Source: Microbacterium sp. (lineage in GTDB: Bacteria; Actinomycetota; Actinomycetes; Actinomycetales; Microbacteriaceae). From it: a stretch of 64,000 nt of DNA. The translations under genes were made by a program, and so were the position numbers. The DNA lies in the NCBI RefSeq assembly GCF_031178445.1, contig NZ_JAPSIY010000005.1, positions 62,001-126,000 on the forward strand, written 5' to 3'. Positions 1 through 64,000 of this stretch are shown one piece after another (the first letter of the stretch is position 1; the number at the start of each line of letters is the position of its first letter). Below the pieces are notes generated by a model. That model was not told the origin of the DNA, did not search any database, and saw only the letters and a program-made list of their open reading frames with translations.

Positions 1-248
1 GGATCGAGTCCCTGCACCCGGATGCGGCCGCTGGTGATCGGGCGCAGTCCGTTCAGCAGCCGCGCGAACGTCGATTTCCCCGAGCCGTTGGCGCCGATGA
101 CAGCGGTGCGCGGCGCGCTCAGCTCGAGACTGACGTCGCGCAGCAGCACCGCGCCGTCGACCGCGACCCGGACCCGATCGAGCGCGATCGCCGCACCGCC
201 CGTGGTCGCCTCGGCGCGCGACGCCCGCTCAGATCGCGTACGACTCAC
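1..248 (-). CDS. bioM: ECF transporter ATPase (BioM-like), 3' part cut by window edge
   Basis: Only about the first 82 codons are present; the rest lies beyond the left edge, so this gene is missing from the ORF track. The reading frame from GTG at 248 contains a Walker A motif GANGSGKST at residues 52-60, followed by FARLLNGLRP, as in ECF/cobalt-type ATPases. The start overlaps the end of bioY by 20 bases, so the two are probably translated together. In BioMNY systems the ATPase powers uptake of biotin bound by BioY; an EcfT gene would be expected further left. Assignment to biotin rests on the bioY neighbour. Another ECF ATPase label would be equally compatible with the fragment itself. Confidence 0.8.
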   Translation of the reverse strand, partial: MSRTRSERASRAEATTGGAAIALDRVRVAVDGAVLLRDVSLELSAPRTAVIGANGSGKSTFARLLNGLRPITSGRIRVQGLD

Positions 249-804
249 GTGCACGGCCGGGGAAGGCGCGCGGGTAAGCCCGCCGCAGCGCCACCGCCAG
301 CGTGGTCGCGGCGGCGGCCTTCAGGAGGTCGCCGGGCAGGAACACCACACTCGAAAGCGCGGTGGGACCGAGCGGCACTCCGGTGACGAACGCCTGGACG
401 GGGATGCCGAAGAGGTAGACGACGACGATACCGCCAGCGAACGCACCGAGTGCCGCCCGCCACCACGTGAAGGTTCGGTGGTGGGCGATCACCCCCACCA
501 CGACCGAACCGACGATCCAGCCCGCCATGTACCCTGCAGTCGGTCCCATGAACGCCCCCAGACCTCCGCGTCCGCCGGCGAGCACCGGCAGGCCCACTGC
601 AGCCAGCGCGAGCACGACCAGCACCGAAAGCGGAGCGCGGCGAGCGCCGAGCACGAGCCCGGCGAGCATGACCCCGAGCGTCTGAGCGGTGACGGGCACG
701 CCCGAGGGCAGGGGGATGGTCACGGTGCCGAGCACGACGATCAGCGCCGCGAACACGGCGACCCTCGCGAGATCGGCGCCGAGGGGTCGGGTGGGTTCGG
801 ACAT
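229..804 (-). CDS. bioY: Biotin ECF transporter substrate-binding component BioY
   Basis: A 191-residue, very hydrophobic protein of BioY length, the membrane component that binds biotin in ECF importers. It has about six membrane segments and the family patterns PLPSGVPVTAQTLGVMLAG near residues 28-46 and GPTAGYMAGWI near 85-95. The track ORF extends further upstream, but ATG at 804 is preferred because GGAAAGG lies just before it and the extension runs through the operator region. The gene is followed with overlap by the ATPase fragment and is divergent from a BioQ-type regulator. Two TGAAC-N3-GTTCA boxes lie between the two genes, so biotin-dependent repression is expected. Confidence 0.93.
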   Translation of the reverse strand: MSEPTRPLGADLARVAVFAALIVVLGTVTIPLPSGVPVTAQTLGVMLAGLVLGARRAPLSVLVVLALAAVGLPVLAGGRGGLGAFMGPTAGYMAGWIVGSVVVGVIAHHRTFTWWRAALGAFAGGIVVVYLFGIPVQAFVTGVPLGPTALSSVVFLPGDLLKAAAATTLAVALRRAYPRAFPGRARESYAI

Positions 805-838
805 CGGGTTCCTTTCCGAGGCGCGGGATCTCCGCACC

Positions 839-851
839 TGAACACTGTTCA
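839..851. promoter_or_regulatory. BioQ-type operator box 1
   Basis: TGAACACTGTTCA, a 13-bp palindrome with arms TGAAC and GTTCA around three bases. It matches the TGAAC-N3-GTT(C/A)(A/C) type of site known for the actinobacterial biotin repressor BioQ. It lies between divergent bioY and the TetR gene. Confidence 0.8.
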
Positions 852-853
852 CC

Positions 854-866
854 TGAACGGTGTTCA
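854..866. promoter_or_regulatory. BioQ-type operator box 2
   Basis: TGAACGGTGTTCA, a second TGAAC-N3-GTTCA palindrome, 15 bp centre to centre from the first. It abuts the -10 box of the regulator gene, so binding should block transcription of the regulator and probably of bioY. Confidence 0.8.
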
Positions 867-867
867 C

Positions 868-873
868 TATACT
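868..873 (+). promoter_or_regulatory. -10 box of bioQ, leaderless
   Basis: TATACT, then 7 nt, then ATG at 881. A start site about 7 nt after the -10 box would fall on the A of the start codon. The overlapping reverse-strand TATAGT (866-871) may serve bioY. Confidence 0.6.
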
Positions 874-880
874 GATTCCC

Positions 881-1432
881 ATGTCTCCCGCACGCCACGA
901 TCGCCGAAGCGTGGTCGAGCGCGCCCTGCGGCTGCTCGACGACGTCGGCCTGCCCGACCTCTCGATGCGCCGGCTCGCGACCGAGCTCGATGTGCAGCCG
1001 AGTGCGCTGTACTGGCACTTCCCGAACAAGCAGCAGCTTCTCGCGGCGGTCGCCGACCGCATCCTCGAGGCGGTGCCGCAACCGGACGCTGGGGCCCCTG
1101 TGCCCGACACGGCCCGCGCCATCCGCGACGCGCTGCTCGCGTACCGCGACGGTGCGGAGGTGGTGATGAGCACCTATGCGCTGCGTCTCGGCGCACGGAG
1201 GGCACAGGACGCGCTGACCGCATCGCTCGGAGGTGACGCCGGTGAGACGCTCGCGGATGCCGCGTTCGAGTTCATCCTCGGCCACAGCGCGCTGCTGCAG
1301 CAGCGCATGCATGCGCAGAGCATCGGAGCCGTGGAGGCGGACTCCGCAGACCCGGCGCATCGAGCCGACCTGGTGTTCGACGCCGGCATCCGCAGCTTCG
1401 CCGCGCTCAGCGGCGCCCGTCGCCCATCCTGA
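881..1432 (+). CDS. bioQ: TetR-family regulator, probable biotin repressor BioQ
   Basis: A 183-residue TetR protein. The N-terminal helix-turn-helix covers about residues 6-52, with the typical LSMRRLATELDVQPSALYWHFPNKQQLL; the C-terminal part is the variable ligand/dimer domain. ATG at 881 is chosen over the track's GTG at 860 because 860 lies inside the second operator and the -10 box is placed for a transcript beginning at 881. Divergence from bioY with two BioQ-like boxes between them supports the biotin repressor role. In Corynebacterium and Mycobacterium BioQ represses bio genes. Its 3' end overlaps the convergent MFS gene by 26 bases. TetR membership is certain; BioQ orthology is inferred from context and operators. 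Confidence 0.85.
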   Translation: MSPARHDRRSVVERALRLLDDVGLPDLSMRRLATELDVQPSALYWHFPNKQQLLAAVADRILEAVPQPDAGAPVPDTARAIRDALLAYRDGAEVVMSTYALRLGARRAQDALTASLGGDAGETLADAAFEFILGHSALLQQRMHAQSIGAVEADSADPAHRADLVFDAGIRSFAALSGARRPS

Positions 1433-2813
1433 GGCCGGGCAGCAGCGACACCAGCAGGATCGCCGCAGCGATCAGATAGACGGTGAGGTAGCCGGAGCCG
1501 CCGATCGGCAGCAGCACGAAGCCGAGACCGGCGAGTGCGATCATCACCGCGGAGCCGGTCGAGTCCGAGATCGACAGAGCGGCGGAGTTGAAACCCTCGT
1601 CCGCCGTCGTCGAGTATGCGAGCGTCAGCACCGTGAGGCGCGGATAGATCAGCCCCATGCCCGCTCCCGCCAGCCCCCAACCGACCACCGCCACCCAGGG
1701 CGCCGCGTCGACGATCACGACGAACAGGATGGATGCGACCGCGAGCATCATCAAGGGGACCCCGACCATCACGATCCTGGTGCTGCCGAGCAAGTCGCCG
1801 TAGCGCCCCTGCACGGCCGAGGCCGTCGACCATCCCAGCGCGGCGAGAGTGAGGGCGAGCCCGGCGATCGTGGGCGAGAACTCGAAGCGGTCCATCAACA
1901 GCTTCGGAACATACGCCTCCGCGGCGAAGAAGGCGCCCGCGGCGAGCCCCCTCATCAGCACGGTGCTCGGCAGCCCGGCTGACGCACGCAGGGTTCCGCG
2001 CGGCAACAGGGGCAGGATCGCGATTCCGATGACCAGGATCGACGCCAGCGCGATCGGCGCGCCGAACGCGGGCGGAGCGTCGGCCGAGAAGCCCACCGCC
2101 ACGGCGCACACGGCCACGACGACGGCGAGCAGCATCCGGGTCACGATTCCGCCGCGCCGAGCGGGGGCGGGAGATTCGGGTCGCACGCGGTCGGCCTGCG
2201 GATCGGCCGGCTCATCGGCGTCCTTCGCCAGCGACACCCCCCGCAGTCGCGCCGCCACCAAGGTGAAAGCGGCGGCCGTCAGCACCGCGACACCGAGGAA
2301 CGCCCAGCGCCAGTGCAGGAACTCCGCCACGGCTCCGGCGAGGAACGGGCCGATCATCGATGGCACGACCCACGCGGCCGCATATGCGGCGAAGATCCTG
2401 CCGTGCAGGTGCGACGGATACACCCTGGCGACCACGACGTACACCGCGACCGTCTGGCCACCGGCGCCGAGTCCCTGGATCAGCCTGCCGACGATGAAGG
2501 TGTACATATCGAGCGCGAAGCCCGATACCAGGAGCCCGACCGCGAACAGCAGCACCGCCGTGTACAGCGGGGCGCGGGGCCCGGATCGGTCGCTCCACGC
2601 TCCTGCGCCGACCATACCGATGACGCCGGTCGCGAGCGTGCCCGAGAACGCGACGGCGAACAGCGCCTCGCCGTGCAGATCAGCGCTGACGACGGGCATC
2701 ACGGTGGTGACCGCGAGTGCCTCGATGGCGGCGAGGAAGATCAGTGCGACGGTGCCGACGGTGATGCCGAGCCTGGTGCGATCCCAGATGCTCGCCGCTG
2801 CTGTGCTGCTCAC
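1407..2813 (-). CDS. MFS transporter, drug-efflux-like
   Basis: A 468-residue major facilitator protein with about 12-14 membrane helices. It shows an early SDRSGPR loop after the second helix (motif A-like, near residues 73-79) and GRLIQGLGAGG (near 107-117), which are typical of DHA-type multidrug exporters. A charged cytoplasmic linker near residues 195-220 separates the two halves. GTG at 2813 overlaps the patB stop codon (GTGA), so the two genes are probably one transcript. The substrate is unknown; export of an amino-acid-related compound is possible given the partner gene, but that is only inference. Confidence 0.85.
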   Translation of the reverse strand: MSSTAAASIWDRTRLGITVGTVALIFLAAIEALAVTTVMPVVSADLHGEALFAVAFSGTLATGVIGMVGAGAWSDRSGPRAPLYTAVLLFAVGLLVSGFALDMYTFIVGRLIQGLGAGGQTVAVYVVVARVYPSHLHGRIFAAYAAAWVVPSMIGPFLAGAVAEFLHWRWAFLGVAVLTAAAFTLVAARLRGVSLAKDADEPADPQADRVRPESPAPARRGGIVTRMLLAVVVAVCAVAVGFSADAPPAFGAPIALASILVIGIAILPLLPRGTLRASAGLPSTVLMRGLAAGAFFAAEAYVPKLLMDRFEFSPTIAGLALTLAALGWSTASAVQGRYGDLLGSTRIVMVGVPLMMLAVASILFVVIVDAAPWVAVVGWGLAGAGMGLIYPRLTVLTLAYSTTADEGFNSAALSISDSTGSAVMIALAGLGFVLLPIGGSGYLTVYLIAAAILLVSLLPGLRMGDGRR

Positions 2814-3985
2814 TCCTGCGCCGCGCCCGACGCGGCCCGCACCCGTCCGATGCGCTCGAAGGCCTCGGTGAGGATCTCCGGACTGGTGCCGAAGTTCACC
2901 CGGACATGCCCCTCTCCCTCGGCGCCGAACGCGGGCCCGAAGTGCAGGGCGACCTTCGCCTCGCGCAGGATGTGCTTCGCGGGGTTCGCCCCCCAGCCCA
3001 GCTCAGTGAGATCGATCCAGGCGAGATACCCGGCATCGGGCAGTCTGTATCGCGCCTCGGGCAGGTGATCGGCGAGCAGGTCGGCGATCAGCCTCCTGTT
3101 CTCGTCGAGCGTCGCGAGCAGACCGTCCAGCCACTCATCACTCTCAGGTGCGAAAGCCGCCACCGCCGCAAGCATCCCGAACTGACCCGTGCGCCATTCG
3201 ACCTCGACCGGCAGCCCTCGCAGCAGCGCCGCGTTGGCGTCGGACGCGGCGATCATGAGCGCGCATTTGAGCCCGGCGAGATTGAACGCCTTGCTCGCGC
3301 TGACGACCGCGAACCCGACGCGCTCGGCCGCCTCGCCGCTCGCGAGGAACGGGGTGAAGCGCACGCCGGGCTGCGTCAGCGGGGCATGGATCTCGTCGGA
3401 GATCACAGCCGCTCCGTACTGCTCGGCGAGCCGGGCCAGCGCGTCGAGGCTCTGAGCGAAGTGCACTGTGCCGGTGGGATTGTGCGGATTGCACAGCAGC
3501 ACCGCCCTGGCTCCCCCGGCCAGCGCATCCTCGATGCCGTCGAGATCGAGTTCCCAGCCATCGCCCGTGTCGCGGAGCGGCACCCGCTCGACGACCCCGC
3601 CCGCCTCATCGACGAGGTCGAAGAACGGCGGGTACACCGGCGGGTTCACGATGACGCGCTCCCCGGGCTGGATGACCCTGCGCAGGATCTCGACGATACC
3701 CATGCTGACATCGGCGGTGGAGCGCATGCGCGCGGCATCCGGATGCCAGCCGAAGCGCCGCTGCGCGAAGCCGGCGTAAGCGGCCGCCAGGGGAGTTCGC
3801 GATGCGACGTACCCGGTGTCGCCGGTGCGCACCGCCTGCTCGAGCGCACGGGTGATCGCTGGAGCCAGCGGGAAGTCCGTCTCCGCGACGAACAGCGGAA
3901 GGACATCCTCCGGATACTCGCGCCACTTCTCGCTGCTGCGCTCGCGAAGCTGCGGAAGGCTCAGGGCTCTGACCGGCATCGTCAT
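2810..3985 (-). CDS. MalY/PatB-family PLP aminotransferase (cystathionine beta-lyase type)
   Basis: A 391-residue fold-type I PLP enzyme of the MalY/PatB group, which cleaves C-S bonds of cystathionine or related cysteine conjugates. Visible motifs are FVAETDFP near residue 32, NPPVYPPFF near 114, NPHNPTG at 166-172, SDEIH at 196-200, and SASK with the PLP-binding lysine at 232. The start at 3985 has no Shine-Dalgarno but has TAGGCT 6 nt upstream. The stop overlaps the downstream MFS start. It lies next to, but is probably transcribed separately from, the SUF operon. Methionine biosynthesis or sulfur salvage are the likely roles; the exact substrate cannot be read from the sequence. Confidence 0.87.
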   Translation of the reverse strand: MTMPVRALSLPQLRERSSEKWREYPEDVLPLFVAETDFPLAPAITRALEQAVRTGDTGYVASRTPLAAAYAGFAQRRFGWHPDAARMRSTADVSMGIVEILRRVIQPGERVIVNPPVYPPFFDLVDEAGGVVERVPLRDTGDGWELDLDGIEDALAGGARAVLLCNPHNPTGTVHFAQSLDALARLAEQYGAAVISDEIHAPLTQPGVRFTPFLASGEAAERVGFAVVSASKAFNLAGLKCALMIAASDANAALLRGLPVEVEWRTGQFGMLAAVAAFAPESDEWLDGLLATLDENRRLIADLLADHLPEARYRLPDAGYLAWIDLTELGWGANPAKHILREAKVALHFGPAFGAEGEGHVRVNFGTSPEILTEAFERIGRVRAASGAAQE

Positions 3986-3991
3986 ACTCTC

Positions 3992-3997
3992 AGCCTA
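3992..3997 (-). promoter_or_regulatory. -10 box of patB-like gene, leaderless
   Basis: TAGGCT on the minus strand, 6 nt before ATG at 3985. No ribosome binding site is present between them. Confidence 0.55.
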
Positions 3998-4057
3998 CGC
4001 GCGCAGGCGGCCGTCCCTCACGGGGCGACCGCCTGCGGAATGCGTGTGTGAAGCGGA

Positions 4058-4387
4058 TCAGATCGCGAAGCCGAGCGCCCGCATCATGTCGCGGCCATCG
4101 TCGGTGATCCGCTCAGGGCCCCACGGCGGCATCCACACCCAGTTGATGCGGAACCGCTCCACGACGTTGTCGAGGGCCTGAGCGGTCTGCTCCTCGAGCA
4201 CATCGGTCAGCGGGCAGCCGGCACTGGTGAGCGTCATGTGGATGACCAGCGCGTCGTTCTCGTCGTCCCAGGCGAGGTCGTAGATCAGGCCGAGATCGAC
4301 GACGTTGATCCCGAGCTCAGGATCCATGACGTCCTTGAGAGCCTCGGTGACCTCGTCGTACTTCTCCTCGGTCAGCGTTGCGGTCAT
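4058..4387 (-). CDS. sufT: SufT-like metal-sulfur cluster assembly factor (MIP18/DUF59 family)
   Basis: A 109-residue MIP18-family protein acting in maturation or targeting of Fe-S clusters. It shows DPELGINVVDLGLIY (about residues 22-36) and the conserved cysteine in LTSAGCPL (about 53-60). It follows sufC by 9 bases, the normal position for SufT in actinobacterial SUF clusters. Unusually, it has its own candidate leaderless promoter: TAGGCT lies 6 nt before ATG at 4387, and the TAG of that box is the sufC stop codon. No Shine-Dalgarno is present. It could therefore be both read through from sufC and independently transcribed. Confidence 0.9.
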   Translation of the reverse strand: MTATLTEEKYDEVTEALKDVMDPELGINVVDLGLIYDLAWDDENDALVIHMTLTSAGCPLTDVLEEQTAQALDNVVERFRINWVWMPPWGPERITDDGRDMMRALGFAI

Positions 4388-4393
4388 GACACC

Positions 4394-4399
4394 AGCCTA
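4394..4399 (-). promoter_or_regulatory. -10 box of sufT overlapping the sufC stop codon
   Basis: TAGGCT, whose first three bases are the sufC TAG stop (4397-4399), with a 6-nt spacer to ATG at 4387. It is identical to the -10 hexamers before the patB-like gene, DUF1990 and holA. Confidence 0.5.
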
Positions 4400-5167
4400 C
4401 GCTTCGACGGGCGCGCCGGGGTCGAGGAACCGGTCGTAGCCCTCGTCCTCCAGGCGGTCTGCCAGCTCGGAGCCGCCCTCCTCGACGATCTTTCCCGCCA
4501 CGACGACGTGCACGTAGTCGGGGCGGATGTAGCGGAGGATGCGGGTGTAGTGCGTGATGAGCAGCACGCCGAGGTTCGTGGACTCCTTGGCGCGGTTGAC
4601 GCCCTCGGACACGATCTTCAGCGCGTCGACGTCGAGACCCGAGTCGGTCTCGTCGAGCACGGCGAGCTTGGGCTGCAGCACCTCGAGCTGAAGGATCTCG
4701 TGGCGCTTCTTCTCTCCGCCTGAGAAGCCCTCGTTGACGTTGCGCTGCGCGAACTTCGGGTCCATGCGCAGGTTGGCCATCGCGCCCTTGACATCCTTGG
4801 TCCACTGACGGATCGAGGGTGCCTCGCCGTCGAGAGCGGTCTTCGCGGTGCGCAGGAAGTTCGTCACGGTGACACCCGGGATCTCGACCGGGTACTGCAT
4901 GGCGAGGAAGAGGCCGGCGCGGGCGCGCTCGTCGACGCTCATCGCCAGCACGTCCTCACCGTCGAACGTGATGGAGCCCTGTGTGACGGTGTACTTCGGA
5001 TGCCCGGCGATGGTGTAGGCCAGAGTCGACTTGCCGGAGCCGTTCGGGCCCATGATGGCGTGTGTCTCTCCGGTGCGGATGGTCAGGTCGATGCCGTTGA
5101 GGATCGGCGTGGTGCCCTCATCGGTCTCGACCGTCACGTGCAGATCGCGGATCTCGAGAACAGACAT
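4397..5167 (-). CDS. sufC: Fe-S cluster assembly ATPase SufC
   Basis: A 256-residue ABC-type ATPase, the soluble energy component of the SufBCD scaffold. Walker A GPNGSGKST is at residues 40-48, the signature SGGEKKR is near residues 149-155, and Walker B LAVLDETDSGLD near 168-179 has the SufC-typical DETDSGLD. It begins directly after the Rieske gene stop (cat at 5165-5167, tca from 5168), so it is in the same operon. Length and motifs match the family fully. Confidence 0.97.
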   Translation of the reverse strand: MSVLEIRDLHVTVETDEGTTPILNGIDLTIRTGETHAIMGPNGSGKSTLAYTIAGHPKYTVTQGSITFDGEDVLAMSVDERARAGLFLAMQYPVEIPGVTVTNFLRTAKTALDGEAPSIRQWTKDVKGAMANLRMDPKFAQRNVNEGFSGGEKKRHEILQLEVLQPKLAVLDETDSGLDVDALKIVSEGVNRAKESTNLGVLLITHYTRILRYIRPDYVHVVVAGKIVEEGGSELADRLEDEGYDRFLDPGAPVEA

Positions 5168-5494
5168 TCAGACTTCCTTCGTGACAGTGGGGTCGATGAG
5201 CACGTCGTCGCCGTCGATCTCGACGGCGTAGACGGGGACGGGCTCGTAAGCGGGGAGGTTCAGGGGCTTTCCGGTGCAGAGCGAGAACGCCGAGCCGTGC
5301 GCCCAGCACTCCAGCGTCTTACCCTCGACGAAGCCCTCGGACAGCGAGATGTCGCCGTGGGTGCAGGTGTCGCCGATCGCGTGGATCTCTCCGTCGGAGT
5401 CCTTCACGATCGCCATGGGGACGCCGTCGAGCTCGACGCGCAGCGGGGCGTCCTGCTCGAGCTCGGCGACACCGCAGGCGCGCTGTGCGCTCAC
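5168..5494 (-). CDS. Rieske [2Fe-2S] ferredoxin-like protein of the SUF operon
   Basis: A 108-residue Rieske protein, usually annotated as a non-heme iron oxygenase ferredoxin subunit. The cluster ligands are visible as CTH (C44, H46) and CWAH (C63, H66) with the usual spacing. The track ORF is much longer, but GTG at 5494 overlaps the sufD stop (GTGA), which fixes the start and indicates translational coupling. No oxygenase gene is nearby. Its place between sufD and sufC suggests electron supply or a quality-control role during cluster assembly rather than ring hydroxylation. That role is inferred. Confidence 0.9.
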   Translation of the reverse strand: MSAQRACGVAELEQDAPLRVELDGVPMAIVKDSDGEIHAIGDTCTHGDISLSEGFVEGKTLECWAHGSAFSLCTGKPLNLPAYEPVPVYAVEIDGDDVLIDPTVTKEV

Positions 5495-6720
5495 TTGGGC
5501 TCCCCCTGGGTAGTCAGCGCCTCGAGAGCGTTCCCCTGTGCGAGCTCGGCCTCGATGGCGGCCAGCAGCTCCTGCTGCAGGGAGGGGATCCCGATGCGCT
5601 GCACGATATCGGTGAGGAATCCGAGCACGACGAGGCGACGGGCCTCCTCCTCGGTGATACCGCGGGCCTGCAGGTAGAACAGCTGCTCGTCGTCGAAGCG
5701 ACCCGTGGCGCTGGCGTGACCCGCGCCGACGATGTCGCCGGTCTGGATCTCGAGGTTCGGGATCGAGTCGGCACGTGCGCCCTCGGTGAGCACCAGGTTG
5801 CGGTTCGCCTCGTACGAGTCGGTGCCGGTGGCATCCGGTCCGATCAGCACGTCGCCGATCCACACGCTGTGAGCGCTCGTCCCCTGCAGCGCACCCTTGT
5901 AGAGCACGTCACCGACGGTGTGGGCGCCCTTGTGGTGCAGGTAGACCTGGCTCTCGAGGTGCTGCCCCGCGTCGGCGTAGCTGAGGCCGTACATGCGTCC
6001 CTCGGATCCCGCTCCGGCCAGCTCCAGGGTCGGGTTCACCCGCACGACGCCGCCGCCGAAGCTGACGACGATGTGGGTGAGCTTCGCATCGCGGTCGACA
6101 CGGGCCTGGTGGGCTGCGCTGTGGATCGCGTCGTCCTGCCACTGCTGCACCGATACGACGGTCAGCTGTGCGCCGTCGCGCACGATGATCTCGACGTTCT
6201 GCGCATACTGCGCGGTGCCGGTGTGACGGAGCACCACCGTGGCCGAGCTGTGCGTCCCGGCTTCGATGACGACGTGCCCGTCGGCACGGCCGCCACGGCC
6301 GTCGATCCGCACCACGACGGGTTCCGAGAGCTCCTCGTCGTTCGGGATGCGGATGTGCATCGCCTCATCGGCGCCCTGCCATGCCACGGCGGAGACAATG
6401 TCCTCAGGGCGGAAGAACTCACCGCGCGGCGCGTCGCCGTGCGCGAGCGCGGGGCGGATCGCCCCGCTGTGGCTGACCGAGTACTCGACGCCGTCGTTCG
6501 ACGTCGCCACCTCGAAGAGCGGCTTCAGCTGTGCGACGGGAGTGTGCTTCCAGTTGACCTCGCGACCGTTCGGAGCGCCGAAGTCGGCAGGGTCGAACGA
6601 GACGGGCCGCTCGGAGCGGGTCTGCACCGGCACGAAGCCTGCGTTCGCGACCTGGGCGGCCGGGTCGATGTGCGCGTTCGCGTGCGGCGCCTGCTCGGGC
6701 GCCTGGGTGGGGGCCGTCAT
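5491..6720 (-). CDS. sufD: Fe-S cluster assembly protein SufD
   Basis: A 409-residue SufD, partner of SufB in the SufBC2D scaffold. The C-terminal half has the beta-helix core with GAGHASATGRFDDEQLFYLQARGI (about residues 337-360), the signature shared by SufB and SufD, followed by the helical tail EEARRLVVLGFL. The start at 6720 is one base after the sufB stop. The stop overlaps the Rieske start by 4 bases. The N-terminal 60 residues are variable and acidic/proline-rich, as is usual. Confidence 0.95.
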   Translation of the reverse strand: MTAPTQAPEQAPHANAHIDPAAQVANAGFVPVQTRSERPVSFDPADFGAPNGREVNWKHTPVAQLKPLFEVATSNDGVEYSVSHSGAIRPALAHGDAPRGEFFRPEDIVSAVAWQGADEAMHIRIPNDEELSEPVVVRIDGRGGRADGHVVIEAGTHSSATVVLRHTGTAQYAQNVEIIVRDGAQLTVVSVQQWQDDAIHSAAHQARVDRDAKLTHIVVSFGGGVVRVNPTLELAGAGSEGRMYGLSYADAGQHLESQVYLHHKGAHTVGDVLYKGALQGTSAHSVWIGDVLIGPDATGTDSYEANRNLVLTEGARADSIPNLEIQTGDIVGAGHASATGRFDDEQLFYLQARGITEEEARRLVVLGFLTDIVQRIGIPSLQQELLAAIEAELAQGNALEALTTQGEPK

Positions 6721-6721
6721 A

Positions 6722-8140
6722 TCAGCCGACCGATCCTTCCATGCCCATCTCGATGAGCTTGTTCAGTTCCATCGCGTACTCCATCGGCAGCTCGCGCGCG
6801 ATCGGCTCGATGAAGCCGCGCACGATCATCGCCATGGCCTCGTCCTCGGGCATGCCGCGGGACTGCAGGTAGAACAGCTGCTCTTCGCTGACCTTGGAGA
6901 CCGTGGCCTCGTGGCCCAGCTGCACGTCGTCGACCCGGATGTCGATCGCGGGATACGTGTCGGAGCGCGACTTGGTGTCGACCAGCAGGGCGTCGCAGCG
7001 CACGGTGTTGGCCGAATGATGCGCAGCGGCATCCACCCGCACCTCGCCGCGGTAGCCGGCGCGACCGCCGCCTCGCGCGATGGACTTCGAGATGATCGAC
7101 GACTGCGTGTACGGCGCCATGTGGATCATCTTCGCGCCGGCGTCCTGGTGCTGACCGGGGCCGGCGAACGCGACCGACAGGGTCTCGCCCTTGGCGTGCT
7201 CCCCCATCAGGAAGATCGACGGGTACTTCATCGTGACCTTGGAGCCGATGTTGCCGTCGACCCATTCCATGGTCGCACCCTCGTGCGCGACGGCACGCTT
7301 GGTGACCAGGTTGTAGACGTTGTTCGACCAGTTCTGGATCGTCGTGTAGCGCACCCGCGCGTTCTTCTTGACGATGATCTCGACGACGGCCGAGTGCAGC
7401 GAGTCCGACTTGTAGATCGGCGCGGTGCAGCCCTCGATGTAGTGGACGTAGCTGTCCTCGTCGGCGATGATCAGGGTCCGCTCGAACTGGCCCATGTTCT
7501 CGGTGTTGATGCGGAAGTAGGCCTGCAGCGGGATCTCCACGTGCACGCCCTTGGGCACGTACACGAAGGAGCCGCCCGACCATACCGCCGTGTTCAGCGC
7601 GGCGAACTTGTTGTCGCCGGCGGGGATCACGGTGCCGAAGTACTCTTCGAAGAACTCCGGGTGCTCGCGCAGCGCGGTGTCGGTGTCCATGAAGATGACG
7701 CCCTGCTGCTCCAGGTCCTCTCGGATCTGGTGATAGACGACCTCGGACTCGTACTGCGCGGCGACACCGGCGACGAGCCGCTGGCGCTCGGCCTCGGGGA
7801 TGCCGAGGCGCTCGTAGGTCTCGCGGATCTCCGCGGGGAGATCCTCCCAGGTCTGCGCCTGCTTCTCAGTGGAGCGCACGAAGTACTTGATGTTGTCGAA
7901 GTCGATCTCGCTGAGGTCTGCGCCCCAGGTCGGCATCGGCTTGCGATCGAAGAGGGAAAGTCCCTTGAGGCGCGTCTTGAGCATCCACTCCGGCTCGTTC
8001 TTGAGCGTGGAGATGCCGCGGACGACCTCTTCGGAGAGACCGCGTCTGGCGGTGGCGCCGGCGGCGTCCTCATCGTGCCAGCCGAATTCGTACACCCCCA
8101 GACCTTCCAGTTCCGGGCGGTCGATCAGCACATCCGACAT
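6722..8140 (-). CDS. sufB: Fe-S cluster assembly protein SufB
   Basis: A 472-residue SufB, first gene of this SUF operon and the main scaffold for cluster formation. Diagnostic stretches are [20 protein letters not shown] in the middle and [22 protein letters not shown] near the C terminus. ATG at 8140 is preferred to the adjacent GTG at 8143 because GAGGAG lies 8 nt upstream. The divergent region to ctaA carries a 25-bp inverted repeat. Unlike many actinobacteria, no sufR regulator precedes it, and no sufS or sufU follows within the cluster. Confidence 0.96.
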
Positions 8141-8192
8141 CACACACTCTCCTCAATCGGGCCTCAACGGTGTCATCCGCCCCGACACACCT

Positions 8193-8217
8193 GATCTCCG
8201 TCGAGTATGCGGAGATC
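8193..8217. repeat. Inverted repeat in sufB-ctaA intergenic region
   Basis: Arms GATCTCCG and CGGAGATC, perfect over 8 bp and separated by 9 bp. It lies about 53 bp upstream of the sufB start and about 58 bp before the first possible ctaA start. It may be an operator for sufB; it resembles no regulator site that I can name. Confidence 0.5.
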
Positions 8218-8261
8218 GGATGCCGCTGGTGGGCCCTCATCATCGGCGCTCGCGTCGCGCC

Positions 8262-8267
8262 TAAACT
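8262..8267 (+). promoter_or_regulatory. Candidate -10 box of ctaA
   Basis: TAAACT on the plus strand, 7 nt before an in-frame ATG at 8275 and about 110 nt before the annotated ATG at 8377. Confidence 0.45.
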
Positions 8268-8376
8268 GTCAGTGATGGACGTCGCGCAACGCGCACCATC
8301 CCGAACAATCCGATTCTACAGGTTCCACCTGATCAGCGGGCCGTGCCCGCGGTCGATCGGCGAGCCCGGAGGCATC

Positions 8377-9489
8377 ATGACCGAAACCGCCGCACCCCGA
8401 ACGAACGAGCGCTCGAAGGGGTCTCAAGGCGGCGCCGTCGACGGGCTGCCCGGCGCCGGCAGGGGGCTGAGGGTGTTCGCCTGGCTGTCGTTCCTCGCCG
8501 AGGTGATCATCATCGGCACCGGCGGTGCGGTGCGTCTGACGGGCTCGGGTCTCGGGTGCTCGGAATGGCCGCTGTGCACGCCCGACTCGCTCGTACCGCT
8601 GCCCGAGCAGGGCATCCACGGCATCATCGAGTTCGGCAACCGGACGATGACCGGAGTGGTGGGACTGATCGCGCTGGCGGTCGTGCTCCTCACCCTGCAC
8701 GCTGTGAGCGGTCGCGCGGCCGTCATGCGCGCGCTCGGCTTCGCGGTCGGAGGCGTGATCCTCGGCGTCCTGGTCTACATCGCCGCGTCCGTCCTGTCCC
8801 TGCCCGCCGCGGCGCTGATGTCCGGGGCGCTGCTGCTCGCCGTGCTCGTCGGTGCGGTCGACTCGCTCCGGCGCCCGATGCTGCGGCGCGATCTGGCGGT
8901 ACTCGCCTGGATCGTGCTGGCCGGTGTCATGGCGCAGGCGGTCGTCGGCGGCTTCACCGTGCTGAGCCAGCTCCATCCGTTCATCGTGGGCTTCCACTAC
9001 ACGGCATCACTGCTGCTGGTCTGCGTGACCGCCGCGTATCTCGTACGTCTCGGCTCCGTCCCGGGGCCGCGCACGCACGCCGTTCCGCTCTGGTTCGCGA
9101 TCACGACCCACGTCACGGGCCTCGCCCTCGCGGCGACGATCCTCTTCGGCGTGCTGACAACCGCCTCCGGTCCGCACTCGGGCGATCTCGCCGTGATCCG
9201 CAACGGCTTCGATGCGACGGTGCTCGCCCACGTGCACTCCTGGCCCGGCTACATCCTCGGCGCGCTCGTCGCAGTACTCGCGGTCTCGGCATGGGCTCTC
9301 CGGCTGCCACTGCGCCGGTGGCTGCTCGTGCTCGTCCTCGCGATCCTCGTCCAGATCGGCGTGGGCGTGTGGCAGGCCCGCGAGGGGCTGCCACAGCTCC
9401 TCGTCGGCATCCACATGGTGCTCGCCTCGCTGTCGGCCGCGGCCTACACGGTCGTGGTGCTGAAGCTGAAGCGCCCCATCGAAGACTGA
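8377..9489 (+). CDS. ctaA: Heme A synthase, COX15/CtaA family
   Basis: A 370-residue membrane protein that oxidizes heme O to heme A for cytochrome aa3 oxidase. It has about eight helices. The conserved cysteine pair appears as GCSEWPLC (about residues 60-67), and helix-borne histidines are seen in HPFIVGFHY, LAHVHSW and GIHM. ATG at 8377 is preceded by GGAGG. However, an in-frame ATG at 8275 sits 7 nt after TAAACT and would give a leaderless product with 34 extra residues. That extension is polar and unlike a normal N terminus, so 8377 is preferred. The gene is convergent with ctaB, which makes its substrate. Confidence 0.93.
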   Translation: MTETAAPRTNERSKGSQGGAVDGLPGAGRGLRVFAWLSFLAEVIIIGTGGAVRLTGSGLGCSEWPLCTPDSLVPLPEQGIHGIIEFGNRTMTGVVGLIALAVVLLTLHAVSGRAAVMRALGFAVGGVILGVLVYIAASVLSLPAAALMSGALLLAVLVGAVDSLRRPMLRRDLAVLAWIVLAGVMAQAVVGGFTVLSQLHPFIVGFHYTASLLLVCVTAAYLVRLGSVPGPRTHAVPLWFAITTHVTGLALAATILFGVLTTASGPHSGDLAVIRNGFDATVLAHVHSWPGYILGALVAVLAVSAWALRLPLRRWLLVLVLAILVQIGVGVWQAREGLPQLLVGIHMVLASLSAAAYTVVVLKLKRPIED

Positions 9490-9563
9490 GGCCCACGGTC
9501 CTGCCGTGTCCGCCGCCCGTGCTCCGTGGCACGCAGGCGTGCTGACGGCGCGCCGGGCGCGGA

Positions 9564-10511
9564 TCAGAAGGGCAGCAGCGGGTCGACCGCGACCGCGAGG
9601 AAGATCAGCGTGAGGTACGTGATCGAGGCGTGGAAGACGCGCATCGGGCGGGCTTCGCCGCCGCGCACGGCGCGGTTGTAGAGGCGGTGCGACTCGTAGA
9701 TGAACCAGCCGCCGAACACCAGTGCCGAGACGGTGTACACGAGCCCCATGTGCGCCACGGGCACGAGCAGCAGCGAGCACGCCACCGTGGCCCACGCGTA
9801 GAGGATGACCTGCAGCCCGACCTGGGACGCCGAACGCGTGACACCCAGCATGGGCACGTCGACGTCGTCGTAGTCGTCCTTGTACTTCATCGAGAGCGGC
9901 CAGTAGTGCGGTGGCGTCCAGAGGAAGACGAGCGCGAAGAGCACGAGCGGCGGCCAGTCGAGGGAACCGGTGACCGCGGTCCACCCGATCAGCACCGGGA
10001 AGCATCCGGCGATACCGCCCCAGATGATGTTCTGCTCGGTGCGTCGCTTGAGGATCATCGTGTAGATCACGACGTAGAAGAAGATGGCGCCGGCCGACAG
10101 CGACGCCGCGAGCCAGTTCGTGGTGACGAGCAGCCAGATCGTGGAGACGACGGCCAGCACCCAGGAGAAGACCAGCGCACCGCGCGGTGACACCTCGCCC
10201 GTCACGAGCGGGCGGTTCTCGGTGCGCTTCATGTGCACGTCGATGTCGCGATCGAGATACATGTTGAAGGATGCCGCGGAGGCGGCGCTCATCGCCCCGC
10301 CGATCACCGTCGCCAGCACCAGCCACATGTCGGGCAGTCCGCCTTCGGCGAGGAACATGACCGGCACCGTGGAGACCAGCAGCAGCTCGAGCACGCGAGG
10401 CTTGGTGAGCGCGATGTATCCGCGGAACTTCTGACCGAACGAGTGGCTCGTCCCGATGGTCTGCGACGTCGTCGAGATCGCGATCGCCTCCTCCTGCGCG
10501 CATGTGGACAC
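9564..10511 (-). CDS. ctaB: Protoheme IX farnesyltransferase (heme O synthase)
   Basis: A 315-residue UbiA-family prenyltransferase that adds the farnesyl tail to heme B. It contains [12 protein letters not shown] near residue 25, the first Asp-rich motif [20 protein letters not shown] and the second region [14 protein letters not shown], with about eight to nine helices. The track ORF is an over-extension. GTG at 10511 is chosen because TAGACT lies 7 nt upstream (leaderless) and the family start follows within 25 residues. It is divergent from tkt and convergent with ctaA, as in other actinobacteria. Confidence 0.93.
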
Positions 10512-10518
10512 TCCTTCC

Positions 10519-10524
10519 AGTCTA
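10519..10524 (-). promoter_or_regulatory. -10 box of ctaB, leaderless
   Basis: TAGACT on the minus strand with 7 nt to GTG at 10511. Confidence 0.55.
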
Positions 10525-10606
10525 TGCCACCCGGCGTGTCGGACCGCTCCCCCGCGCACCCCCTTCGCACGAGGAAATCTGCCCCCGTCGCGTGGTGGCG
10601 CCCCGC

Positions 10607-10612
10607 TATGCT
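10607..10612 (+). promoter_or_regulatory. Candidate -10 box of the tkt operon
   Basis: TATGCT in the ctaB-tkt divergent region, predicting an untranslated leader of roughly 95 nt before tkt. No clear -35 is visible. Confidence 0.35.
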
Positions 10613-10715
10613 GAAAGCCACTCGCGCGCCTGGCGCTGTGCACTTCCACCTCCGTGACGACGCGGACCGCGCAGGGAATACGGGCGCCTTCGCAAGTGTC
10701 AGAAGGAGCATGGCC

Positions 10716-12815
10716 GTGACAGAACTTCAGTGGGACGAGATCGACCGGCGCGCGGTGGACACCGCGCGTGTTCTGGCGGCGGATGCCGTCGAAAAGGTCG
10801 GGAACGGCCACCCCGGCACTGCGATGAGCCTTGCTCCGGTCGCCTACCTGCTCTACCAGCGCGTGCTGCGTCACGATCCGAGCGACACCGACTGGCTCGG
10901 CCGCGACCGTTTCATCCTGTCGGCAGGGCACTCGTCGCTCACCCAGTATGTGCAGCTGTACCTCGGCGGGTTCGGACTCGAGCTGGAGGATCTCGAGTCC
11001 CTGCGTACCTGGGGGTCCAAGACGCCGGGTCACCCCGAGTACGGGCACACCGAGGGGGTCGAGATCACCACGGGGCCGCTCGGACAGGGCCTCGCCTCGG
11101 CCGTCGGCTTCGCGTACGCGGCGCGTTACGAGCGCGGCCTGTTCGACCCGGATGCGGAAGCGGGCACCAGCCCGTTCGATCACCACGTCTACGTGATCGC
11201 GGGTGACGGCGACCTGCAGGAGGGCGTCACCAGCGAGGCGGGCTCGCTCGCCGGTCACCAGCAGCTGGGCAACCTCATCGCGATCTACGACTCGAACCAG
11301 ATCTCGATCGAGGATGACACGGACGTCGCCTTCACCGAAGACGTCGCGGCACGCTACGAGGCGTACGGATGGCATGTGCAGACGGTGGACTGGAAGAAGT
11401 CCGGCGAGTACGTCGAGGACGTTGCGGAACTGAACGCAGCGCTGGAAGCCGCGAAGTCGGAGACGGCCAAGCCCTCATTGATCATCCTGAAGACGATCAT
11501 CGGCTGGCCCTCCCCCGGCAAGCAGAACACCGGCAAGATCCACGGCTCGGCGCTCGGCGCGGATGAGCTCGCGGCCACCAAGAAGGTGCTGGGCTTCGAC
11601 CCGGAGAAGAGCTTCGTCGTCGCGGACGACGTGATCGAACGCACCCGCTCGGCGCTGGCGGAGAAGGCGAAGACCGCGCGCGCCGAATGGCAGAGGTCGT
11701 TCGACGCGTGGGCGGAGGCGAACCCCGAGCGCAAGGCGCTGCTCGACCGACTCGAAGCGGGTGAGCTCCCCGAGGGCATCGCGGACGCGCTGCCGGTCTT
11801 CGAGGCGGGCAAGGACGTCTCGACCCGCGCCGCGTCCGGACAGGTGATCAACGCTCTGGCCGCCGAGCTGCCCGAGCTGTGGGGCGGTTCCGCCGATCTC
11901 GCGGAGTCGAACCTGACGACGATCAAGGACGCGCCGTCGTTCATCCCGTCCGAATGGTCGACGCACGAGTGGAAGGGCGACCGCTATGGTCGCGTGCTGC
12001 ACTTCGGTATCCGCGAGCACGCCATGGGCGCGATCGTCAACGGCATCGTCCTGCACGGCCCGACTCGTGCGTTCGGCGGCACGTTCCTCATCTTCAGCGA
12101 TTACATGCGCCCGGCCGTACGTCTGGCCGCGCTGATGAACATCCCCAGCATCTTCGTCTGGACGCACGACTCCGTCGCGCTCGGCGAGGACGGACCCACC
12201 CACCAGCCGGTCGAGCAGCTCGCCTCGCTGCGCGCCATCCCGAACCTCACGATCGTCCGCCCCGCGGACGCCAACGAGACCGCGGCCGCATGGCTCGAGC
12301 TGCTGCGCCGCCAGGCCGGCCCCGCAGGCATCGCGCTGACGAGGCAGAACATCCCCGTGTTCGCTCGCGGCGACGGAGACGCCTCCGGCGACACGTTCGC
12401 GTCGGCGGAGAACACGGCGAAGGGCGCCTACGTGCTCGCGGAGGCGCCGAACGGCACCCCCGACGTGATCCTCATCGCGACCGGCTCCGAGGTGCAGCTC
12501 GCCGTCAGCGCCAGGGAGACGCTGGCCGCCGAGGGCGTGAACGCGCGCGTCGTGTCCGCTCCGTCGCTGGAGTGGTTCGCGGAGCAGGACGAGGAGTACC
12601 GCGAGACGGTGCTGCCCGCATCCGTCACGGCCCGCGTATCGGTCGAGGCGGGGTCCGTGCTGAGCTGGCGGGGAATCGTCGGCGACCGCGGCCGCTCGGT
12701 CGGCATCGACCACTTCGGTGCGTCGGCCGACTACAAGACCCTGTTCCAGAAGTTCGGCATCACCGCCGAGGCCGTCGTCGAGGCGGCCCGCGAGACTCTC
12801 AAGGAGAACTCATGA
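10716..12815 (+). CDS. tkt: Transketolase
   Basis: A 699-residue thiamine-diphosphate enzyme of the pentose phosphate pathway. Motifs are [10 protein letters not shown] near residue 30, the ThDP signature [18 protein letters not shown] from about residue 162, and the pyrimidine-domain stretch [12 protein letters not shown]. The start is ambiguous: AAGGAG is only 1 nt from ATG at 10710 but 7 nt from GTG at 10716, so GTG is preferred; the two differ by two residues. The stop overlaps the tal ATG (ATGA). It is the first gene of the tkt-tal-pgi-zwf-opcA-pgl operon. Confidence 0.96.
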
Positions 12816-13924
12816 GCACCCCCACCGCAGACCTTTCCGCCGCCGGCGTCAGCATCTGGCTGGACGACCTCTCTCGCACCCGCATCGCCACCGGCAACCT
12901 GCAGCACCTCATCGAGAGCCGCAACATCACCGGCGTCACCACCAACCCGACGATCTTCGCCGGCGCCATCACGAATCCCGACGACACGTCCTACGACGCT
13001 CAGGTCGTCGAGCTTGCGGCATCAGGAGCGAGCGCCGAGGAGGCCGTGTTCGCCGCGACCACGCAGGACGTGCGCGACGCCCTCGACGTGTTCCGGCCGG
13101 TGTGGGAAGCCACGAACCACGTGGACGGCCGCGTCTCGATCGAGGTCTCCCCCGACCTCGCGCACGACACCGAGGGCACGGTCGCACAGGCCAAGGAGCT
13201 GTGGTCGAAGATCGACCGCCCGAACCTGCTCGTCAAGATCCCCGCCACCAAGGCCGGACTTCCCGCCATCAGCGCGGCCATCGCGACCGGCATCAGCGTG
13301 AACGTGACACTGATCTTCAGCCTCGAGCGCTACGAGGAGGTCATCGACGCCTACCTGACCGGGCTCGAGCGGGCGCACTCCGCCGATTTCGACCTGTCGA
13401 GCATCCATTCCGTCGCGTCGTTCTTCGTCTCGCGCGTCGACTCCGAGACCGACAAGCGCCTCACCGAGATCGGCACCGACGAGGCACTAGCCCTCAAGAG
13501 CAAGGCCGGCCTCGCCAACGCACGGCTGGCATATGAGCTCTTCGAGAAGAAGTTCGCCGAGAAGCGCGCACAGGACCTTCTCGCGCTCGGCGCCAACCTG
13601 CAGCGTCCGCTGTGGGCGTCGACCGGCGTCAAGGACCCTGCGCTCCCCGACACCCTGTACGTCACCGAGCTCGTCGCTCCCGGCGTCGTGAACACGATGC
13701 CGGAGAAGACCCTCGAGGCGACGTTCGACCACGCCGTCGTCACCGGGGACACCGTCACCGGCGGCTATGAGGAGGCGCGCGAGGTGTTCGCCGGGCTGGC
13801 TGCGGTCGGCGTCGATTTCGACGACGTGACGCGGGTGCTCGAGGAAGAGGGCGTCTCCAAGTTCATCGACTCCTGGCATGGTCTGCTCACCCAGGTCACC
13901 GAGGGGCTGGAAGCCGCGCGATGA
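12812..13924 (+). CDS. tal: Transaldolase
   Basis: A 370-residue transaldolase of the longer actinobacterial type. It carries [13 protein letters not shown] near residues 35-47 and the Schiff-base lysine K142 in [14 protein letters not shown] overlaps the tkt stop by 4 bases and has AAGGAG upstream. Its own TGA overlaps the pgi ATG by 4 bases. It transfers dihydroxyacetone units between sugar phosphates, linking the pentose phosphate pathway to glycolysis. Confidence 0.96.
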
Positions 13925-15525
13925 CTGTCTCGGTGCACGTGTCGCAGGCGGCCAGGTCCGCCGTCGACGAGCTCGTGCCAGGGCTGGTCGCGGGCCTGAT
14001 CGCATCACGTGTCACCGCCGGCGACGCCGGCCTGTGGGGTCCGGATGCCGAGCCCGAGGCGGCGATCCGCCTCGGGTGGGTCCAGACGGTCTCGGTGTCC
14101 CGGCCGCTCGTCGACGAGATCACGGCGCTGCGGCGCGATCTCGCAGCGAGAGGCGTCGACCGCGTCGTACTCGCGGGGATGGGCGGATCCTCCCTCGCCC
14201 CCGAAGTCATCGCGAACACGGCGGGCGTGCCGCTCACCGTGCTCGATTCCACCTCGCCCGCTCAGGTGCTGGCCGCGTTGGACGGGGACCTCGCGCGCAC
14301 GGTCCTCGTGGTCTCGTCGAAATCCGGGTCGACCGTCGAAACCGACTCGCAGCGACGCGTCTTCGAGGCGTCCTTCCGCGACCTGGGGCTGGATCCCGCC
14401 GAGCACATCGTCGTCGTCACCGACCCGGGATCTCCGTTGGACGAGTCGGCGCGCGAAGCGGGGTATCGCGTCTTCAACGCGGACCCCGAGGTGGGAGGGC
14501 GCTACTCCGCGCTCACCGCGTTCGGACTGGTCCCCGCGGGCCTGGCGGGCGCCGACATCGCCGAGCTGCTCGACGAGGCCGAGGCCTCGATGCTGCAGTT
14601 CGCGGTCGATTCCGCGGAGAACCCCGCGCTCCGTCTGGCAGCGGCGATCACGGGCGTCGCACCGCGACGCGACAAGCTCGGCCTCGTCAGCGACGGGACC
14701 CACATCGCGGGTCTGCCCGACTGGATCGAGCAGCTGATCGCGGAGTCGACCGGCAAGAACGGCACCGGCATCCTGCCCGTCGTCCTGCTCCCGGTGTCTC
14801 CCGAGCTCGAATCACGACCGCGGGATCTGCAGATCGTGCGACTGGTCGACGATGCGGACGAGTTCCACATGTCGGAGCGTCACCCCGGCGAGATCCTGGT
14901 CAGCGGAACCCTCGGAGCGCAGTTCCTCCTCTGGGAGTACGCGACGGCGATCGCCGGGCATCTGCTCGGGATCAATCCCTTCGATCAGCCTGACGTCGAA
15001 TCCGCCAAGGCGGCGGCCAGGGGCCTGCTAGACGCGCAGCCCAGCACGGCGGCTCCCGCCTTCGTGCAGGACGGCGTCGAAGTGCGCGTGTCCGATCCGC
15101 GCCTCGCCGCATCCGGGACGATCGAGGGGGTGCTCGACTCGCTGTGGGCCACGCTCCCCGCCGACGGGTACGTCTCGGTCCACGCGTACGTGAACCGCCT
15201 CGATCTCGGACAGCTGCAGGGACTTCGCGAGATGGTCGCGGCCGACTCCGGCCGCCCTGCCACCTTCGGGTGGGGTCCTCGTTTCCTGCATTCCACCGGC
15301 CAGTATCACAAGGGCGGGCCCGCGCAGGGTGCGTTCCTGCAGATCCTCGAGCGCAGCGAGGTCGACCTGGAGATCCCGGGCCGCCCGTTCACCTTCGGCC
15401 GGCTGCTCGAGGCTCAGGCCGCCGGCGATGCCGAAGTGCTCGCCGCGCACGGTCGTCCCGTCGTGACTCTGACGATCACGGATGCGGTCGACGACGTCCT
15501 CGCCCTCTTCGAAGCCGCTCAGTAA
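13921..15525 (+). CDS. pgi: Glucose-6-phosphate isomerase
   Basis: A 534-residue SIS-fold sugar isomerase. It shows [11 protein letters not shown] (about residues 85-95), the phosphate-binding [10 protein letters not shown] (about 136-145) and an [13 protein letters not shown] region. It is of the divergent form often encoded next to tal in actinobacteria rather than the E. coli-type enzyme. ATG overlaps tal and 32 nt separate its stop from zwf. In this operon it links fructose-6-phosphate made by tkt/tal back to glucose-6-phosphate for zwf, allowing a cyclic pentose phosphate flux. Confidence 0.92.
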
Positions 15526-15557
15526 TCCTCTCGGAACCCTGGAGATAGCCCCCACCG

Positions 15558-17108
15558 ATGACTGCCCCTGTCTCACGCGGAAGCAACCCGCTCCGCGACC
15601 CAGATGATCGCCGCCTGAACAGGATCGCCGGCCCGAGTGCGCTGGTGATCTTCGGCGTCACGGGCGACCTTTCCCGCAAGAAGCTCATGCCCGCGGTGTA
15701 CGACCTCGCCAACCGGGGTCTCCTTCCTCCCGGTTTCGCGCTCGTCGGATTCGCCCGTCGTGACTGGGAGGATCAGGACTTCGCCCAGGTCGTCTACGAC
15801 GCGGTGAAGCAGCACGCCCGAACGGAGTTCCGTGAGGAGACGTGGCAGCAGCTGTTGCAGGGCATCCGGTTCGTGCAGGGCACCTTCGACGACCCCGAGG
15901 CGTTCCGGCGACTGCGTGAGACGGTCGAGAAGCTCGACGTCGAACGCGGCACCATGGGCAACCACGCGTACTACCTGTCGATCCCGCCGAAGGCCTTCGC
16001 CGAGGTGGCCAGGCAGTTGCGTGAGTCGGGGCTGGTCGGGCCGGACAGCGACGACGCCTCGCACTGGCGCCGCGTGGTCATCGAGAAGCCCTTCGGCCAC
16101 GACCTGGAATCCGCGCGCGCGCTCAACGAGGTCATCGAGCAGACGTTCCCGGTCGATTCGATCTTCCGCATCGACCACTACCTCGGCAAGGAGACGGTGC
16201 AGAACATCCTCGCGCTGCGCTTCGCCAACGAGCTGTACGAGCCGCTGTGGAACCGCAACTACGTCGACCACGTCCAGATCACGATGGCAGAGGACATCGG
16301 AGTCGGCGGGCGCGCCGGCTACTACGACGGTGTCGGCGCGGCGCGCGACGTGTTCCAGAACCACCTGCTGCAGCTGCTCGCGCTGACCGCCATGGAGGAG
16401 CCGATCAGCATGTCAGCCGACCACCTGCGCGCGGAGAAGGAGAAGGTCCTCGAAGCCGTGCGTCTGCCCGACGACCTGTCGCTCGCCACCGCGCGCGGCC
16501 AGTACGCCGGCGGGTGGCAGGGCGGTGAGCGGGTCAACGGCTTCCTCGAAGAGGAGGGCATGGACCCGCAGTCCTCGACCGAGACGTACGCGGCCGTCAA
16601 ACTGGAGATCGACACGCGCCGCTGGGCCGGGGTGCCCTTCTACCTGCGCACGGGAAAGCGGCTGGGCCGCCGCGTGACCGAGATCGCCGTCGTGTTCAAA
16701 CGCGCGCCCGAGCACCTGTTCGGACGCGCCCAGACGGCGGAGCTCGGCCAGAACGCCCTGGTCATCCGCGTGCAGCCCGACGAGGGCGTCACCATCCGAT
16801 TCGGCTCCAAGGTGCCGGGCAGCGGCGCGAACGTGCGCGACGTGACCATGGACTTCGGTTACGGTCACGCATTCACCGAGGCCAGCCCGGAAGCCTACGA
16901 GCGTCTCATCCTGGATGTGCTGCTCGGCGATCCGCCGCTCTTCCCCCGGCACGAGGAGGTCGAGCTGTCCTGGAAGATCCTCGACCCTGTCGAGGAGTAC
17001 TGGGCCTCGCTGCACGCGCCTCTGGAGCAGTACGCCCCCGGCTCGTGGGGCCCCGCGTCCGCGGACGCACTACTCGCCCGCGACGGAAGAGTCTGGAGAC
17101 GCCCGTGA
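15558..17108 (+). CDS. zwf: Glucose-6-phosphate 1-dehydrogenase
   Basis: A 516-residue G6PDH catalysing the NADPH-forming first step of the oxidative pentose phosphate pathway. The Rossmann motif [12 protein letters not shown] starts near residue 32 and the catalytic signature RIDHYLGKE is at about 204-212. It is the usual family length. A weak GGAG lies upstream of ATG at 15558. Its stop overlaps the opcA GTG, which fits the known need for OpcA with this enzyme. Confidence 0.97.
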
Positions 17109-18034
17109 TCATCGACCTTCCCGACACCACCGTCAGCCAGGTGGCGAAGCAGCTCGTGAAGGTTCGCGAGGAGGGCGGCGCAGTCGCCCTCGGCCGGGTG
17201 CTGACACTGCTCATCATCGCCCGCCACGGTGTGGCGGAGGCGGCCATCGACGCCGCGAACGACGCCTCACGCGAGCATCCGATGAGGGTGATCGTGCTGA
17301 TCACCGACGAAGGGGAAGCGCATCTGGATGCGCAGATCCGCGTCGGTGGCGACGCCGGGGCCAGCGAGGTCATCGTGCTGCGGGCGTACGGCGAGGCATC
17401 CAGCAACACCGAGAGCCTGGTGACGGGTCTTCTCCTGTCCGACGCTCCCGTGGTCGCGTGGTGGCCGGAGGAGGCGCCGGTGGATGCTGCGGCCTCACCT
17501 CTGGGCCGCATCGCGCAGCGGCGCATCACCGACGCCGCCACCGCGCGCGACGTGCCAGAGAGACTCGCCCTGCTGGGCAGGACGCATGCACCGGGCGACA
17601 CCGACCTGGCATGGACGCGTCTGACGCATTGGCGCGAGCAGCTGGCCGCTGTGCTCGATCAGCCGCCCTATGAGCGGGTCACCGGGGTCGAGGTGCGCGG
17701 AGCGGCCGCATCGCCGTCGACGGCCCTGCTCGCGGCATGGCTGCGTATGGCCCTGGATGTGCCGGTGACCTGGTCGTACGAAGACCCGGAGCACTGGCAG
17801 GAGGGCATCAAGTCGGTGCGCCTGACGCGTGCGAGCGGCGACATCCTCCTCGAGCGACCCGAGCCGGGCGTCGCCGTGCTCACGCAGCCGGGTCAGCCCG
17901 ACCACGAGCTGCACCTTCCTCGCCGCACACTGCGCGAGTGCCTCGCCGAGGAGCTCAGGCGCCTGGACGCGGATCTGCTGTACGGTCGGGTGATCACCGA
18001 AGGATGGGATCGGCTCGGGCCGGCGGGGAAGTGA
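17105..18034 (+). CDS. opcA: Glucose-6-phosphate dehydrogenase assembly protein OpcA
   Basis: A 309-residue OpcA, the partner needed for full G6PDH activity in actinobacteria and cyanobacteria. It begins [25 protein letters not shown] and has [12 protein letters not shown] in the middle, both typical. GTG at 17105 overlaps the zwf stop (GTGA); the upstream part of the track ORF lies inside zwf and is rejected. It is followed by pgl after 10 nt. Confidence 0.95.
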
Positions 18035-18044
18035 GCAGGAGAAC

Positions 18045-18824
18045 ATGAAGGTGCAGGGATCGACAAAGACCGTCGTCGTCGAGCCGACGCCCGCCGCGCT
18101 GGCGGCACGGGTCGCCGATCGATTCCTCACCAGGGTGGTCGCGCGCACGCGCAACGGCCGACTCGCGCACATCTGCCTCACCGGAGGGTCGATGGGCGGC
18201 GCCGTGCTCGCGGCCGCCGCCCACGATGAGCGCATACGCACCATCGACTGGTCACAGGTGCATTTCTGGTGGGGTGACGAGCGCTTCGTGGAACTCGACG
18301 ACGCCGATCGCAACTCGCGCCTTTCGCGTCAAGCGCTCCTCGACCGTCTGACGATCCCGGCCGAGAACATCCATGAGGTGGCCGCTCCCTCTTCCGGGCT
18401 GGATCTCGATGAGGCCGCGGCAGCCTATGCGGCGGAGCTGGCGCGGTTCGGCCGCGCCGACGAGCCGTGGCCGTCGTTCGCCGTGTGCTTCCTCGGTGTC
18501 GGGCCCGACGGGCACATCGCCTCGCTGTTCCCGGATCGGGCCGAGGTCACGGTGACGGATGCCGCGGCGCTGGCGGTGCGCAACTCGCCCAAGCCGCCAC
18601 CGGAGCGGGTCACACTCACCCGCCCGGTGCTGAACGCATCCAAGCGCGTGTGGCTGGTCCTCACAGGCGCTGACAAGGCGTCGGCGCTGGGGCTGGCCCT
18701 GGCCGGCGCCAGCTATCAGAGCGTTCCCGCCGCCGGGGCGAAGGGGCGACGGCGCACGGTGTTCTTCGTCGACGAGGCGGCCGCGGCCGAGGTCTCCCCC
18801 GACCTCATCGACCGCGACTACTGA
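18045..18824 (+). CDS. pgl: 6-phosphogluconolactonase
   Basis: A 259-residue lactonase of the NagB-like family that hydrolyses 6-phosphogluconolactone. Motifs are LTGGSMGGAVL (about residues 45-55), WWGDERFVELDDADRN (about 75-90) and GVGPDGHIASLFP (about 151-163). ATG is preceded by GCAGGAGAAC. It is the last gene of the operon; its end overlaps the convergent membrane protein gene by 7 bases. No gnd (6-phosphogluconate dehydrogenase) gene is in the window. Confidence 0.95.
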   Translation: MKVQGSTKTVVVEPTPAALAARVADRFLTRVVARTRNGRLAHICLTGGSMGGAVLAAAAHDERIRTIDWSQVHFWWGDERFVELDDADRNSRLSRQALLDRLTIPAENIHEVAAPSSGLDLDEAAAAYAAELARFGRADEPWPSFAVCFLGVGPDGHIASLFPDRAEVTVTDAAALAVRNSPKPPPERVTLTRPVLNASKRVWLVLTGADKASALGLALAGASYQSVPAAGAKGRRRTVFFVDEAAAAEVSPDLIDRDY

Positions 18825-19900
18825 CTGTCGCGGCCGTCCGGGGCGCCCGGATCGGTGGGTGGATGATCGGGCCCTAGCGGCCACTGCGGCTTGGCGCCGT
18901 CGTGTCCCTCCCCCTGCGCCGCAGGCGTTCCGTCGCTCCCGCGGCGGATGGCGAGCTCCTGGCTCTCGCTGAGCACCTGTGGATGGTAGCGGGCCAGCCC
19001 GAACACACCCCACACGGCGATCGCCCCGGCGATGACGAAGACGATCACGACCCACAGCGGCGCCGCCTCGGCCTCGCCGAGCACAAGCGCGCCGATGAGG
19101 ACCGCCACGATCGGGTCGATGACGGTGAGCCCGGCGATCACGAGATCGGGCGGTCCTGAGCTGTACGCGGTCTGCACGAAGTACGCACCGACGACACCGG
19201 CGGCGATCAGCGCGATCACGCACACGACGGTCAGCCACTCGAAGTTCCCCGCCTGGATGCGCTTGATGACGGCCTTGGCGAGGGTGGCGACGAACCCGTA
19301 GAGGATGCCGGCGCCGGTGACGTAGAACAGCGCGCGCATGCGGTGCCGCAGGATCAGCCAGCAGGCGCCGAGCACGATGATCACCAGTAAGAGCACGGTG
19401 AGGATCGTGAAGAGGTCCTCGTTGCTGATCTCCCGCTCTGTGGCGTACAGCGCTGCAAGCGCGACGAAGAGGAAGATGCCGCCCAGACAGCACCCGATCG
19501 CGATCATCGACTGCCTCGTCGGCGCGTGGCCCGATATGCGGGCGTTGAGCAGCGTGGTGATCACGAGGGCGACGGCGCCGAGCGGCTGTACGACGATCAG
19601 TGGCGCGATCGCGATCGCACTGAGCTGGCACACGATCGCGAATCCCAGCATGACGGTGCCGACGATCCACGAAGGACGTCGCAGCAACCCCCGAAGCTGA
19701 GCGCCGCTGAGACCGGTCGTGCCTTCGACGCCGGTGATCCGCTCGACCTTCTCGACGCCGCGATGCTGGTACTGGGCACCGAGCGACATGAAGACAGCGC
19801 CGGCGAGGGCGAGGGGGATGCCCAGCAGCAGCGCCGGGTTCTCGAATACGCCGACCAGCTGGTCGCCGACTCCCTCAGCGATCTCCACCCCATGATGCAC
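18818..19900 (-). CDS. DMT/NIPA-like family membrane protein
   Basis: A 360-residue protein with about nine hydrophobic helices between residues 20 and 310, ending in a hydrophilic tail rich in Gly, Pro and Asp. The arrangement and LGAQYQHRGVEK after the first helix resemble DMT-family transporters of the NIPA-like branch. The substrate is unknown; Mg2+ transport is known only for eukaryotic NIPA members. GTG at 19900 has TAAGGT 6 nt upstream and no Shine-Dalgarno, so a leaderless start is assumed; later in-frame starts are possible. It is divergent from def and convergent with pgl. Confidence 0.75.
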   Translation of the reverse strand: MHHGVEIAEGVGDQLVGVFENPALLLGIPLALAGAVFMSLGAQYQHRGVEKVERITGVEGTTGLSGAQLRGLLRRPSWIVGTVMLGFAIVCQLSAIAIAPLIVVQPLGAVALVITTLLNARISGHAPTRQSMIAIGCCLGGIFLFVALAALYATEREISNEDLFTILTVLLLVIIVLGACWLILRHRMRALFYVTGAGILYGFVATLAKAVIKRIQAGNFEWLTVVCVIALIAAGVVGAYFVQTAYSSGPPDLVIAGLTVIDPIVAVLIGALVLGEAEAAPLWVVIVFVIAGAIAVWGVFGLARYHPQVLSESQELAIRRGSDGTPAAQGEGHDGAKPQWPLGPDHPPTDPGAPDGRDSQ

Positions 19901-19906
19901 AGTACG

Positions 19907-19912
19907 ACCTTA
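19907..19912 (-). promoter_or_regulatory. -10 box of the DMT-like gene, leaderless
   Basis: TAAGGT on the minus strand with 6 nt to GTG at 19900. The divergent def -10 lies only 20 bp away. Confidence 0.5.
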
Positions 19913-19931
19913 CCGGCCGTGGGCCGCCCAG

Positions 19932-19937
19932 TAGTGT
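19932..19937 (+). promoter_or_regulatory. -10 box of def, leaderless
   Basis: TAGTGT with 6 nt to GTG at 19944. No Shine-Dalgarno is present. Confidence 0.5.
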
Positions 19938-19943
19938 TGTGGC

Positions 19944-20510
19944 GTGGCTGTTCTTCCGATCCGCATCATGGGCGACCCGGTCCTGCACTCCCCCGCGAGC
20001 GAGGTGGGCGAGGTGACCGACGAGATCCGCACGCTCGTCGCCGACATGTACGAGACCATGGATGCCGCTCCCGGCGTCGGGCTCGCGGCTCCGCAGGTGG
20101 GCGTGCCGCTGCGGATCTACGTGTACTCCTATGTCGACGACGACGAGCGGCCGTGGCGTGGCGTGATCCTGAACCCGGTGCTGTGGATGACGCCGCCCGA
20201 GCCCGGCTCGCCCGACCCCGATCTGGAGTCGGAAGGGTGCCTGTCGTTCCCCGGTGAACGGTTCCCGCTGCGACGCGCCGACCGAGTGATGGTGACCGGC
20301 ACCGACCTCGGCGGCGCCCCGGTCCGCATCGAGGTGGACGGGTGGCGCGCTCGCATAATGCAGCACGAGTTCGATCATCTGGACGGCATCCTGTACATCG
20401 ACCGTCTGTCGGACAGCGACTGGAAGACCGTGCAGAAGATCGCCCGCAAGCGCGGGTGGGGACGCCCCGGCGCCAGTTGGATGCCCGGCGTCGACAACCT
20501 CGAGGGCTGA
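19944..20510 (+). CDS. def: Peptide deformylase
   Basis: A 188-residue metalloenzyme that removes the formyl group from nascent N-terminal methionine. All three family motifs are intact: GVGLAAPQ (44-51), EGCLSFPG (97-104) with metal ligand C99, and QHEFDHLDG (140-148) with H141, E142 and H145. GTG at 19944 is the leaderless start predicted from TAGTGT. Confidence 0.96.
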   Translation: MAVLPIRIMGDPVLHSPASEVGEVTDEIRTLVADMYETMDAAPGVGLAAPQVGVPLRIYVYSYVDDDERPWRGVILNPVLWMTPPEPGSPDPDLESEGCLSFPGERFPLRRADRVMVTGTDLGGAPVRIEVDGWRARIMQHEFDHLDGILYIDRLSDSDWKTVQKIARKRGWGRPGASWMPGVDNLEG

Positions 20511-20551
20511 TGCTCGCCGTCGCCGAGTTGCTCTCTTCGCCGCGCGGTCAG

Positions 20552-20557
20552 TAGCGT
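20552..20557 (+). promoter_or_regulatory. Candidate -10 box of the septum-formation lipoprotein gene
   Basis: TAGCGT about 78 nt upstream of ATG at 20635. A leadered transcript with AGGGAG as ribosome binding site is expected. Confidence 0.35.
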
Positions 20558-20634
20558 CTTCCTGGCGGGTTCTCCGCCGTTCCCCCATTTTCTCTTTCGC
20601 CTTCACATGGCCCTGTTCAAGGGAGCAGTCCAGC

Positions 20635-21147
20635 ATGCCCGCCAACCGCACACGCCGCACCATCGCCTTCACCGGAACCGCCGTCATCCTTGCCGCAATG
20701 CTGTCCGGATGCAGCATCGCCGGCAGCGTCTTCGGCGGCGGAGACGCCCAGCGCGACGAGGACGGCAACGTCACCCAGGAGAAGGAGATCGACATCTTCT
20801 CGCTCAAGGTCGGCGACTGCCTCACCGAGGCCGCCCTGAGCGGCGGCGAGACCACGACGGCACCGGTCATCCCGTGCGACGAGGCGCATCCCTACGAGGT
20901 GTACGCGGAGTTCGAGCTCGAGGACGGCGAGTTCCCCGGCACCGCCGCGATCGAGACTCCGGCCGACGAGTTCTGCCTCACCGAGTTCGAGAAGTTCGTC
21001 GGCGTCGCCTACGACGCCTCGGCACTCGCCTACACCTGGTTCGAGCCGACCGCCGAGAGCTGGTCTGCGGACGATCGGCTGGTGCAGTGCGTCATCGGCG
21101 ACCCCGCGGGCGACGTCGAGGGCAGCCTCAAGGGCGTCAAGCGCTGA
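20635..21147 (+). CDS. Septum formation family lipoprotein
   Basis: A 170-residue exported lipoprotein. The signal peptide ends in the lipobox LSGC with lipidated C26. The mature part has paired cysteines in VGDCLTEA, VIPCDEAHPYEV, EFCLTEF and VQCVIGDP, the pattern of the actinobacterial septum-formation domain. AGGGAG precedes the ATG. The function is poorly known; family members are linked to cell division by homology only. A strong hairpin follows the stop. Confidence 0.8.
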   Translation: MPANRTRRTIAFTGTAVILAAMLSGCSIAGSVFGGGDAQRDEDGNVTQEKEIDIFSLKVGDCLTEAALSGGETTTAPVIPCDEAHPYEVYAEFELEDGEFPGTAAIETPADEFCLTEFEKFVGVAYDASALAYTWFEPTAESWSADDRLVQCVIGDPAGDVEGSLKGVKR

Positions 21148-21153
21148 TTCCTG

Positions 21154-21190
21154 ATGATGGAGGCAGCGCCTTGGGGCCTGCCTCCATCAT
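21154..21190 (+). terminator. Hairpin terminator after the septum-formation gene
   Basis: Perfect 13-bp inverted repeat, arms ATGATGGAGGCAG and CTGCCTCCATCAT, with an 11-nt loop, starting 6 nt after the stop codon. There is no T-tract, as is common in high-GC genomes. Confidence 0.7.
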
Positions 21191-21250
21191 GGACACCGAG
21201 CGCGTGCATCGAGCGCACGGCGTCTCGGACCGATGCGCCACGGGAACGAC

Positions 21251-21277
21251 GAAGCCCCGCCACAGGGGCGGGGCTTC
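21251..21277 (-). terminator. Hairpin terminator after tRNA-Asn
   Basis: Arms GAAGCCCCGCC and GGCGGGGCTTC, an 11-bp perfect stem with a 5-nt loop, located 3 nt past the tRNA 3' end on the minus strand. It could also stop plus-strand readthrough. Confidence 0.7.
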
Positions 21278-21280
21278 TGT

Positions 21281-21356
21281 TGGCTCCCCGGCTTGGACTC
21301 GAACCAAGAACCTGCCGGTTAACAGCCGGCTGCTCTGCCAATTGAGCTACCGAGGA
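21281..21356 (-). tRNA. tRNA-Asn (GTT)
   Basis: A 76-nt gene with encoded CCA. The acceptor stem is TCCTCGG/CCGGGGA, the anticodon stem GCCGG/CCGGC with loop CTGTTAA and anticodon GTT, and the T-arm contains GGTTCGAGTCC. A minus-strand TAAGCT at 21388-21393 is a plausible -10 box, giving a leader of about 25 nt. Confidence 0.97.
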
Positions 21357-21387
21357 TCATGTTCCCCGCCGTGCGGGCAACTCCCCC

Positions 21388-21393
21388 AGCTTA
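21388..21393 (-). promoter_or_regulatory. Candidate -10 box of tRNA-Asn
   Basis: TAAGCT on the minus strand, about 32 nt before the mature tRNA 5' end. Confidence 0.45.
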
Positions 21394-21445
21394 GCAAACT
21401 CCGGCGCGACTCCCGAACACGGGCAACCTCCCGGGCGTGGCGCAC

Positions 21446-22213
21446 TCAGCGCTGGGAATCCGACTCCTTGTTGGGCGCCCAGATGAGGTTGCGACCGACG
21501 CCACGAGCGACCACGTGTCCTGCGCGGAGCATGAGCGCCTCGGCGTCCAGCTCCCTGATGAAATCGGCATCGTTCGTCACCAGCAGCGCAGCCATCGACC
21601 GCTCCGTACGCCGACGCGTGATCGCGTCGAACACCACTGGCCTGACCTCGAGATCGAGGTTCGACAGCGGCTCGTCGGCGATGAGCACACGGGGCTCCAT
21701 CACCAGCGCCCTGGCGATCGCGACGCGCTGACGCATCCCGGCGCTGAGCTCGTAGGGGAACTTCGACGCCGCGCCGAGCGGAAGGTGCAGTTCGTCGAGA
21801 AGCGATGCCACGCGGATCGCCAGGGCCTTGCTGTTCACCTTCTTCTCGCGCCGGGTGATCGGTTCTGAGATCACCTCACCCACCGTGAGTCGCGGCGGGA
21901 GGTTCGCTCCAGCGCCCTGGCCCACGTAGCCGCTCAGCGCCGTGAGCACCCGGAGCCTGCGTCCTGGTCGGCGCACGTTGACCCCGCACACCTGGGCCTG
22001 GCCGCCGGCCACCTTGAGCGACGCGTCCCCCATGCCGGCCAGCGCCGTCACCAGTGTGGACTTGCCCGACCCGGTCGGCCCTCCGACGCAGAGGAGCTCG
22101 CCGGGCGGGATGCGGAAGGTCACACCGTCGATCGCGCGCGTGACTCCGCCATGACCGATACGATCGATCACCAGGTCGGAGCACTCGATCGCGTTCTCAA
22201 CGTCGGCAGGCAT
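21446..22213 (-). CDS. Orphan ABC transporter ATP-binding protein with atypical H-loop
   Basis: A 255-residue ABC ATPase with Walker A GPTGSGKS at 45-52, signature [12 protein letters not shown], and Walker [14 protein letters not shown]. The switch position normally occupied by histidine reads LLVTNDADF, so His is replaced by Asn. No permease or binding protein is nearby. It follows dnaG by 34 nt on the same strand. The sequence is closest in style to peptide or metal importer ATPases, but the substrate is unknown. ATG at 22213 is chosen because the longer track ORF runs into dnaG. It may act with permeases encoded elsewhere or have a non-transport role. Confidence 0.8.
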
Positions 22214-22247
22214 GTTCCCATCCTGCCCGTTCCCGACACCTTCGCGC

Positions 22248-24110
22248 TCAGGACTCGGCGAATCTGAGCCGCTCGACGTCCAGGTCGCGTAGCCGCATGC
22301 GCAGTGCGCGACCGCCGTCGGAATCGGCCGGCACGCGCTGAACCGCGCCGAGCAGCTCGTTCTTCTCACGGTCGATGCCGCGCAGGATCAGCCGACGGCA
22401 GAGGTCTGCGGCAGAGGCCAACGCCCCCTCCTCGTCCCGTGCGGGGAACGGCATCATCAGCAGCTCGCCCGCAAGCCCGCGGTACGGTTCGCGGACCGCA
22501 TCCGCCGCCTGCGTTGCCCATCCGACCCTGGTGCGGTCACCGACCGCCGCGACCGACTCTCGGACCGCGTCGAGCGCGGGGTGGCGGAACGGCTCCGCCA
22601 GGGCACGCGAGAGCAGATCGACGTCGATCCGGTGTCCGTACTGCAGCACCCCCATCAGCGCGTCCCGCTCGATCGCTACGTCGGCGCTCCGAGGCAGGTC
22701 GGCCAGCCGCACACGGGTGGTGGGTGCTCCCTCTGCTTCCTGGCCCGGCCGCGCCGCCTGTTTGGGGTCCTGCCTGCCGTTCGATGCCGCGCCGCGCGCG
22801 GCGCGCACGACCTGCTGGTGCACGGCCGTTGGATCCATCCCCAGGCGCCTGGCCAGCACGCGCTCGTAACCGGGTCGGAGCAGCTCATCCCGGATCTCGG
22901 CGACGATGGGCGCGGCGGCGCGCAGCGCGCCGACCTGCCCCTCGACCGTGGAGAGCTCGTACCCGGCGAGTTTGCGGTCGATCGCGAACTCGAACATGGG
23001 CACCTTGGCGTCCATCAGACCGCGCACGGCGGCGTCACCGCGCTGCAGCCGCAGATCGCAGGGGTCGAGCCCGTCCGGTGCGACGGCGACGAAGGTCTGC
23101 GCGGTGAAGCGGGAATCCTCCGAGAACGCACGCAGCGCCGCCTTCTGTCCCGCCTCGTCGCCATCGAAGGTGAACACCACCTCGCCGGCCGCGGAGTCGT
23201 CGCCCATCACCCGCCGCAGCACCTTGATGTGCTCGGGACCGAATGCCGTGCCGCAGGTGGCGATGGCGGTGGTCACGCCGGCGAGATGGCAGGCCATCAC
23301 GTCGGTGTAACCCTCGACGACGACCACGCGGCGGGGGTCGCCACGGGCGATGTCGCGCTTGGCGAGATCGAGCCCGTACAGCACCTGCGCCTTCTTGTAG
23401 ATCGGCGTCTCAGGGGTGTTCAGGTACTTCGGCCCCTGGTCGTCGTCGTAGAGCCTGCGCGCCCCGAAGCCGATCGTCTGTCCGGTCACGTCGCGGATAG
23501 GCCAGACCACCCGCCCGCGAAAGCGGTCGTACACGCCGCGCTGACCGGTCGACACCAGACCAGCGGCGCTCAGCTCGTCACGGGTGAAACCCTGAGCGGT
23601 GAGGGCCTTCAGCATCCCGTCCCAGCCTCGCGGCGCGTAACCCACCCCGAAGTGCGCCGCGGCGCCCGCATCGAACCCGCGCTCGCCCAGGAACCGCCTG
23701 GCACTCTCCGCCTCGGGGCTCAGCAGCTGCGACCGGAAGAACTCCCCCGCAGCGGTGTTCGCGGCGTACAGCCTGCTGCGGCCGCTGGTCTCGGGGGCGG
23801 CGCCGCCGTCCTCGTAGTGCAGGGAGAATCCGATGCGTCCGGCGAGCCGTTCCACGGCCTCGGTGAAGCTGACGTGGTCCATCTCGCGGAGGAAGGAGTA
23901 CACGTCGCCTGATGCCCCGCATCCGAAGCAGTGGTAGTAGCCCACCTGCGGTCGCACGTGGAAGCTGGGGCTCTTCTCGTCGTGGAACGGGCACAGTCCC
24001 TTCAGCGACCCGACGCCGGCGGACTTCAGCGCGACGCGCTCCCCGACGATGTCGGCGATGTTCGTGCGGGTTTTGACCTCTTCGACGTCGGCCTGCCGGA
24101 TGCGGGGCAT
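22248..24110 (-). CDS. dnaG: DNA primase DnaG
   Basis: A 620-residue primase making RNA primers for replication. The N-terminal zinc finger has C40, H43, C61 and C64 (CPFH and CFGC). The TOPRIM core contains [11 protein letters not shown] and [16 protein letters not shown], and a C-terminal helicase-interaction domain follows. ATG at 24110 overlaps the dgt stop by one base (TGATG), so the two are coupled. The track ORF start far upstream lies within dgt and is rejected. Confidence 0.97.
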
Positions 24111-25519
24111 CAGACGGCCCCTTCGACGACCGCCTGCGCCTCGGCACGCCTGTGCGCGCCCGGGCGCGCGTGACGCGGCGTCCAGATCCCGACCTCGGCG
24201 GGATCGATCTCGCCCACGAGCCGGTTGTGCCAGTCGACGGCCGTCTGATCGGTGAGGCTGGCCACCTGATCGACGACCACGCGAGCGCGCGCCGCGTCGT
24301 CGGTCGCCGCCATGAAGTCGGCCGCGAAAGCGGGCTCGAGCACGTCGGCGCCGGCCGACCACAGGGCATCGGTCGACCACAGGGCGTCGGCGAGTCGCTT
24401 GAGCACGCGGCGCTGCTCCTTGTAGACGCCCTTGCGCGCGTCGATCGTCACGATCGACTGCCCCATGATGCCCTTCAGCACGGCGATCTCCGCCTCGACG
24501 ACGCGCGGGACCACCACGTGCGCGTTGTAGCGCGCGAGGGTGGGCCCGCCGTACGCTTCGCGCGTGGCGGCGACGGCCGCGCGCGCGAAGCGTCCGATCA
24601 GGTCGCTGGTGAGGTTCTTCAGGCGGGCGAGATCCTGCCGTGACCGGTCGAACGACTTCAGCCACATCGGCTGCCTGGTGAGCCTGTACAGCGCGTCGGC
24701 GAGCTCCTCGCGCGTGAAGTCGTAGCCGACCCACTGCTGGATCCGCCCGACCAGCGGGTGGTGCTCGACGGGGTCGGAGAGCTGGGCGACGTCGAGGTAG
24801 CCGTTCACGATGGCGTCCTCGAAGTCGTGCACGGAGTAGCCGATGTCGTCGGAGAGATCCATGATCTCGGCCTCGATGCAGCGCAGACGACCCGGCGCGC
24901 CGTCGCGCATCCAGCGGAACACCGCCTCGTCCTCGGGGTACACCCCGAACTTCAGCCGTCCGCCGGGGTCGGGCAGCGGACTGTCGACCGTCCACGGGTA
25001 CTTGCAGGTGGCGTCGAGGCTGGCGCGGGTGAGATTGAGGCCGACCGAGTGGTCGTCGTCGTCCAGCACCTTGGCCTCGAGACGCGTGAGGATGCGCAGC
25101 GATTGCGCGTTGCCCTCGAAGCCGCCGATGGGCTCCGCCCAGTCGTTCAGGGCGCGCTCGCCGTTGTGCCCGAACGGCGGATGCCCCAGATCGTGACTCA
25201 GGCACGCAGTGTCGACCACGTCGGCCGAGACGCCCAGTGCGTGGGCCAGCTCACGACCGACCTGCGCGACCTCGAGGGAGTGGGTCAGTCGGTTGCGGGC
25301 GAAATCGGCCGTGCTCGCGGGGCTCAGCACCTGGGTCTTCGCCGCCAGGCGTCGCAGTGCCGCAGAGTGCAGCACCCTGGCCCGGTCCCTCGAGAAGTCG
25401 TCGCGCTCGGAGCGGTGCGTCTCGGCGAAGAAGCGCTCGGCGTCGTGCGCGTCGTAACCGTCGACGAGGCGCGCGCCCGCGGTCTGCGGTGCGGACGCCG
25501 CGAACGCCTCAGCCACCAC
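24110..25519 (-). CDS. dgt: Deoxyguanosinetriphosphate triphosphohydrolase-like HD protein
   Basis: A 469-residue HD-domain dNTP triphosphohydrolase, converting dNTPs to deoxynucleosides and triphosphate. Metal ligands H80 (in NRLTHSLEV) and H109/D110 (in SHDLGHPPFGH) are present, and DDIGYSVHDFEDA follows. GTG at 25519 overlaps the end of dusB by 11 bases. The dus-dgt-dnaG order is common in actinobacteria and places dNTP control beside primase. Confidence 0.94.
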   Translation of the reverse strand: MVAEAFAASAPQTAGARLVDGYDAHDAERFFAETHRSERDDFSRDRARVLHSAALRRLAAKTQVLSPASTADFARNRLTHSLEVAQVGRELAHALGVSADVVDTACLSHDLGHPPFGHNGERALNDWAEPIGGFEGNAQSLRILTRLEAKVLDDDDHSVGLNLTRASLDATCKYPWTVDSPLPDPGGRLKFGVYPEDEAVFRWMRDGAPGRLRCIEAEIMDLSDDIGYSVHDFEDAIVNGYLDVAQLSDPVEHHPLVGRIQQWVGYDFTREELADALYRLTRQPMWLKSFDRSRQDLARLKNLTSDLIGRFARAAVAATREAYGGPTLARYNAHVVVPRVVEAEIAVLKGIMGQSIVTIDARKGVYKEQRRVLKRLADALWSTDALWSAGADVLEPAFAADFMAATDDAARARVVVDQVASLTDQTAVDWHNRLVGEIDPAEVGIWTPRHARPGAHRRAEAQAVVEGAV

Positions 25520-26684
25520 TGTTCTCGATCTCCGCCCCGCGCATCATGTCGCCGGTCTCGGCGGCGATGTCGCGCGACTCCAGCCACCCCTCCGGCAGTG
25601 CCGTGCGCTTCGGTGAGCCGGCTCGCCCGCGCTGCCCCTCGGCTCCCGCACCGGGGTAGGGGGCGTCTTCGACCGGCCCCAGCAGGTCGTCGATCTCCTG
25701 CAGCGTCGACACTCTGGCGAGCGACGCGCGCAGCTCACCACCGACCGGGTAACCCTTGAAGTACCAGGCGACATGCTTTCGCACGTCCTTGCAGCCGCGA
25801 TCCTCGTCCTCGAAGAACTCGACGAGCAGCTGGGCGTGCCGTCGGAACGCGGCAGCCACGAAGTGCAGGGTGGCGTCGACCTTCGGCGCCGACACGGCAC
25901 CGGCCGGCCCGAGGGCGTCGGCCAGCTCGCCGAAGAGCCAGGGCCGCCCCAGGCAACCGCGCCCCACCACGACTCCGTCGCAGCCGGTCTCGGCCATCAT
26001 GCGCACGGCGTCGTCGGCCGACCAGATGTCACCGTTGCCGAGCACCGGGATGCTGGTCACGGCCTGCTTGAGTTCGCCGATGGCGCTCCAGTCCGCGTGG
26101 CCGGAGTAGTACTCCGACGCGGTGCGGGCGTGCAGTGCGACCGCGGCGGCCCCCGCGTCCTCGGCGGCACGACCGGCGTCCAGGAACGTCAGGTGGTCGC
26201 GGTCGATGCCCTTGCGCATCTTGACCGTGAGCGGGATGTCACCGGCCGCCTTCACCGCGCGCTGCACGATGTCGGCGAAAAGCGTCGTCTTCCACGGCAG
26301 GGCTGCTCCCCCGCCCTTGCGGGTGACCTTGGGCACCGGGCAGCCGAAGTTGAGGTCGATGTGGTCGGCTCGGTCTTCGGCCACGATGATGCGAACGGCC
26401 TCGGCGATCGTCGCCGGGTCGACGCCGTACAGCTGGATCGACCGAGGCGTCTCGCTCTCGTGGTGCTGGATCAGCCGCATCGTGATCGCGTTGCGCTCCA
26501 CGAGCGCACGCGACGTGATCATCTCACTGACGTACAGACCGGCGCCGTACTCGCGGCACAGGCGGCGGAACGCCGTGTTCGTGATGCCGGCCATGGGAGC
26601 GAGGACCACCGGCACGTCGAGCTCGATCGGGCCGATGCGAAGCGCGGGCGCGGGCGCGAGGGAGGGGGCAGTGGCGAGAGTCAT
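25509..26684 (-). CDS. dusB: tRNA-dihydrouridine synthase (DusB-like)
   Basis: A 391-residue FMN enzyme that reduces uridines in tRNA. It has APMAGITNTAFRRL near residue 29, NFGCPVPKVTRKGGGAAL with the catalytic cysteine, TVKMRKGID, LHARTASEYYSGHADW and GNGDIWSADDA, all as in the family. ATG at 26684 has GGAGAGG just upstream; the longer track ORF crosses the divergent gpx gene and is rejected. It is the first gene of the dusB-dgt-dnaG operon. Confidence 0.94.
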   Translation of the reverse strand: MTLATAPSLAPAPALRIGPIELDVPVVLAPMAGITNTAFRRLCREYGAGLYVSEMITSRALVERNAITMRLIQHHESETPRSIQLYGVDPATIAEAVRIIVAEDRADHIDLNFGCPVPKVTRKGGGAALPWKTTLFADIVQRAVKAAGDIPLTVKMRKGIDRDHLTFLDAGRAAEDAGAAAVALHARTASEYYSGHADWSAIGELKQAVTSIPVLGNGDIWSADDAVRMMAETGCDGVVVGRGCLGRPWLFGELADALGPAGAVSAPKVDATLHFVAAAFRRHAQLLVEFFEDEDRGCKDVRKHVAWYFKGYPVGGELRASLARVSTLQEIDDLLGPVEDAPYPGAGAEGQRGRAGSPKRTALPEGWLESRDIAAETGDMMRGAEIENSGG

Positions 26685-26732
26685 GTCCTCTCCATTGTCC
26701 CAGACGAAGACGCTCGGGGGCGGCACCGGAAT

Positions 26733-26738
26733 TAGGGT
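26733..26738 (+). promoter_or_regulatory. -10 box of gpx, leaderless
   Basis: TAGGGT with 6 nt to ATG at 26745. Confidence 0.55.
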
Positions 26739-26744
26739 GGGGAT

Positions 26745-27248
26745 ATGACAGAGACGCCGCTCCGCCAGATCCCGTTCGCAGACGCCGCAGGCGACCGGAA
26801 GACCCTCGACGACTACGGCTCCGACGTCGTGCTCGTGGTCAACGTGGCCTCGAAGTGCGGGCTCACCCCGCAGTACGAGCAGCTCGAGCAGTTGCAGCGC
26901 GACTACGGCGATAGGGGTTTCACCGTGCTCGGCTTCCCCTGCAACCAGTTCCTGGGGCAGGAGCCCGGCTCGATGGAGCAGATCCTGGAGTTCTGCTCGA
27001 CGACGTACGGCGTCAGCTTTCCGGTGAACGACAAGGTCAAGGTCAACGGCAGGAACGCCCACGAGCTGTACAAGGCGCTCAAGCAGACCGCTGATGCCGA
27101 CGGCAAGGCGGGCAGGGTGGAGTGGAACTTCGAGAAGTTCTTGGTCGGCCCGGACGGCTCGGTCCAGCGCTTCCGTCCGAAGCAGCGCCCCGACGCCCCG
27201 GAGATCATCGCCGCGATCGAAGCCGCGCTGGTCACTGCCCGTCGCTGA
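26745..27248 (+). CDS. Glutathione peroxidase-family thiol peroxidase
   Basis: A 167-residue peroxidase of thioredoxin fold. The peroxidatic site NVASKCGLT has Cys38 rather than selenocysteine. The conserved GFPCNQFLGQEPG follows, and a possible resolving Cys84 lies in LEFCSTTYG. This two-cysteine pattern fits thioredoxin-dependent Gpx enzymes; Microbacterium-type bacteria generally lack glutathione, so thioredoxin is the likely reductant (inference). ATG is leaderless after TAGGGT. It is divergent from dusB with a 60-bp gap. Confidence 0.93.
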   Translation: MTETPLRQIPFADAAGDRKTLDDYGSDVVLVVNVASKCGLTPQYEQLEQLQRDYGDRGFTVLGFPCNQFLGQEPGSMEQILEFCSTTYGVSFPVNDKVKVNGRNAHELYKALKQTADADGKAGRVEWNFEKFLVGPDGSVQRFRPKQRPDAPEIIAAIEAALVTARR

Positions 27249-27316
27249 CGATCCGCCTCGGTTCGCACGGCTCCCTTCGTTCACCTGCTCGTCGTCCTCG
27301 CGCCATCTGCTCCTCC

Positions 27317-27322
27317 TAGTCT
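27317..27322 (+). promoter_or_regulatory. Candidate -10 box of the metallophosphoesterase gene
   Basis: TAGTCT, 42 nt upstream of ATG at 27365; the ribosome binding site AGGAG lies between. Confidence 0.4.
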
Positions 27323-27364
27323 CACGGCGGCGATCTCCGCCGCAGACGACAGAGGAGTACAGGA

Positions 27365-28570
27365 ATGCCCGACCGAATGCCGATGAGCCGACGTGCCGTC
27401 ATCACCGCAGGGGCGCTCGGCGCCGTCAGCGCGGCGCTGCCGATCGGTGCAGCGCATGCAGCCCCGGCGACCCCAGCCGGCCCCGTATCCGGGCGCCCGG
27501 GCCCGAAGGCTCCGCGCCTGCGATTCCGCACCGACGGAACGTTCAAAGTGGTGCAGTTCAACGACACGCAGGACGACGAGCGCACGGACCGGCGCACGGT
27601 CGAGCTGATGGAGAAGGTGCTCGACCAGGAGAAGCCCGACTTCGTCGTGATCAACGGCGACGTGATCACGGGCGGCTGCGAGACCCGGCTCGCGGTGAAG
27701 CAGGCGATCAACAACGTCGTCTGGCCGATGGAGTCCCGCGGGATCCCGTGGGCGGTCACCTACGGGAACCACGACGAGGACTCGCTGCCCCAGTCGGGCG
27801 TCGATGAGGCGGGCATGCTCGAGATCTACCGTTCGTACGACCACAACATGAACGCCGAGAACGAGCGCGGATTGACGGGCACCAGCAACACGATCGTGCA
27901 GATCTCGTCGTCGGTGAAGAAGAACCGTGAGGCCTTCGCCCTGTGGCTGCTCGACTCTGGCCGGTACGCGCCCAAGACGATCAACGGTCAGGACTTCGCC
28001 GGCTATCCGACGTGGGACTGGCTGCGCATGGACCAGGTCACGTGGTACCGCGAGCAGTCGCAGCGACTCGAGCAGCATCACGGCCGCAAGCTGCCTGGAC
28101 TCATGTTCCTGCACATCGCGCTGTGGGAGCACCGCTTCATGTGGTGGGGCGGCGTCGACACCCGCACGGCCGCGGACGCAGCGCGGGGCAAGGCCCGCCA
28201 CGGCATCATCGGCGAGCGCAACGAGGACGAGTGCCCCGGTCCGATCAACTCGGGGATGTACAACGCGATCCTCGAGCGCGGCGATGTGAAGGGCGTGTTC
28301 GTCGGCCACGATCACATCAACGACTACGTGGGCGACTACTACGGCGTCATGCTCGGCTACGCGCCCGGTACCGGCTTCGGTGCATACGGCCTCCCCGGCG
28401 CACAGCGCAACCGCATGCGCGGGGGCCGCGTGTTCGAGCTCACCGAGAACGGCGACGACGTCGCGATCGCGACCCGCGTGGTCTACGCCCGCGATCTGGG
28501 CATCGACCTGACGGCGAACGATCAGCCCATGGAGCCGCTGCCGCTGGCGCCGAAGCAGCAGCAGCTCTGA
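27365..28570 (+). CDS. Tat-exported metallophosphoesterase
   Basis: A 401-residue calcineurin-like phosphoesterase with a twin-arginine signal: MSRRAVITAGALGAVSAALP, then AHA-A near residue 32 as a likely cleavage site. Metal-binding motifs follow in order: FNDTQDD, INGDVITGG, YGNHDED, FLHIALWEH and FVGHDHIND. The substrate is unknown; similar proteins act on phosphodiesters or nucleotides outside the cell. GAGGAG precedes the ATG. It stands alone and is convergent with the FrnE-like gene, with a large branched hairpin between them. Confidence 0.88.
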   Translation: MPDRMPMSRRAVITAGALGAVSAALPIGAAHAAPATPAGPVSGRPGPKAPRLRFRTDGTFKVVQFNDTQDDERTDRRTVELMEKVLDQEKPDFVVINGDVITGGCETRLAVKQAINNVVWPMESRGIPWAVTYGNHDEDSLPQSGVDEAGMLEIYRSYDHNMNAENERGLTGTSNTIVQISSSVKKNREAFALWLLDSGRYAPKTINGQDFAGYPTWDWLRMDQVTWYREQSQRLEQHHGRKLPGLMFLHIALWEHRFMWWGGVDTRTAADAARGKARHGIIGERNEDECPGPINSGMYNAILERGDVKGVFVGHDHINDYVGDYYGVMLGYAPGTGFGAYGLPGAQRNRMRGGRVFELTENGDDVAIATRVVYARDLGIDLTANDQPMEPLPLAPKQQQL

Positions 28571-28582
28571 CCCGAGTAAGCG

Positions 28583-28632
28583 CGCGGCGGCGCGGCAGGT
28601 GCTCGCGATCGAGCGACCGTCGCGCCGCCGCG
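28583..28632. terminator. Branched inverted repeat, bidirectional terminator candidate
   Basis: Outer arms CGCGGCGGCGCG and CGCGCCGCCGCG (12 bp, perfect) enclose a 26-nt loop that itself holds a small hairpin, GCTCG-CGAT-CGAGC. It lies between two convergent genes. Confidence 0.6.
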
Positions 28633-28648
28633 ATGTTCGGCGGTCTTC

Positions 28649-29323
28649 TCAGGCCTGGACGGGCGTTCCGCGCTTGGCCCACATGTCGCGCAGCACGTTC
28701 TCGAACGCCGCAGGCGGCTGCGCCCCTGAAATCCCGTACTGGCCGTCGAGTACGAAGAACGGCACGCCGTTGATGCCGTACGCGCGCGCCTGTGCCTGAT
28801 CTGCGCGCACCGCGTCGAGGTACTCGGCCGACTCCAGCGCCGCGCGCGCCTCGTCCGCGTCCAGCCCCACCTCGACGGCGAGTTCGACCAGGTCGTCGAT
28901 GCGGCCAACGTGCCTGCCCTCGGTGAAGTAGGCCGACATCAGCCGCTCCTCCATCTCGGACTGCAACCCCTTCGCCTTCGCGAAATGCAGCAGCTCGTGG
29001 GCCTTGACGGTGTTCGTGTGCTGCAGCAGGTCGAAGCGGTACTGCAGGCCGGCACCGGCGGCGACGTCCGTGACGTTGGACAGCATCTGCTCGACATGCT
29101 CGCGCGGCATGCCCTTGTGGCCTGCGAGGAAGTCCACCTCGTCGCCGTCGAAGTCGACCGGGGTGTCGGGCGAGAGCTCGAAGGAGTGGAAGGTGATCGT
29201 GACCTGCGGGGCGTCCGCGTCGCCTGCCGTCGCGGCGATTCCCTTCTCCAGATTGCGCTTGCCGATGTAGCACCAGGGGCATGCGATGTCGGACCAGATG
29301 TCGATGGAGATGGGTTCGCTCAC
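28649..29323 (-). CDS. DsbA-family oxidoreductase, FrnE-like
   Basis: A 224-residue thioredoxin-fold protein with the active site CPWC (C15-C18) in WSDIACPWCYIG and the cis-proline loop INGVPFFVLDGQYGISGAQ. It has no signal peptide, so it is cytoplasmic like FrnE rather than periplasmic DsbA. GTG at 29323 gives the standard family N terminus MSEPISIDIWSD; no Shine-Dalgarno is visible, and no clear -10 box sits at leaderless spacing. The role in redox balance is inferred. Confidence 0.9.
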   Translation of the reverse strand: MSEPISIDIWSDIACPWCYIGKRNLEKGIAATAGDADAPQVTITFHSFELSPDTPVDFDGDEVDFLAGHKGMPREHVEQMLSNVTDVAAGAGLQYRFDLLQHTNTVKAHELLHFAKAKGLQSEMEERLMSAYFTEGRHVGRIDDLVELAVEVGLDADEARAALESAEYLDAVRADQAQARAYGINGVPFFVLDGQYGISGAQPPAAFENVLRDMWAKRGTPVQA

Positions 29324-29363
29324 ATTGAGGCCAACCGCGCCCGCGCCGAACGTATTCCGTTGA

Positions 29364-29369
29364 TAGCAT
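29364..29369 (+). promoter_or_regulatory. -10 box of the first tandem NTPase gene, leaderless
   Basis: TAGCAT with 6 nt to ATG at 29376. Confidence 0.5.
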
Positions 29370-29375
29370 CTTCGG

Positions 29376-29930
29376 ATGCTCTCAGCCGGCGATCCGCTCC
29401 CCTTGCGGCCTGAGCGCGTGCTCATCGCAGGGGTGACAGGATCGGGCAAGACGACACTCGCACGGCGGCTGGCCGCCCGCTGGGGTCTCGTCCATCATGA
29501 GATCGACGCGCTGTTCCACGGACCGGACTGGACGCCGCGTCCTGAGTTCCTCGACGACGTGCGCGCCTTCGCCGCGACCGACCGCTGGATCACCGAATGG
29601 CAGTACACCAGCAAAGGCACCGGCGAGATCCTCCCCGGTCGCGCGGATCTCGTCGTCTGGCTCGACTATCCGTTCCCTCTGGTCCGCCTTCGGCTCCTAC
29701 GGCGCACGGTGAAGCGCCGCCTCCTGCGCACGCGACTGTGGAACGGCAACGTGGAGCCTCCCCTGTGGAGCCGCGAGGCGTGGAGCGGGGACAACGACAT
29801 CCTGCGCTGGCAGAAGGATACGCGCGGGAAGTGGGACGAGCGGATGCCGCAGGTGGAGGCATCCTTCCCGCATCTCACGATCGTCCGGCTGCGTCATCCG
29901 CGCGAGACCGAACGGTGGCTGAATCCGTGA
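29376..29930 (+). CDS. P-loop NTPase/kinase-like protein, tandem copy 1
   Basis: A 184-residue small P-loop protein of the adenylate-kinase-like 'topology modulation' group. Walker A GVTGSGKTT is at about residues 19-27, HHEIDALFHGPDWTPRPEF is the conserved second motif, and VVWLDYPF resembles Walker B. The C-terminal half has an Arg-rich lid, LRLLRRTVKRRLLRTR. The substrate is unknown. The gene is followed by a paralogue; their first 240 nt after about codon 5 differ at only four positions, while the rest has diverged. Confidence 0.8.
   Translation: MLSAGDPLPLRPERVLIAGVTGSGKTTLARRLAARWGLVHHEIDALFHGPDWTPRPEFLDDVRAFAATDRWITEWQYTSKGTGEILPGRADLVVWLDYPFPLVRLRLLRRTVKRRLLRTRLWNGNVEPPLWSREAWSGDNDILRWQKDTRGKWDERMPQVEASFPHLTIVRLRHPRETERWLNP
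29391..29630 (+). repeat. 240-bp near-identical repeat, unit 1
   Basis: Matches 29954-30193 with 4 mismatches by eye. It covers the P-loop half of the first NTPase gene; identity falls sharply right after it. Confidence 0.9.
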
Positions 29931-29938
29931 GGGCACCG

Positions 29939-30502
29939 ATGCTGAACGCCCGCGACCCGCTCCCCTTCCGGCCTGAGCGCGTGCTCATCGCAGGGGTGAC
30001 AGGATCGGGCAAGACGACAATCGCACGGCGGCTGGCCGCCCGCTGGGGTCTCGTCCATCATGAGATCGACGCGCTGTTCCACGGACCGGACTGGACGCCG
30101 CGTCCTGAGTTCCTCGACGACGTGCGCGCCTTCGCCGCGACCGACCGCTGGATCACCGAATGGCAGTACACCAGCAAAGGCACCGACGAGATCATGACAC
30201 CTCGCGCCCAGCTGGCGATCTGGCTCGACTATCCGTGGCCGGTGGTGCGTGCACGACTGCTGCGACGCACGCTCGGCCGCAGCATCTTGCGGACGGCAAT
30301 GTACAACGGCAACGTCGAGAAGCCGCTGTGGCGGCTGGTGGCGACCCGCGATCCGTACGAGAACATCCTCGCGTGGCAGACCAGAACACGCTCCTTCTGG
30401 ACCGAGCGGATGCCGCAGAAACGACAGCAGTTCCCGCACCTGACGATCGTCCGTCTCGCCCACCCGCGTGAGACGGAGCGCTGGCTGCGCCACCTCCCCT
30501 GA
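29939..30502 (+). CDS. P-loop NTPase/kinase-like protein, tandem copy 2
   Basis: A 187-residue paralogue of the preceding gene with the same Walker A GVTGSGKTT and HHEIDALFHGPDW. ATG at 29939 is chosen for GAGGG just upstream; GTG at 29927, overlapping the stop of copy 1, is an in-frame alternative that would add four residues. The C-terminal half differs from copy 1 (for example LRRTLGRSILRTAMYNGNV), though both end in FPHLTIVRL-HPRETERWL. It is probably cotranscribed with copy 1. The function is unknown. Confidence 0.8.
   Translation: MLNARDPLPFRPERVLIAGVTGSGKTTIARRLAARWGLVHHEIDALFHGPDWTPRPEFLDDVRAFAATDRWITEWQYTSKGTDEIMTPRAQLAIWLDYPWPVVRARLLRRTLGRSILRTAMYNGNVEKPLWRLVATRDPYENILAWQTRTRSFWTERMPQKRQQFPHLTIVRLAHPRETERWLRHLP
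29954..30193 (+). repeat. 240-bp near-identical repeat, unit 2
   Basis: Direct repeat of 29391-29630, offset 563 bp. It lies in the second NTPase gene in the same frame. Confidence 0.9.
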
Positions 30503-30534
30503 TCGGCGGCCGAGGCCGGCCCTTCTCGTGTCGC

Positions 30535-31338
30535 TCAGCGAGACGAGTCCGGCGCGTCCACGGCACCGCCGAATCGGCGGTCGCGCGACAGGTAGATCTG
30601 GATCGCCCGCCAGAGCTCCTCACGGGAGAAGTCCGGCCACAACGTGTCGAGGAACACCATCTCGGCATAGGCCGACTGCCACAGCAGGAAGTTGGAGGTG
30701 CGCTGCTCTCCCGAACTGCGCAGGAACAGATCCACATCGGGCATGTCGGGCACGTACAGGTGGCGCCGGATCTGCTTCTCGGTAATGGCGCCCGGCTTCA
30801 GGCGGCCCGCCTTCACGTCCTCCGCCATCGCGCGCACGGCGTCGACGAGCTCGACCCTGCCGCCGTAGTTCACGCACATCGTCAGCGTGAGCACGTCATT
30901 GCCGCGCGTGAGCTGCTCGGCGTACTGCAGCTCCTTGATCACGGAGCCCCACAGTCGCGGCTTGCGGCCGGCCCAGCGCACGCGCACGCCCCATTCGTTC
31001 AGCTGGTCGCGCCGGCGGTGCAGCACGTCGCGGTTGTACCCCATCAGGAAGCGCACCTCCTCGGGCGAACGGGCCCAGTTCTCGGTCGAGAACGCGTACA
31101 CCGACAGATGCTTCACCCCCGCTTGGATGGCGCCGGCGACCACGTCGAGCAGCACTTCCTCACCGGCCTTGTGCCCTTCGATCCGGTTCAGCCCCCTGCG
31201 GTTCGCCCAGCGGCCGTTGCCGTCCATGACGATCGCCACATGGTTCGGCACGGCGGCGAACGTGGGAGGGTGCACTCCGGTCCAGTCCAGCGGCCGGTAC
31301 GGCACGGCGTCCTTGTGCGTGTACGGTTTCGGGGTCAC
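30535..31338 (-). CDS. uppS: Isoprenyl transferase (cis-prenyl diphosphate synthase)
   Basis: A 267-residue cis-prenyltransferase making the long-chain polyprenyl carrier lipid for cell wall synthesis. The catalytic region [16 protein letters not shown] has D39, and the family motifs [15 protein letters not shown] and [24 protein letters not shown] are intact. GTG at 31338 overlaps the recO stop (GTGA) and has AAGGA upstream. The recO-uppS pair is typical of actinobacteria. Confidence 0.95.
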
Positions 31339-32078
31339 CTGGTTCCTTCCGAGCGGCCGTCCGAGACATGGGCGAGCGAGCGGATGCCGCGCTCGAGGTG
31401 GTACTGGGCATAAGCGGCGATGGTGCCGGATGCGGCGGCCGTGTCCGGCACCGGCGCGGCGTCCACCGTGTGCCAGTCCCCCGCCATCAGGGCTCGCAGC
31501 AGCGCGAGCGCTGACGGCGCGATGCGTGGGCTGCCGGCCGGCGCGCATGCGGAGCAGACCAGCCCGCCCAGTGGCGCGCCGAACGTCGCGTGCGGCCCCG
31601 GTGCGCCGCAGCGCGCGCAATCATCCAGCGCGGGAGCCCACCCCGACAGCGCCATGACCCGCAGCAGGTACGAATCGAGGATGCTGCGAGCGGCGTGCTC
31701 GCCGCGTGAGAGCGCGCGCAGACCCCCGACGAGCAGGAGATACTGCTCAAGGGTCGCCTCGGCTTCGTTGAGCCTGTCCGCGGTCTCGACCATGGCGTTG
31801 GCTGCGGTGAACCGTTCGTAGTCCGCGGCGATCTCGGCGCCGTAGGCGCCCAGCGACTCTGCCTGCTGCACGATGTCGAGGGAGCGCCCCCTGTACAGCT
31901 GGACATCGGCGACCATGAACGGCTCGAGACGGGAGCCGAACTTCGACGAGGTGCGCCGCACGCCCTTGGCGACGGCGCGGATCTTGCCGTTTCGCCGTGA
32001 GAGCATCGTGACGATGCGATCCGCCTCACCCAGCTTGTGGGTGCGCAGGATCACCGCTTCGTCTCGGTAGGTGGGCAT
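31335..32078 (-). CDS. recO: DNA repair protein RecO
   Basis: A 247-residue RecO, which loads RecA with RecR during recombinational repair. It starts [23 protein letters not shown], the family N terminus, and has a zinc site CARCGA...CSAC in the C-terminal half. ATG at 32078 lies 6 nt after GATAAT on the minus strand, so it is likely leaderless. It is divergent from the TRIC-like gene with only 36 bp between start codons. Confidence 0.94.
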
Positions 32079-32084
32079 CCATCG

Positions 32085-32090
32085 ATTATC
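32085..32090 (-). promoter_or_regulatory. -10 box of recO, leaderless
   Basis: GATAAT on the minus strand with 6 nt to ATG at 32078. Confidence 0.55.
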
Positions 32091-32102
32091 CTCCGCGCAC
32101 GC

Positions 32103-32108
32103 GAGAAT
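32103..32108 (+). promoter_or_regulatory. -10 box of the TRIC-like gene, leaderless
   Basis: GAGAAT with 6 nt to GTG at 32115. It is weaker than others, but it sits where the -35 of recO would be, so the two promoters overlap. Confidence 0.4.
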
Positions 32109-32114
32109 GGACGC

Positions 32115-32801
32115 GTGACAGAACCGCTCTTCACCATCCCGCTGTGGGCAGATCTGCTGGGCGTCGGCCTCGGCGGCATCCAGGGTGCCATGTTCGCCTC
32201 CGGGTTCCAGGGGCAGCGTCGGCTCGACTGGCTGGGCGTCGCGATCATCGGCGTCATGATCGGCATGGGCGGCGGCCTCATCCGGGATCTGCTGATCGGC
32301 CAACCTCCGGCGACGCTGCAGAGCAATTGGTACCTGCTCACAGCTGTGGGTGCCGCGCTGTTCGGCATGCTGCTCGCCGGCGTCTTCAACCGCATCAACA
32401 CATTCATCGTCGTGCTCGACGCCCTCGTCATCGGCATGTTCGGCGCGTTCGGCGTGAGCAAGGCCATCGCGGTCGGATTGCCCGAGGTGCCAGCGGTGTT
32501 CATCGGCGTCTGTGCGGCGGTAGGGGGCAGCGTGCTGCGTGACATGCTGATGGGCCTTCCCGTCGCCATCATGCACGTGGGCTCGCTGTACGCCGTGGCC
32601 GCAGGCGCCGGGTGCGTGTTCATCGTGGCCGCACACGCCTTCGGCATGCAGATCAGCCTGGCCGCCGTCATCGGCATCATCGTCACCGCGGTGATCAGGG
32701 TGCTCGCCGTGGTGTTCGACGTGTCGCTGCCCGAGCAGCGCCGCATCTACCGGCGCAAGGTCGCTGCGGAGACCGGCGTCGTGCCGACGATCAAGCCGTA
32801 G
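32115..32801 (+). CDS. Trimeric intracellular cation (TRIC) channel family protein
   Basis: A 228-residue membrane protein with seven hydrophobic helices built as two repeats. The repeated signatures are [19 protein letters not shown] (first) and [19 protein letters not shown] (second), as in the UPF0126/TRIC family. GTG at 32115 is favoured over the longer track ORF because the extension overlaps recO. Bacterial members form K+-permeable channels; the physiological role here is not known. Confidence 0.9.
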
Positions 32802-32824
32802 GGGTGCGCGGCCCTTCGCACGAC

Positions 32825-32859
32825 GGCGCCCCGGATGCGGTATGTGCTTCCGGGGCGCC
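32825..32859. terminator. Hairpin between convergent TRIC-like gene and leuA
   Basis: Arms GGCGCCCCGGA and TCCGGGGCGCC, 11 bp and perfect, with a 13-nt loop. It probably terminates both genes. Confidence 0.65.
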
Positions 32860-32938
32860 CTCGCGATCGCACGGACGGGTGGTCACGGGCGGACGCTCCA
32901 CGCACGGGTGACGGCGCGGAGGCGGATCTGGGTGGCAG

Positions 32939-34726
<1,788 letters not shown>

Positions 34727-34742
34727 TCAGGCCAACACGAGC

Positions 34743-34783
34743 GCCGCGACGAGAGAGGCCCGAAGATCAGGACTCGTCGCGGC
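34743..34783 (-). promoter_or_regulatory. leuA leader stem-loop (attenuator candidate)
   Basis: Perfect 11-bp inverted repeat, arms CTCGTCGCGGC and GCCGCGACGAG, loop 19 nt. The first arm on the transcript covers the last codons of the leader peptide, so a ribosome at the leucine codons or the stop would change folding. Confidence 0.65.
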
Positions 34784-34814
34784 AGCTAAGAAGAAGCAGT
34801 CCGCCCAGAGGCAT
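34767..34814 (-). CDS. leuA leader peptide, leucine-rich
   Basis: A 15-residue open frame, MPLGGLLLLSCRDES, absent from the ORF track. Five of 15 residues are Leu, four of them consecutive (CTG CTT CTT CTT). The CTT codons are uncommon in this GC-rich genome, which could make it a sensitive leucyl-tRNA sensor. ATG at 34814 lies exactly 6 nt after TACGAT, so the transcript likely begins at this start codon. leuA follows 73 nt after the stop. Leucine attenuators at leuA have been predicted in actinobacteria; this one fits that pattern. Confidence 0.8.
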   Translation of the reverse strand: MPLGGLLLLSCRDES

Positions 34815-34820
34815 GGGTCG

Positions 34821-34826
34821 ATCGTA
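34821..34826 (-). promoter_or_regulatory. -10 box of the leuA leader, leaderless leader peptide
   Basis: TACGAT on the minus strand with 6 nt to the leader peptide ATG at 34814. Confidence 0.55.
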
Positions 34827-34892
34827 ACAGCATCCCCGGCCTGCTCGCACGACGACGGTGAGACGATCCGCTCACGGCTGACACTAGAGATC

Positions 34893-35546
34893 ATGAGCAC
34901 AACGCCCAGAACCCCGGCGCTCGCCGGCATCGCCCTTGTCGGAATGCTCAGTCTGAGCGCGTGCGCCGGCTCCCCCGGTTCGCGCCCTCCGGCTGACGGC
35001 GCGTCTTCAGAACCGGCACTCGCGACCGCCGTGCCAGCGCCGCCTTCCGGGGAGGTGATCGGAACCGGCACGGTGATGGACATCGGCGGGTCCGTCGAGC
35101 TCTGCCTCGGCGCGGTCGCCGAGTCGTATCCCCCGCAGTGCGCGGGCGTGCCGATGACGGGCTGGACGTGGGACGGAGTCGAGGGGGCCGAGCGGAGCGG
35201 TGAGGTGAGCTGGGGCGCCTACGCGGTGACCGGCCGCTACGACGGCGAGACGTTCACTCTGACCGGGCAGCCGATGCTGCTCGCCCTGTACGATCCGATG
35301 GCTCCGGAGGATCCCACCGGGGGCGGCACGGGCGACACGGCCGAACCGCGGCTGATCGAGATCCAGGACCAGCTTCCCGAGCTGCTCGGCGATGACGGCG
35401 CAAGCTACCTGGGCTCGTTCCCTGACCGCGGCTACCTGTGGGTGGACATGGTGTGGGATGACGGCACGCTGCAGGACGCCGCGGACGAGGACTTCGGCGA
35501 TGACGTCGTGGTCATCCGCTCGGCGTTGCGGCCGGTCGAGGGCTGA
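34893..35546 (+). CDS. Hypothetical lipoprotein
   Basis: A 217-residue secreted lipoprotein I do not recognise. The signal peptide ends in LSAC with C24 as the lipid anchor, followed by a Pro/Ser/Ala-rich linker to about residue 50. The mature part contains VELCLGAVAESYPPQCAG (two Cys), then several Trp and an acidic C terminus. ATG at 34893 gives the proper signal peptide; the longer track ORF crosses leuA. It is convergent with the quinone oxidoreductase gene, with a 5-bp gap. Confidence 0.75.
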   Translation: MSTTPRTPALAGIALVGMLSLSACAGSPGSRPPADGASSEPALATAVPAPPSGEVIGTGTVMDIGGSVELCLGAVAESYPPQCAGVPMTGWTWDGVEGAERSGEVSWGAYAVTGRYDGETFTLTGQPMLLALYDPMAPEDPTGGGTGDTAEPRLIEIQDQLPELLGDDGASYLGSFPDRGYLWVDMVWDDGTLQDAADEDFGDDVVVIRSALRPVEG

Positions 35547-35551
35547 ACCGG

Positions 35552-36499
35552 TCAGGGGACCAGCGCCACCTTGCCGCCGGGGTGTCCGTCGGCGAGGAAG
35601 CGGAGCGCGGCAGGGGCGTCGCTCAGCGCGAACATGCGCGACATCGGCACGACCAGCCGTCCTTCCTCGGCGAGCTCGACCAGGCGGGCACGCACGCCGT
35701 CACGGAAACGTGCACTCTCCGGCTGCGACCCTGCGATCGCCCGGAAGCCGTGCTGCTCGGCGCGGCCAGCCGCAGCGATCGTGACCACGCGCGAGAGGTC
35801 GGACAGGAGCGCGAGCGAGACGTCCACTGCCTCGTCCGTGCCGACCGCGTCCAGGGCGGCGTCGATGCCGGCCGCTCCCGACGCCTCCACCGTCTCCAGC
35901 ACCCGCGCCAGCAGACCGTCGCCGTAGGCGACGGGTACCCCTCCGAACCGGCGGACGACGTCGAAGCGTGCTCGTCGCGCAGTGCCGATCACCCGGATGC
36001 CGCGCAGCGCTGCCAGCTGGAGAACGCTCACCCCGACCGCACCCGAGGCGCCGTGCAGCAGCACGGTCTCCCCTGGCGCCGCGCGGACGGTCTGCAGCAT
36101 GTCGGCCGCCGTCGTCCCTGCCAGCAGCAGGTTGGCCGCCTCGGGATGCGACAGCGTCGCGGGCTTGCGCAGCACCTTCTCGGCGGGGACCGTCAGCTCG
36201 TCGGCATAGCCGCCGCGCACGCGGAACGCGATCACCTCGTCGCCGACGGCGACCGCACCAGTCACGATCTCGGTTTCAGGGCCCACCGCCGTCACCACGC
36301 CTGAGACCTCGTACCCGATCGGCACCGGCAGCTCGACGCCGGTCCGCGGGGCGGCGACGTGCTTCGCGTCGGCCGGGTTCACGCCCGCGGCGAGCGTCCG
36401 GATCGTGACCTCCCCGCGCCGCGGCGCCGGAGGTTCGTATTCGACCAGGCGCCACCCGTCAGGCGATCCCCAGTTCTCGGCGATCCAGCGGTGTGCCAT
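35552..36499 (-). CDS. NADP-dependent quinone oxidoreductase-like protein (MDR superfamily)
   Basis: A 315-residue zinc-independent medium-chain dehydrogenase. The N-terminal domain has AAGVNPADAKH and PIGYEVSGVV. The nucleotide-binding domain has VLLHGASGAVGVSVLQLA near residues 146-163. Zinc ligands are absent, as in quinone oxidoreductases. ATG at 36499 is one base after the era stop, so it is probably cotranscribed with era. The substrate is unknown. Confidence 0.88.
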   Translation of the reverse strand: MAHRWIAENWGSPDGWRLVEYEPPAPRRGEVTIRTLAAGVNPADAKHVAAPRTGVELPVPIGYEVSGVVTAVGPETEIVTGAVAVGDEVIAFRVRGGYADELTVPAEKVLRKPATLSHPEAANLLLAGTTAADMLQTVRAAPGETVLLHGASGAVGVSVLQLAALRGIRVIGTARRARFDVVRRFGGVPVAYGDGLLARVLETVEASGAAGIDAALDAVGTDEAVDVSLALLSDLSRVVTIAAAGRAEQHGFRAIAGSQPESARFRDGVRARLVELAEEGRLVVPMSRMFALSDAPAALRFLADGHPGGKVALVP

Positions 36500-36500
36500 G

Positions 36501-37397
36501 TCAGAAGCCGAGACGACCCAGCTGCTTGGGGTCGCGCTGCCATTCCTTCGCGACGCGCACGTGGAGCTTCAGGAAGACCCTGGTGCCGAGCAGCTGCTCG
36601 ATGCCTTCGCGTGCGTTCGCGCCGACATCGCGCAGGCGTGCGCCCTTGCGCCCGATGATGATCGCCTTCTGACTGTCGCGCTCGACCACGATCGAGGCAT
36701 GCACATCGGTGAGGTCGCTGTCCTCACGGGGCTCCACCTCGTCGACGACCACGGCGATCGAGTGCGGCAGCTCGTCCCGCACCCCCTCGAGCGCCGCCTC
36801 CCGAATGATCTCGGCGATGCGGTCCTCGTCCGACTCATCGGTGACGATCCCGGCGTCGTACAGGCGCGGACCTTCGGGCAGGAGCTGCAGCATCTCGTCG
36901 GCGAGCACGTCCAGCTGCTCGCGCGTGAGCGCTGACAGCGGGATCACCGCCGCCCAGTCCTCGCGCAGGGAGTCGACCTCCATGAGGCGCTCGACGATGT
37001 CGTCCTTCTCGGCCGCATCCGTCTTGGTGACGATCGCGACCTTCTTCGCACGCGGGTAGCCGTCGAGCGACGCGGCGATACGGCGGTCACCAGGACCGAC
37101 TTTCTCGGTCGCCGGAACGCAGAAGCCGATCACGTCGACATCGCCCAGCACCTGCTCCACAAGGTCGTTCAACCGTTCACCGAGAAGCGTACGGGGCTTG
37201 TGGATACCGGGCGTGTCGACGATGACGAGCTGGCCGTCGGGTCGGTTCAGGATGCCGCGGATCGCCCGCCTGGTGGTCTGCGGCTTCTCGCTGGTGATCG
37301 CGATCTTCTCCCCCACGAGAGCGTTCGTCAACGTCGATTTGCCGACATTGGGCCGCCCTACGAACGTCACGAACCCACTGCGCGTGTTCTCAGTCAT
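36501..37397 (-). CDS. era: GTPase Era
   Basis: A 298-residue GTPase needed for 16S rRNA processing and 30S assembly. G1 GRPNVGKST is at residues 14-22, G3 VDTPGIHKP and G4 TKTD follow, and the C-terminal KH domain contains KAIIIGRKGARLRDVG. ATG at 37397 has GGAGG 8 nt upstream and overlaps the preceding gene by 8 bases; the earlier ATG at 37415 lacks a binding site. It belongs to the hit-phoH-ybeY-corC-era operon. Confidence 0.96.
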   Translation of the reverse strand: MTENTRSGFVTFVGRPNVGKSTLTNALVGEKIAITSEKPQTTRRAIRGILNRPDGQLVIVDTPGIHKPRTLLGERLNDLVEQVLGDVDVIGFCVPATEKVGPGDRRIAASLDGYPRAKKVAIVTKTDAAEKDDIVERLMEVDSLREDWAAVIPLSALTREQLDVLADEMLQLLPEGPRLYDAGIVTDESDEDRIAEIIREAALEGVRDELPHSIAVVVDEVEPREDSDLTDVHASIVVERDSQKAIIIGRKGARLRDVGANAREGIEQLLGTRVFLKLHVRVAKEWQRDPKQLGRLGF

Positions 37398-38685
37398 TCC
37401 GCTGTCCTCCGTCATCCTCGCCCGCCTCTGTCTTCTCGGGGGCACGCTCGACGAACACCGTCGCGATCCCGCGGCCTCGTCCGCGCGATGCGCCGCCGGT
37501 GAGCACAAGACCGTCCACGGTCGCGCTCGCGCCCGGCTGCGGGACCTGGCCGAGTGCCTTGCCGAGCAGGCCGCCGATCGAGTCGACGTCCTCGTCCTCG
37601 AGTTCCAGTCCGAACAGGTCTCCGACGTCTTCGAGGGGCAGCCGCGAGTTCACCCTGAATCGCCCGCCTGCCAGCTCGACGATCTCGGCTGGACCTCGGT
37701 CATACTCATCGGCGATGTCGCCGACGAGCTCCTCGATCAGATCCTCGAGGGTGATGATCCCCGAGATGCCGCCGTGCTCATCGACGACGATGCACACGTG
37801 CACGGCGTCGCGCTTCATCTGCTGCAGCAGTGTCTCGGCGCGCATCGACTCGGGAACGAAGACCGCGGGGCGCGCGATGGGCCGCACGGGCGCACCTCGC
37901 CAGGCGCTCTCATCGCGGTAGGCGAACTGCACCAGGTCCTTGAGATACAGCACCCCGACGACATCGTCCGCGTCGTCGTCCACCACGGGCATCCGCGAGA
38001 CGCCGGTGCGCAGGAAGAGCTCCATTGCCTCGGTCGTGGTCGCCGCGGCATCCACCGTCATCATCTCGGTGCGGGGCACCATCACGGCACGTACGAACTG
38101 GTCGGTGAAGTCGAACACCGAATGGATCAGATCACGGTCGTCCTCTTCGATCAGTGCGTTCGAGGCGGCCTCGTCGACCATGCTGAGCAGCTGCTCCTCC
38201 GAGGCGAAATTGCTGCGTACCCCACCAGGGGTTACCCGGCGACCGGCGGCGACCAGAAGCTGAGCGAGTGGGCCGAGCAACGTCCTCACCCCGCGCACCG
38301 TCGGTGCCCACGCGCGCAGGATCCCGGGGGCGCGCAGGCGGCCGTACGACCGCGGGCTCGCCCCGACCAGCACGAACGTGATGCCGGTCATCAGCACGGC
38401 TGCGGCCAGCATCGCCCACCAGATGCTGGGCAGCAGGGCATCCAGCGCGACGGTGACCAGCACGGCGGCGGTCGTCTCCGAGAGCACGCGCATGAACGCC
38501 ACGGCGTTCACGTGCGGGTCGGGGTCGTCGGCGATGCGCTGCAGCGCCTTGGCGTTCCGCCCCGTCGAGGCGAGCTCTTCGAGGTCTGCTCTGGAGCTCA
38601 CCGAGAAAGCGGCATCCACCGCGGTCATCAGGCCGCCGAACGCGACCAGCAGCACGGCGGCCGCAAGGAGTATGGCCGGGGTCAT
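37390..38685 (-). CDS. Hemolysin/CorC family CBS-domain membrane protein
   Basis: A 431-residue protein. The N-terminal DUF21/CNNM membrane domain (about residues 1-130, three to four helices) is followed by two CBS domains (MVPRTEMMTVDA... and PVVDDDADDVVGVLYLKD..., ICIVVDEHGGISGIITLEDLIEELVGDI) and a C-terminal CorC_HlyC domain. The tail is acidic. The family is tied to Mg2+/Co2+ efflux. ATG overlaps the ybeY stop (ATGA). Its position between ybeY and era is conserved in actinobacteria. Confidence 0.93.
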   Translation of the reverse strand: MTPAILLAAAVLLVAFGGLMTAVDAAFSVSSRADLEELASTGRNAKALQRIADDPDPHVNAVAFMRVLSETTAAVLVTVALDALLPSIWWAMLAAAVLMTGITFVLVGASPRSYGRLRAPGILRAWAPTVRGVRTLLGPLAQLLVAAGRRVTPGGVRSNFASEEQLLSMVDEAASNALIEEDDRDLIHSVFDFTDQFVRAVMVPRTEMMTVDAAATTTEAMELFLRTGVSRMPVVDDDADDVVGVLYLKDLVQFAYRDESAWRGAPVRPIARPAVFVPESMRAETLLQQMKRDAVHVCIVVDEHGGISGIITLEDLIEELVGDIADEYDRGPAEIVELAGGRFRVNSRLPLEDVGDLFGLELEDEDVDSIGGLLGKALGQVPQPGASATVDGLVLTGGASRGRGRGIATVFVERAPEKTEAGEDDGGQRND

Positions 38686-39140
38686 CGGCGGCGTTCGGCG
38701 TGGGCGAATCCCTCGATCAGCGACCGCTGCAGCCCGAACATCTCACGCTCCTCTTCCGGCTCGGCGTGGTCGAAGCCCAGCAGATGCAGCAGGCCGTGCG
38801 TGGTGAGCAGGATGAGCTCGTCCATCAGCGAGTGGCCTGCGGTCTGCGCCTGCGCCTCGGCCACCTGCGGGCACAGCACGATGTCGCCGAGCAGCCCGGG
38901 GGCGGTGGGGCGGTCGGGCGTGCCAGGACGCAGCTCGTCCATCGGGAAGCTCAGCACATCCGTCGGACCGGGCTCGTCCATCCACTGCACGTGCAGCGAC
39001 TCCATAGCGCCCTCATCGACGAGCACGATGGCGACCTCAGCGTCGGGGCTGACGTGCAGCTGCGCGAGGTTGAACTCGGTGAGCCGCTGCAGCACCGTCT
39101 CGTCGACGCTGACCGCCGACTCGTTGTTGATCTCGATCAT
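38682..39140 (-). CDS. ybeY: Endoribonuclease YbeY
   Basis: A 152-residue metalloendoribonuclease acting in 16S rRNA 3' maturation and ribosome quality control. The zinc motif HGLLHLLGFDH is intact near residues 113-123. MDEPGPTDVLSFPMDE is also typical. ATG overlaps the phoH stop by 4 bases, and its own stop overlaps the next start. Confidence 0.95.
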   Translation of the reverse strand: MIEINNESAVSVDETVLQRLTEFNLAQLHVSPDAEVAIVLVDEGAMESLHVQWMDEPGPTDVLSFPMDELRPGTPDRPTAPGLLGDIVLCPQVAEAQAQTAGHSLMDELILLTTHGLLHLLGFDHAEPEEEREMFGLQRSLIEGFAHAERRR

Positions 39141-40240
39141 TCCAGGCCTCGCTTCGGCTTGCGGTCTCGGAGGTTGGGGCGCATCCCCGCACGCCGATCG
39201 GCGCGGTTCGCGAACTCATGCGCCTGCTCGCGTTCGACCCGCGCGGCGGTGCGGCGCTCGTCGTACTCGCTGTACGCGTCGACGATGCGTCCGACGAGCG
39301 AATGGCGCACCACGTCGTCACTCGTCAGCCGTGAGAAGTGGATGTCGTCGATGTCGCCCAGCACGCGCGTGACCAGGCGCAGCCCTGAGGCACCGGTGGG
39401 CAGGTCCACCTGCGTGATGTCACCGGTGACGACCATCTTGGTGCCGAAGCCGAGCCTGGTGAGGAACATCTTCATCTGCTCGGGCGTGGTGTTCTGCGCC
39501 TCGTCGAGCACGACGAAGGAGTCGTTCAGCGTGCGCCCGCGCATGTACGCCAGCGGGGCGACCTCGATCGTGCCCGTCGCCATCAGCCGAGGGACGATCT
39601 CGGGGTCCATCATCTCGTTGAGAGCGTCGTAGAGAGGGCGCAGGTAGGGATCGATCTTGTCGGTCAGCGAACCGGGGAGGAATCCCAGCCGCTCTCCCGC
39701 CTCCACGGCCGGACGGGTCAGGATGATGCGCTGCACCTCCTTGCGCTGCAGCGCCTGCACCGCCTTCGCCATCGCCAGGTACGTCTTGCCTGTTCCGGCC
39801 GGTCCGATGCCGAACACGATCGTGTTCTGCTCGATGGCGTCGACATACTCCTTCTGGCCGAGGGTCTTGGGGCGGATCACCTTGCCGCGGGTGGACAGGA
39901 TCGCCTCGCCCAGCACCTCACTGGGCCGCGGTCCCTCCTCGCGCCTCAGCATCCTGGCCGAGTTCTCCACGTCGCTGGGAACGAGGTCGTAGCCGGAACG
40001 GGTCATCTCTAGCAGTTCCTCGACGAGCTTCCTCGCCGCCGCGACGTCTGCCTCGGTGCCGCCGAGGGTGATCTCGTTGCCGCGCACGAGCACCTGCACG
40101 CGTGGATGCTGCTTCTCGAGCACACGCAGCAGGCGGTCCTGCGGGCCGAGCAGCTGAACCATCGCGACGCCGTCGGCGAAGATGCGCTCGGTGTGCTCGG
40201 GCTGAGCGGGAAAACGGGGTGTGGGTTCGTCAGAAGCCAA
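39137..40240 (-). CDS. PhoH family ATPase
   Basis: A 367-residue PhoH-like P-loop ATPase with Walker A GPAGTGKT at 146-153 and FVVLDEAQNTT as Walker B. The first 90 residues form the KH-like N-terminal part. TTG at 40240 is chosen: GAGGAGAG lies at good spacing upstream, the codon overlaps the hit stop region by 11 bases, and the resulting MASDEPTP start avoids the artificial N terminus of the track ORF. It is linked to ybeY, suggesting an RNA-related role (inference). Confidence 0.92.
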   Translation of the reverse strand: MASDEPTPRFPAQPEHTERIFADGVAMVQLLGPQDRLLRVLEKQHPRVQVLVRGNEITLGGTEADVAAARKLVEELLEMTRSGYDLVPSDVENSARMLRREEGPRPSEVLGEAILSTRGKVIRPKTLGQKEYVDAIEQNTIVFGIGPAGTGKTYLAMAKAVQALQRKEVQRIILTRPAVEAGERLGFLPGSLTDKIDPYLRPLYDALNEMMDPEIVPRLMATGTIEVAPLAYMRGRTLNDSFVVLDEAQNTTPEQMKMFLTRLGFGTKMVVTGDITQVDLPTGASGLRLVTRVLGDIDDIHFSRLTSDDVVRHSLVGRIVDAYSEYDERRTAARVEREQAHEFANRADRRAGMRPNLRDRKPKRGLE

Positions 40241-40577
40241 CGAGCTTGCTCTCCTCGATGTCGCCGAGCACGTGTGCATGCACATGGAACACGGACTGGC
40301 CGGCGCTGGCGCCGTTGTTGAATATGAGTCGGTACTCGCCGCCGGCGTGCTCGTCGGCGAGACGCTTGGCCATCGCGATCATCGCGGCCAGCAGTTCCGG
40401 GTCGCCCTGAGCCAGCTCGGTGACGTCACGGTACCGCTCGGTCTTGGGGATCACGAGCGCGTGCAGCGGGGCCTGGGGGTTGATGTCGCGGATCGCGAAG
40501 ACCCGGTCGTCGTCGGCGAGCAGCTCGCCGGGGATCTCCCCGTTCAGGATGCGGGTGAAGATCGAGGGTTCCGTCAT
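40230..40577 (-). CDS. Histidine triad (HIT) hydrolase
   Basis: A 115-residue HINT-type nucleotide hydrolase or transferase with the histidine triad HVHAHV near the C terminus and PLHALVIPKTERY in the middle. It begins the hit-phoH-ybeY-corC-era operon. ATG at 40577 has no Shine-Dalgarno but TAGACT 7 nt upstream, so a leaderless mRNA is predicted. Confidence 0.93.
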   Translation of the reverse strand: MTEPSIFTRILNGEIPGELLADDDRVFAIRDINPQAPLHALVIPKTERYRDVTELAQGDPELLAAMIAMAKRLADEHAGGEYRLIFNNGASAGQSVFHVHAHVLGDIEESKLVGF

Positions 40578-40584
40578 GGGGTTC

Positions 40585-40590
40585 AGTCTA
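40585..40590 (-). promoter_or_regulatory. -10 box of the hit operon, leaderless
   Basis: TAGACT on the minus strand with 7 nt to ATG at 40577. Confidence 0.55.
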
Positions 40591-40619
40591 CTTACCGGCC
40601 GCAGCCGCCGGCCGGATGC

Positions 40620-41348
40620 TCACCAGCGTCCGAGCATGGCCGACAGCACGGCGATCGCCGCCGGCCCTGCGGTCGACGTGCGAAGCACCGTGTCTCCGAG
40701 GCGCACCCGCTCGGCTCCCGCCGCCTCCAGTCGCTCGAGCTCCTCGGGCGCGATCCCACCCTCGGGCCCCACGACCAGCACGATCTCCCGTCCGTCCGGC
40801 CTGATGCTCGACAGCTGCGTGTCCGCCCAAGGGTCGAGCAGCAGCATCCGAGATCCGGCAGCCCGCTGCGCCAATCGAGCGGTCGACTGCACCTCGGCGA
40901 CATCGGGGATCCACGCCCGGTGCGCCTGCTTGGCCGCCTCCCGGACGATGCTCGACCAGCGCTCACGCCCCTTCGCCGCCTTCGCCCCCTCCCAGCGGGA
41001 GACGCTGCGCGCCGCCTGCCATGGCACGATCTCGTCGACGCCGAGTTCGCACGCCGCCTGTACGGCCAGCTCGTCCCGGTCGCCCTTCGCGAGCGCCTGC
41101 GCCAGGACGATCCGTGATTCGGGCTCATCCTGCACGGAACGGCGTGCGATGCGAACGCTGACCTGCGACGCCGACACGTCCTCGACCGAGCCCTCGAGCC
41201 AGACGCCGGATCCGTCACCGATCGAGACGCTCTCGCCGACTCGGACCCTTCGCACGACGGCAGCGTGCTTGGCCTCCGCCCCCGTGAGCGTGATCAGCTC
41301 GCCGACGTCTGCGGTGGAGCAGTCAGGAACGATGAAGTGCAGTGCCAT
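40620..41348 (-). CDS. rsmE: 16S rRNA (uracil-1498-N3)-methyltransferase RsmE
   Basis: A 242-residue SPOUT methyltransferase. The SAM-binding knot has LVVGPEGGIAPEELE and RLGDTVLRTSTAGPAAIAVLSAM, both diagnostic. The N-terminal PUA-like domain contains LTGAEAKHAAVVRRVRVGE. ATG at 41348 has GGAG upstream and follows dnaJ by 21 nt; the hrcA-dnaJ-rsmE order is common in Gram-positive bacteria. Confidence 0.95.
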   Translation of the reverse strand: MALHFIVPDCSTADVGELITLTGAEAKHAAVVRRVRVGESVSIGDGSGVWLEGSVEDVSASQVSVRIARRSVQDEPESRIVLAQALAKGDRDELAVQAACELGVDEIVPWQAARSVSRWEGAKAAKGRERWSSIVREAAKQAHRAWIPDVAEVQSTARLAQRAAGSRMLLLDPWADTQLSSIRPDGREIVLVVGPEGGIAPEELERLEAAGAERVRLGDTVLRTSTAGPAAIAVLSAMLGRW

Positions 41349-41369
41349 GAGGCTCCGATCCGGGGTCGA

Positions 41370-43563
<2,194 letters not shown>

Positions 43564-43574
43564 GACCCCTCCCG

Positions 43575-43601
43575 CTGGCACTCCAACCTTCTGAGTGCCA
43601 A
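43575..43601. promoter_or_regulatory. CIRCE operator
   Basis: CTGGCACTC-N9-GAGTGCCAA, a 9-9-9 arrangement with 8 of 9 arm positions paired and close to the consensus TTAGCACTC-N9-GAGTGCTAA. It lies 12-38 nt upstream of hrcA. Confidence 0.9.
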
Positions 43602-43606
43602 TCCTA
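43601..43606 (-). promoter_or_regulatory. -10 box of the hrcA-dnaJ operon
   Basis: TAGGAT on the minus strand, touching CIRCE; the predicted start near 43594 lies inside the operator. Confidence 0.55.
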
Positions 43607-43773
43607 CTCGTGTCCGCCTGGGTCGAGCCCGAGACCCTCCGCGTTATCGCGTCGAGGCCGCTCGGCGAGATCGGAAACGCCTCTGAGGACTCGCTCCGCC
43701 ACGCATCACCGATCCCGACCGGCGGGGCTGCGGGTGGGGCTGCGTCAGAGGGCGCGAGGGGCGGCGGCCAGGA

Positions 43774-44994
43774 TCAGTCCGTGAGCGCACGCACCACCGC
43801 GTCCGCCAGGAGTCGTCCGCGCAGGGTGAGGCGAACGCGCCGTTCCCGCAACGCAGCGGTGGGGTCGACGAGGCCGTCGGAGAGCAGACCCGCGACCCGA
43901 TCGCGACGATCTGCGGCGATCTCGTCGATGGCCAGCCCTTCGACGAGGCGGCTCTGCAGCAGCACCCGCTCGAGCAGCCTGGCCTCCGCGTCGGGGCGCT
44001 CTCTGCCCGCCGCCGGCGAATCTCCGGCGTCGAGCCGCTGGGCGTACGCTGCCGGGTGCTTGACGTTCCACCATCGCAGTCCGGCGACATGACTGTGCGC
44101 GCCCGGCCCGAAGCCCCACCAGTCGCTGCCCCGCCAGTACGCCAGGTTGTGCCGCGATCGGTTGCCGTCGTGACGCGCCCAGTTGCTCACCTCGTACCAG
44201 GCGAAGCCCGCTGCCGACAGTCGGGCGTCGGCGGCCTCGTACATGTCGGCCTGCAGATCGTCGTCAGGGGCCGGGACCTCGCCGCGTCGGATCTGCCTGG
44301 CCAGCTTCGTGCCGTCCTCGATGATCAGGGCGTATGCCGAGATGTGGTCGGGCTCCAGTGCGAGGGCGGCGTCGAGCGACGTCTCCCAATCGGCGAGCGA
44401 CTCCCCCGGCGCGCCGTAGATGAGATCGACGCTGACGTCGAGGCCGGCGTCTCGCGCGGCGTGCACCGCGGTGCTGACGTTCTCGGGCCGATGGGTGCGA
44501 TCCAGCGCCGCGAGCACGTGCGGAACCGCGGACTGCATCCCGATCGACATCCGCGTCACGCCGGCATCGGCGAGTGTGCGCACCACCTCGGGTGTGACCG
44601 TGTCGGGGTTCGCCTCGACCGTCACCTCGGCGCCGTCGCGGATGCCGAACGCCGAGACGACGCCGTCCAGCATCCGCCCGAGATCTCCGGCCGGCAGCAG
44701 TGTCGGGGTGCCGCCTCCGAAGAAGACCGTGTCGAGCGGGCGGAGTGCGTCCGCATCGGACAGGACTCCCTGCGCCAGCGCCACCTCCCTCAGGAGAGTC
44801 GACGCGTAGTCCTCCTGCTTCGCGCCGCGCAGCTCGCCCGAGGTGTAGGTGTTGAAGTCGCAGTAGCCGCAGCGGACCCGGCAGAAGGGCACGTGCAGGT
44901 ACGCGGAGAACGGTACGGCGATATCGGGCGTGAGGTCAGCGGGCAGTCGCCCGTCTGCGGGTGCGGGATCGCCCAGCGGAAGTGCACCCGCCAT
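43774..44994 (-). CDS. hemW: HemW-like radical SAM protein (heme chaperone)
   Basis: A 406-residue radical SAM protein, formerly called oxygen-independent coproporphyrinogen oxidase. The cluster motif CxxxCxxC is at C38, C42 and C45 (FCRVRCGYC), followed by VFFGGGTPTLL and VTVEANPDT. HemW members bind and deliver heme rather than oxidise coproporphyrinogen. ATG at 44994 overlaps the DUF1990 gene stop by one base (TGATG). Confidence 0.93.
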   Translation of the reverse strand: MAGALPLGDPAPADGRLPADLTPDIAVPFSAYLHVPFCRVRCGYCDFNTYTSGELRGAKQEDYASTLLREVALAQGVLSDADALRPLDTVFFGGGTPTLLPAGDLGRMLDGVVSAFGIRDGAEVTVEANPDTVTPEVVRTLADAGVTRMSIGMQSAVPHVLAALDRTHRPENVSTAVHAARDAGLDVSVDLIYGAPGESLADWETSLDAALALEPDHISAYALIIEDGTKLARQIRRGEVPAPDDDLQADMYEAADARLSAAGFAWYEVSNWARHDGNRSRHNLAYWRGSDWWGFGPGAHSHVAGLRWWNVKHPAAYAQRLDAGDSPAAGRERPDAEARLLERVLLQSRLVEGLAIDEIAADRRDRVAGLLSDGLVDPTAALRERRVRLTLRGRLLADAVVRALTD

Positions 44995-45644
44995 CAGATC
45001 GGTGTCGCGTACAACGGGGAGATCGCCCGAAGATAGAGCGCGAACAACTCGCGTCGGCGTCGCTTGACGAGACCGGGAAGCCGATACAGCATCGACACCG
45101 GAGCGTCGAAGGCCCGCACCGTGAACCAGACCTCGTCGGTGTCCTCGCGCCAGTCGACGTCGAACGACTCCTCGCCACTGACGACCGAGCCGCCGATGGT
45201 CCCCAGCACGAAGCCGATGCGGCGCCGCTCCTCGGTGACCGAGATGACCCGCAGCTCGGCATCGGCGCGCATGCCCTTCACGCGGCCACGCAGCTTCAGC
45301 GTCATGCCGGGTGCGACGAACGGGGTGCCCTCGGCGTCGAATCGCTGCTCGACCTGAGTGCGGTTCGGTGCGATCGGCGATCCCTCCGCGTCGAAGCTCA
45401 CACCCGTGTACGCCGTGCCCGAGGCCGGACGGACGTCGGAGAGCTCGAGCCCCGCGGCGCGCTGAGCCGTCCAGGACAGCAGTGCCTCGCCGGCACTGCG
45501 GAATCGTTCCTCGCCGCTGCCGATACGCCAGGACTCCTCGGCGGGGATGCTGCGCTCCGGCGGATACTGCATCAGATCGGGGGCGTGCGTCGCCCCGACC
45601 GCGGCATAGTCCACCGTGCCTTCTCGGAATGTCCCGCGACGCAT
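44994..45644 (-). CDS. DUF1990 family protein
   Basis: A 216-residue protein of the DUF1990 family, unknown in function. It opens MRRGTFREGTVDYAAVGATHA and has GSGEERFRSAGEALLSWTAQRAAG in the first third and FVLGTIGGSVVSGEESFDVDW further on, both family-typical; it looks like a START/polyketide-cyclase-like fold. ATG at 45644 is leaderless after TAGGCT; the upstream part of the track ORF is rejected. It is probably cotranscribed with hemW. Confidence 0.82.
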   Translation of the reverse strand: MRRGTFREGTVDYAAVGATHAPDLMQYPPERSIPAEESWRIGSGEERFRSAGEALLSWTAQRAAGLELSDVRPASGTAYTGVSFDAEGSPIAPNRTQVEQRFDAEGTPFVAPGMTLKLRGRVKGMRADAELRVISVTEERRRIGFVLGTIGGSVVSGEESFDVDWREDTDEVWFTVRAFDAPVSMLYRLPGLVKRRRRELFALYLRAISPLYATPI

Positions 45645-45651
45645 GGGCTCA

Positions 45652-45657
45652 AGCCTA
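45652..45657 (-). promoter_or_regulatory. -10 box of the DUF1990-hemW operon, leaderless
   Basis: TAGGCT on the minus strand with 7 nt to ATG at 45644. Confidence 0.55.
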
Positions 45658-45713
45658 CGTGAGCTGCCTGGACAGCGGCTCACGACCCGCAGCATCCGAG
45701 GATGCCGCGGTGA

Positions 45714-47567
<1,854 letters not shown>

Positions 47568-47599
47568 GTGGTCCTTGGAAGTCCGAAAGGGTTCTGATG

Positions 47600-47605
47600 A
47601 TTCTA
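47600..47605 (-). promoter_or_regulatory. Candidate -10 box of lepA
   Basis: TAGAAT on the minus strand, giving a leader of about 26 nt that contains the AAGGA ribosome binding site. Confidence 0.4.
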
Positions 47606-47646
47606 CGTTCAGGGCGGCCTAATCCCCCATTCACGCTGAGCGGTGA

Positions 47647-47652
47647 TAGTCT
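47647..47652 (+). promoter_or_regulatory. Candidate extended -10 box of the peptide ABC operon
   Basis: TGATAGTCT (TG one base before TAGTCT), predicting a leader of about 170 nt before the first permease gene. Confidence 0.35.
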
Positions 47653-47750
47653 CGCGAAGTTGCCTAGGCGGAACCGGTGAGACCGGATGCCGCGTGCGAC
47701 AGGACTCCGTCACAGCCCGAGTGCGGAAGCGGATGTGCGTAACCCTACGG

Positions 47751-47834
47751 ATGATGCTTGAATTGCATCCCGACCCAGCGTTGCGTCGGCAGATCCCGCG
47801 CACGGCTGTAGAAGAGAAAGAATCACCACCTTGA
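47751..47834 (+). CDS. Possible 27-codon upstream ORF before the ABC permease
   Basis: A short frame starting ATGATG whose TGA overlaps the TTG start of the permease gene (TTGA). It could mediate translational coupling to the weakly initiated TTG. The sequence MMLELHPDPALRRQ... matches nothing I know. It may be chance; only its junction with the next gene argues for it. Confidence 0.3.
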   Translation: MMLELHPDPALRRQIPRTAVEEKESPP

Positions 47835-48814
47835 TCAAGTATCTCGTGCGCCGGACACTCGGCTGGCTGCTCATGATCGTGGTCGCGACCAACATCACGT
47901 ATTTCCTGGCCTGGTCCTTCCTCGATCCTCGAAGCAACTACGTGGCCAGAAGGCCCCCTCTCAGTCCGGAGCAGATCGAGAATCTGCTTGCTCCGCGCAA
48001 CCTCAGCGACAGCGTCCCGCTGATCGAAAGGTGGTGGAACTGGTTCACCGGCATCCTGCTGCGGTGGGACTGGGGAGTCAGCCCCACCGGCGGCTCGGTC
48101 AACGAGCAGATCGGCTTCCGCATGTGGGTGAGCGCCGAGCTCGTCCTCGGTGCGACCGTCATCATGACGGTGCTGGGCATCGCGATCGGCGTGTACACCG
48201 CTTCGCGTCAGTACAAGGTCGGCGACCGCATCTGGCAGGCCGTGTCGATCGTCACGATGAACATCAACATCATCGTGGCGGCTCTGGCCGTGGTGATCCT
48301 CGCGATCAACTTCAACAACTGGGTCGGCGAGCGGGTCTTCTACGTCACGGGGTCCTCGTCCGAGGGCGTGACCGGGTTCTTCCCCGTCATCATCGACACC
48401 CTGCAGCACCTGATCCTGCCGACGATCGCGTTGGTGATCACGGGCTATGCGGCGACGCACTTCCTGCAGCGCTCGCTGCTGCTCGACAACATCAAGGCCG
48501 ACTACGTGCGCACCGCACGTGCCAAGGGGCTCACCAAGCAGCAGGCGATCCGCCGTCACGCGCTGCGCACGGCCCTCATCCCGGTGTCCACGCAGGTCGC
48601 TTTCGCCATCCCCGGCATCTTCACCGGCGCCATCCTGACCGAGTCGATCTTCGCCTGGCAGGGCATGGGCCGCTACTTCCTGACCACCATCAACGGCAAC
48701 GACGTGCACGGCGTCGTCGCCGTCGCGGCCTTCGGCGCCGTGCTGACCGCGATCGGCGCCCTGCTCGCCGATATCGCCGTCGTGGTCCTCGACCCGCGAG
48801 TGAGGGTGAGCTGA
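47831..48814 (+). CDS. ABC transporter permease, DppB-like
   Basis: A 327-residue inner-membrane permease of the peptide/nickel family (BPD type). It begins MIKYLVRRTLGWLLMIVVAT as usual, has about six helices, and the EAA loop region appears in ADYVRTARAKGLTKQQAIRRHALR near residue 220. The start is TTG with only a weak purine stretch upstream; no better start exists because the family N terminus is right here. An upstream short ORF ends over this TTG. It is the first gene of the importer operon. Confidence 0.92.
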   Translation: MIKYLVRRTLGWLLMIVVATNITYFLAWSFLDPRSNYVARRPPLSPEQIENLLAPRNLSDSVPLIERWWNWFTGILLRWDWGVSPTGGSVNEQIGFRMWVSAELVLGATVIMTVLGIAIGVYTASRQYKVGDRIWQAVSIVTMNINIIVAALAVVILAINFNNWVGERVFYVTGSSSEGVTGFFPVIIDTLQHLILPTIALVITGYAATHFLQRSLLLDNIKADYVRTARAKGLTKQQAIRRHALRTALIPVSTQVAFAIPGIFTGAILTESIFAWQGMGRYFLTTINGNDVHGVVAVAAFGAVLTAIGALLADIAVVVLDPRVRVS

Positions 48815-48815
48815 C

Positions 48816-49748
48816 ATGAGCACCGAGATGATCGATCCCCAGGTCCAGCCGCCGGTCGGCCCTGAGACCACGGCCGAGCGCATCCCCAGCAAGCAGCTCT
48901 CCAAGTGGACGCTGTACACGCGGCGCTTCATGCGCAACAAGCCCGCAGTGGTCGGCGTGGTGATCTTCGTGCTGATGGTGCTGTACTCCATCGTCGTGCC
49001 GCTGACGTCGCCGTACACGATCGAGGACATGGACTTCCTGAACCTCAGCACCGGCCCCTCGGCCGAGCACTGGTTCGGAACGGACGCCTCCGGTCACGAC
49101 ATCTGGACCCAGACCGCCGTCGGCCTGCAGCGCTCACTGATGATCGCGGTGACGGTGTCGGTCGGCGTCACCGTGCTCTCCGCGATCGTCGGCGCCGCCG
49201 CGGCCTACTTCCGCGGCAGGGTCGAGCGCTTCACACTGCTGGTCATCCACTTCCTGATGGTGATCCCCACCTTCCTGATCCTCGCCCTCGTCTCCAACAA
49301 CGCGGGCGGCGACTGGCGGGTCATCTCACTGGCCATGATCTTCATCAGCTGGTTCTTCCCTGCTCGCGTGATCTGGACGATGGCGCTCTCGCTGCGGGAG
49401 CGCGAGTACGTCGATGCCGCGCGGTACATGGGCGTGAGCGGCATGCGCATCGTGATGCGGCACCTCGTGCCGAACATCGGCTCCCTGCTCGTGATCAACT
49501 TCACCCTCGGCGTGGTGAGCGCCGTTATGACCGAGACCGGCCTGTCGTTCATCGGTTTCGGTGTCAAGATCCCCGATGTCTCTCTCGGGTCGCTGATCGG
49601 CATCGGCGCGGCGAGCGTGACGAGCGCCCCGTGGCTGTTCTACTTCCCCGCTCTCGCGCTCACGCTGTTGACCGTCTCGATGGCGCTGGTCGCCGACGGC
49701 CTGCGCGACGCGCTCGATCCCACTTCTGCGGCGGGAGGCCGCGCATGA
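48816..49748 (+). CDS. ABC transporter permease, DppC-like
   Basis: A 310-residue partner permease. A cytoplasmic N-terminal segment of about 45 residues precedes the first helix; FGTDASGHDIWTQTAVG is the typical periplasmic motif, and REREYVDAARYMGVSGMRIVMRHLVPN is the EAA loop that contacts the ATPase. ATG at 48816 follows the previous stop by one base; its own stop overlaps the ATPase start (ATGA). Confidence 0.93.
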   Translation: MSTEMIDPQVQPPVGPETTAERIPSKQLSKWTLYTRRFMRNKPAVVGVVIFVLMVLYSIVVPLTSPYTIEDMDFLNLSTGPSAEHWFGTDASGHDIWTQTAVGLQRSLMIAVTVSVGVTVLSAIVGAAAAYFRGRVERFTLLVIHFLMVIPTFLILALVSNNAGGDWRVISLAMIFISWFFPARVIWTMALSLREREYVDAARYMGVSGMRIVMRHLVPNIGSLLVINFTLGVVSAVMTETGLSFIGFGVKIPDVSLGSLIGIGAASVTSAPWLFYFPALALTLLTVSMALVADGLRDALDPTSAAGGRA

Positions 49749-51679
49749 GCTCCAACACTGTTCTCTCCGTCCGAGACCTCAAGGTCAGCTTCCCGTCCGA
49801 GGCGGGCCGCGTCGACGCCGTCCGCGGCGTCTCCTTCGACCTCGAGGCCGGCAAGACGCTCGGCATCGTCGGCGAATCCGGTTCCGGCAAGTCGGTGACC
49901 TCACTGGCGATCATGGGCCTTCTCGACGAGAACGCCAAGGTCACCGGATCCGTGCAGTTCAACGGGGAGGAGCTGCTCGGCAAGTCCGACAAGCAGATGT
50001 CGATGATCCGCGGCAACGGCATGGCGATGGTCTTCCAGGACCCGCTGACCTCGCTGACGCCCGTGTTCACGATCGGCGACCAGCTGGTCGAGGCGCTCAC
50101 GGTGCACCGCAGCATCTCGAAGCAGGAGGCGTGGGATCGGGCGATCGAACTGCTCACGCTCGTCGGCATCACCAGCCCCGAGAAGCGGATGAAGTCCTTC
50201 CCGCACGAGTTCTCGGGCGGTATGCGGCAGCGTGTCGTCATCGCCATCGCCATGGCGAACAACCCGAAGCTGATCATCTGCGACGAGCCCACCACTGCGC
50301 TCGACGTGACGATCCAGGCGCAGATCCTCGACCTCATCGAAAAGGCACAGGACGAGACCGGTGCGGCCGTCATCATGATCACCCACGACATGGGAGTCGT
50401 CGCCCGCACGGCCGATGACGTGATGGTGATGTACGCGGGCAAGCCCGTCGAGCACGCGCCCGCCCACGAGTTGTTCCACCGCACGCGGATGCCGTACTCC
50501 ATCGGGCTGCTGGGAGCCATCCCCCGCGTCGACAAGGCCGAGAAGGAGCCTCTGATCCCGATCAAGGGCAATCCTCCGCTGCTCATCGACCTGCCGGACG
50601 CCTGCCCGTTCGCAGCACGCTGCCCGATCGCGATCGACGCATGTGTGCGACGCGAGCCCGACCTCGCCCCTGTCGCCACAGGCAGCGGCGAGCCGCACAC
50701 CGCCGCATGCATTCGCGCAGACGAGATCGACGACGACGGGCGCATCGGCGGACTGCCGGTGTTCCCTGTGCCCGTCATCCCCGAGAGCGACCTCACGCGC
50801 ATGCCACGTGAAGCGCGACCCGTCACGCTCGAGGTCAAGAACATGACCAAGACCTTCCCCCTGCTCAAGGGAGCGCTCTTCAAGCGGAAGGTCGGCGAGG
50901 TCCACGCCGTCAAGGGAATCAGCTTCGACGTGCGTGAGGGCGAGACGATGGCGATCGTCGGAGAATCCGGCAGTGGCAAGACGACCACGCTGCTGCAGAT
51001 CATGGACTTCGCCAAGCAGGAGCACGGCGACATCGTCATCGCGGGCACCAGCGTCAACGACCTCCACGATCGCAAACTCGAGCGCACGCTGCGACGTGAC
51101 ATCCAGATCGTCTTCCAGGACCCGATGGGCGCGCTCGATCCACGCATGACCGTGTCGGACATCATCGCGGAGCCGCTGTTCGCGATCGGCACGCCCAAGG
51201 ACGAGGCGTTCGCACGCGTCGAGGAGTTGATGGACCTGGTGGGTCTGAATCCCGCTCACCGCGACCGGTTCCCCGGCGCGTTCTCGGGAGGGCAGCGTCA
51301 GCGCATCGGCATCGCCCGTGCGCTGTCGACGAACCCCAAGGTCGTCGTCCTCGACGAGCCCGTGTCAGCCCTGGACGTGTCGATTCAGGCCGGCGTGATC
51401 AACCTGCTCGACGAGCTGAAGGTCAAGCTCGGGCTGTCGTACCTGTTCGTCGCGCACGACCTGTCCGTCGTGCGCCACATCGCCGACCGCGTGGCGGTGA
51501 TGTACCTCGGCGAGTTCGTCGAGCACGGCGATGTCGACGAGGTGTTCGACAATCCGAAGCATCCCTACACGCAGGCCCTGCTGTCGGCGATCCCGGTCCC
51601 CGACCCGGACATCGAGCGCACGCGCGAGCGCGTGGTGTTCGATGCCGAGACGATGAGCACGCGACCCGCCACCGTCTGA
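49745..51679 (+). CDS. Fused double ABC ATPase, DppD-DppF-like
   Basis: A 644-residue protein with two complete nucleotide-binding domains. Domain 1 has Walker A GESGSGKS near residue 38, FSGGMRQRVVIAIA and LIICDEPTTALD, then an oligopeptide-type C-terminal segment with CPFAARCP and a cysteine cluster (about residues 283-310). Domain 2 begins near 360 with GESGSGKTTT at about 406, FSGGQRQRIGIARAL and VVVLDEPVSALD. In many bacteria DppD and DppF are separate; the fusion is common in actinobacteria. It powers import through the two permeases upstream. A hairpin lies just after the stop. Confidence 0.94.
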   Translation: MSSNTVLSVRDLKVSFPSEAGRVDAVRGVSFDLEAGKTLGIVGESGSGKSVTSLAIMGLLDENAKVTGSVQFNGEELLGKSDKQMSMIRGNGMAMVFQDPLTSLTPVFTIGDQLVEALTVHRSISKQEAWDRAIELLTLVGITSPEKRMKSFPHEFSGGMRQRVVIAIAMANNPKLIICDEPTTALDVTIQAQILDLIEKAQDETGAAVIMITHDMGVVARTADDVMVMYAGKPVEHAPAHELFHRTRMPYSIGLLGAIPRVDKAEKEPLIPIKGNPPLLIDLPDACPFAARCPIAIDACVRREPDLAPVATGSGEPHTAACIRADEIDDDGRIGGLPVFPVPVIPESDLTRMPREARPVTLEVKNMTKTFPLLKGALFKRKVGEVHAVKGISFDVREGETMAIVGESGSGKTTTLLQIMDFAKQEHGDIVIAGTSVNDLHDRKLERTLRRDIQIVFQDPMGALDPRMTVSDIIAEPLFAIGTPKDEAFARVEELMDLVGLNPAHRDRFPGAFSGGQRQRIGIARALSTNPKVVVLDEPVSALDVSIQAGVINLLDELKVKLGLSYLFVAHDLSVVRHIADRVAVMYLGEFVEHGDVDEVFDNPKHPYTQALLSAIPVPDPDIERTRERVVFDAETMSTRPATV

Positions 51680-51688
51680 TCGCCAGGG

Positions 51689-51708
51689 GAGGCCGTGCGC
51701 GCGGCCTC
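51689..51708 (+). terminator. Hairpin after the ATPase gene
   Basis: Arms GAGGCCG and CGGCCTC with a 6-nt loop, flanked by a second pair GATCGC/GCGATC (51678-51683 and 51712-51717). It may separate the membrane/ATPase genes from the binding protein gene. Confidence 0.5.
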
Positions 51709-51790
51709 GGAGCGATCACCGTCGATCACCGTCCGATAACAGTTAGTCACGATTCACTCACGCGCACCGCCGTCGCGGTCGCACGAGAAC

Positions 51791-51796
51791 TATCCT
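51791..51796 (+). promoter_or_regulatory. Candidate -10 box of the binding protein gene
   Basis: TATCCT, 35 nt before ATG at 51832, with AAAGGAG between. It suggests separate, stronger expression of the binding protein. Confidence 0.45.
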
Positions 51797-51831
51797 CCCC
51801 TTATGACACGCCGAAAGGCGAAAGGAGCACC

Positions 51832-53547
51832 ATGAAGCAGTACAAGCTGATGGGAGCGCTGGCACTCACCGGCGCTTTCGCACTCGCTCTGAGCGGGTGT
51901 GCAGCCAACACCGGCGACAACGGCGAAGGCGGCGACAACGGCGAAGGCGCCAAGGAAGTCGAGCAGGCTGACTACAACCCGCAGCCCCGCGAGAACCTCA
52001 AGGAGGGCGGCACCGCCAACTTCCCGATCAACGAGATCCCGGAGCAGCTGAACTCGTTCCACGGTGACGGCAGCGCCGACACCGCGCGCGTTGCCGCGTG
52101 GTACATGCCGCAGATCCTTCTGCAGGAGCCGGACGGCACGCCCTACAAGCACGACGCGTACCTCGACGAGTGGAAGATCGACACCGTCGACGGCAACACC
52201 CAGATCACCTTCACCTTCACGGAGGAGGCGACCTGGAACGACGGCACTCCGATGGACTGGACCGCCATCGAGGCGACCTGGAAGGCCAGCCGCTCGAACG
52301 ACGAGGGCTACGTGCCCAACGCGATCGACGGTTACAAGGAGATCGCGTCGGTCGAGCAGGGCGACACCCCCAAGACCGCCATCGTCACCTTCGACGGCGA
52401 GTTCGCCTGGCCGCAGATGCCGTTCCTCACGGGCATCATCCACCCGAAGCTCGCCGAGAGCCCCGAGGTGTTCAACACCGCGATGATCGACAACCCGCAC
52501 GCCGAGTGGGGTGCGGGCCCGTACACGATCGACGAGTTCGACGCGAACACCGACTTCGTCTCGTTCAAGCCGAACGACAAGTGGTGGGGCGACAAGCCGC
52601 TGCTCGAGAAGGTCACCTTCAAGGGCATGGACGCACAGGCCTCGATCAACGCGTTCAAGAACGGCGAGATCGACACCGTCGGCGTCGGCACGAAGGACCG
52701 CATCGCGCAGGTCGCCGACATGGAGGGCATCGAGATCTACCGGGCGATGCAGACCGCCAACACCCTGCTCGAGGTCGATGCGGAGAAGCCGCAGTTCGCC
52801 GACGTCAAGGTTCGCGAGGCGTTCTTCAAGGGCGTCAACATCGAGCAGCAGAAGAAGATCGCCTGGAACGGTCTGGACTACGAGGAGGAGCCGGCCGGTT
52901 CCTTCACGCTGTTCAACTTCCAGCCGGGCTACAGCAACGCGCTCGAAGAGGCGGGCTGGGAGTACAACCCCGAAGAGGCGAACAAGATCCTCGACGAGGC
53001 CGGCTGGGAAGCCGGAGCTGACGGCGTCCGTGAGAAGGACGGCGTGAAGCTCTCGGTGACCTACCCGATCTTCAGCGACGACCCGACCCAGGCCGCCCTG
53101 GCTCAGTCGCTGCAGGCGTCGCTGAAGGAGATCGGCTTCGAGGTCAAGGTCGACGTCCGTCCGGCGAACAAGTTCGCCGAGGACTACAACAACAAGAACT
53201 GGGACATCATGAGCCTCCGGTTCACGTCGTCCGACCCGTTCGGCGCGGCGTGGTTCTTCCAGCTCTACGGCCAGGACCAGGGTCTGAACCTTTCGGGTGT
53301 TCAGAACGAGGAGACCGACAAGCGGATCCACGAAGAGGTCGAGTCGATCAAGGACCCGGTCAAGCAGACCGAGGCCGCGATGAAGCTCGAGGCTGAGATC
53401 TTCCAGGAGTGGGGCCTGATCCCGCTCTACAACGGTCCTTCGGTCACCGCTGCCAAGGAGGGTCTGGCCAACCTGACCCCCGAGCCCTACGTGGGTCTCG
53501 ACCTGTTCGGCGTCCAGCCCGTCGAGAACGTCGGCTGGGAGAAGTAA
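51832..53547 (+). CDS. ABC transporter substrate-binding lipoprotein, family 5 (peptide/nickel type)
   Basis: A 571-residue extracellular binding protein. The signal peptide ends LSGC with C23 as lipid anchor. A linker GDNGEGGDNGEG (an exact 18-bp tandem repeat) joins it to the SBP_bac_5 fold. Typical stretches are TFTFTEEATWNDGTPMDW and NPHAEWGAGPYTIDEFD. Ligand type (peptide or other) is not decidable by eye. AAAGGAG precedes the ATG. A strong terminator follows. Its separate promoter and terminator suggest high expression relative to the permeases. Confidence 0.93.
   Translation: MKQYKLMGALALTGAFALALSGCAANTGDNGEGGDNGEGAKEVEQADYNPQPRENLKEGGTANFPINEIPEQLNSFHGDGSADTARVAAWYMPQILLQEPDGTPYKHDAYLDEWKIDTVDGNTQITFTFTEEATWNDGTPMDWTAIEATWKASRSNDEGYVPNAIDGYKEIASVEQGDTPKTAIVTFDGEFAWPQMPFLTGIIHPKLAESPEVFNTAMIDNPHAEWGAGPYTIDEFDANTDFVSFKPNDKWWGDKPLLEKVTFKGMDAQASINAFKNGEIDTVGVGTKDRIAQVADMEGIEIYRAMQTANTLLEVDAEKPQFADVKVREAFFKGVNIEQQKKIAWNGLDYEEEPAGSFTLFNFQPGYSNALEEAGWEYNPEEANKILDEAGWEAGADGVREKDGVKLSVTYPIFSDDPTQAALAQSLQASLKEIGFEVKVDVRPANKFAEDYNNKNWDIMSLRFTSSDPFGAAWFFQLYGQDQGLNLSGVQNEETDKRIHEEVESIKDPVKQTEAAMKLEAEIFQEWGLIPLYNGPSVTAAKEGLANLTPEPYVGLDLFGVQPVENVGWEK
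51913..51948 (+). repeat. 18-bp perfect tandem repeat in the lipoprotein linker
   Basis: Two exact copies of GGCGACAACGGCGAAGGC encode GDNGEG twice, in the flexible linker after the lipid anchor. Copy number may vary between strains. Confidence 0.9.
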
Positions 53548-53588
53548 TCCCTGACGGACCGCTGAGCTTCGGCACGGCGTCCTGACAG

Positions 53589-53617
53589 CGGGGCCGGTGG
53601 TTCATCCACCGGCCCCG
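53589..53617 (+). terminator. Strong hairpin terminator after the binding protein gene
   Basis: Perfect 12-bp stem, arms CGGGGCCGGTGG and CCACCGGCCCCG, loop TTCAT, followed by CCTTCAT. The next gene's -10 box starts only 7 nt later. Confidence 0.85.
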
Positions 53618-53623
53618 CCTTCA

Positions 53624-53629
53624 TATGCT
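53624..53629 (+). promoter_or_regulatory. -10 box of the alpha/beta hydrolase gene, leaderless
   Basis: TATGCT with 6 nt to GTG at 53636. Its -35 region would lie inside the preceding terminator hairpin. Confidence 0.55.
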
Positions 53630-53635
53630 GGGAGC

Positions 53636-54358
53636 GTGACGCCTCAGGTCGTTCTCGTGCACGGCATCCGCACCTCCGCGACGATGTGGCGCGCCCAACT
53701 CGCCTGGCTCGAAGAGCACGGCGTCCCCGCCCGCGCGGTGGATCTGCCGGGGCACGGCAGCCGGATGGCGGAGCAGTTCACGCTCGATGGGGCGTTCCGC
53801 ACCATCGACGAGGCCGTCCGCGACGCGGCCGAACGCGGACCGGTGCTGCTGGTCGGGCACTCGATGGGCGGGCTGCTCTCGCTGGAGTACACCGGCGCCG
53901 AGGATCCGCCGCCCGTCGCCGCTCTCATCGCCGCATCCTCCACCGCACTCCCCCGTGGCGCGGCCCTGTCGACCTATCGCGCGCTCGCCGGCGCCTTCGA
54001 CCGGCTGCCCGGCCGGGGCATGTGGATCACCGAGCGCGTGTTGGCCGCGACCATCCCGCCCGAGACCCGCGGCGATTTCGCCGCCGGCGGGTACGCCCTC
54101 GATGCGCAGTCTGTGGTGCTGCGCAGCCTGTCAACGCTCGATCTGACCGCCGCGGTGCACCGCATCCATGTCCCGCTCTGGTTCGTGAACGGGCAGTTCG
54201 ACCAGCTGCGCTCGCATGAGCGGCTGTTCCGCCGCCTCGCGCCGCACGCCGAGCACATCGTGGTGCCGCGCACCTCGCACCTCGTGACGGCGATGCGCCC
54301 GCACGTGTTCAATGCCGTGCTGAGACTGGCGCTGGCTGTCGTGCGACAGGGATCGTGA
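53636..54358 (+). CDS. Alpha/beta hydrolase
   Basis: A 240-residue alpha/beta hydrolase. The oxyanion region is LVHGIRTSATMW near residue 7, the nucleophile elbow GHSMGG (Ser) lies near residue 80, and an acid and the final His can be placed at NGQFDQ and RTSHLV. The substrate is unknown. GTG at 53636 is the leaderless start; the longer track ORF runs into the terminator. It stands alone between the importer and rpsT. Confidence 0.88.
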   Translation: MTPQVVLVHGIRTSATMWRAQLAWLEEHGVPARAVDLPGHGSRMAEQFTLDGAFRTIDEAVRDAAERGPVLLVGHSMGGLLSLEYTGAEDPPPVAALIAASSTALPRGAALSTYRALAGAFDRLPGRGMWITERVLAATIPPETRGDFAAGGYALDAQSVVLRSLSTLDLTAAVHRIHVPLWFVNGQFDQLRSHERLFRRLAPHAEHIVVPRTSHLVTAMRPHVFNAVLRLALAVVRQGS

Positions 54359-54449
54359 CGCCCCTAGGGCCGGCGACAACGATCTCGCCTCCGAGTTCCG
54401 TCCGGCGCGTCGCGCTCCGGCCGTTTCGCGCTCAGCCGCCGTGTGCTGG

Positions 54450-54455
54450 TAACAT
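54450..54455 (+). promoter_or_regulatory. Candidate -10 box of rpsT
   Basis: TAACAT, giving an untranslated leader of about 95 nt before GTG at 54557. Confidence 0.4.
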
Positions 54456-54556
54456 TGACTCTTGGCTTGCGTGTGGGTTCGTCCCTCACGACCATCGCAT
54501 GGCGCCCCTCTCGCGCTCGCGACATCCGAATCCATCAAGACAGAAAGCGTCCACAC

Positions 54557-54817
54557 GTGGCAAACATCAAGTCGCAGATCAAGCGCAACAAGACCAACCT
54601 GAAGGCGCAGGAGCGCAACAAGGCCGTCAAGAGCGAGCTGAAGACCCTCGTCCGCAAGACCCGCGAGGCTGTCGCCGGCGGCGACAAGGAGGCCGCTGAG
54701 GCCGCCCTCAAGGTCGCGTCCGTCAAGCTCGACAAGGCCGTCAGCAAGGGCGTCGTGCACAAGAACCAGGCGAAGAACCGCAAGTCGGCCATCGCCAAGC
54801 AGGTCGCCGCTCTCTGA
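54557..54817 (+). CDS. rpsT: 30S ribosomal protein S20
   Basis: An 86-residue lysine-rich, helical S20. It begins [34 protein letters not shown] and ends [18 protein letters not shown], both diagnostic. GTG at 54557 is chosen because it gives the exact family N terminus; the long track ORF is an artefact. A long leader precedes it, possibly for S20 autoregulation as known in other bacteria. A strong hairpin follows. Confidence 0.97.
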
Positions 54818-54830
54818 GCTTCGTCTTCAT

Positions 54831-54866
54831 CAGAAGGCCCGTCCCGTTCGCGGGGCGGGCCTTCTG
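54831..54866. terminator. Hairpin terminator between rpsT and holA
   Basis: Arms CAGAAGGCCCG and CGGGCCTTCTG extended by CCCG/CGGG around a short loop. It lies 13 nt after the rpsT stop, convergent with holA. Confidence 0.8.
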
Positions 54867-54949
54867 CTCTGCCTGCGTCCGGTAGCCCGGCGCAGTCAGC
54901 AGTGGTCGTGCGACGGCCACGGGAACGAATCGTCTCCCCGCGCGCTCCG

Positions 54950-56017
54950 TCACCGCGCGATATCGCCGCCGAAAGGCTCGCGAGTCGCAATCACCGTGAC
55001 CATGCGCTCCAGCGCGAAGATCGGGTCGCGCGCGGCGCCCTTGACCTCGGCGTCCGCACGCGCGGTCGCCTGGATCGCCATGCCGAGCGATCTCTCATTC
55101 CACCCGGCCAGGTCGCGGCGGGCGCGATCGACCTGCCAGTCCTTCATGCCGAGCCGCTGGGCGAGCTGGCGGCTGGGCTCGCGGTTGCCCGCCACCCTGG
55201 CCATCGTGCGCAGTTTCATGGCGAACGCGGCCACCATGGGCACCGGATCGGCGCCGGAGGCGAGAGCGTGCCGCAGCGCGATGAGCGCCTCACCGTAACG
55301 GCCCGCGATCGCCGTGTCGGCGACCACGAAGGCCGAGACTTCGACGCGGCCACCGTAGTACTTCGTGATCACCTCGTCGGTGACGTCGCCCTCGACGTCA
55401 CCGATCAGCTGCTGGCAGGCCGCGGCGAGCTCGGTGAGGTCGTCGGCGAACGCAGACACGAGTGAGCGCAGTGCGCTCGGGGCGATGCGCTTCTTCGCAG
55501 CCTTGAACTCGCCCGCCGCGAAGTCGACGCGGTCCGAGTCGCGCTTGACAGCCGCGCAGGCGATCTCGATGCCCCCGCCCGTGCCCGCCCGGATCGCGTC
55601 GAGCAGCTTCTTGCCGCGCACGCTCGCCCCGGTGTGCCGCAGGATGACGGTGGCACCCTCCTGCGGGTTCTCGATGTACTTGAGTGCCTCCTGCAGGAAC
55701 GCGTCGGTGCACTTCTCGACTCCTGCGACCCTCACCAGCCGCGGCTCGCCGAACAGCGACGGTGAGGTCATCGCGAGCAGCGTGCCCGCACCGTAGTCGT
55801 CGGCACGAATGTCGCTCACCTCGAGTGCAGGATCCTCCGCGCGCAGATAGTCGCGCACCCCTGCGGTGGCGCGCTCGGCGAGGATCTCCTCGGGGCCCGA
55901 GACCAGCACGATGGATGCCGGCCTGGGCTCGCGCCACGGAACCTGAGGGATCTTCGGCCCCTTCGCGCCGCCCCCGCGCGCATTCGACCCGCGGGCGGAG
56001 GAGCGAGGAGCGGACAT
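54950..56017 (-). CDS. holA: DNA polymerase III subunit delta
   Basis: A 355-residue delta subunit of the clamp loader. It has PASIVLVSGPEEILAERA near the N terminus, the AAA-like core, and the C-terminal collar segment with DPVPMVAAFAMKLRTMARV and LGMKDWQVDRARRDLAGW. The first 25 residues form a Ser/Arg/Gly-rich extension (SAPRSSARGSNARGGG). ATG at 56017 is leaderless after TAGGCT. Clustering with comEC/comEA is conserved in many bacteria. Confidence 0.94.
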   Translation of the reverse strand: MSAPRSSARGSNARGGGAKGPKIPQVPWREPRPASIVLVSGPEEILAERATAGVRDYLRAEDPALEVSDIRADDYGAGTLLAMTSPSLFGEPRLVRVAGVEKCTDAFLQEALKYIENPQEGATVILRHTGASVRGKKLLDAIRAGTGGGIEIACAAVKRDSDRVDFAAGEFKAAKKRIAPSALRSLVSAFADDLTELAAACQQLIGDVEGDVTDEVITKYYGGRVEVSAFVVADTAIAGRYGEALIALRHALASGADPVPMVAAFAMKLRTMARVAGNREPSRQLAQRLGMKDWQVDRARRDLAGWNERSLGMAIQATARADAEVKGAARDPIFALERMVTVIATREPFGGDIAR

Positions 56018-56023
56018 GGATCC

Positions 56024-56029
56024 AGCCTA
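56024..56029 (-). promoter_or_regulatory. -10 box of holA, leaderless
   Basis: TAGGCT on the minus strand with 6 nt to ATG at 56017. Confidence 0.55.
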
Positions 56030-56070
56030 CCGGCGGCCGGCGACGCTGCAGCCGGCGACCGCGCGTCTGG

Positions 56071-56538
56071 TCAGAGACCGAGATACACCACGAATGGCGC
56101 GTCGAGCGCCCACAGGCACGCGCTCTGCTCGTCCACTCGTACGACGGCATCCAGCCGCACGCGATCGGCGAACTCCTGCGCATCGATCCTGTCCATGAAC
56201 GACACCGTGAAGAACTCGGCGTCCGGATCGGGATCCTGGTGGTTCGAGTCCTCCAAGGAGAGGGGTTCGATCCGCCAGACCTCCACGGTCAGCGGCTGAG
56301 GCGGCCGCGGGTCGTCCTTCGGCGTCTGCACCCGCCACGGCTCCTCGCAGACCAGCCCTTCGAGCGCGTGCGTGTCCAGGGTCGACAGCGCCCCGGCGAT
56401 CCGCTCGGCCTCGTCCTCGACGGCCCGCGCCCGCATCTCCGGCGACGACAGCAACGGTGTGCAGCCGCTCAGCACGAATACCACCGCCACGGCCAGCGCA
56501 GGCACCGCATACTTCTTCCTCAAGATCTGTTCCTTCAT
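56071..56538 (-). CDS. Hypothetical lipoprotein
   Basis: A 155-residue lipoprotein I do not recognise. The signal peptide ends LSGC with C26 lipidated. The mature part is acidic, with two further cysteines (LVCEEPW and SACLWAL) that could pair. GAGGAC precedes ATG at 56538. It begins 18 nt after comEC and precedes holA, so it is probably part of the comEA-comEC transcript. A competence role is unproven. Confidence 0.72.
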   Translation of the reverse strand: MKEQILRKKYAVPALAVAVVFVLSGCTPLLSSPEMRARAVEDEAERIAGALSTLDTHALEGLVCEEPWRVQTPKDDPRPPQPLTVEVWRIEPLSLEDSNHQDPDPDAEFFTVSFMDRIDAQEFADRVRLDAVVRVDEQSACLWALDAPFVVYLGL

Positions 56539-56556
56539 CGATCCGTCCTCGTTCCG

Positions 56557-58854
56557 TCAGTCGTCTGCAGCATCCGGTGGCGCCCGCTGCGTTCGCACCT
56601 CGATACCGTCCGCTCCCCCGCCGAGCAGGGTCAGACCGTTCTCGTCCGTGCGCAGCACACGCGCACCGACGGCGTCGAGCAGCGCCACGGTCTCGGTGCG
56701 TGGATGCCCGTAGTCGTTGTCCTCCCCCACGCCTATCAATGCGACCGTGGGCCGAGTCGCCTGGTAGAGGCCGGGCTCCTGATCGCGGCTGCCGTGGTGC
56801 GCGACCTTGACGACGGCGTAGGGGCCACGCAGTCGTCCGCCCGACAGCAGCATCCGCTGAGGCGCCGCCGACAGGTCGCCGAGCAGCAGCGTGCGGGGCA
56901 CGCCGCCGCCCGCGATCTCGATCACGATGCTCGCGTCGTTTCCCGCGGGAAAGGCCTTCGAGCCCGGTTCCGGCCAGAGCACGCGCCAGCGAGCACCGCC
57001 GAGGCTGCCGTGCACTCCCGCCGCGCCCTCCATGAGCGTCGCTCCCCCGGCGCGGAGCGACGTCAGCGCGCGAACATCCTGCCCTTCCGCACCCGGACCG
57101 TGCAGCACCGTGCCCACTCTCCCCTGCACGGCGGCGACGCCTCCGGCGTGATCGAGGTCGAAGTGCGTGAGCACGAGCAGGTCGATGCGATCCGTCGCGG
57201 TCTGTTGCAGGCAGTCCTGCAGCGCGTCAGGGTCGGGCCCTGTGTCGATGAGCGCCGTGCGGTCGGCCGAGCGGATCAGGAACGCGTCTCCCTGACCGAC
57301 ATCGCAGGCCGCGATCGACCAGTCCTCCGGCGTAGACAATGCCGCCAGCGGGCCGGTGAGCAGCATCCGCGCGCCGCCGAGACCGACGGAGACCGCCAGG
57401 ACGAGTGCCGCGCCCGCGTGCAGGATGCGCGAGTGGGGACGCACCAGGGCGACCGCCACCGCGGCGCTGAGCGCGGTGACCAGCAGGGCTGCGACCGGCC
57501 CCGCCACGACGGCGAAGGTCGCACCCGGGACTGCAGCGCTCACCGTCGCCGTGGTGGCGATCCAGGCCGAGGGCAGCCAGGCCGTCGCCGCCAGCAGATC
57601 CGCAAGCCAGGGCACAGGCGCCGCAAGACAGGCCAGCAGGCCGATCACCGTCGCGACCGGCGCGGCGGGGGCCGCGAGCAGATTGGCCACGACGCCGACG
57701 AGCGACTGCTGTTCCGAGAACAGCGCGATGATCGGTCCGCACACCACCTGAGCGGCGAGCGGTACGGAGATCGCCAGTGCCAGCGGCTGCGGCATCCAGC
57801 GCCCGAGTCCCGAGAGCAGAGGCCGCGACAGCACGAGAAGTGCGGCCGTCGCCGCGGCCGACAGTGCGAAGCCCGGCGACGCGGCCAGCCAGGGATCGGC
57901 GAGCAGGATGCCGCAGACGGCGACCGATAGCATCGCAAGGCCCGCGCTGGGGCGCCCGAGCAGCACCGTGAGCATCGCCAGCGCCGCCATGACTGAGGCG
58001 CGCACGACGCTGGGCTCGGGCGTCACCAGCACCACGAACGCCGCGAGAGCGACCAGCGCGACTACGACCCGCATGCTCCTGCCGCCGCCCAGCAGCGAGA
58101 TCATCCAGAACACGGCGGCGACGACGATCGCACAGTTCGCGCCGGAGACGGCGGTGAGGTGCGACAGTCCCGAGGCAAGCATCGCGTCGTTCAGCTCGTC
58201 GGAGACGGCTCGGGTGTCGCCGACCGCGAGCCCGGGCAGGAGCCCGGCCCCCGGCTCCGGCAGTATCGACGCTCTGGCCACGAACCCTGCTCTCGTGTCG
58301 GCGGCGATGGCGAAGACGCCCGAGGCCGGCCGAACCACTTCGGCACTCGATCCGAACACGACCAGTCCCGCGCGCTCGAACGGATCGGTCACCTTGCCCT
58401 GCCCCATGATCCGCACCGTCGCCCCGAGATCGGCGCCGGCGATCGGCGCGATGCCCACGCGGACGGGTGCGGCGACTGCGACGAGACGCCCCGGCGGTCC
58501 GAGCTCGGCCGTGACAGCGTCGAACCACAGCCGACCGTCATCGCCGATGGATGCCGAGGACGCGACCTGCACGACCGCCTCGACGGCGCGACCGTCGGAT
58601 TCGGCCAGCAGCGCGCGCTGCGGCTGAGCGGCCGAGACGTTGACCCCCGCCCCCGTGATGCAGAGCAGCGCGAGCACTGCCAGACCGGCTCCCGCCGCCG
58701 GGGCACCCCGTCGCAGCCGGACGACGATCAGCAGGACGACGGCGCCCGTCGCACCCAGCGCGGCGCCTGGCAGCGCGACGGCGGGGAGGCAGACGGCGGT
58801 CAGGGCCGCCGCCCACACGACGGCGGCGAGCACCGCGCTGCGCAGATCCCTCAC
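56557..58854 (-). CDS. ComEC/Rec2 family DNA-uptake channel protein
   Basis: A 765-residue membrane protein. An N-terminal hydrophobic part, the central competence domain (PGLAVGDTRAVSDELNDAMLASGLSHLTAVSGAN, then several helices) and a C-terminal metallo-beta-lactamase domain (LTHFDLDHAGG, VAHHGSRD) occur in the usual order. In transformable bacteria ComEC forms the channel for single-stranded DNA. GTG overlaps the comEA stop (GTGA). No other competence genes lie in the window, so natural transformation cannot be claimed. Confidence 0.92.
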   Translation of the reverse strand: MRDLRSAVLAAVVWAAALTAVCLPAVALPGAALGATGAVVLLIVVRLRRGAPAAGAGLAVLALLCITGAGVNVSAAQPQRALLAESDGRAVEAVVQVASSASIGDDGRLWFDAVTAELGPPGRLVAVAAPVRVGIAPIAGADLGATVRIMGQGKVTDPFERAGLVVFGSSAEVVRPASGVFAIAADTRAGFVARASILPEPGAGLLPGLAVGDTRAVSDELNDAMLASGLSHLTAVSGANCAIVVAAVFWMISLLGGGRSMRVVVALVALAAFVVLVTPEPSVVRASVMAALAMLTVLLGRPSAGLAMLSVAVCGILLADPWLAASPGFALSAAATAALLVLSRPLLSGLGRWMPQPLALAISVPLAAQVVCGPIIALFSEQQSLVGVVANLLAAPAAPVATVIGLLACLAAPVPWLADLLAATAWLPSAWIATTATVSAAVPGATFAVVAGPVAALLVTALSAAVAVALVRPHSRILHAGAALVLAVSVGLGGARMLLTGPLAALSTPEDWSIAACDVGQGDAFLIRSADRTALIDTGPDPDALQDCLQQTATDRIDLLVLTHFDLDHAGGVAAVQGRVGTVLHGPGAEGQDVRALTSLRAGGATLMEGAAGVHGSLGGARWRVLWPEPGSKAFPAGNDASIVIEIAGGGVPRTLLLGDLSAAPQRMLLSGGRLRGPYAVVKVAHHGSRDQEPGLYQATRPTVALIGVGEDNDYGHPRTETVALLDAVGARVLRTDENGLTLLGGGADGIEVRTQRAPPDAADD

Positions 58855-59462
58855 ACGCGCACCTTCTCCCGGATGCCCGCGAGCAGTTTCTCGCCGATGC
58901 CAGGAACAGCGAGAAGATCCTCCACCGCGCGGAACCGGCCGTTCTCATCGCGCCACTGCAAGATGCGCTCGGCCAGGGCGGGACCGATGCGAGGCAGCGT
59001 CTCCAGCGCGGCCTGATCGGCCGAGTTGAGGTCGATCCTGCCGTCGGAGGGCGGCGGGGGCGACTCGCCCGAGGGCGTCTTTCCGCGAGCAGGGACGACG
59101 ATCTGCTCGCCGTCGCTGAGCGGGCGCGCGAGGTTGACCGCCTGCAGGTCGGCGGCTTCGAGAGTGCCACCCGCCGCGGCCAGCGCGTCGACCAGCCGCG
59201 CCTGCGGATCGAGGATGTACAGCCCCGGCTTCGCCACCTCGCCCAGCACGTGCACGTACAGCTCTGCGCCTTCGGTCACGACGGCGCTGCTCGCCCCGTC
59301 GTCCAGAGGAATGCTCTCCACCGGCGCCGTCTGACCCCGGAGGATGCCCCAGCCGACCGAGGCCGACAGCACCACGAGCCCCAGGGTTACCGCCGCGCCG
59401 ATGCCCAGCTTCAGACGCGGACGCGGCGACGGCTCCGGAACGATCGACTCAGCTGGGGCCAC
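58851..59462 (-). CDS. ComEA family DNA-binding protein
   Basis: A 203-residue protein with one N-terminal membrane anchor (about residues 20-40), a SLBB domain (ELYVHVLGEVAKPGLY...) and a C-terminal helix-hairpin-helix pair (IDLNSADQAALETLPRIGPALAERIL...LLAVPGIGEKLLAGIRE). ComEA binds DNA at the cell surface in transformable bacteria. GTG at 59462 is leaderless after TAGCGT. It is cotranscribed with comEC. Confidence 0.93.
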   Translation of the reverse strand: MAPAESIVPEPSPRPRLKLGIGAAVTLGLVVLSASVGWGILRGQTAPVESIPLDDGASSAVVTEGAELYVHVLGEVAKPGLYILDPQARLVDALAAAGGTLEAADLQAVNLARPLSDGEQIVVPARGKTPSGESPPPPSDGRIDLNSADQAALETLPRIGPALAERILQWRDENGRFRAVEDLLAVPGIGEKLLAGIREKVRV

Positions 59463-59468
59463 CCCGCC

Positions 59469-59474
59469 ACGCTA
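59469..59474 (-). promoter_or_regulatory. -10 box of the comEA-comEC operon, leaderless
   Basis: TAGCGT on the minus strand with 6 nt to GTG at 59462. Confidence 0.5.
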
Positions 59475-59516
59475 GACACGCCTGTTGCCGCGCCGTGCCG
59501 CTTCGTCAGCGGATGT

Positions 59517-59557
59517 GGAGAACTCCTGCACGCTGCGACGCTGTGCAGGAGTTCTCC
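59517..59557 (-). terminator. Long hairpin terminator after leuS
   Basis: Perfect 15-bp stem, arms GGAGAACTCCTGCAC and GTGCAGGAGTTCTCC, loop 11 nt, 8 nt downstream of the leuS stop. It separates leuS from comEA. Confidence 0.75.
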
Positions 59558-59565
59558 GAGTGCGT

Positions 59566-62127
59566 TCAGCTCTTGACGGCGAAGTTCACGATCTTCGGAG
59601 CGCGCACGATCACGCGGATGATCTCCTTGCCGTCCAGCGCGCGCTGCACGCGCTCGTCGGCGCGCGCCAGGGCTTCGAGCTCCGCCTCGCCGATCTTCGC
59701 CGGTACCTCGAGGGTCGCCCGCACCTTGCCGCCGACCTGCACGGCGACCGTGGCGGTGTCCTCGACGAGCAGGGCAGGGTCGGCGTGCGCCCACTGCACC
59801 AGCCCGACCGAAGGCTCATGACCGAGCATCTCCCACATCTCCTCCGCGGTGTGCGGGGCGATGAGGTCGAGCATCACCGCGAGCGTCTCGGCAGCCTCGC
59901 GCACGGCCGGATCGGCAGCACCAGCGCCGGCGTCGATCGTCTTCCGGATCGCGTTCACCAGCTCCATGAGGCGCGCGACCAGCACGTTGAACTTGGTCTG
60001 CTCGACCAGCCCCGGCGCCTCGGCCAGCAGGTGATGGGTGACACGGCGCAGCGAACGGTCTCCGCCGTCGAAGCCCACGCCCGCCTCGCTCGACACCTCA
60101 CCGGCGATGCGCAGTGCGCGCGTCAGGAACTTCTGCGCTCCCGTGGTCGAGACGTCGGCCCAGTCCTTGTCGTCCTCCACCGGTCCGGCGAAGGCCAGGC
60201 CGACGCGCAGTGCGTCGGCTCCGTGCGCGTCGAGCTCCTCCTGGAACAGCACCAGGTTGCCCTTCGACTTCGACATCTTCGCGCCGTTGAGGATCACCAT
60301 GCCCTGGTTGATCAGGCTCGAGAACGGCTCGGTGAAGTCCACCAGACCCATGTCGAACAGCACCTTCGTGATGAAGCGCGCGTAGAGCAGGTGCAGGATG
60401 GCGTGCTCGACGCCGCCGATGTACGAGTCGATCGGCGCCCAGCGCTTCGCCTCGTCGCCGTCGAACGCGAAGTCGGTGCTGTTCGGCGACAGGAAGCGCA
60501 GGTAGTACCACGAGCTGTCGACGAAGGTGTCCATGGTGTCGGGGTCGCGCAGGGCCGGCTCGCCGGTGCCCGGCACCACCGTGCGCACCCACGACTCCGC
60601 CGCGCCCAGGGGCGAGGTGCCCTTGGGGCGCAGATCGAGGCCAGCCGCATCGGGCAGGCGCACGGGCAGCTGGTCCTCCGCCACCGGCACGATGCCGCCG
60701 TCCTCGGTGTGCAGCATCGGGATCGGCGTGCCCCAGAAGCGCTGACGGGAGATCAGCCAGTCGCGCAGGCGGTAGTTCTTCGCCGCCCGCCCGACACCGT
60801 CCTTCTCGAGGCGCTCGATCTGACGCGCGATCGCGTTGCGCTTGGACAGCCCGTTCAGCTCACCGGAGTTGATCATCCGACCCTCGCCGGTCAGGGCGAC
60901 ACCGGTCTTCGCGGGATGCTGGTCGTCGAGCGAGTCGATGTCGGCATCCGCGTCGACGACGGGGATCGCACCCGTGACCGGCGCCGTCGTGTCGACCACG
61001 ACCTTCACGGGCAGGTCGAAGGCACGGGCGAAGTCGAGGTCGCGCTGGTCGTGAGCGGGCACGGCCATCACCGCACCGTGGCCGTAGTCCGCCAGCACGT
61101 AGTCGGCGGCCCAGATCGGCATCCGCTCCCCGTTCACGGGGTTGATCGCATAACGCTCCAGGAACACCCCGGTCTTCGGGCGGTCGGTCGCCTGGCGGTC
61201 GATCTCGCTCGTCTTCTGTACCTGCTCGAGGTAGTCCTGGAAGCGCGTTCGTACCTCGGCGGGTGCCGCGGCGGCCAGTTCGGCAGCCAGATCGGAGTCG
61301 GGGGCGATCACGAAGAACGTCGCGCCGTGCAGCGTGTCGGCGCGGGTGGTGAACACGGTGACCGGCTCTTCGCGCCCTTCGATGCGGAAGTCCACGTCGG
61401 CTCCCACCGACCTGCCGATCCAGTTGCGCTGCATCTGCAGCACCTTGTGCGGCCAGCGGCCCTCCAGCTGGTTCAGGTCGTCCAGCAGGCGGTCGGCGTA
61501 GTCGGTGATCTTGAAGTACCACTGCGTGAGCTTCTTCTTCACGACCTCGGCCCCGCAGCGCTCGCAGCGACCGTCGACGACCTGCTCGTTCGCGAGCACC
61601 GTCTGGTCGTTGGGACACCAGTTCACCGGGCTCTTCTTGCGGTACGCCAGCCCCCGTTCGTACATCTTGAGGAACAGCCACTGGTTCCACCGGTAGTACT
61701 CGGGGTCGGAGGTGTGCAGCACACGTGACCAGTCGAACGAGACGCCGTAGGCGCGGAACCCCGTCTTCTGCTGATCGATGTTCTGATAAGTCCATTCGCG
61801 CGGGTCGGCGCCGCGGCGGATCGCGGCGTTCTCAGCCGGCAGGCCGAACGAGTCCCAGCCGATCGGGTTGAGCACGTTGTGGCCGCGGTGCCGCCAGAAG
61901 CGGGCCACGATGTCGCTGTACAGGTAGTTCTCCGCATGCCCCATGTGCAGGTCGCCTGAGGGGTACGGGAACATCGCCAGCACGTACTTGCGGGGCCTGG
62001 TGTCGTCAGAGCCGCCGGCGAGGAACGTCTCGTTCTCGGCCCAGTACTTCTGCCACTTGTCCTGGAGCGCGTGCGCAGAAGGCGTGTCGTGGGTCTCGGC
62101 GGTGGGTGCGGACGAATGCTCGGACAA
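59566..62127 (-). CDS. leuS: Leucyl-tRNA synthetase
   Basis: An 853-residue class I synthetase. HIGH is present as HMGH at 61-64, the CP1 editing domain has [22 protein letters not shown], and KMSKSKGN lies near residue 620. The zinc-like pair CERC is in the insertion. The start is TTG at 62127, with no Shine-Dalgarno; no other in-frame start gives the family N terminus. A minus-strand TAGATT 9 nt upstream suggests a nearly leaderless transcript. No T-box leader can be seen. Confidence 0.96.
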
Positions 62128-62136
62128 GGATCGGCC

Positions 62137-62142
62137 AATCTA
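62137..62142 (-). promoter_or_regulatory. Candidate -10 box of leuS
   Basis: TAGATT on the minus strand, 9 nt before the TTG start; predicted leader only 2-3 nt. Confidence 0.4.
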
Positions 62143-62180
62143 CGGATGCGGAACATCCCGGAAAATCGGGAGATTCCAGG

Positions 62181-63545
62181 TTATCGCGAGTTGCCCTCTC
62201 CCCCGGCCTCGGTGAGGTCGGCGGTGAGTGCCGCCCATTCTCGCGGCAGCTCGGCGGCGAGCGCGGCCAGCGGCGCGCGCGCCTTGGTCGCGACCTCGGC
62301 AGCCTCGGCATCGGGGCGGGAGAGCCAGGTGATGCCGCCGCCGGCTCCGACGTAGGCGCCGTCGCGCTCGACCACGATCGAGCGGATCACCATCGCCAGA
62401 TCGACCCTGCCGTCCAGACCGACGTGCCCGAAGCATCCCGCGTACACCCCGCGGGGCGCAGCCTCGAGCCTGTTGAGGATGCTCATCGCCGACAGCTTCG
62501 GCGCGCCCGTCATACTGCCGGCGGGGAAGGTGGCGTCGCACAGCTCTCCGAAGCGGATGCCGTCGCGCAGTCGCACGCTCACCGCGCTGACCAGTTGATG
62601 CACGGCCGGGTAGGTCTCCACCTGCCACAGCCGTCCCACGTTCAGCGTCCCCGGCACGCCGACGTGGGAAAGGTCGTTGCGCATCAGGTCGACGATCATG
62701 ACGTTCTCAGCGCGCTCCTTCACATCCGTGCGCAGCTCCTCGGCGAGCCGCGCGTCCTCGACCGGATCCTGCGACCGGGGTCGCGTCCCCTTAATGGGGC
62801 TCGTCGACACGAAGCCACGGGACACGGCGAGGAACTGCTCGGGGCTCGCGCTGAGCAGGCTGCGGTCTCCGGCCCGCAGGTAGCCCCCGTGGTGCGCGGG
62901 CGTGGCCGCCCGCAGCCTGCGATAGGCGGAGAGCGGGTCAGCCGGCCGCGGCGCGCGGAAGCGGGTGGTGAGGCAGAGCTGGTACGCATCGCCGCGCCGG
63001 ATCGCCTCCCGGCATTCCTCGATGAGCCCGGTGTACTCGCGCACGCCGTGCCGTGCGACAGCCGTCGACGTCGCCGGTACGGGCGGAGGAGGCGGCGCGG
63101 TGTCATCCGACAGGGCCGATCGCACCTGCGCCTGCCATGCCTCGGCGCTCGCCGGGTCGGCGAGCGTCCACAACCTGCGTCGCGCGTGATCGAGGGCGAT
63201 CGCCCGATGCACCGCGATCCATGCGCCCTGCGGTTGCCGCTCCGCACGGGTCACGGGTGCTCCGGCGCGACCGGCCCCCGACTCGTAATCCAGCCAGCCC
63301 ACCCATCCGCCCCGGAAGGGCACGGGAGATTCGGCCGCCGCGTCAACAGCCAGCGGCACCGCCCGCACGGCATCCGCATCGCTCTCGACCTCGCCCGCGC
63401 CGAGGATGCTCCAGCCGTCGGCCGCATCCGGACCGGCATCGAGCCAGAATGCCGCGTCGGTGTCGGCGAACAGACGCAGGAACAGGCTCTCGGCGTCCGT
63501 CCACCCGTCGAGCGGGAGAGCGGTCAGGGTCGCGGGAGATGACAC
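62181..63545 (-). CDS. pabB: Aminodeoxychorismate synthase component I (chorismate-binding)
   Basis: A 454-residue chorismate-binding enzyme. The C-terminal catalytic part has PIKGTRPRSQDP, ENVMIVDLMRNDLSHVG, FPAGSMTGAPKLSAM and GCFGHVGLDGRVDLAMVIRS, as in PabB/TrpE. PabB rather than TrpE is favoured by the lack of trp genes and the N-terminal domain style, but isochorismate or anthranilate synthase cannot be fully excluded. GTG at 63545 is leaderless after TACGCT. It makes aminodeoxychorismate for folate. Confidence 0.85.
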   Translation of the reverse strand: MSSPATLTALPLDGWTDAESLFLRLFADTDAAFWLDAGPDAADGWSILGAGEVESDADAVRAVPLAVDAAAESPVPFRGGWVGWLDYESGAGRAGAPVTRAERQPQGAWIAVHRAIALDHARRRLWTLADPASAEAWQAQVRSALSDDTAPPPPPVPATSTAVARHGVREYTGLIEECREAIRRGDAYQLCLTTRFRAPRPADPLSAYRRLRAATPAHHGGYLRAGDRSLLSASPEQFLAVSRGFVSTSPIKGTRPRSQDPVEDARLAEELRTDVKERAENVMIVDLMRNDLSHVGVPGTLNVGRLWQVETYPAVHQLVSAVSVRLRDGIRFGELCDATFPAGSMTGAPKLSAMSILNRLEAAPRGVYAGCFGHVGLDGRVDLAMVIRSIVVERDGAYVGAGGGITWLSRPDAEAAEVATKARAPLAALAAELPREWAALTADLTEAGGEGNSR

Positions 63546-63552
63546 GATTCTC

Positions 63553-63558
63553 AGCGTA
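63553..63558 (-). promoter_or_regulatory. -10 box of pabB, leaderless
   Basis: TACGCT on the minus strand with 7 nt to GTG at 63545. Confidence 0.5.
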
Positions 63559-63576
63559 CGACCCGCATCGGGCTCG

Positions 63577-63582
63577 TAAGCT
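63577..63582 (+). promoter_or_regulatory. -10 box of the DedA gene, leaderless
   Basis: TAAGCT with 6 nt to GTG at 63589. Overlaps the expected -35 area of divergent pabB. Confidence 0.5.
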
Positions 63583-63588
63583 CGTGGC

Positions 63589-64000
63589 GTGAACGACTTC
63601 GTGCTGTGGGCCATCGAACTGGTGCAGTCGGTCGATCCCGTCCTGCGCACGGTGCTCGCTGGCATCGCGATCATGCTCGAGACGAGCATCCTGATCGGGC
63701 TGGTCGTTCCCGGGGACACGGTCGTGCTGGTCGCTTCGATCGGCGTGTCCGGGTGGGTCGAGGGCGTCGTGCTCGGGGCCGTCGTCGTCGTCGGGGCCCT
63801 GATCGGGGAATCGATCGGGTTCTGGCTCGGCAGATGGATAGGCCCGCACATCCGCACGTCATGGCTGGGCAGACGCATCGGCGAGGCGCACTGGGCGCGC
63901 TCCGAGCGCTACCTGCGCCGTCGTGGCGGGATCGCCATCTTCCTCTCCCGCTTCCTCCCCGTGCTGCACTCGCTCGTGCCGCTGACCGTCGGCATGAGCG
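63589..64000 (+). CDS. DedA family membrane protein, cut by window edge
   Basis: The first 137 codons are present; the frame stays open to the window end, so it is absent from the ORF track. The translation shows a first helix, LETSILIGLVVPGDTVVLVA, then IGESIGFWLGRWIGP and the conserved RRRGGIAIFLSRFLPVLHSLVPLTVGMS. These are hallmarks of DedA/SNARE-associated proteins, which move lipid carriers or help membrane homeostasis. GTG at 63589 follows TAAGCT by 6 nt. Confidence 0.9.
   Translation, partial: MNDFVLWAIELVQSVDPVLRTVLAGIAIMLETSILIGLVVPGDTVVLVASIGVSGWVEGVVLGAVVVVGALIGESIGFWLGRWIGPHIRTSWLGRRIGEAHWARSERYLRRRGGIAIFLSRFLPVLHSLVPLTVGMS

Follow-up and report, generated by a model that had tools for sequence, protein, structure and literature searches.

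Domain-limited gene conversion between old bacterial paralogues is known from the release factors RF1 and RF2 (Ishikawa et al. 2015, PMC4530459), and recurrent concerted evolution of full-length genes has been surveyed in prokaryotes by authors who leave partial cases to later studies (PMC6053082). In mammals, conversion reportedly limits the divergence of the tandem paralogues TLR1 and TLR6 (PMC2077338). The titles and abstracts listed in a literature search contained nothing relevant on gene conversion in Microbacterium at the locus described here. This locus lies in a window of 64,000 nucleotides (i.e., the whole stretch of Microbacterium DNA analyzed) and comprises two adjacent genes, A and B, with nearly identical halves encoding the N terminus (N-halves) and diverged halves encoding the C terminus (C-halves). 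We consider it very probable that this pattern reflects recurrent ectopic gene conversion between the tandem genes, restricted to the N-half, after an old duplication. The pair, which is uncharacterized, adds a well-documented example to a process that is already known. As in RF1 and RF2, one shared functional domain is converted while the other domains remain distinct, and the event is detected by region-wise trees (PMC4530459); RF1 and RF2 occur universally and have been studied thoroughly, whereas A and B are in tandem, are seen only in Microbacterium, and underwent repeated events within one genus. The pair shares with the surveyed prokaryotic families an excess similarity of same-genome paralogues at synonymous and nonsynonymous sites, found repeatedly across species and with synteny, but that survey concerns full-length homogenization (PMC6053082), whereas A and B are homogenized in the N-half only and their C-halves keep separate histories. 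TLR1 and TLR6 are alike in their tandem arrangement and conversion-limited divergence and differ in being eukaryotic receptors.

Genes A and B are both on the plus strand and are separated by 8 nt. The features of the locus are as follows.

28649 to 29317, minus strand: left syntenic neighbor, which we take to be a DsbA/FrnE-like gene from a sequence motif (start codon approximate); it flanks the gene or pair at all Microbacterium loci examined.
29376 to 29930, plus strand: gene A (open reading frame), encoding a 184-aa P-loop kinase-like protein with an A-type (ancestral-like) C-half, which groups with the A-type genes among Microbacterium orthologues (A clade, 100/98).
29394 to 29630, plus strand: probable conversion tract of gene A (minimum extent; codons 7 to 85), covering the P-loop, beta2, putative acceptor-binding helices, and beta3; 234 of 237 nt equal the B copy, and A and B are sisters in the N-half tree (100/100).
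29631 to 29930, plus strand: unconverted C-half of gene A, with beta4, a LID-like region (R110, R114, and NGN at 123 to 125), and beta5; 63.5% DNA identity to B, same-codon level equal to chance, and separate from B in an approximately unbiased (AU) test.
29939 to 30502, plus strand: gene B, encoding a 187-aa paralogue with a B-type C-half, from sequence and translation; the C-half falls in the B clade.
29957 to 30193, plus strand: probable conversion tract of gene B, in register at +563 to the gene A tract.
30194 to 30502, plus strand: unconverted C-half of gene B, with a derived LID carrying S, M, Y, K, and P at five A/B-diagnostic columns, all of the B type.
30535 to 31332, minus strand: right syntenic neighbor, a uppS-like (isoprenyl transferase) gene (start codon approximate), conserved in nearly every locus examined; a recO-like gene is next beyond it.

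Both proteins carry the Walker A motif GVTGSGKTT at residues 19 to 27. The predicted structure of A has an adenylate-kinase-like fold (pLDDT 94), for which the best solved-fold match is 3iij (E 1.9e-6) and the nearest solved folds are hCINAP/AK6, adenylate kinase, and shikimate kinase (TM about 0.5 to 0.6; 14% identity). In this model, the converted half contains beta1 with the P-loop, beta2, the helices at 43 to 66, and beta3, and the unconverted half contains beta4 (WLDYP), a helix with R110 and R114, the NGN motif, and beta5. We classify A and B as P-loop kinase-like proteins with a predicted adenylate-kinase-like fold and putative phosphotransferase activity. Their best curated family match was PRK08118/NF005994, the FlaR-like P-loop "DNA topology modulation protein" (E 1e-12 and 4e-11); membership was rejected, the scores being 48.5 and 43.2 bits versus a cut-off of 215, and by these scores A and B would be distant superfamily kin at most. 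Pfam gave matches below the gathering scores only, PADLOC gave weak matches only, mostly on the P-loop segment, and matches from a sequence search of solved structures were mostly confined to the P-loop.

Only five alignment columns (residues 115, 121, 122, 128, and 138) separate A from B at a level of at least 80%, and all of them are located in the inferred LID region (115 to 138); the N-half has no such column. Across 43 rows of greater distance, 41 of which have titles placing them outside Microbacterium, the commonest residue is that of A at four of the five columns, so that A retains the older LID and the LID of B is derived. The derived LID of B may alter the substrate or partner.

Genes A and B were the sole matches in the window genome. 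An adjacent A-B pair was found in 11 genomes (G000, which is the window genome, G121, G125, G127, G134, G242, G275, G280, G283, G345, and G356), the 10 others also being Microbacterium genomes with the same tandem at the same locus, between the DsbA-like gene and uppS (in G275, the uppS end falls outside the stretch examined). More generally, the interval from the DsbA/FrnE-like gene to uppS contains A only, B only, or both at the Microbacterium loci inspected, and recO usually follows uppS. Among 150 genomes sampled across the family, those outside Microbacterium had single good matches only, and the A/B duplication looks restricted to Microbacterium within that sampling.

In single-gene genomes, e.g., G146 (locus L013), G286 (L065), and G014 (L004), an A-type or a B-type C-half occupies the same syntenic place. 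The A-only and B-only loci imply that one copy was repeatedly lost or that the tandem genes were fused by a deletion between them. Two further genes have unusual structures. A lone A-type gene in G098 (L047, about 1098 to 1550), at the same locus, has lost about 33 codons in frame, including the P-loop, and its reading frame stays open; the gene is either decaying or no longer in need of ATP binding. In G180 (L045, 1182 to 1758), the gene is split across two overlapping frames (residues 12 to 75 and 53 to 185) and is probably a frameshifted copy.

The earlier note on this DNA had reported a 240-bp block repeated at a 563-bp offset with four differences. This description holds within the choice of edge: at an offset of 563, 29394 to 29630 and 29957 to 30193 differ at 3 of 237 nt (98.7% identity), the mismatches being at 29405, 29457, and 29623 and the longest exact run being 165 nt (29458 to 29622). 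All three differences change amino acids (L10F, L28I, and G83D). From 29621 onward, identity per 20 nt is 13/20, 13/20, 16/20, and 12/20, and A and B have no homology 5' of the start codons. The note's further observation, that identical synonymous positions give way abruptly to paralogue-level identity, was borne out by codon counts, for which expected values were derived from codon usage. In the N-half, A and B use the same codon at 71 of 71 informative identical-residue codons (expected, 36.1; z = 9.0); the corresponding C-half count is 29 of 53 (expected, 27.1; z = 0.6). NG86 estimates agree, with a dN of 0.017 and a dS of 0.000 for the N-half and a dN of 0.389 and a dS of 0.967 for the C-half. 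Synonymous sites are homogenized within the tract and not outside it, and the identity of the N-half block is far above chance.

The same signal recurs in other genomes. After the window genome, the N-half same-codon excess is highest in G125 (z = 6.2), followed by G134 (5.9), G283 (4.6), G127 (4.1), G280 (3.4), and G242 (3.0), whereas C-half z values across pairs range from -2.1 to 2.2 (i.e., without excess). Merging near-duplicate genomes reduces the 11 pairs to nine lineages, five of which have an N-half z of at least 3. The N-half synonymous excess is absent or weak in 4 of the 11 pairs (G121, G275, G345, and G356), and conversion is therefore intermittent. Some of these lineages are related, so that the independent events can be counted only as several. 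When labels were shuffled by permuting which B is assigned to which A, N-halves proved more alike within than between genomes (same-codon P = 0.0003; P = 0.002 when the window genome is omitted), and C-halves had no within-genome excess (P = 0.65). The close strains G280 and G283 record one such event: A equals B at nt 27, 32, 36, 66, 72, and 78 in G283, whereas A differs from B at these sites in G280. This patch, which extends over the Walker A codons, is, on this comparison, a conversion younger than the strain split. Synonymous divergence between the two strains is higher in the N-half (0.144 and 0.131) than in the C-half (0.000 and 0.042).

Trees of the two halves disagree, as conversion predicts and as the comparison across related strains proposed in the note was meant to reveal. 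In the C-half tree (codons 86 to 182), an A clade (n = 16) and a B clade (n = 25) are separated by a branch with 100/98 support; this clean separation indicates that the duplication predates these species. In the N-half tree (codons 7 to 84), which has 234 columns and weak support at depth, A and B genes are intermixed across the genus, and A and B of the window genome are sisters. Their nearest rows are the B-only genes of G146 and G078 (weak support). AU tests confirmed that the halves of the same gene pair have significantly different trees: the N-half data reject an A clade (P = 2e-127; lnL difference, 149), and the C-half data reject a clade of A and B from the window genome (P = 1.3e-5; lnL difference, 79). 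The B gene of G127 and the gene of G286 are near A-type genes in the N-half tree (76/27) and of the B type in the C-half tree; this weakly supported placement suggests an A-to-B transfer before the split of G127 and G286. The closest relative compared has about 90% leuA identity to the window genome, and the window event is thus without a near-sister bracket.

Gene conversion confined to the P-loop half, as the note had proposed, accounts for the differing trees and the identical synonymous sites together. The note's other suggestion, selection for identical nucleotide-binding domains with diversified C termini, fares differently in its two parts. Purifying selection on the shared nucleotide-binding domain would make N-halves more conserved than C-halves at the protein level, as they are in all pairs, but selection at that level leaves the 71 of 71 identical codons and the dS of zero unexplained, and in A-A and B-B comparisons between species, the N-halves use the same codon for only about 0.6 of the identical residues. 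We therefore give selection alone practically no chance of being the whole explanation; diversified C termini are compatible with the data and may be the reason why conversion stops where it does. Recent tandem duplication, after which one C-half rapidly diverged or was replaced, likewise predicts similar N-halves and dissimilar C-halves, but each C-half has an A or B orthologue at the corresponding position in other species, indicating an old duplication, and replacement by a foreign orthologue of the expected type would be unparsimonious; this scenario is exceedingly improbable. Independent duplication in each species was rejected on the basis of the half-gene trees and same-codon counts.

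A 29-contig assembly with 165 nt exactly repeated could in principle contain copies that were misjoined or partly duplicated by the assembler. The two copies, however, lie on a single contig with distinguishing bases within the block (three differences) and unique flanks, orthologues of the two C-halves follow one another in the same order in 10 other genomes, and the same pattern occurs in the single-contig assemblies of G125 and G127, making assembly error very unlikely. The alternative closest to conversion is unequal crossing-over between sister chromosomes, producing an array of A, a chimera, and B, followed by deletion to leave the chimera and B, which reaches the same end state via two reciprocal events. 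Adjacent genes with only 8 nt between them lend themselves to such exchange, and the many relatives with A only or B only indicate that copy number does change at the locus. This route nevertheless requires two events versus one for conversion, no three-copy array was present among 50 loci inspected, and short patches bounded on both sides (nt 27 to 78 in G283 and nt 142 to 258 in G125) resemble conversion; we regard it as improbable, if less so than the other alternatives.

Under recurrent conversion, the history of the locus begins with a tandem duplication in an ancestor of part of Microbacterium, giving rise to the kinase-like genes A and B, as shown by the C-half A and B clades at one syntenic locus. 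The LID-containing C-halves then diverged, with B changing where A still resembles distant homologues and presumably with a change in specificity. The N-halves with the P-loop remained close enough in sequence for recombination. Ectopic recombination, presumably by a RecA-type enzyme and pathway, has repeatedly copied N-half sequence between the tandem copies, as the pairs described above show, and a recent conversion in the window genome covered at least 237 nt. The drop in homology near codon 85, selection against converted LIDs, or both would explain why tracts stop at that point.

The A/B pair provides a clean and replicated case of half-gene concerted evolution in bacteria, with a sharp intragenic boundary, a synonymous-site control, 11 genomes, and a patch that distinguishes two close strains. 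Full-length trees of such half-converted paralogues are misleading. Judging by the diagnostic residues, A and B differ in the LID, which makes for a simple functional test. As a tentative reading, to which we give slightly less than even weight, the pair may be a stable mosaic, in which recurrent conversion unifies the nucleotide-binding half and selection purges conversions that reach the LID, so that two substrate or partner specificities would evolve on a shared catalytic half throughout the genus.

Follow-up and report, generated by a model that had tools for sequence, protein, structure and literature searches.

The leuA gene of this Microbacterium sp. is preceded by a short leucine-rich reading frame which, with the RNA around it, is almost certainly a member of the LEU element described upstream of actinobacterial leuA by Seliverstov et al. 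in 2005 (PMC1262725). In the explanation that we favour, with a probability of roughly two in three, the leader is a leaderless, leucine-sensing frame whose RNA folds over the ribosome-binding site of leuA. The helices of this RNA are supported by comparative data, and from the sequences we infer the stalling of ribosomes and the switch that it would operate. The leader is beyond chance, is ordinary in kind for Actinomycetes and, to judge from its sequence, is in all likelihood functional. Positions (Table 1) are those of the window, the whole stretch of 64,000 nucleotides that was analysed.

The leader frame and its predicted promoter

On the minus strand, the leader runs from an ATG at 34814-34812 to a TGA at 34769-34767 and encodes a leucine-rich peptide of 15 residues. 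The start codon of leuA is at 34693, and the whole feature reaches past 34743 to include the Shine-Dalgarno sequence and the start codon of that gene (34709-34691). In the public set, the nearest LeuA proteins come from Microbacterium, with identities of at most 92%. The initial annotation had described a frame with four Leu codons, three of them CTT, a TACGAT box at a distance of 6 nt from the ATG and a stem of 11 bp starting over the last codons of the leader. All of these are found in the sequence, the spacer between box and ATG being CGACCC. The rarity of CTT is equally real: it accounts for 7 of 152 Leu codons in four genes nearby and, in the leuA bodies of relatives, for 70 of 2854 (2.5%, compared with 54% for CTG). 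A divergent ORF for a probable lipoprotein (MSTTPRTPALAGIALVGMLSLSACAGS..., 34893-35546, plus strand), to which NCBIfam gave no match, starts 67 nt from the predicted -10 box of the leader.

Table 1. Positions in the window, or loci in other genomes, of the features discussed
Feature	Position or loci	Strand	Remarks
Regulated gene leuA, for 2-isopropylmalate synthase (584 aa)	32939..34693	-	NCBIfam TIGR00970, E 3.5e-257, above the curated cut-off
Leader ORF MPLGGLLLLSCRDES, including TGA	34767..34814	-	No Shine-Dalgarno sequence in front; transcription predicted to begin at the ATG
Predicted -10 box, TACGAT, extended by a TG that lies one base 5' of it	34821..34826	-	Inferred promoter, conserved spacing
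Leu run CTG CTT CTT CTT, putative sensor codons	34788..34799	-	Last codon CTT in 110/110 relatives
P1 5' strand TGCTTCTT, inside the Leu run	34791..34798	-	Pairs with the leuA Shine-Dalgarno region
P1 3' strand GAGAAGCA, part of the Shine-Dalgarno region of leuA (GAAGAGAAG)	34702..34709	-	Recurs at leuA of other families
P2 5' strand GCCGCGACGAG	34773..34783	-	Compensatory changes, swap test
P2 3' strand CTCGTCGCGGC	34743..34753	-	Compensatory changes, swap test
Pseudoknot strand TTCGGGCC, in the P2 loop	34757..34764	-	Covaries between families
Pseudoknot partner strand GGCCTGAG	34726..34733	-	Covaries between families
LEU-like elements 5' of leuB, mixed Val/Ile/Leu runs	L148, L149, L150, L217, L220, L222, L224, L226, L228		
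Further LEU-like elements 5' of leuB, mixed runs	L229, L231, L235, L241, L243, L250-L252		
Small ORF of the ALDRRDNGGETGH type	L217, L220, L222, L226, L229, L241, L243, L148, L150, L251; also L258-L266		
Small ORF ending in PDDN or EDN	L149, L224, L228, L231, L235, L250, L252		

The comparison set consists of the 110 Microbacteriaceae leuA loci that gave an anchor, 85 of which are non-redundant. A homologous short frame, typically [MV]xxG-LLLL-SCRDES, precedes leuA in all 110. A plain search for LLL misses two loci only, L048 (LLIL) and L071 (RLLR), both of which are visibly homologous. The stop codon follows the Leu run by 6-8 codons in nearly all loci. The frame, the Leu run, the -10 box and the stem are kept in the upstream regions of the relatives. 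A short frame or Leu run not conserved in relatives, which by the initial annotation would have refuted the leader, is clearly not what the comparison gives.

The box and its spacing are conserved as well. TANNNT is found 6-9 nt upstream of an in-frame ATG or GTG in each of the 85 non-redundant loci, and at 6 or 7 nt in 83 of them; the background rate at 6 or 7 nt from other upstream positions is 0.2%. The extended -10 motif TGN occurs in 72 of the 85 loci, and a Shine-Dalgarno sequence before the leader start in none. By sequence, a start is taken as leaderless when a -10 box lies 5-7 nt upstream of the start codon and no Shine-Dalgarno sequence precedes it, and the leuA leader has this arrangement. 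Transcription in this Microbacterium sp. very probably begins leaderless at the leader ATG, and the initial annotation, which had suggested as much, stands as a prediction on the conserved spacing and the missing Shine-Dalgarno sequence.

A covariance model of the element core finds matches in 144 of 150 Microbacteriaceae genomes. When the model search is set against a search for leuA, each of the 143 genomes of the family in which leuA is matched carries one element or more, and a broader model finds the element in 129 of 149 genomes of the order and 136 of 148 of the class. Such an element, known since 2005 (PMC1262725), is not unusual; the initial annotation had called it an "unusually compact attenuator". 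Weak model matches at L238, L239, L240, L245, L248 and L249, where there is no clear leader with a leu gene, were discarded as false positives. LEU elements also lie 5' of leuA at L232, L233 and L234, in genomes that carry two or more elements or a divergent copy of LeuA; the divergent copies are 54-68% identical to LeuA of the window, which suggests that leuA paralogues can keep the element. A search of Rfam, covering the leu leader and all other families, gave no match to the leader region.

Helices between the Leu run and the leuA ribosome-binding site

Between the leader ATG and the start of leuA, the RNA folds better than 200 of 200 dinucleotide shuffles (z -3.4). The P2 stem has compensatory changes at several pairs and the strongest signal when strands are swapped between loci (z about -11, in a test which ignores kinship), and the comparative alignment bears out the expectation of conserved Leu codons with a stem that partly covaries. 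A strand in the P2 loop forms a pseudoknot, of 8 bp in the window, with a strand downstream of P2. In Microbacteriaceae the strands are GGCC with GGCT or GGCC; elsewhere they are, for example, GACCGGC with GCCGGTC. The swap test, which again ignores kinship, gives z -5.9 for 83 elements, -4.4 outside Microbacteriaceae and about -2 within the family, where the strands vary little. An alternative hairpin of UUAGCU with GGCUGA, one candidate for the alternative internal hairpin in Figure 6 of the 2005 paper, has weak support (z -1.9) and is lost in Microbacterium species with GGCCC; the pseudoknot is better supported.

The base stem, P1, pairs the Leu run with the Shine-Dalgarno region of leuA, and its duplex in the window has an energy of -10.6 kcal/mol. 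For Microbacteriaceae leuA, cognate strands reach -9.76 as against -8.89 for swapped strands (0/10000, kinship being ignored), -7.09 for shuffled ones and -8.33 when the Leu codons are recoded synonymously. At leuA of other families the value is -8.92, as against -8.11 for swapped (p 0.005, kinship again ignored) and -6.81 for shuffled strands. At leuC elements it is -8.18 as against -5.87 for shuffled strands, and swapping within the leuC elements gives no significant difference (p 0.11 and 0.44). P1 is unsupported at leuB-type elements (swap test, p 0.52). RNAalifold recovers P2 and not P1; the spacing between P1 and P2 varies.

The codons of the run are constrained as well. The last is always CTT in the 110 loci, and the third is CTT or CTC in 109 of them, ATT in one and CTG in none. 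Pairing with the purine-rich Shine-Dalgarno sequence would require such a bias at the end of the run, which could instead reflect dependence on a single tRNA-Leu isoacceptor. Since the run, mostly CTT or CTC, is complementary to the Shine-Dalgarno region of leuA, its codons would serve both to sense leucine and to mask leuA. That they are both sensor and mask of a translational switch we consider probable.

The switch would work in the following way. Transcription would start at the leader ATG or right beside it, with ribosomes loading on the bare 5' end, as the conserved -10 spacing and the reported leaderless transcription of the Streptomyces lividans homologue suggest. When Leu-tRNA is plentiful, the ribosome would pass the Leu codons and come off at the stop codon, which lies in the P2 loop. 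P2, the pseudoknot and P1 would then close, the Leu codons would pair with the Shine-Dalgarno sequence, and leuA would be translated at a low level. When Leu-tRNA is scarce, the ribosome would stall on the run and occupy the masking strand, and leuA would be translated. In a folding test which does not include the pseudoknot, masking the footprint of the stalled ribosome raises the openness of the Shine-Dalgarno sequence in 64 of 85 loci. The effect in this test is modest (mean openness rises from 0.29 to 0.41 over the 85 loci and from 0.13 to 0.39 in the window) and exceeds the gain from a ribosome at the stop codon.

In a variant of the switch for Microbacteriaceae leuA, the Shine-Dalgarno region (GACGAAGAG) would be masked not by the Leu run alone but also by the 3' strand of P2 (CTCGTCGCGG) once a ribosome has opened P2. 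That pairing reaches -10.8 as against -7.6 for shuffled strands and beats swapped strands (2/10000, kinship being ignored), and loci whose P2 contains CAGCGAG have AGCGAG near the Shine-Dalgarno sequence. Neither the leuC elements nor the leuA elements of other families have it, however, so that it is at best a local addition; as an account of the element the variant is very improbable. The Shine-Dalgarno region of leuA contains a second copy of part of the P2 5' strand (GACGA, CGACGAG or CGCGA), seen at leuA of Microbacteriaceae only, and the P2 3' strand could pair with this copy too. In the window the repeat is at 34707-34715, with a GACGA motif near 34715-34711.

The presence of both a leader peptide and a stem would also suit classical transcription attenuation, and in Mycobacterium tuberculosis the short leader RNAs found for leuA, which are 85, 65 and 45 nt long, have been interpreted in this way (PMC3526491). 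Untranslated leader RNA could, moreover, expose Rho sites, so that the position of the ribosome on the Leu codons might set either attenuation or Rho-dependent termination within the leader. We regard such control as unlikely. No terminator-like site was found in 34600-34920, there is no T run behind the stem, leuA of S. lividans is likewise reported to have no terminator (PMC8079986), and the conserved pairing extends to the leuA ribosome-binding site. Because the element covers that site and no terminator was found, translational control is favoured over transcriptional control. The attenuator of the initial annotation is not supported as a classical transcription attenuator; from the conserved architecture, the Leu codons would rather act as a mask over the ribosome-binding site of leuA.

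Further elements upstream of leuC and leuB

A second LEU element of the same genome lies outside the window, directly 5' of leuC (G000:C16:104104-104187; L142 2605-2688). Its leader, VQQVVLLLSSRGETSI, is leaderless by sequence, with TAAGCT 6 nt before its GTG. By a count of the model-search table, about 100 of the 144 Microbacteriaceae genomes carry at least two elements, and all 37 second copies fetched from other genomes of the family (L157-L193) adjoin leuC. In the window's own genome, leuB lacks a LEU element. Outside Microbacteriaceae, extra copies lie 5' of leuB, with runs such as VLIL, IFVL, FVLI, LVVI and LVIL. At run positions 2-4, Leu accounts for 173 of 177 residues at leuA and 108 of 108 at leuC, and at leuB (n = 54) there are 20 Leu, 15 Ile, 14 Val, 3 Phe and 2 Arg. 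At L148, leuB is followed by ilvE, the product of which is used for all three branched-chain amino acids.

At some of these loci (Table 1), the leader element is separated from leuB by a small conserved ORF of about 20-50 residues with a Shine-Dalgarno sequence and an end like ALDRRDNGGETGH, to which neither Pfam nor NCBIfam gave a match. The leuB-type element may act on it directly. The loci L258-L266 that have it include large genomes of 7-10 Mb, and at L264-L266 it stands before leuB with no LEU element in evidence. Other families have in this place before leuB a small ORF that is either different or diverged and has PDDN or EDN at its end (for example MNTYPIEWGPAHLRDDAVTPAVEPAERPDDN).

These copies bear on the suggestion of Seliverstov et al. 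In PMC1262725, mutations of the Leu codons of S. coelicolor leuA are described as having an effect inconsistent with classical attenuation, the conclusion being that they do not influence regulation, and on account of this little or inconsistent effect a protein, the ML1624 orthologues, was preferred. The RNA element would then be the binding site of a regulatory protein and the leader peptide incidental or secondary. Phylogenetic co-occurrence and the weak effect of the mutations, both reported in PMC1262725, and the extreme conservation of the P2 hairpin in both sequence and structure are in keeping with such a site, although the sequence conservation of P2 comes partly from its coding for SCRDE. 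A binding site leaves unexplained, however, why a run of Leu at leuA and leuC gives way to one of Val, Ile and Leu at leuB, and why reading frame, start codon, stop codon and -10 spacing are conserved, and we judge it decidedly unlikely. The identity of the codons follows the pathway, which argues for sensing by the ribosome and against the binding protein. If the Leu codons are the mask as well, the S. coelicolor mutations would remove sensor and repressor together and would for that reason look paradoxical.

Taken further, the LEU element would be a reusable leaderless translational switch operated by ribosome stalling and placed before leuA, before leuC and before the leuB-ilvE region, where a microprotein gene comes first. 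Its run would be rewritten to the amino acids of each gene and would serve at leuA and leuC as the anti-Shine-Dalgarno strand. On this generalization we are evenly divided. If true, it would settle the mechanism of the LEU element in favour of ribosome sensing. The leuA and leuC elements of one genome, together with the Val/Ile/Leu version at leuB of relatives, amount to a natural codon-swap experiment, and the codon swap at leuB makes the old question of the mechanism testable. If confirmed, one short sequence would be start site, amino-acid sensor and mask of a ribosome-binding site at once, and the result would aid the understanding and engineering of leucine production in Actinobacteria.

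Relation to known systems

The leuL leader of Proteobacteria is, like the leuA leader, a leucine-rich peptide encoded before genes of leucine synthesis, namely the leucine operon. Unlike the leuA leader, it is led by a Shine-Dalgarno sequence and works by terminator-based attenuation. Closer in their way of working are the polycysteine ORFs of M. smegmatis, leaderless ORFs with a run of one amino acid which attenuate downstream genes according to its supply (Canestrari et al. 2020, as cited in PMC9031893); they concern another amino acid and another operon and are not homologous.

Leader peptides of leuA have been described in Corynebacterium (PMC4046766; MNRANLLLLRRGGSQA in PMC5784534) and in Mycobacterium, namely in M. 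tuberculosis (PMC3526491) and M. abscessus (PMC4974804). They have in common with the present leader an ORF with a Leu run upstream of leuA, and the ends of the peptides differ. For the C. diphtheriae leader no transcription start could be assigned. The S. lividans leader leuL1, MRFGLLLLSCRGEGL, also upstream of leuA, is reported to be transcribed leaderless and to have no typical terminator (PMC8079986), and its peptide core, LLLLSCR, is nearly identical. It has been called an attenuator without a worked-out mechanism (PMC8079986), and the Microbacteriaceae leader, for its part, is leaderless by prediction.

Among the open papers searched, none later than 2005 was found which settles the mechanism of the LEU element. 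The leuC copy, the codon-swapped leuB copies and the strength of the pseudoknot covariation were not found in them either, and priority cannot be claimed. The text of PMC1262725 mentions neither leuB nor leuD nor leuCD, and the matches to leuC seen in it are the word leucine. The element described there has an upstream ORF with a Leu run, a base stem between the Leu run and the Shine-Dalgarno sequence, a pseudoknot and no terminator, all of which are found here. The present element differs in that it is predicted to be leaderless, has a leuC copy in the same genome and has a codon-swapped leuB form in relatives. The two studies also differ in what they favour: a binding protein in PMC1262725, and sensing by the ribosome here.
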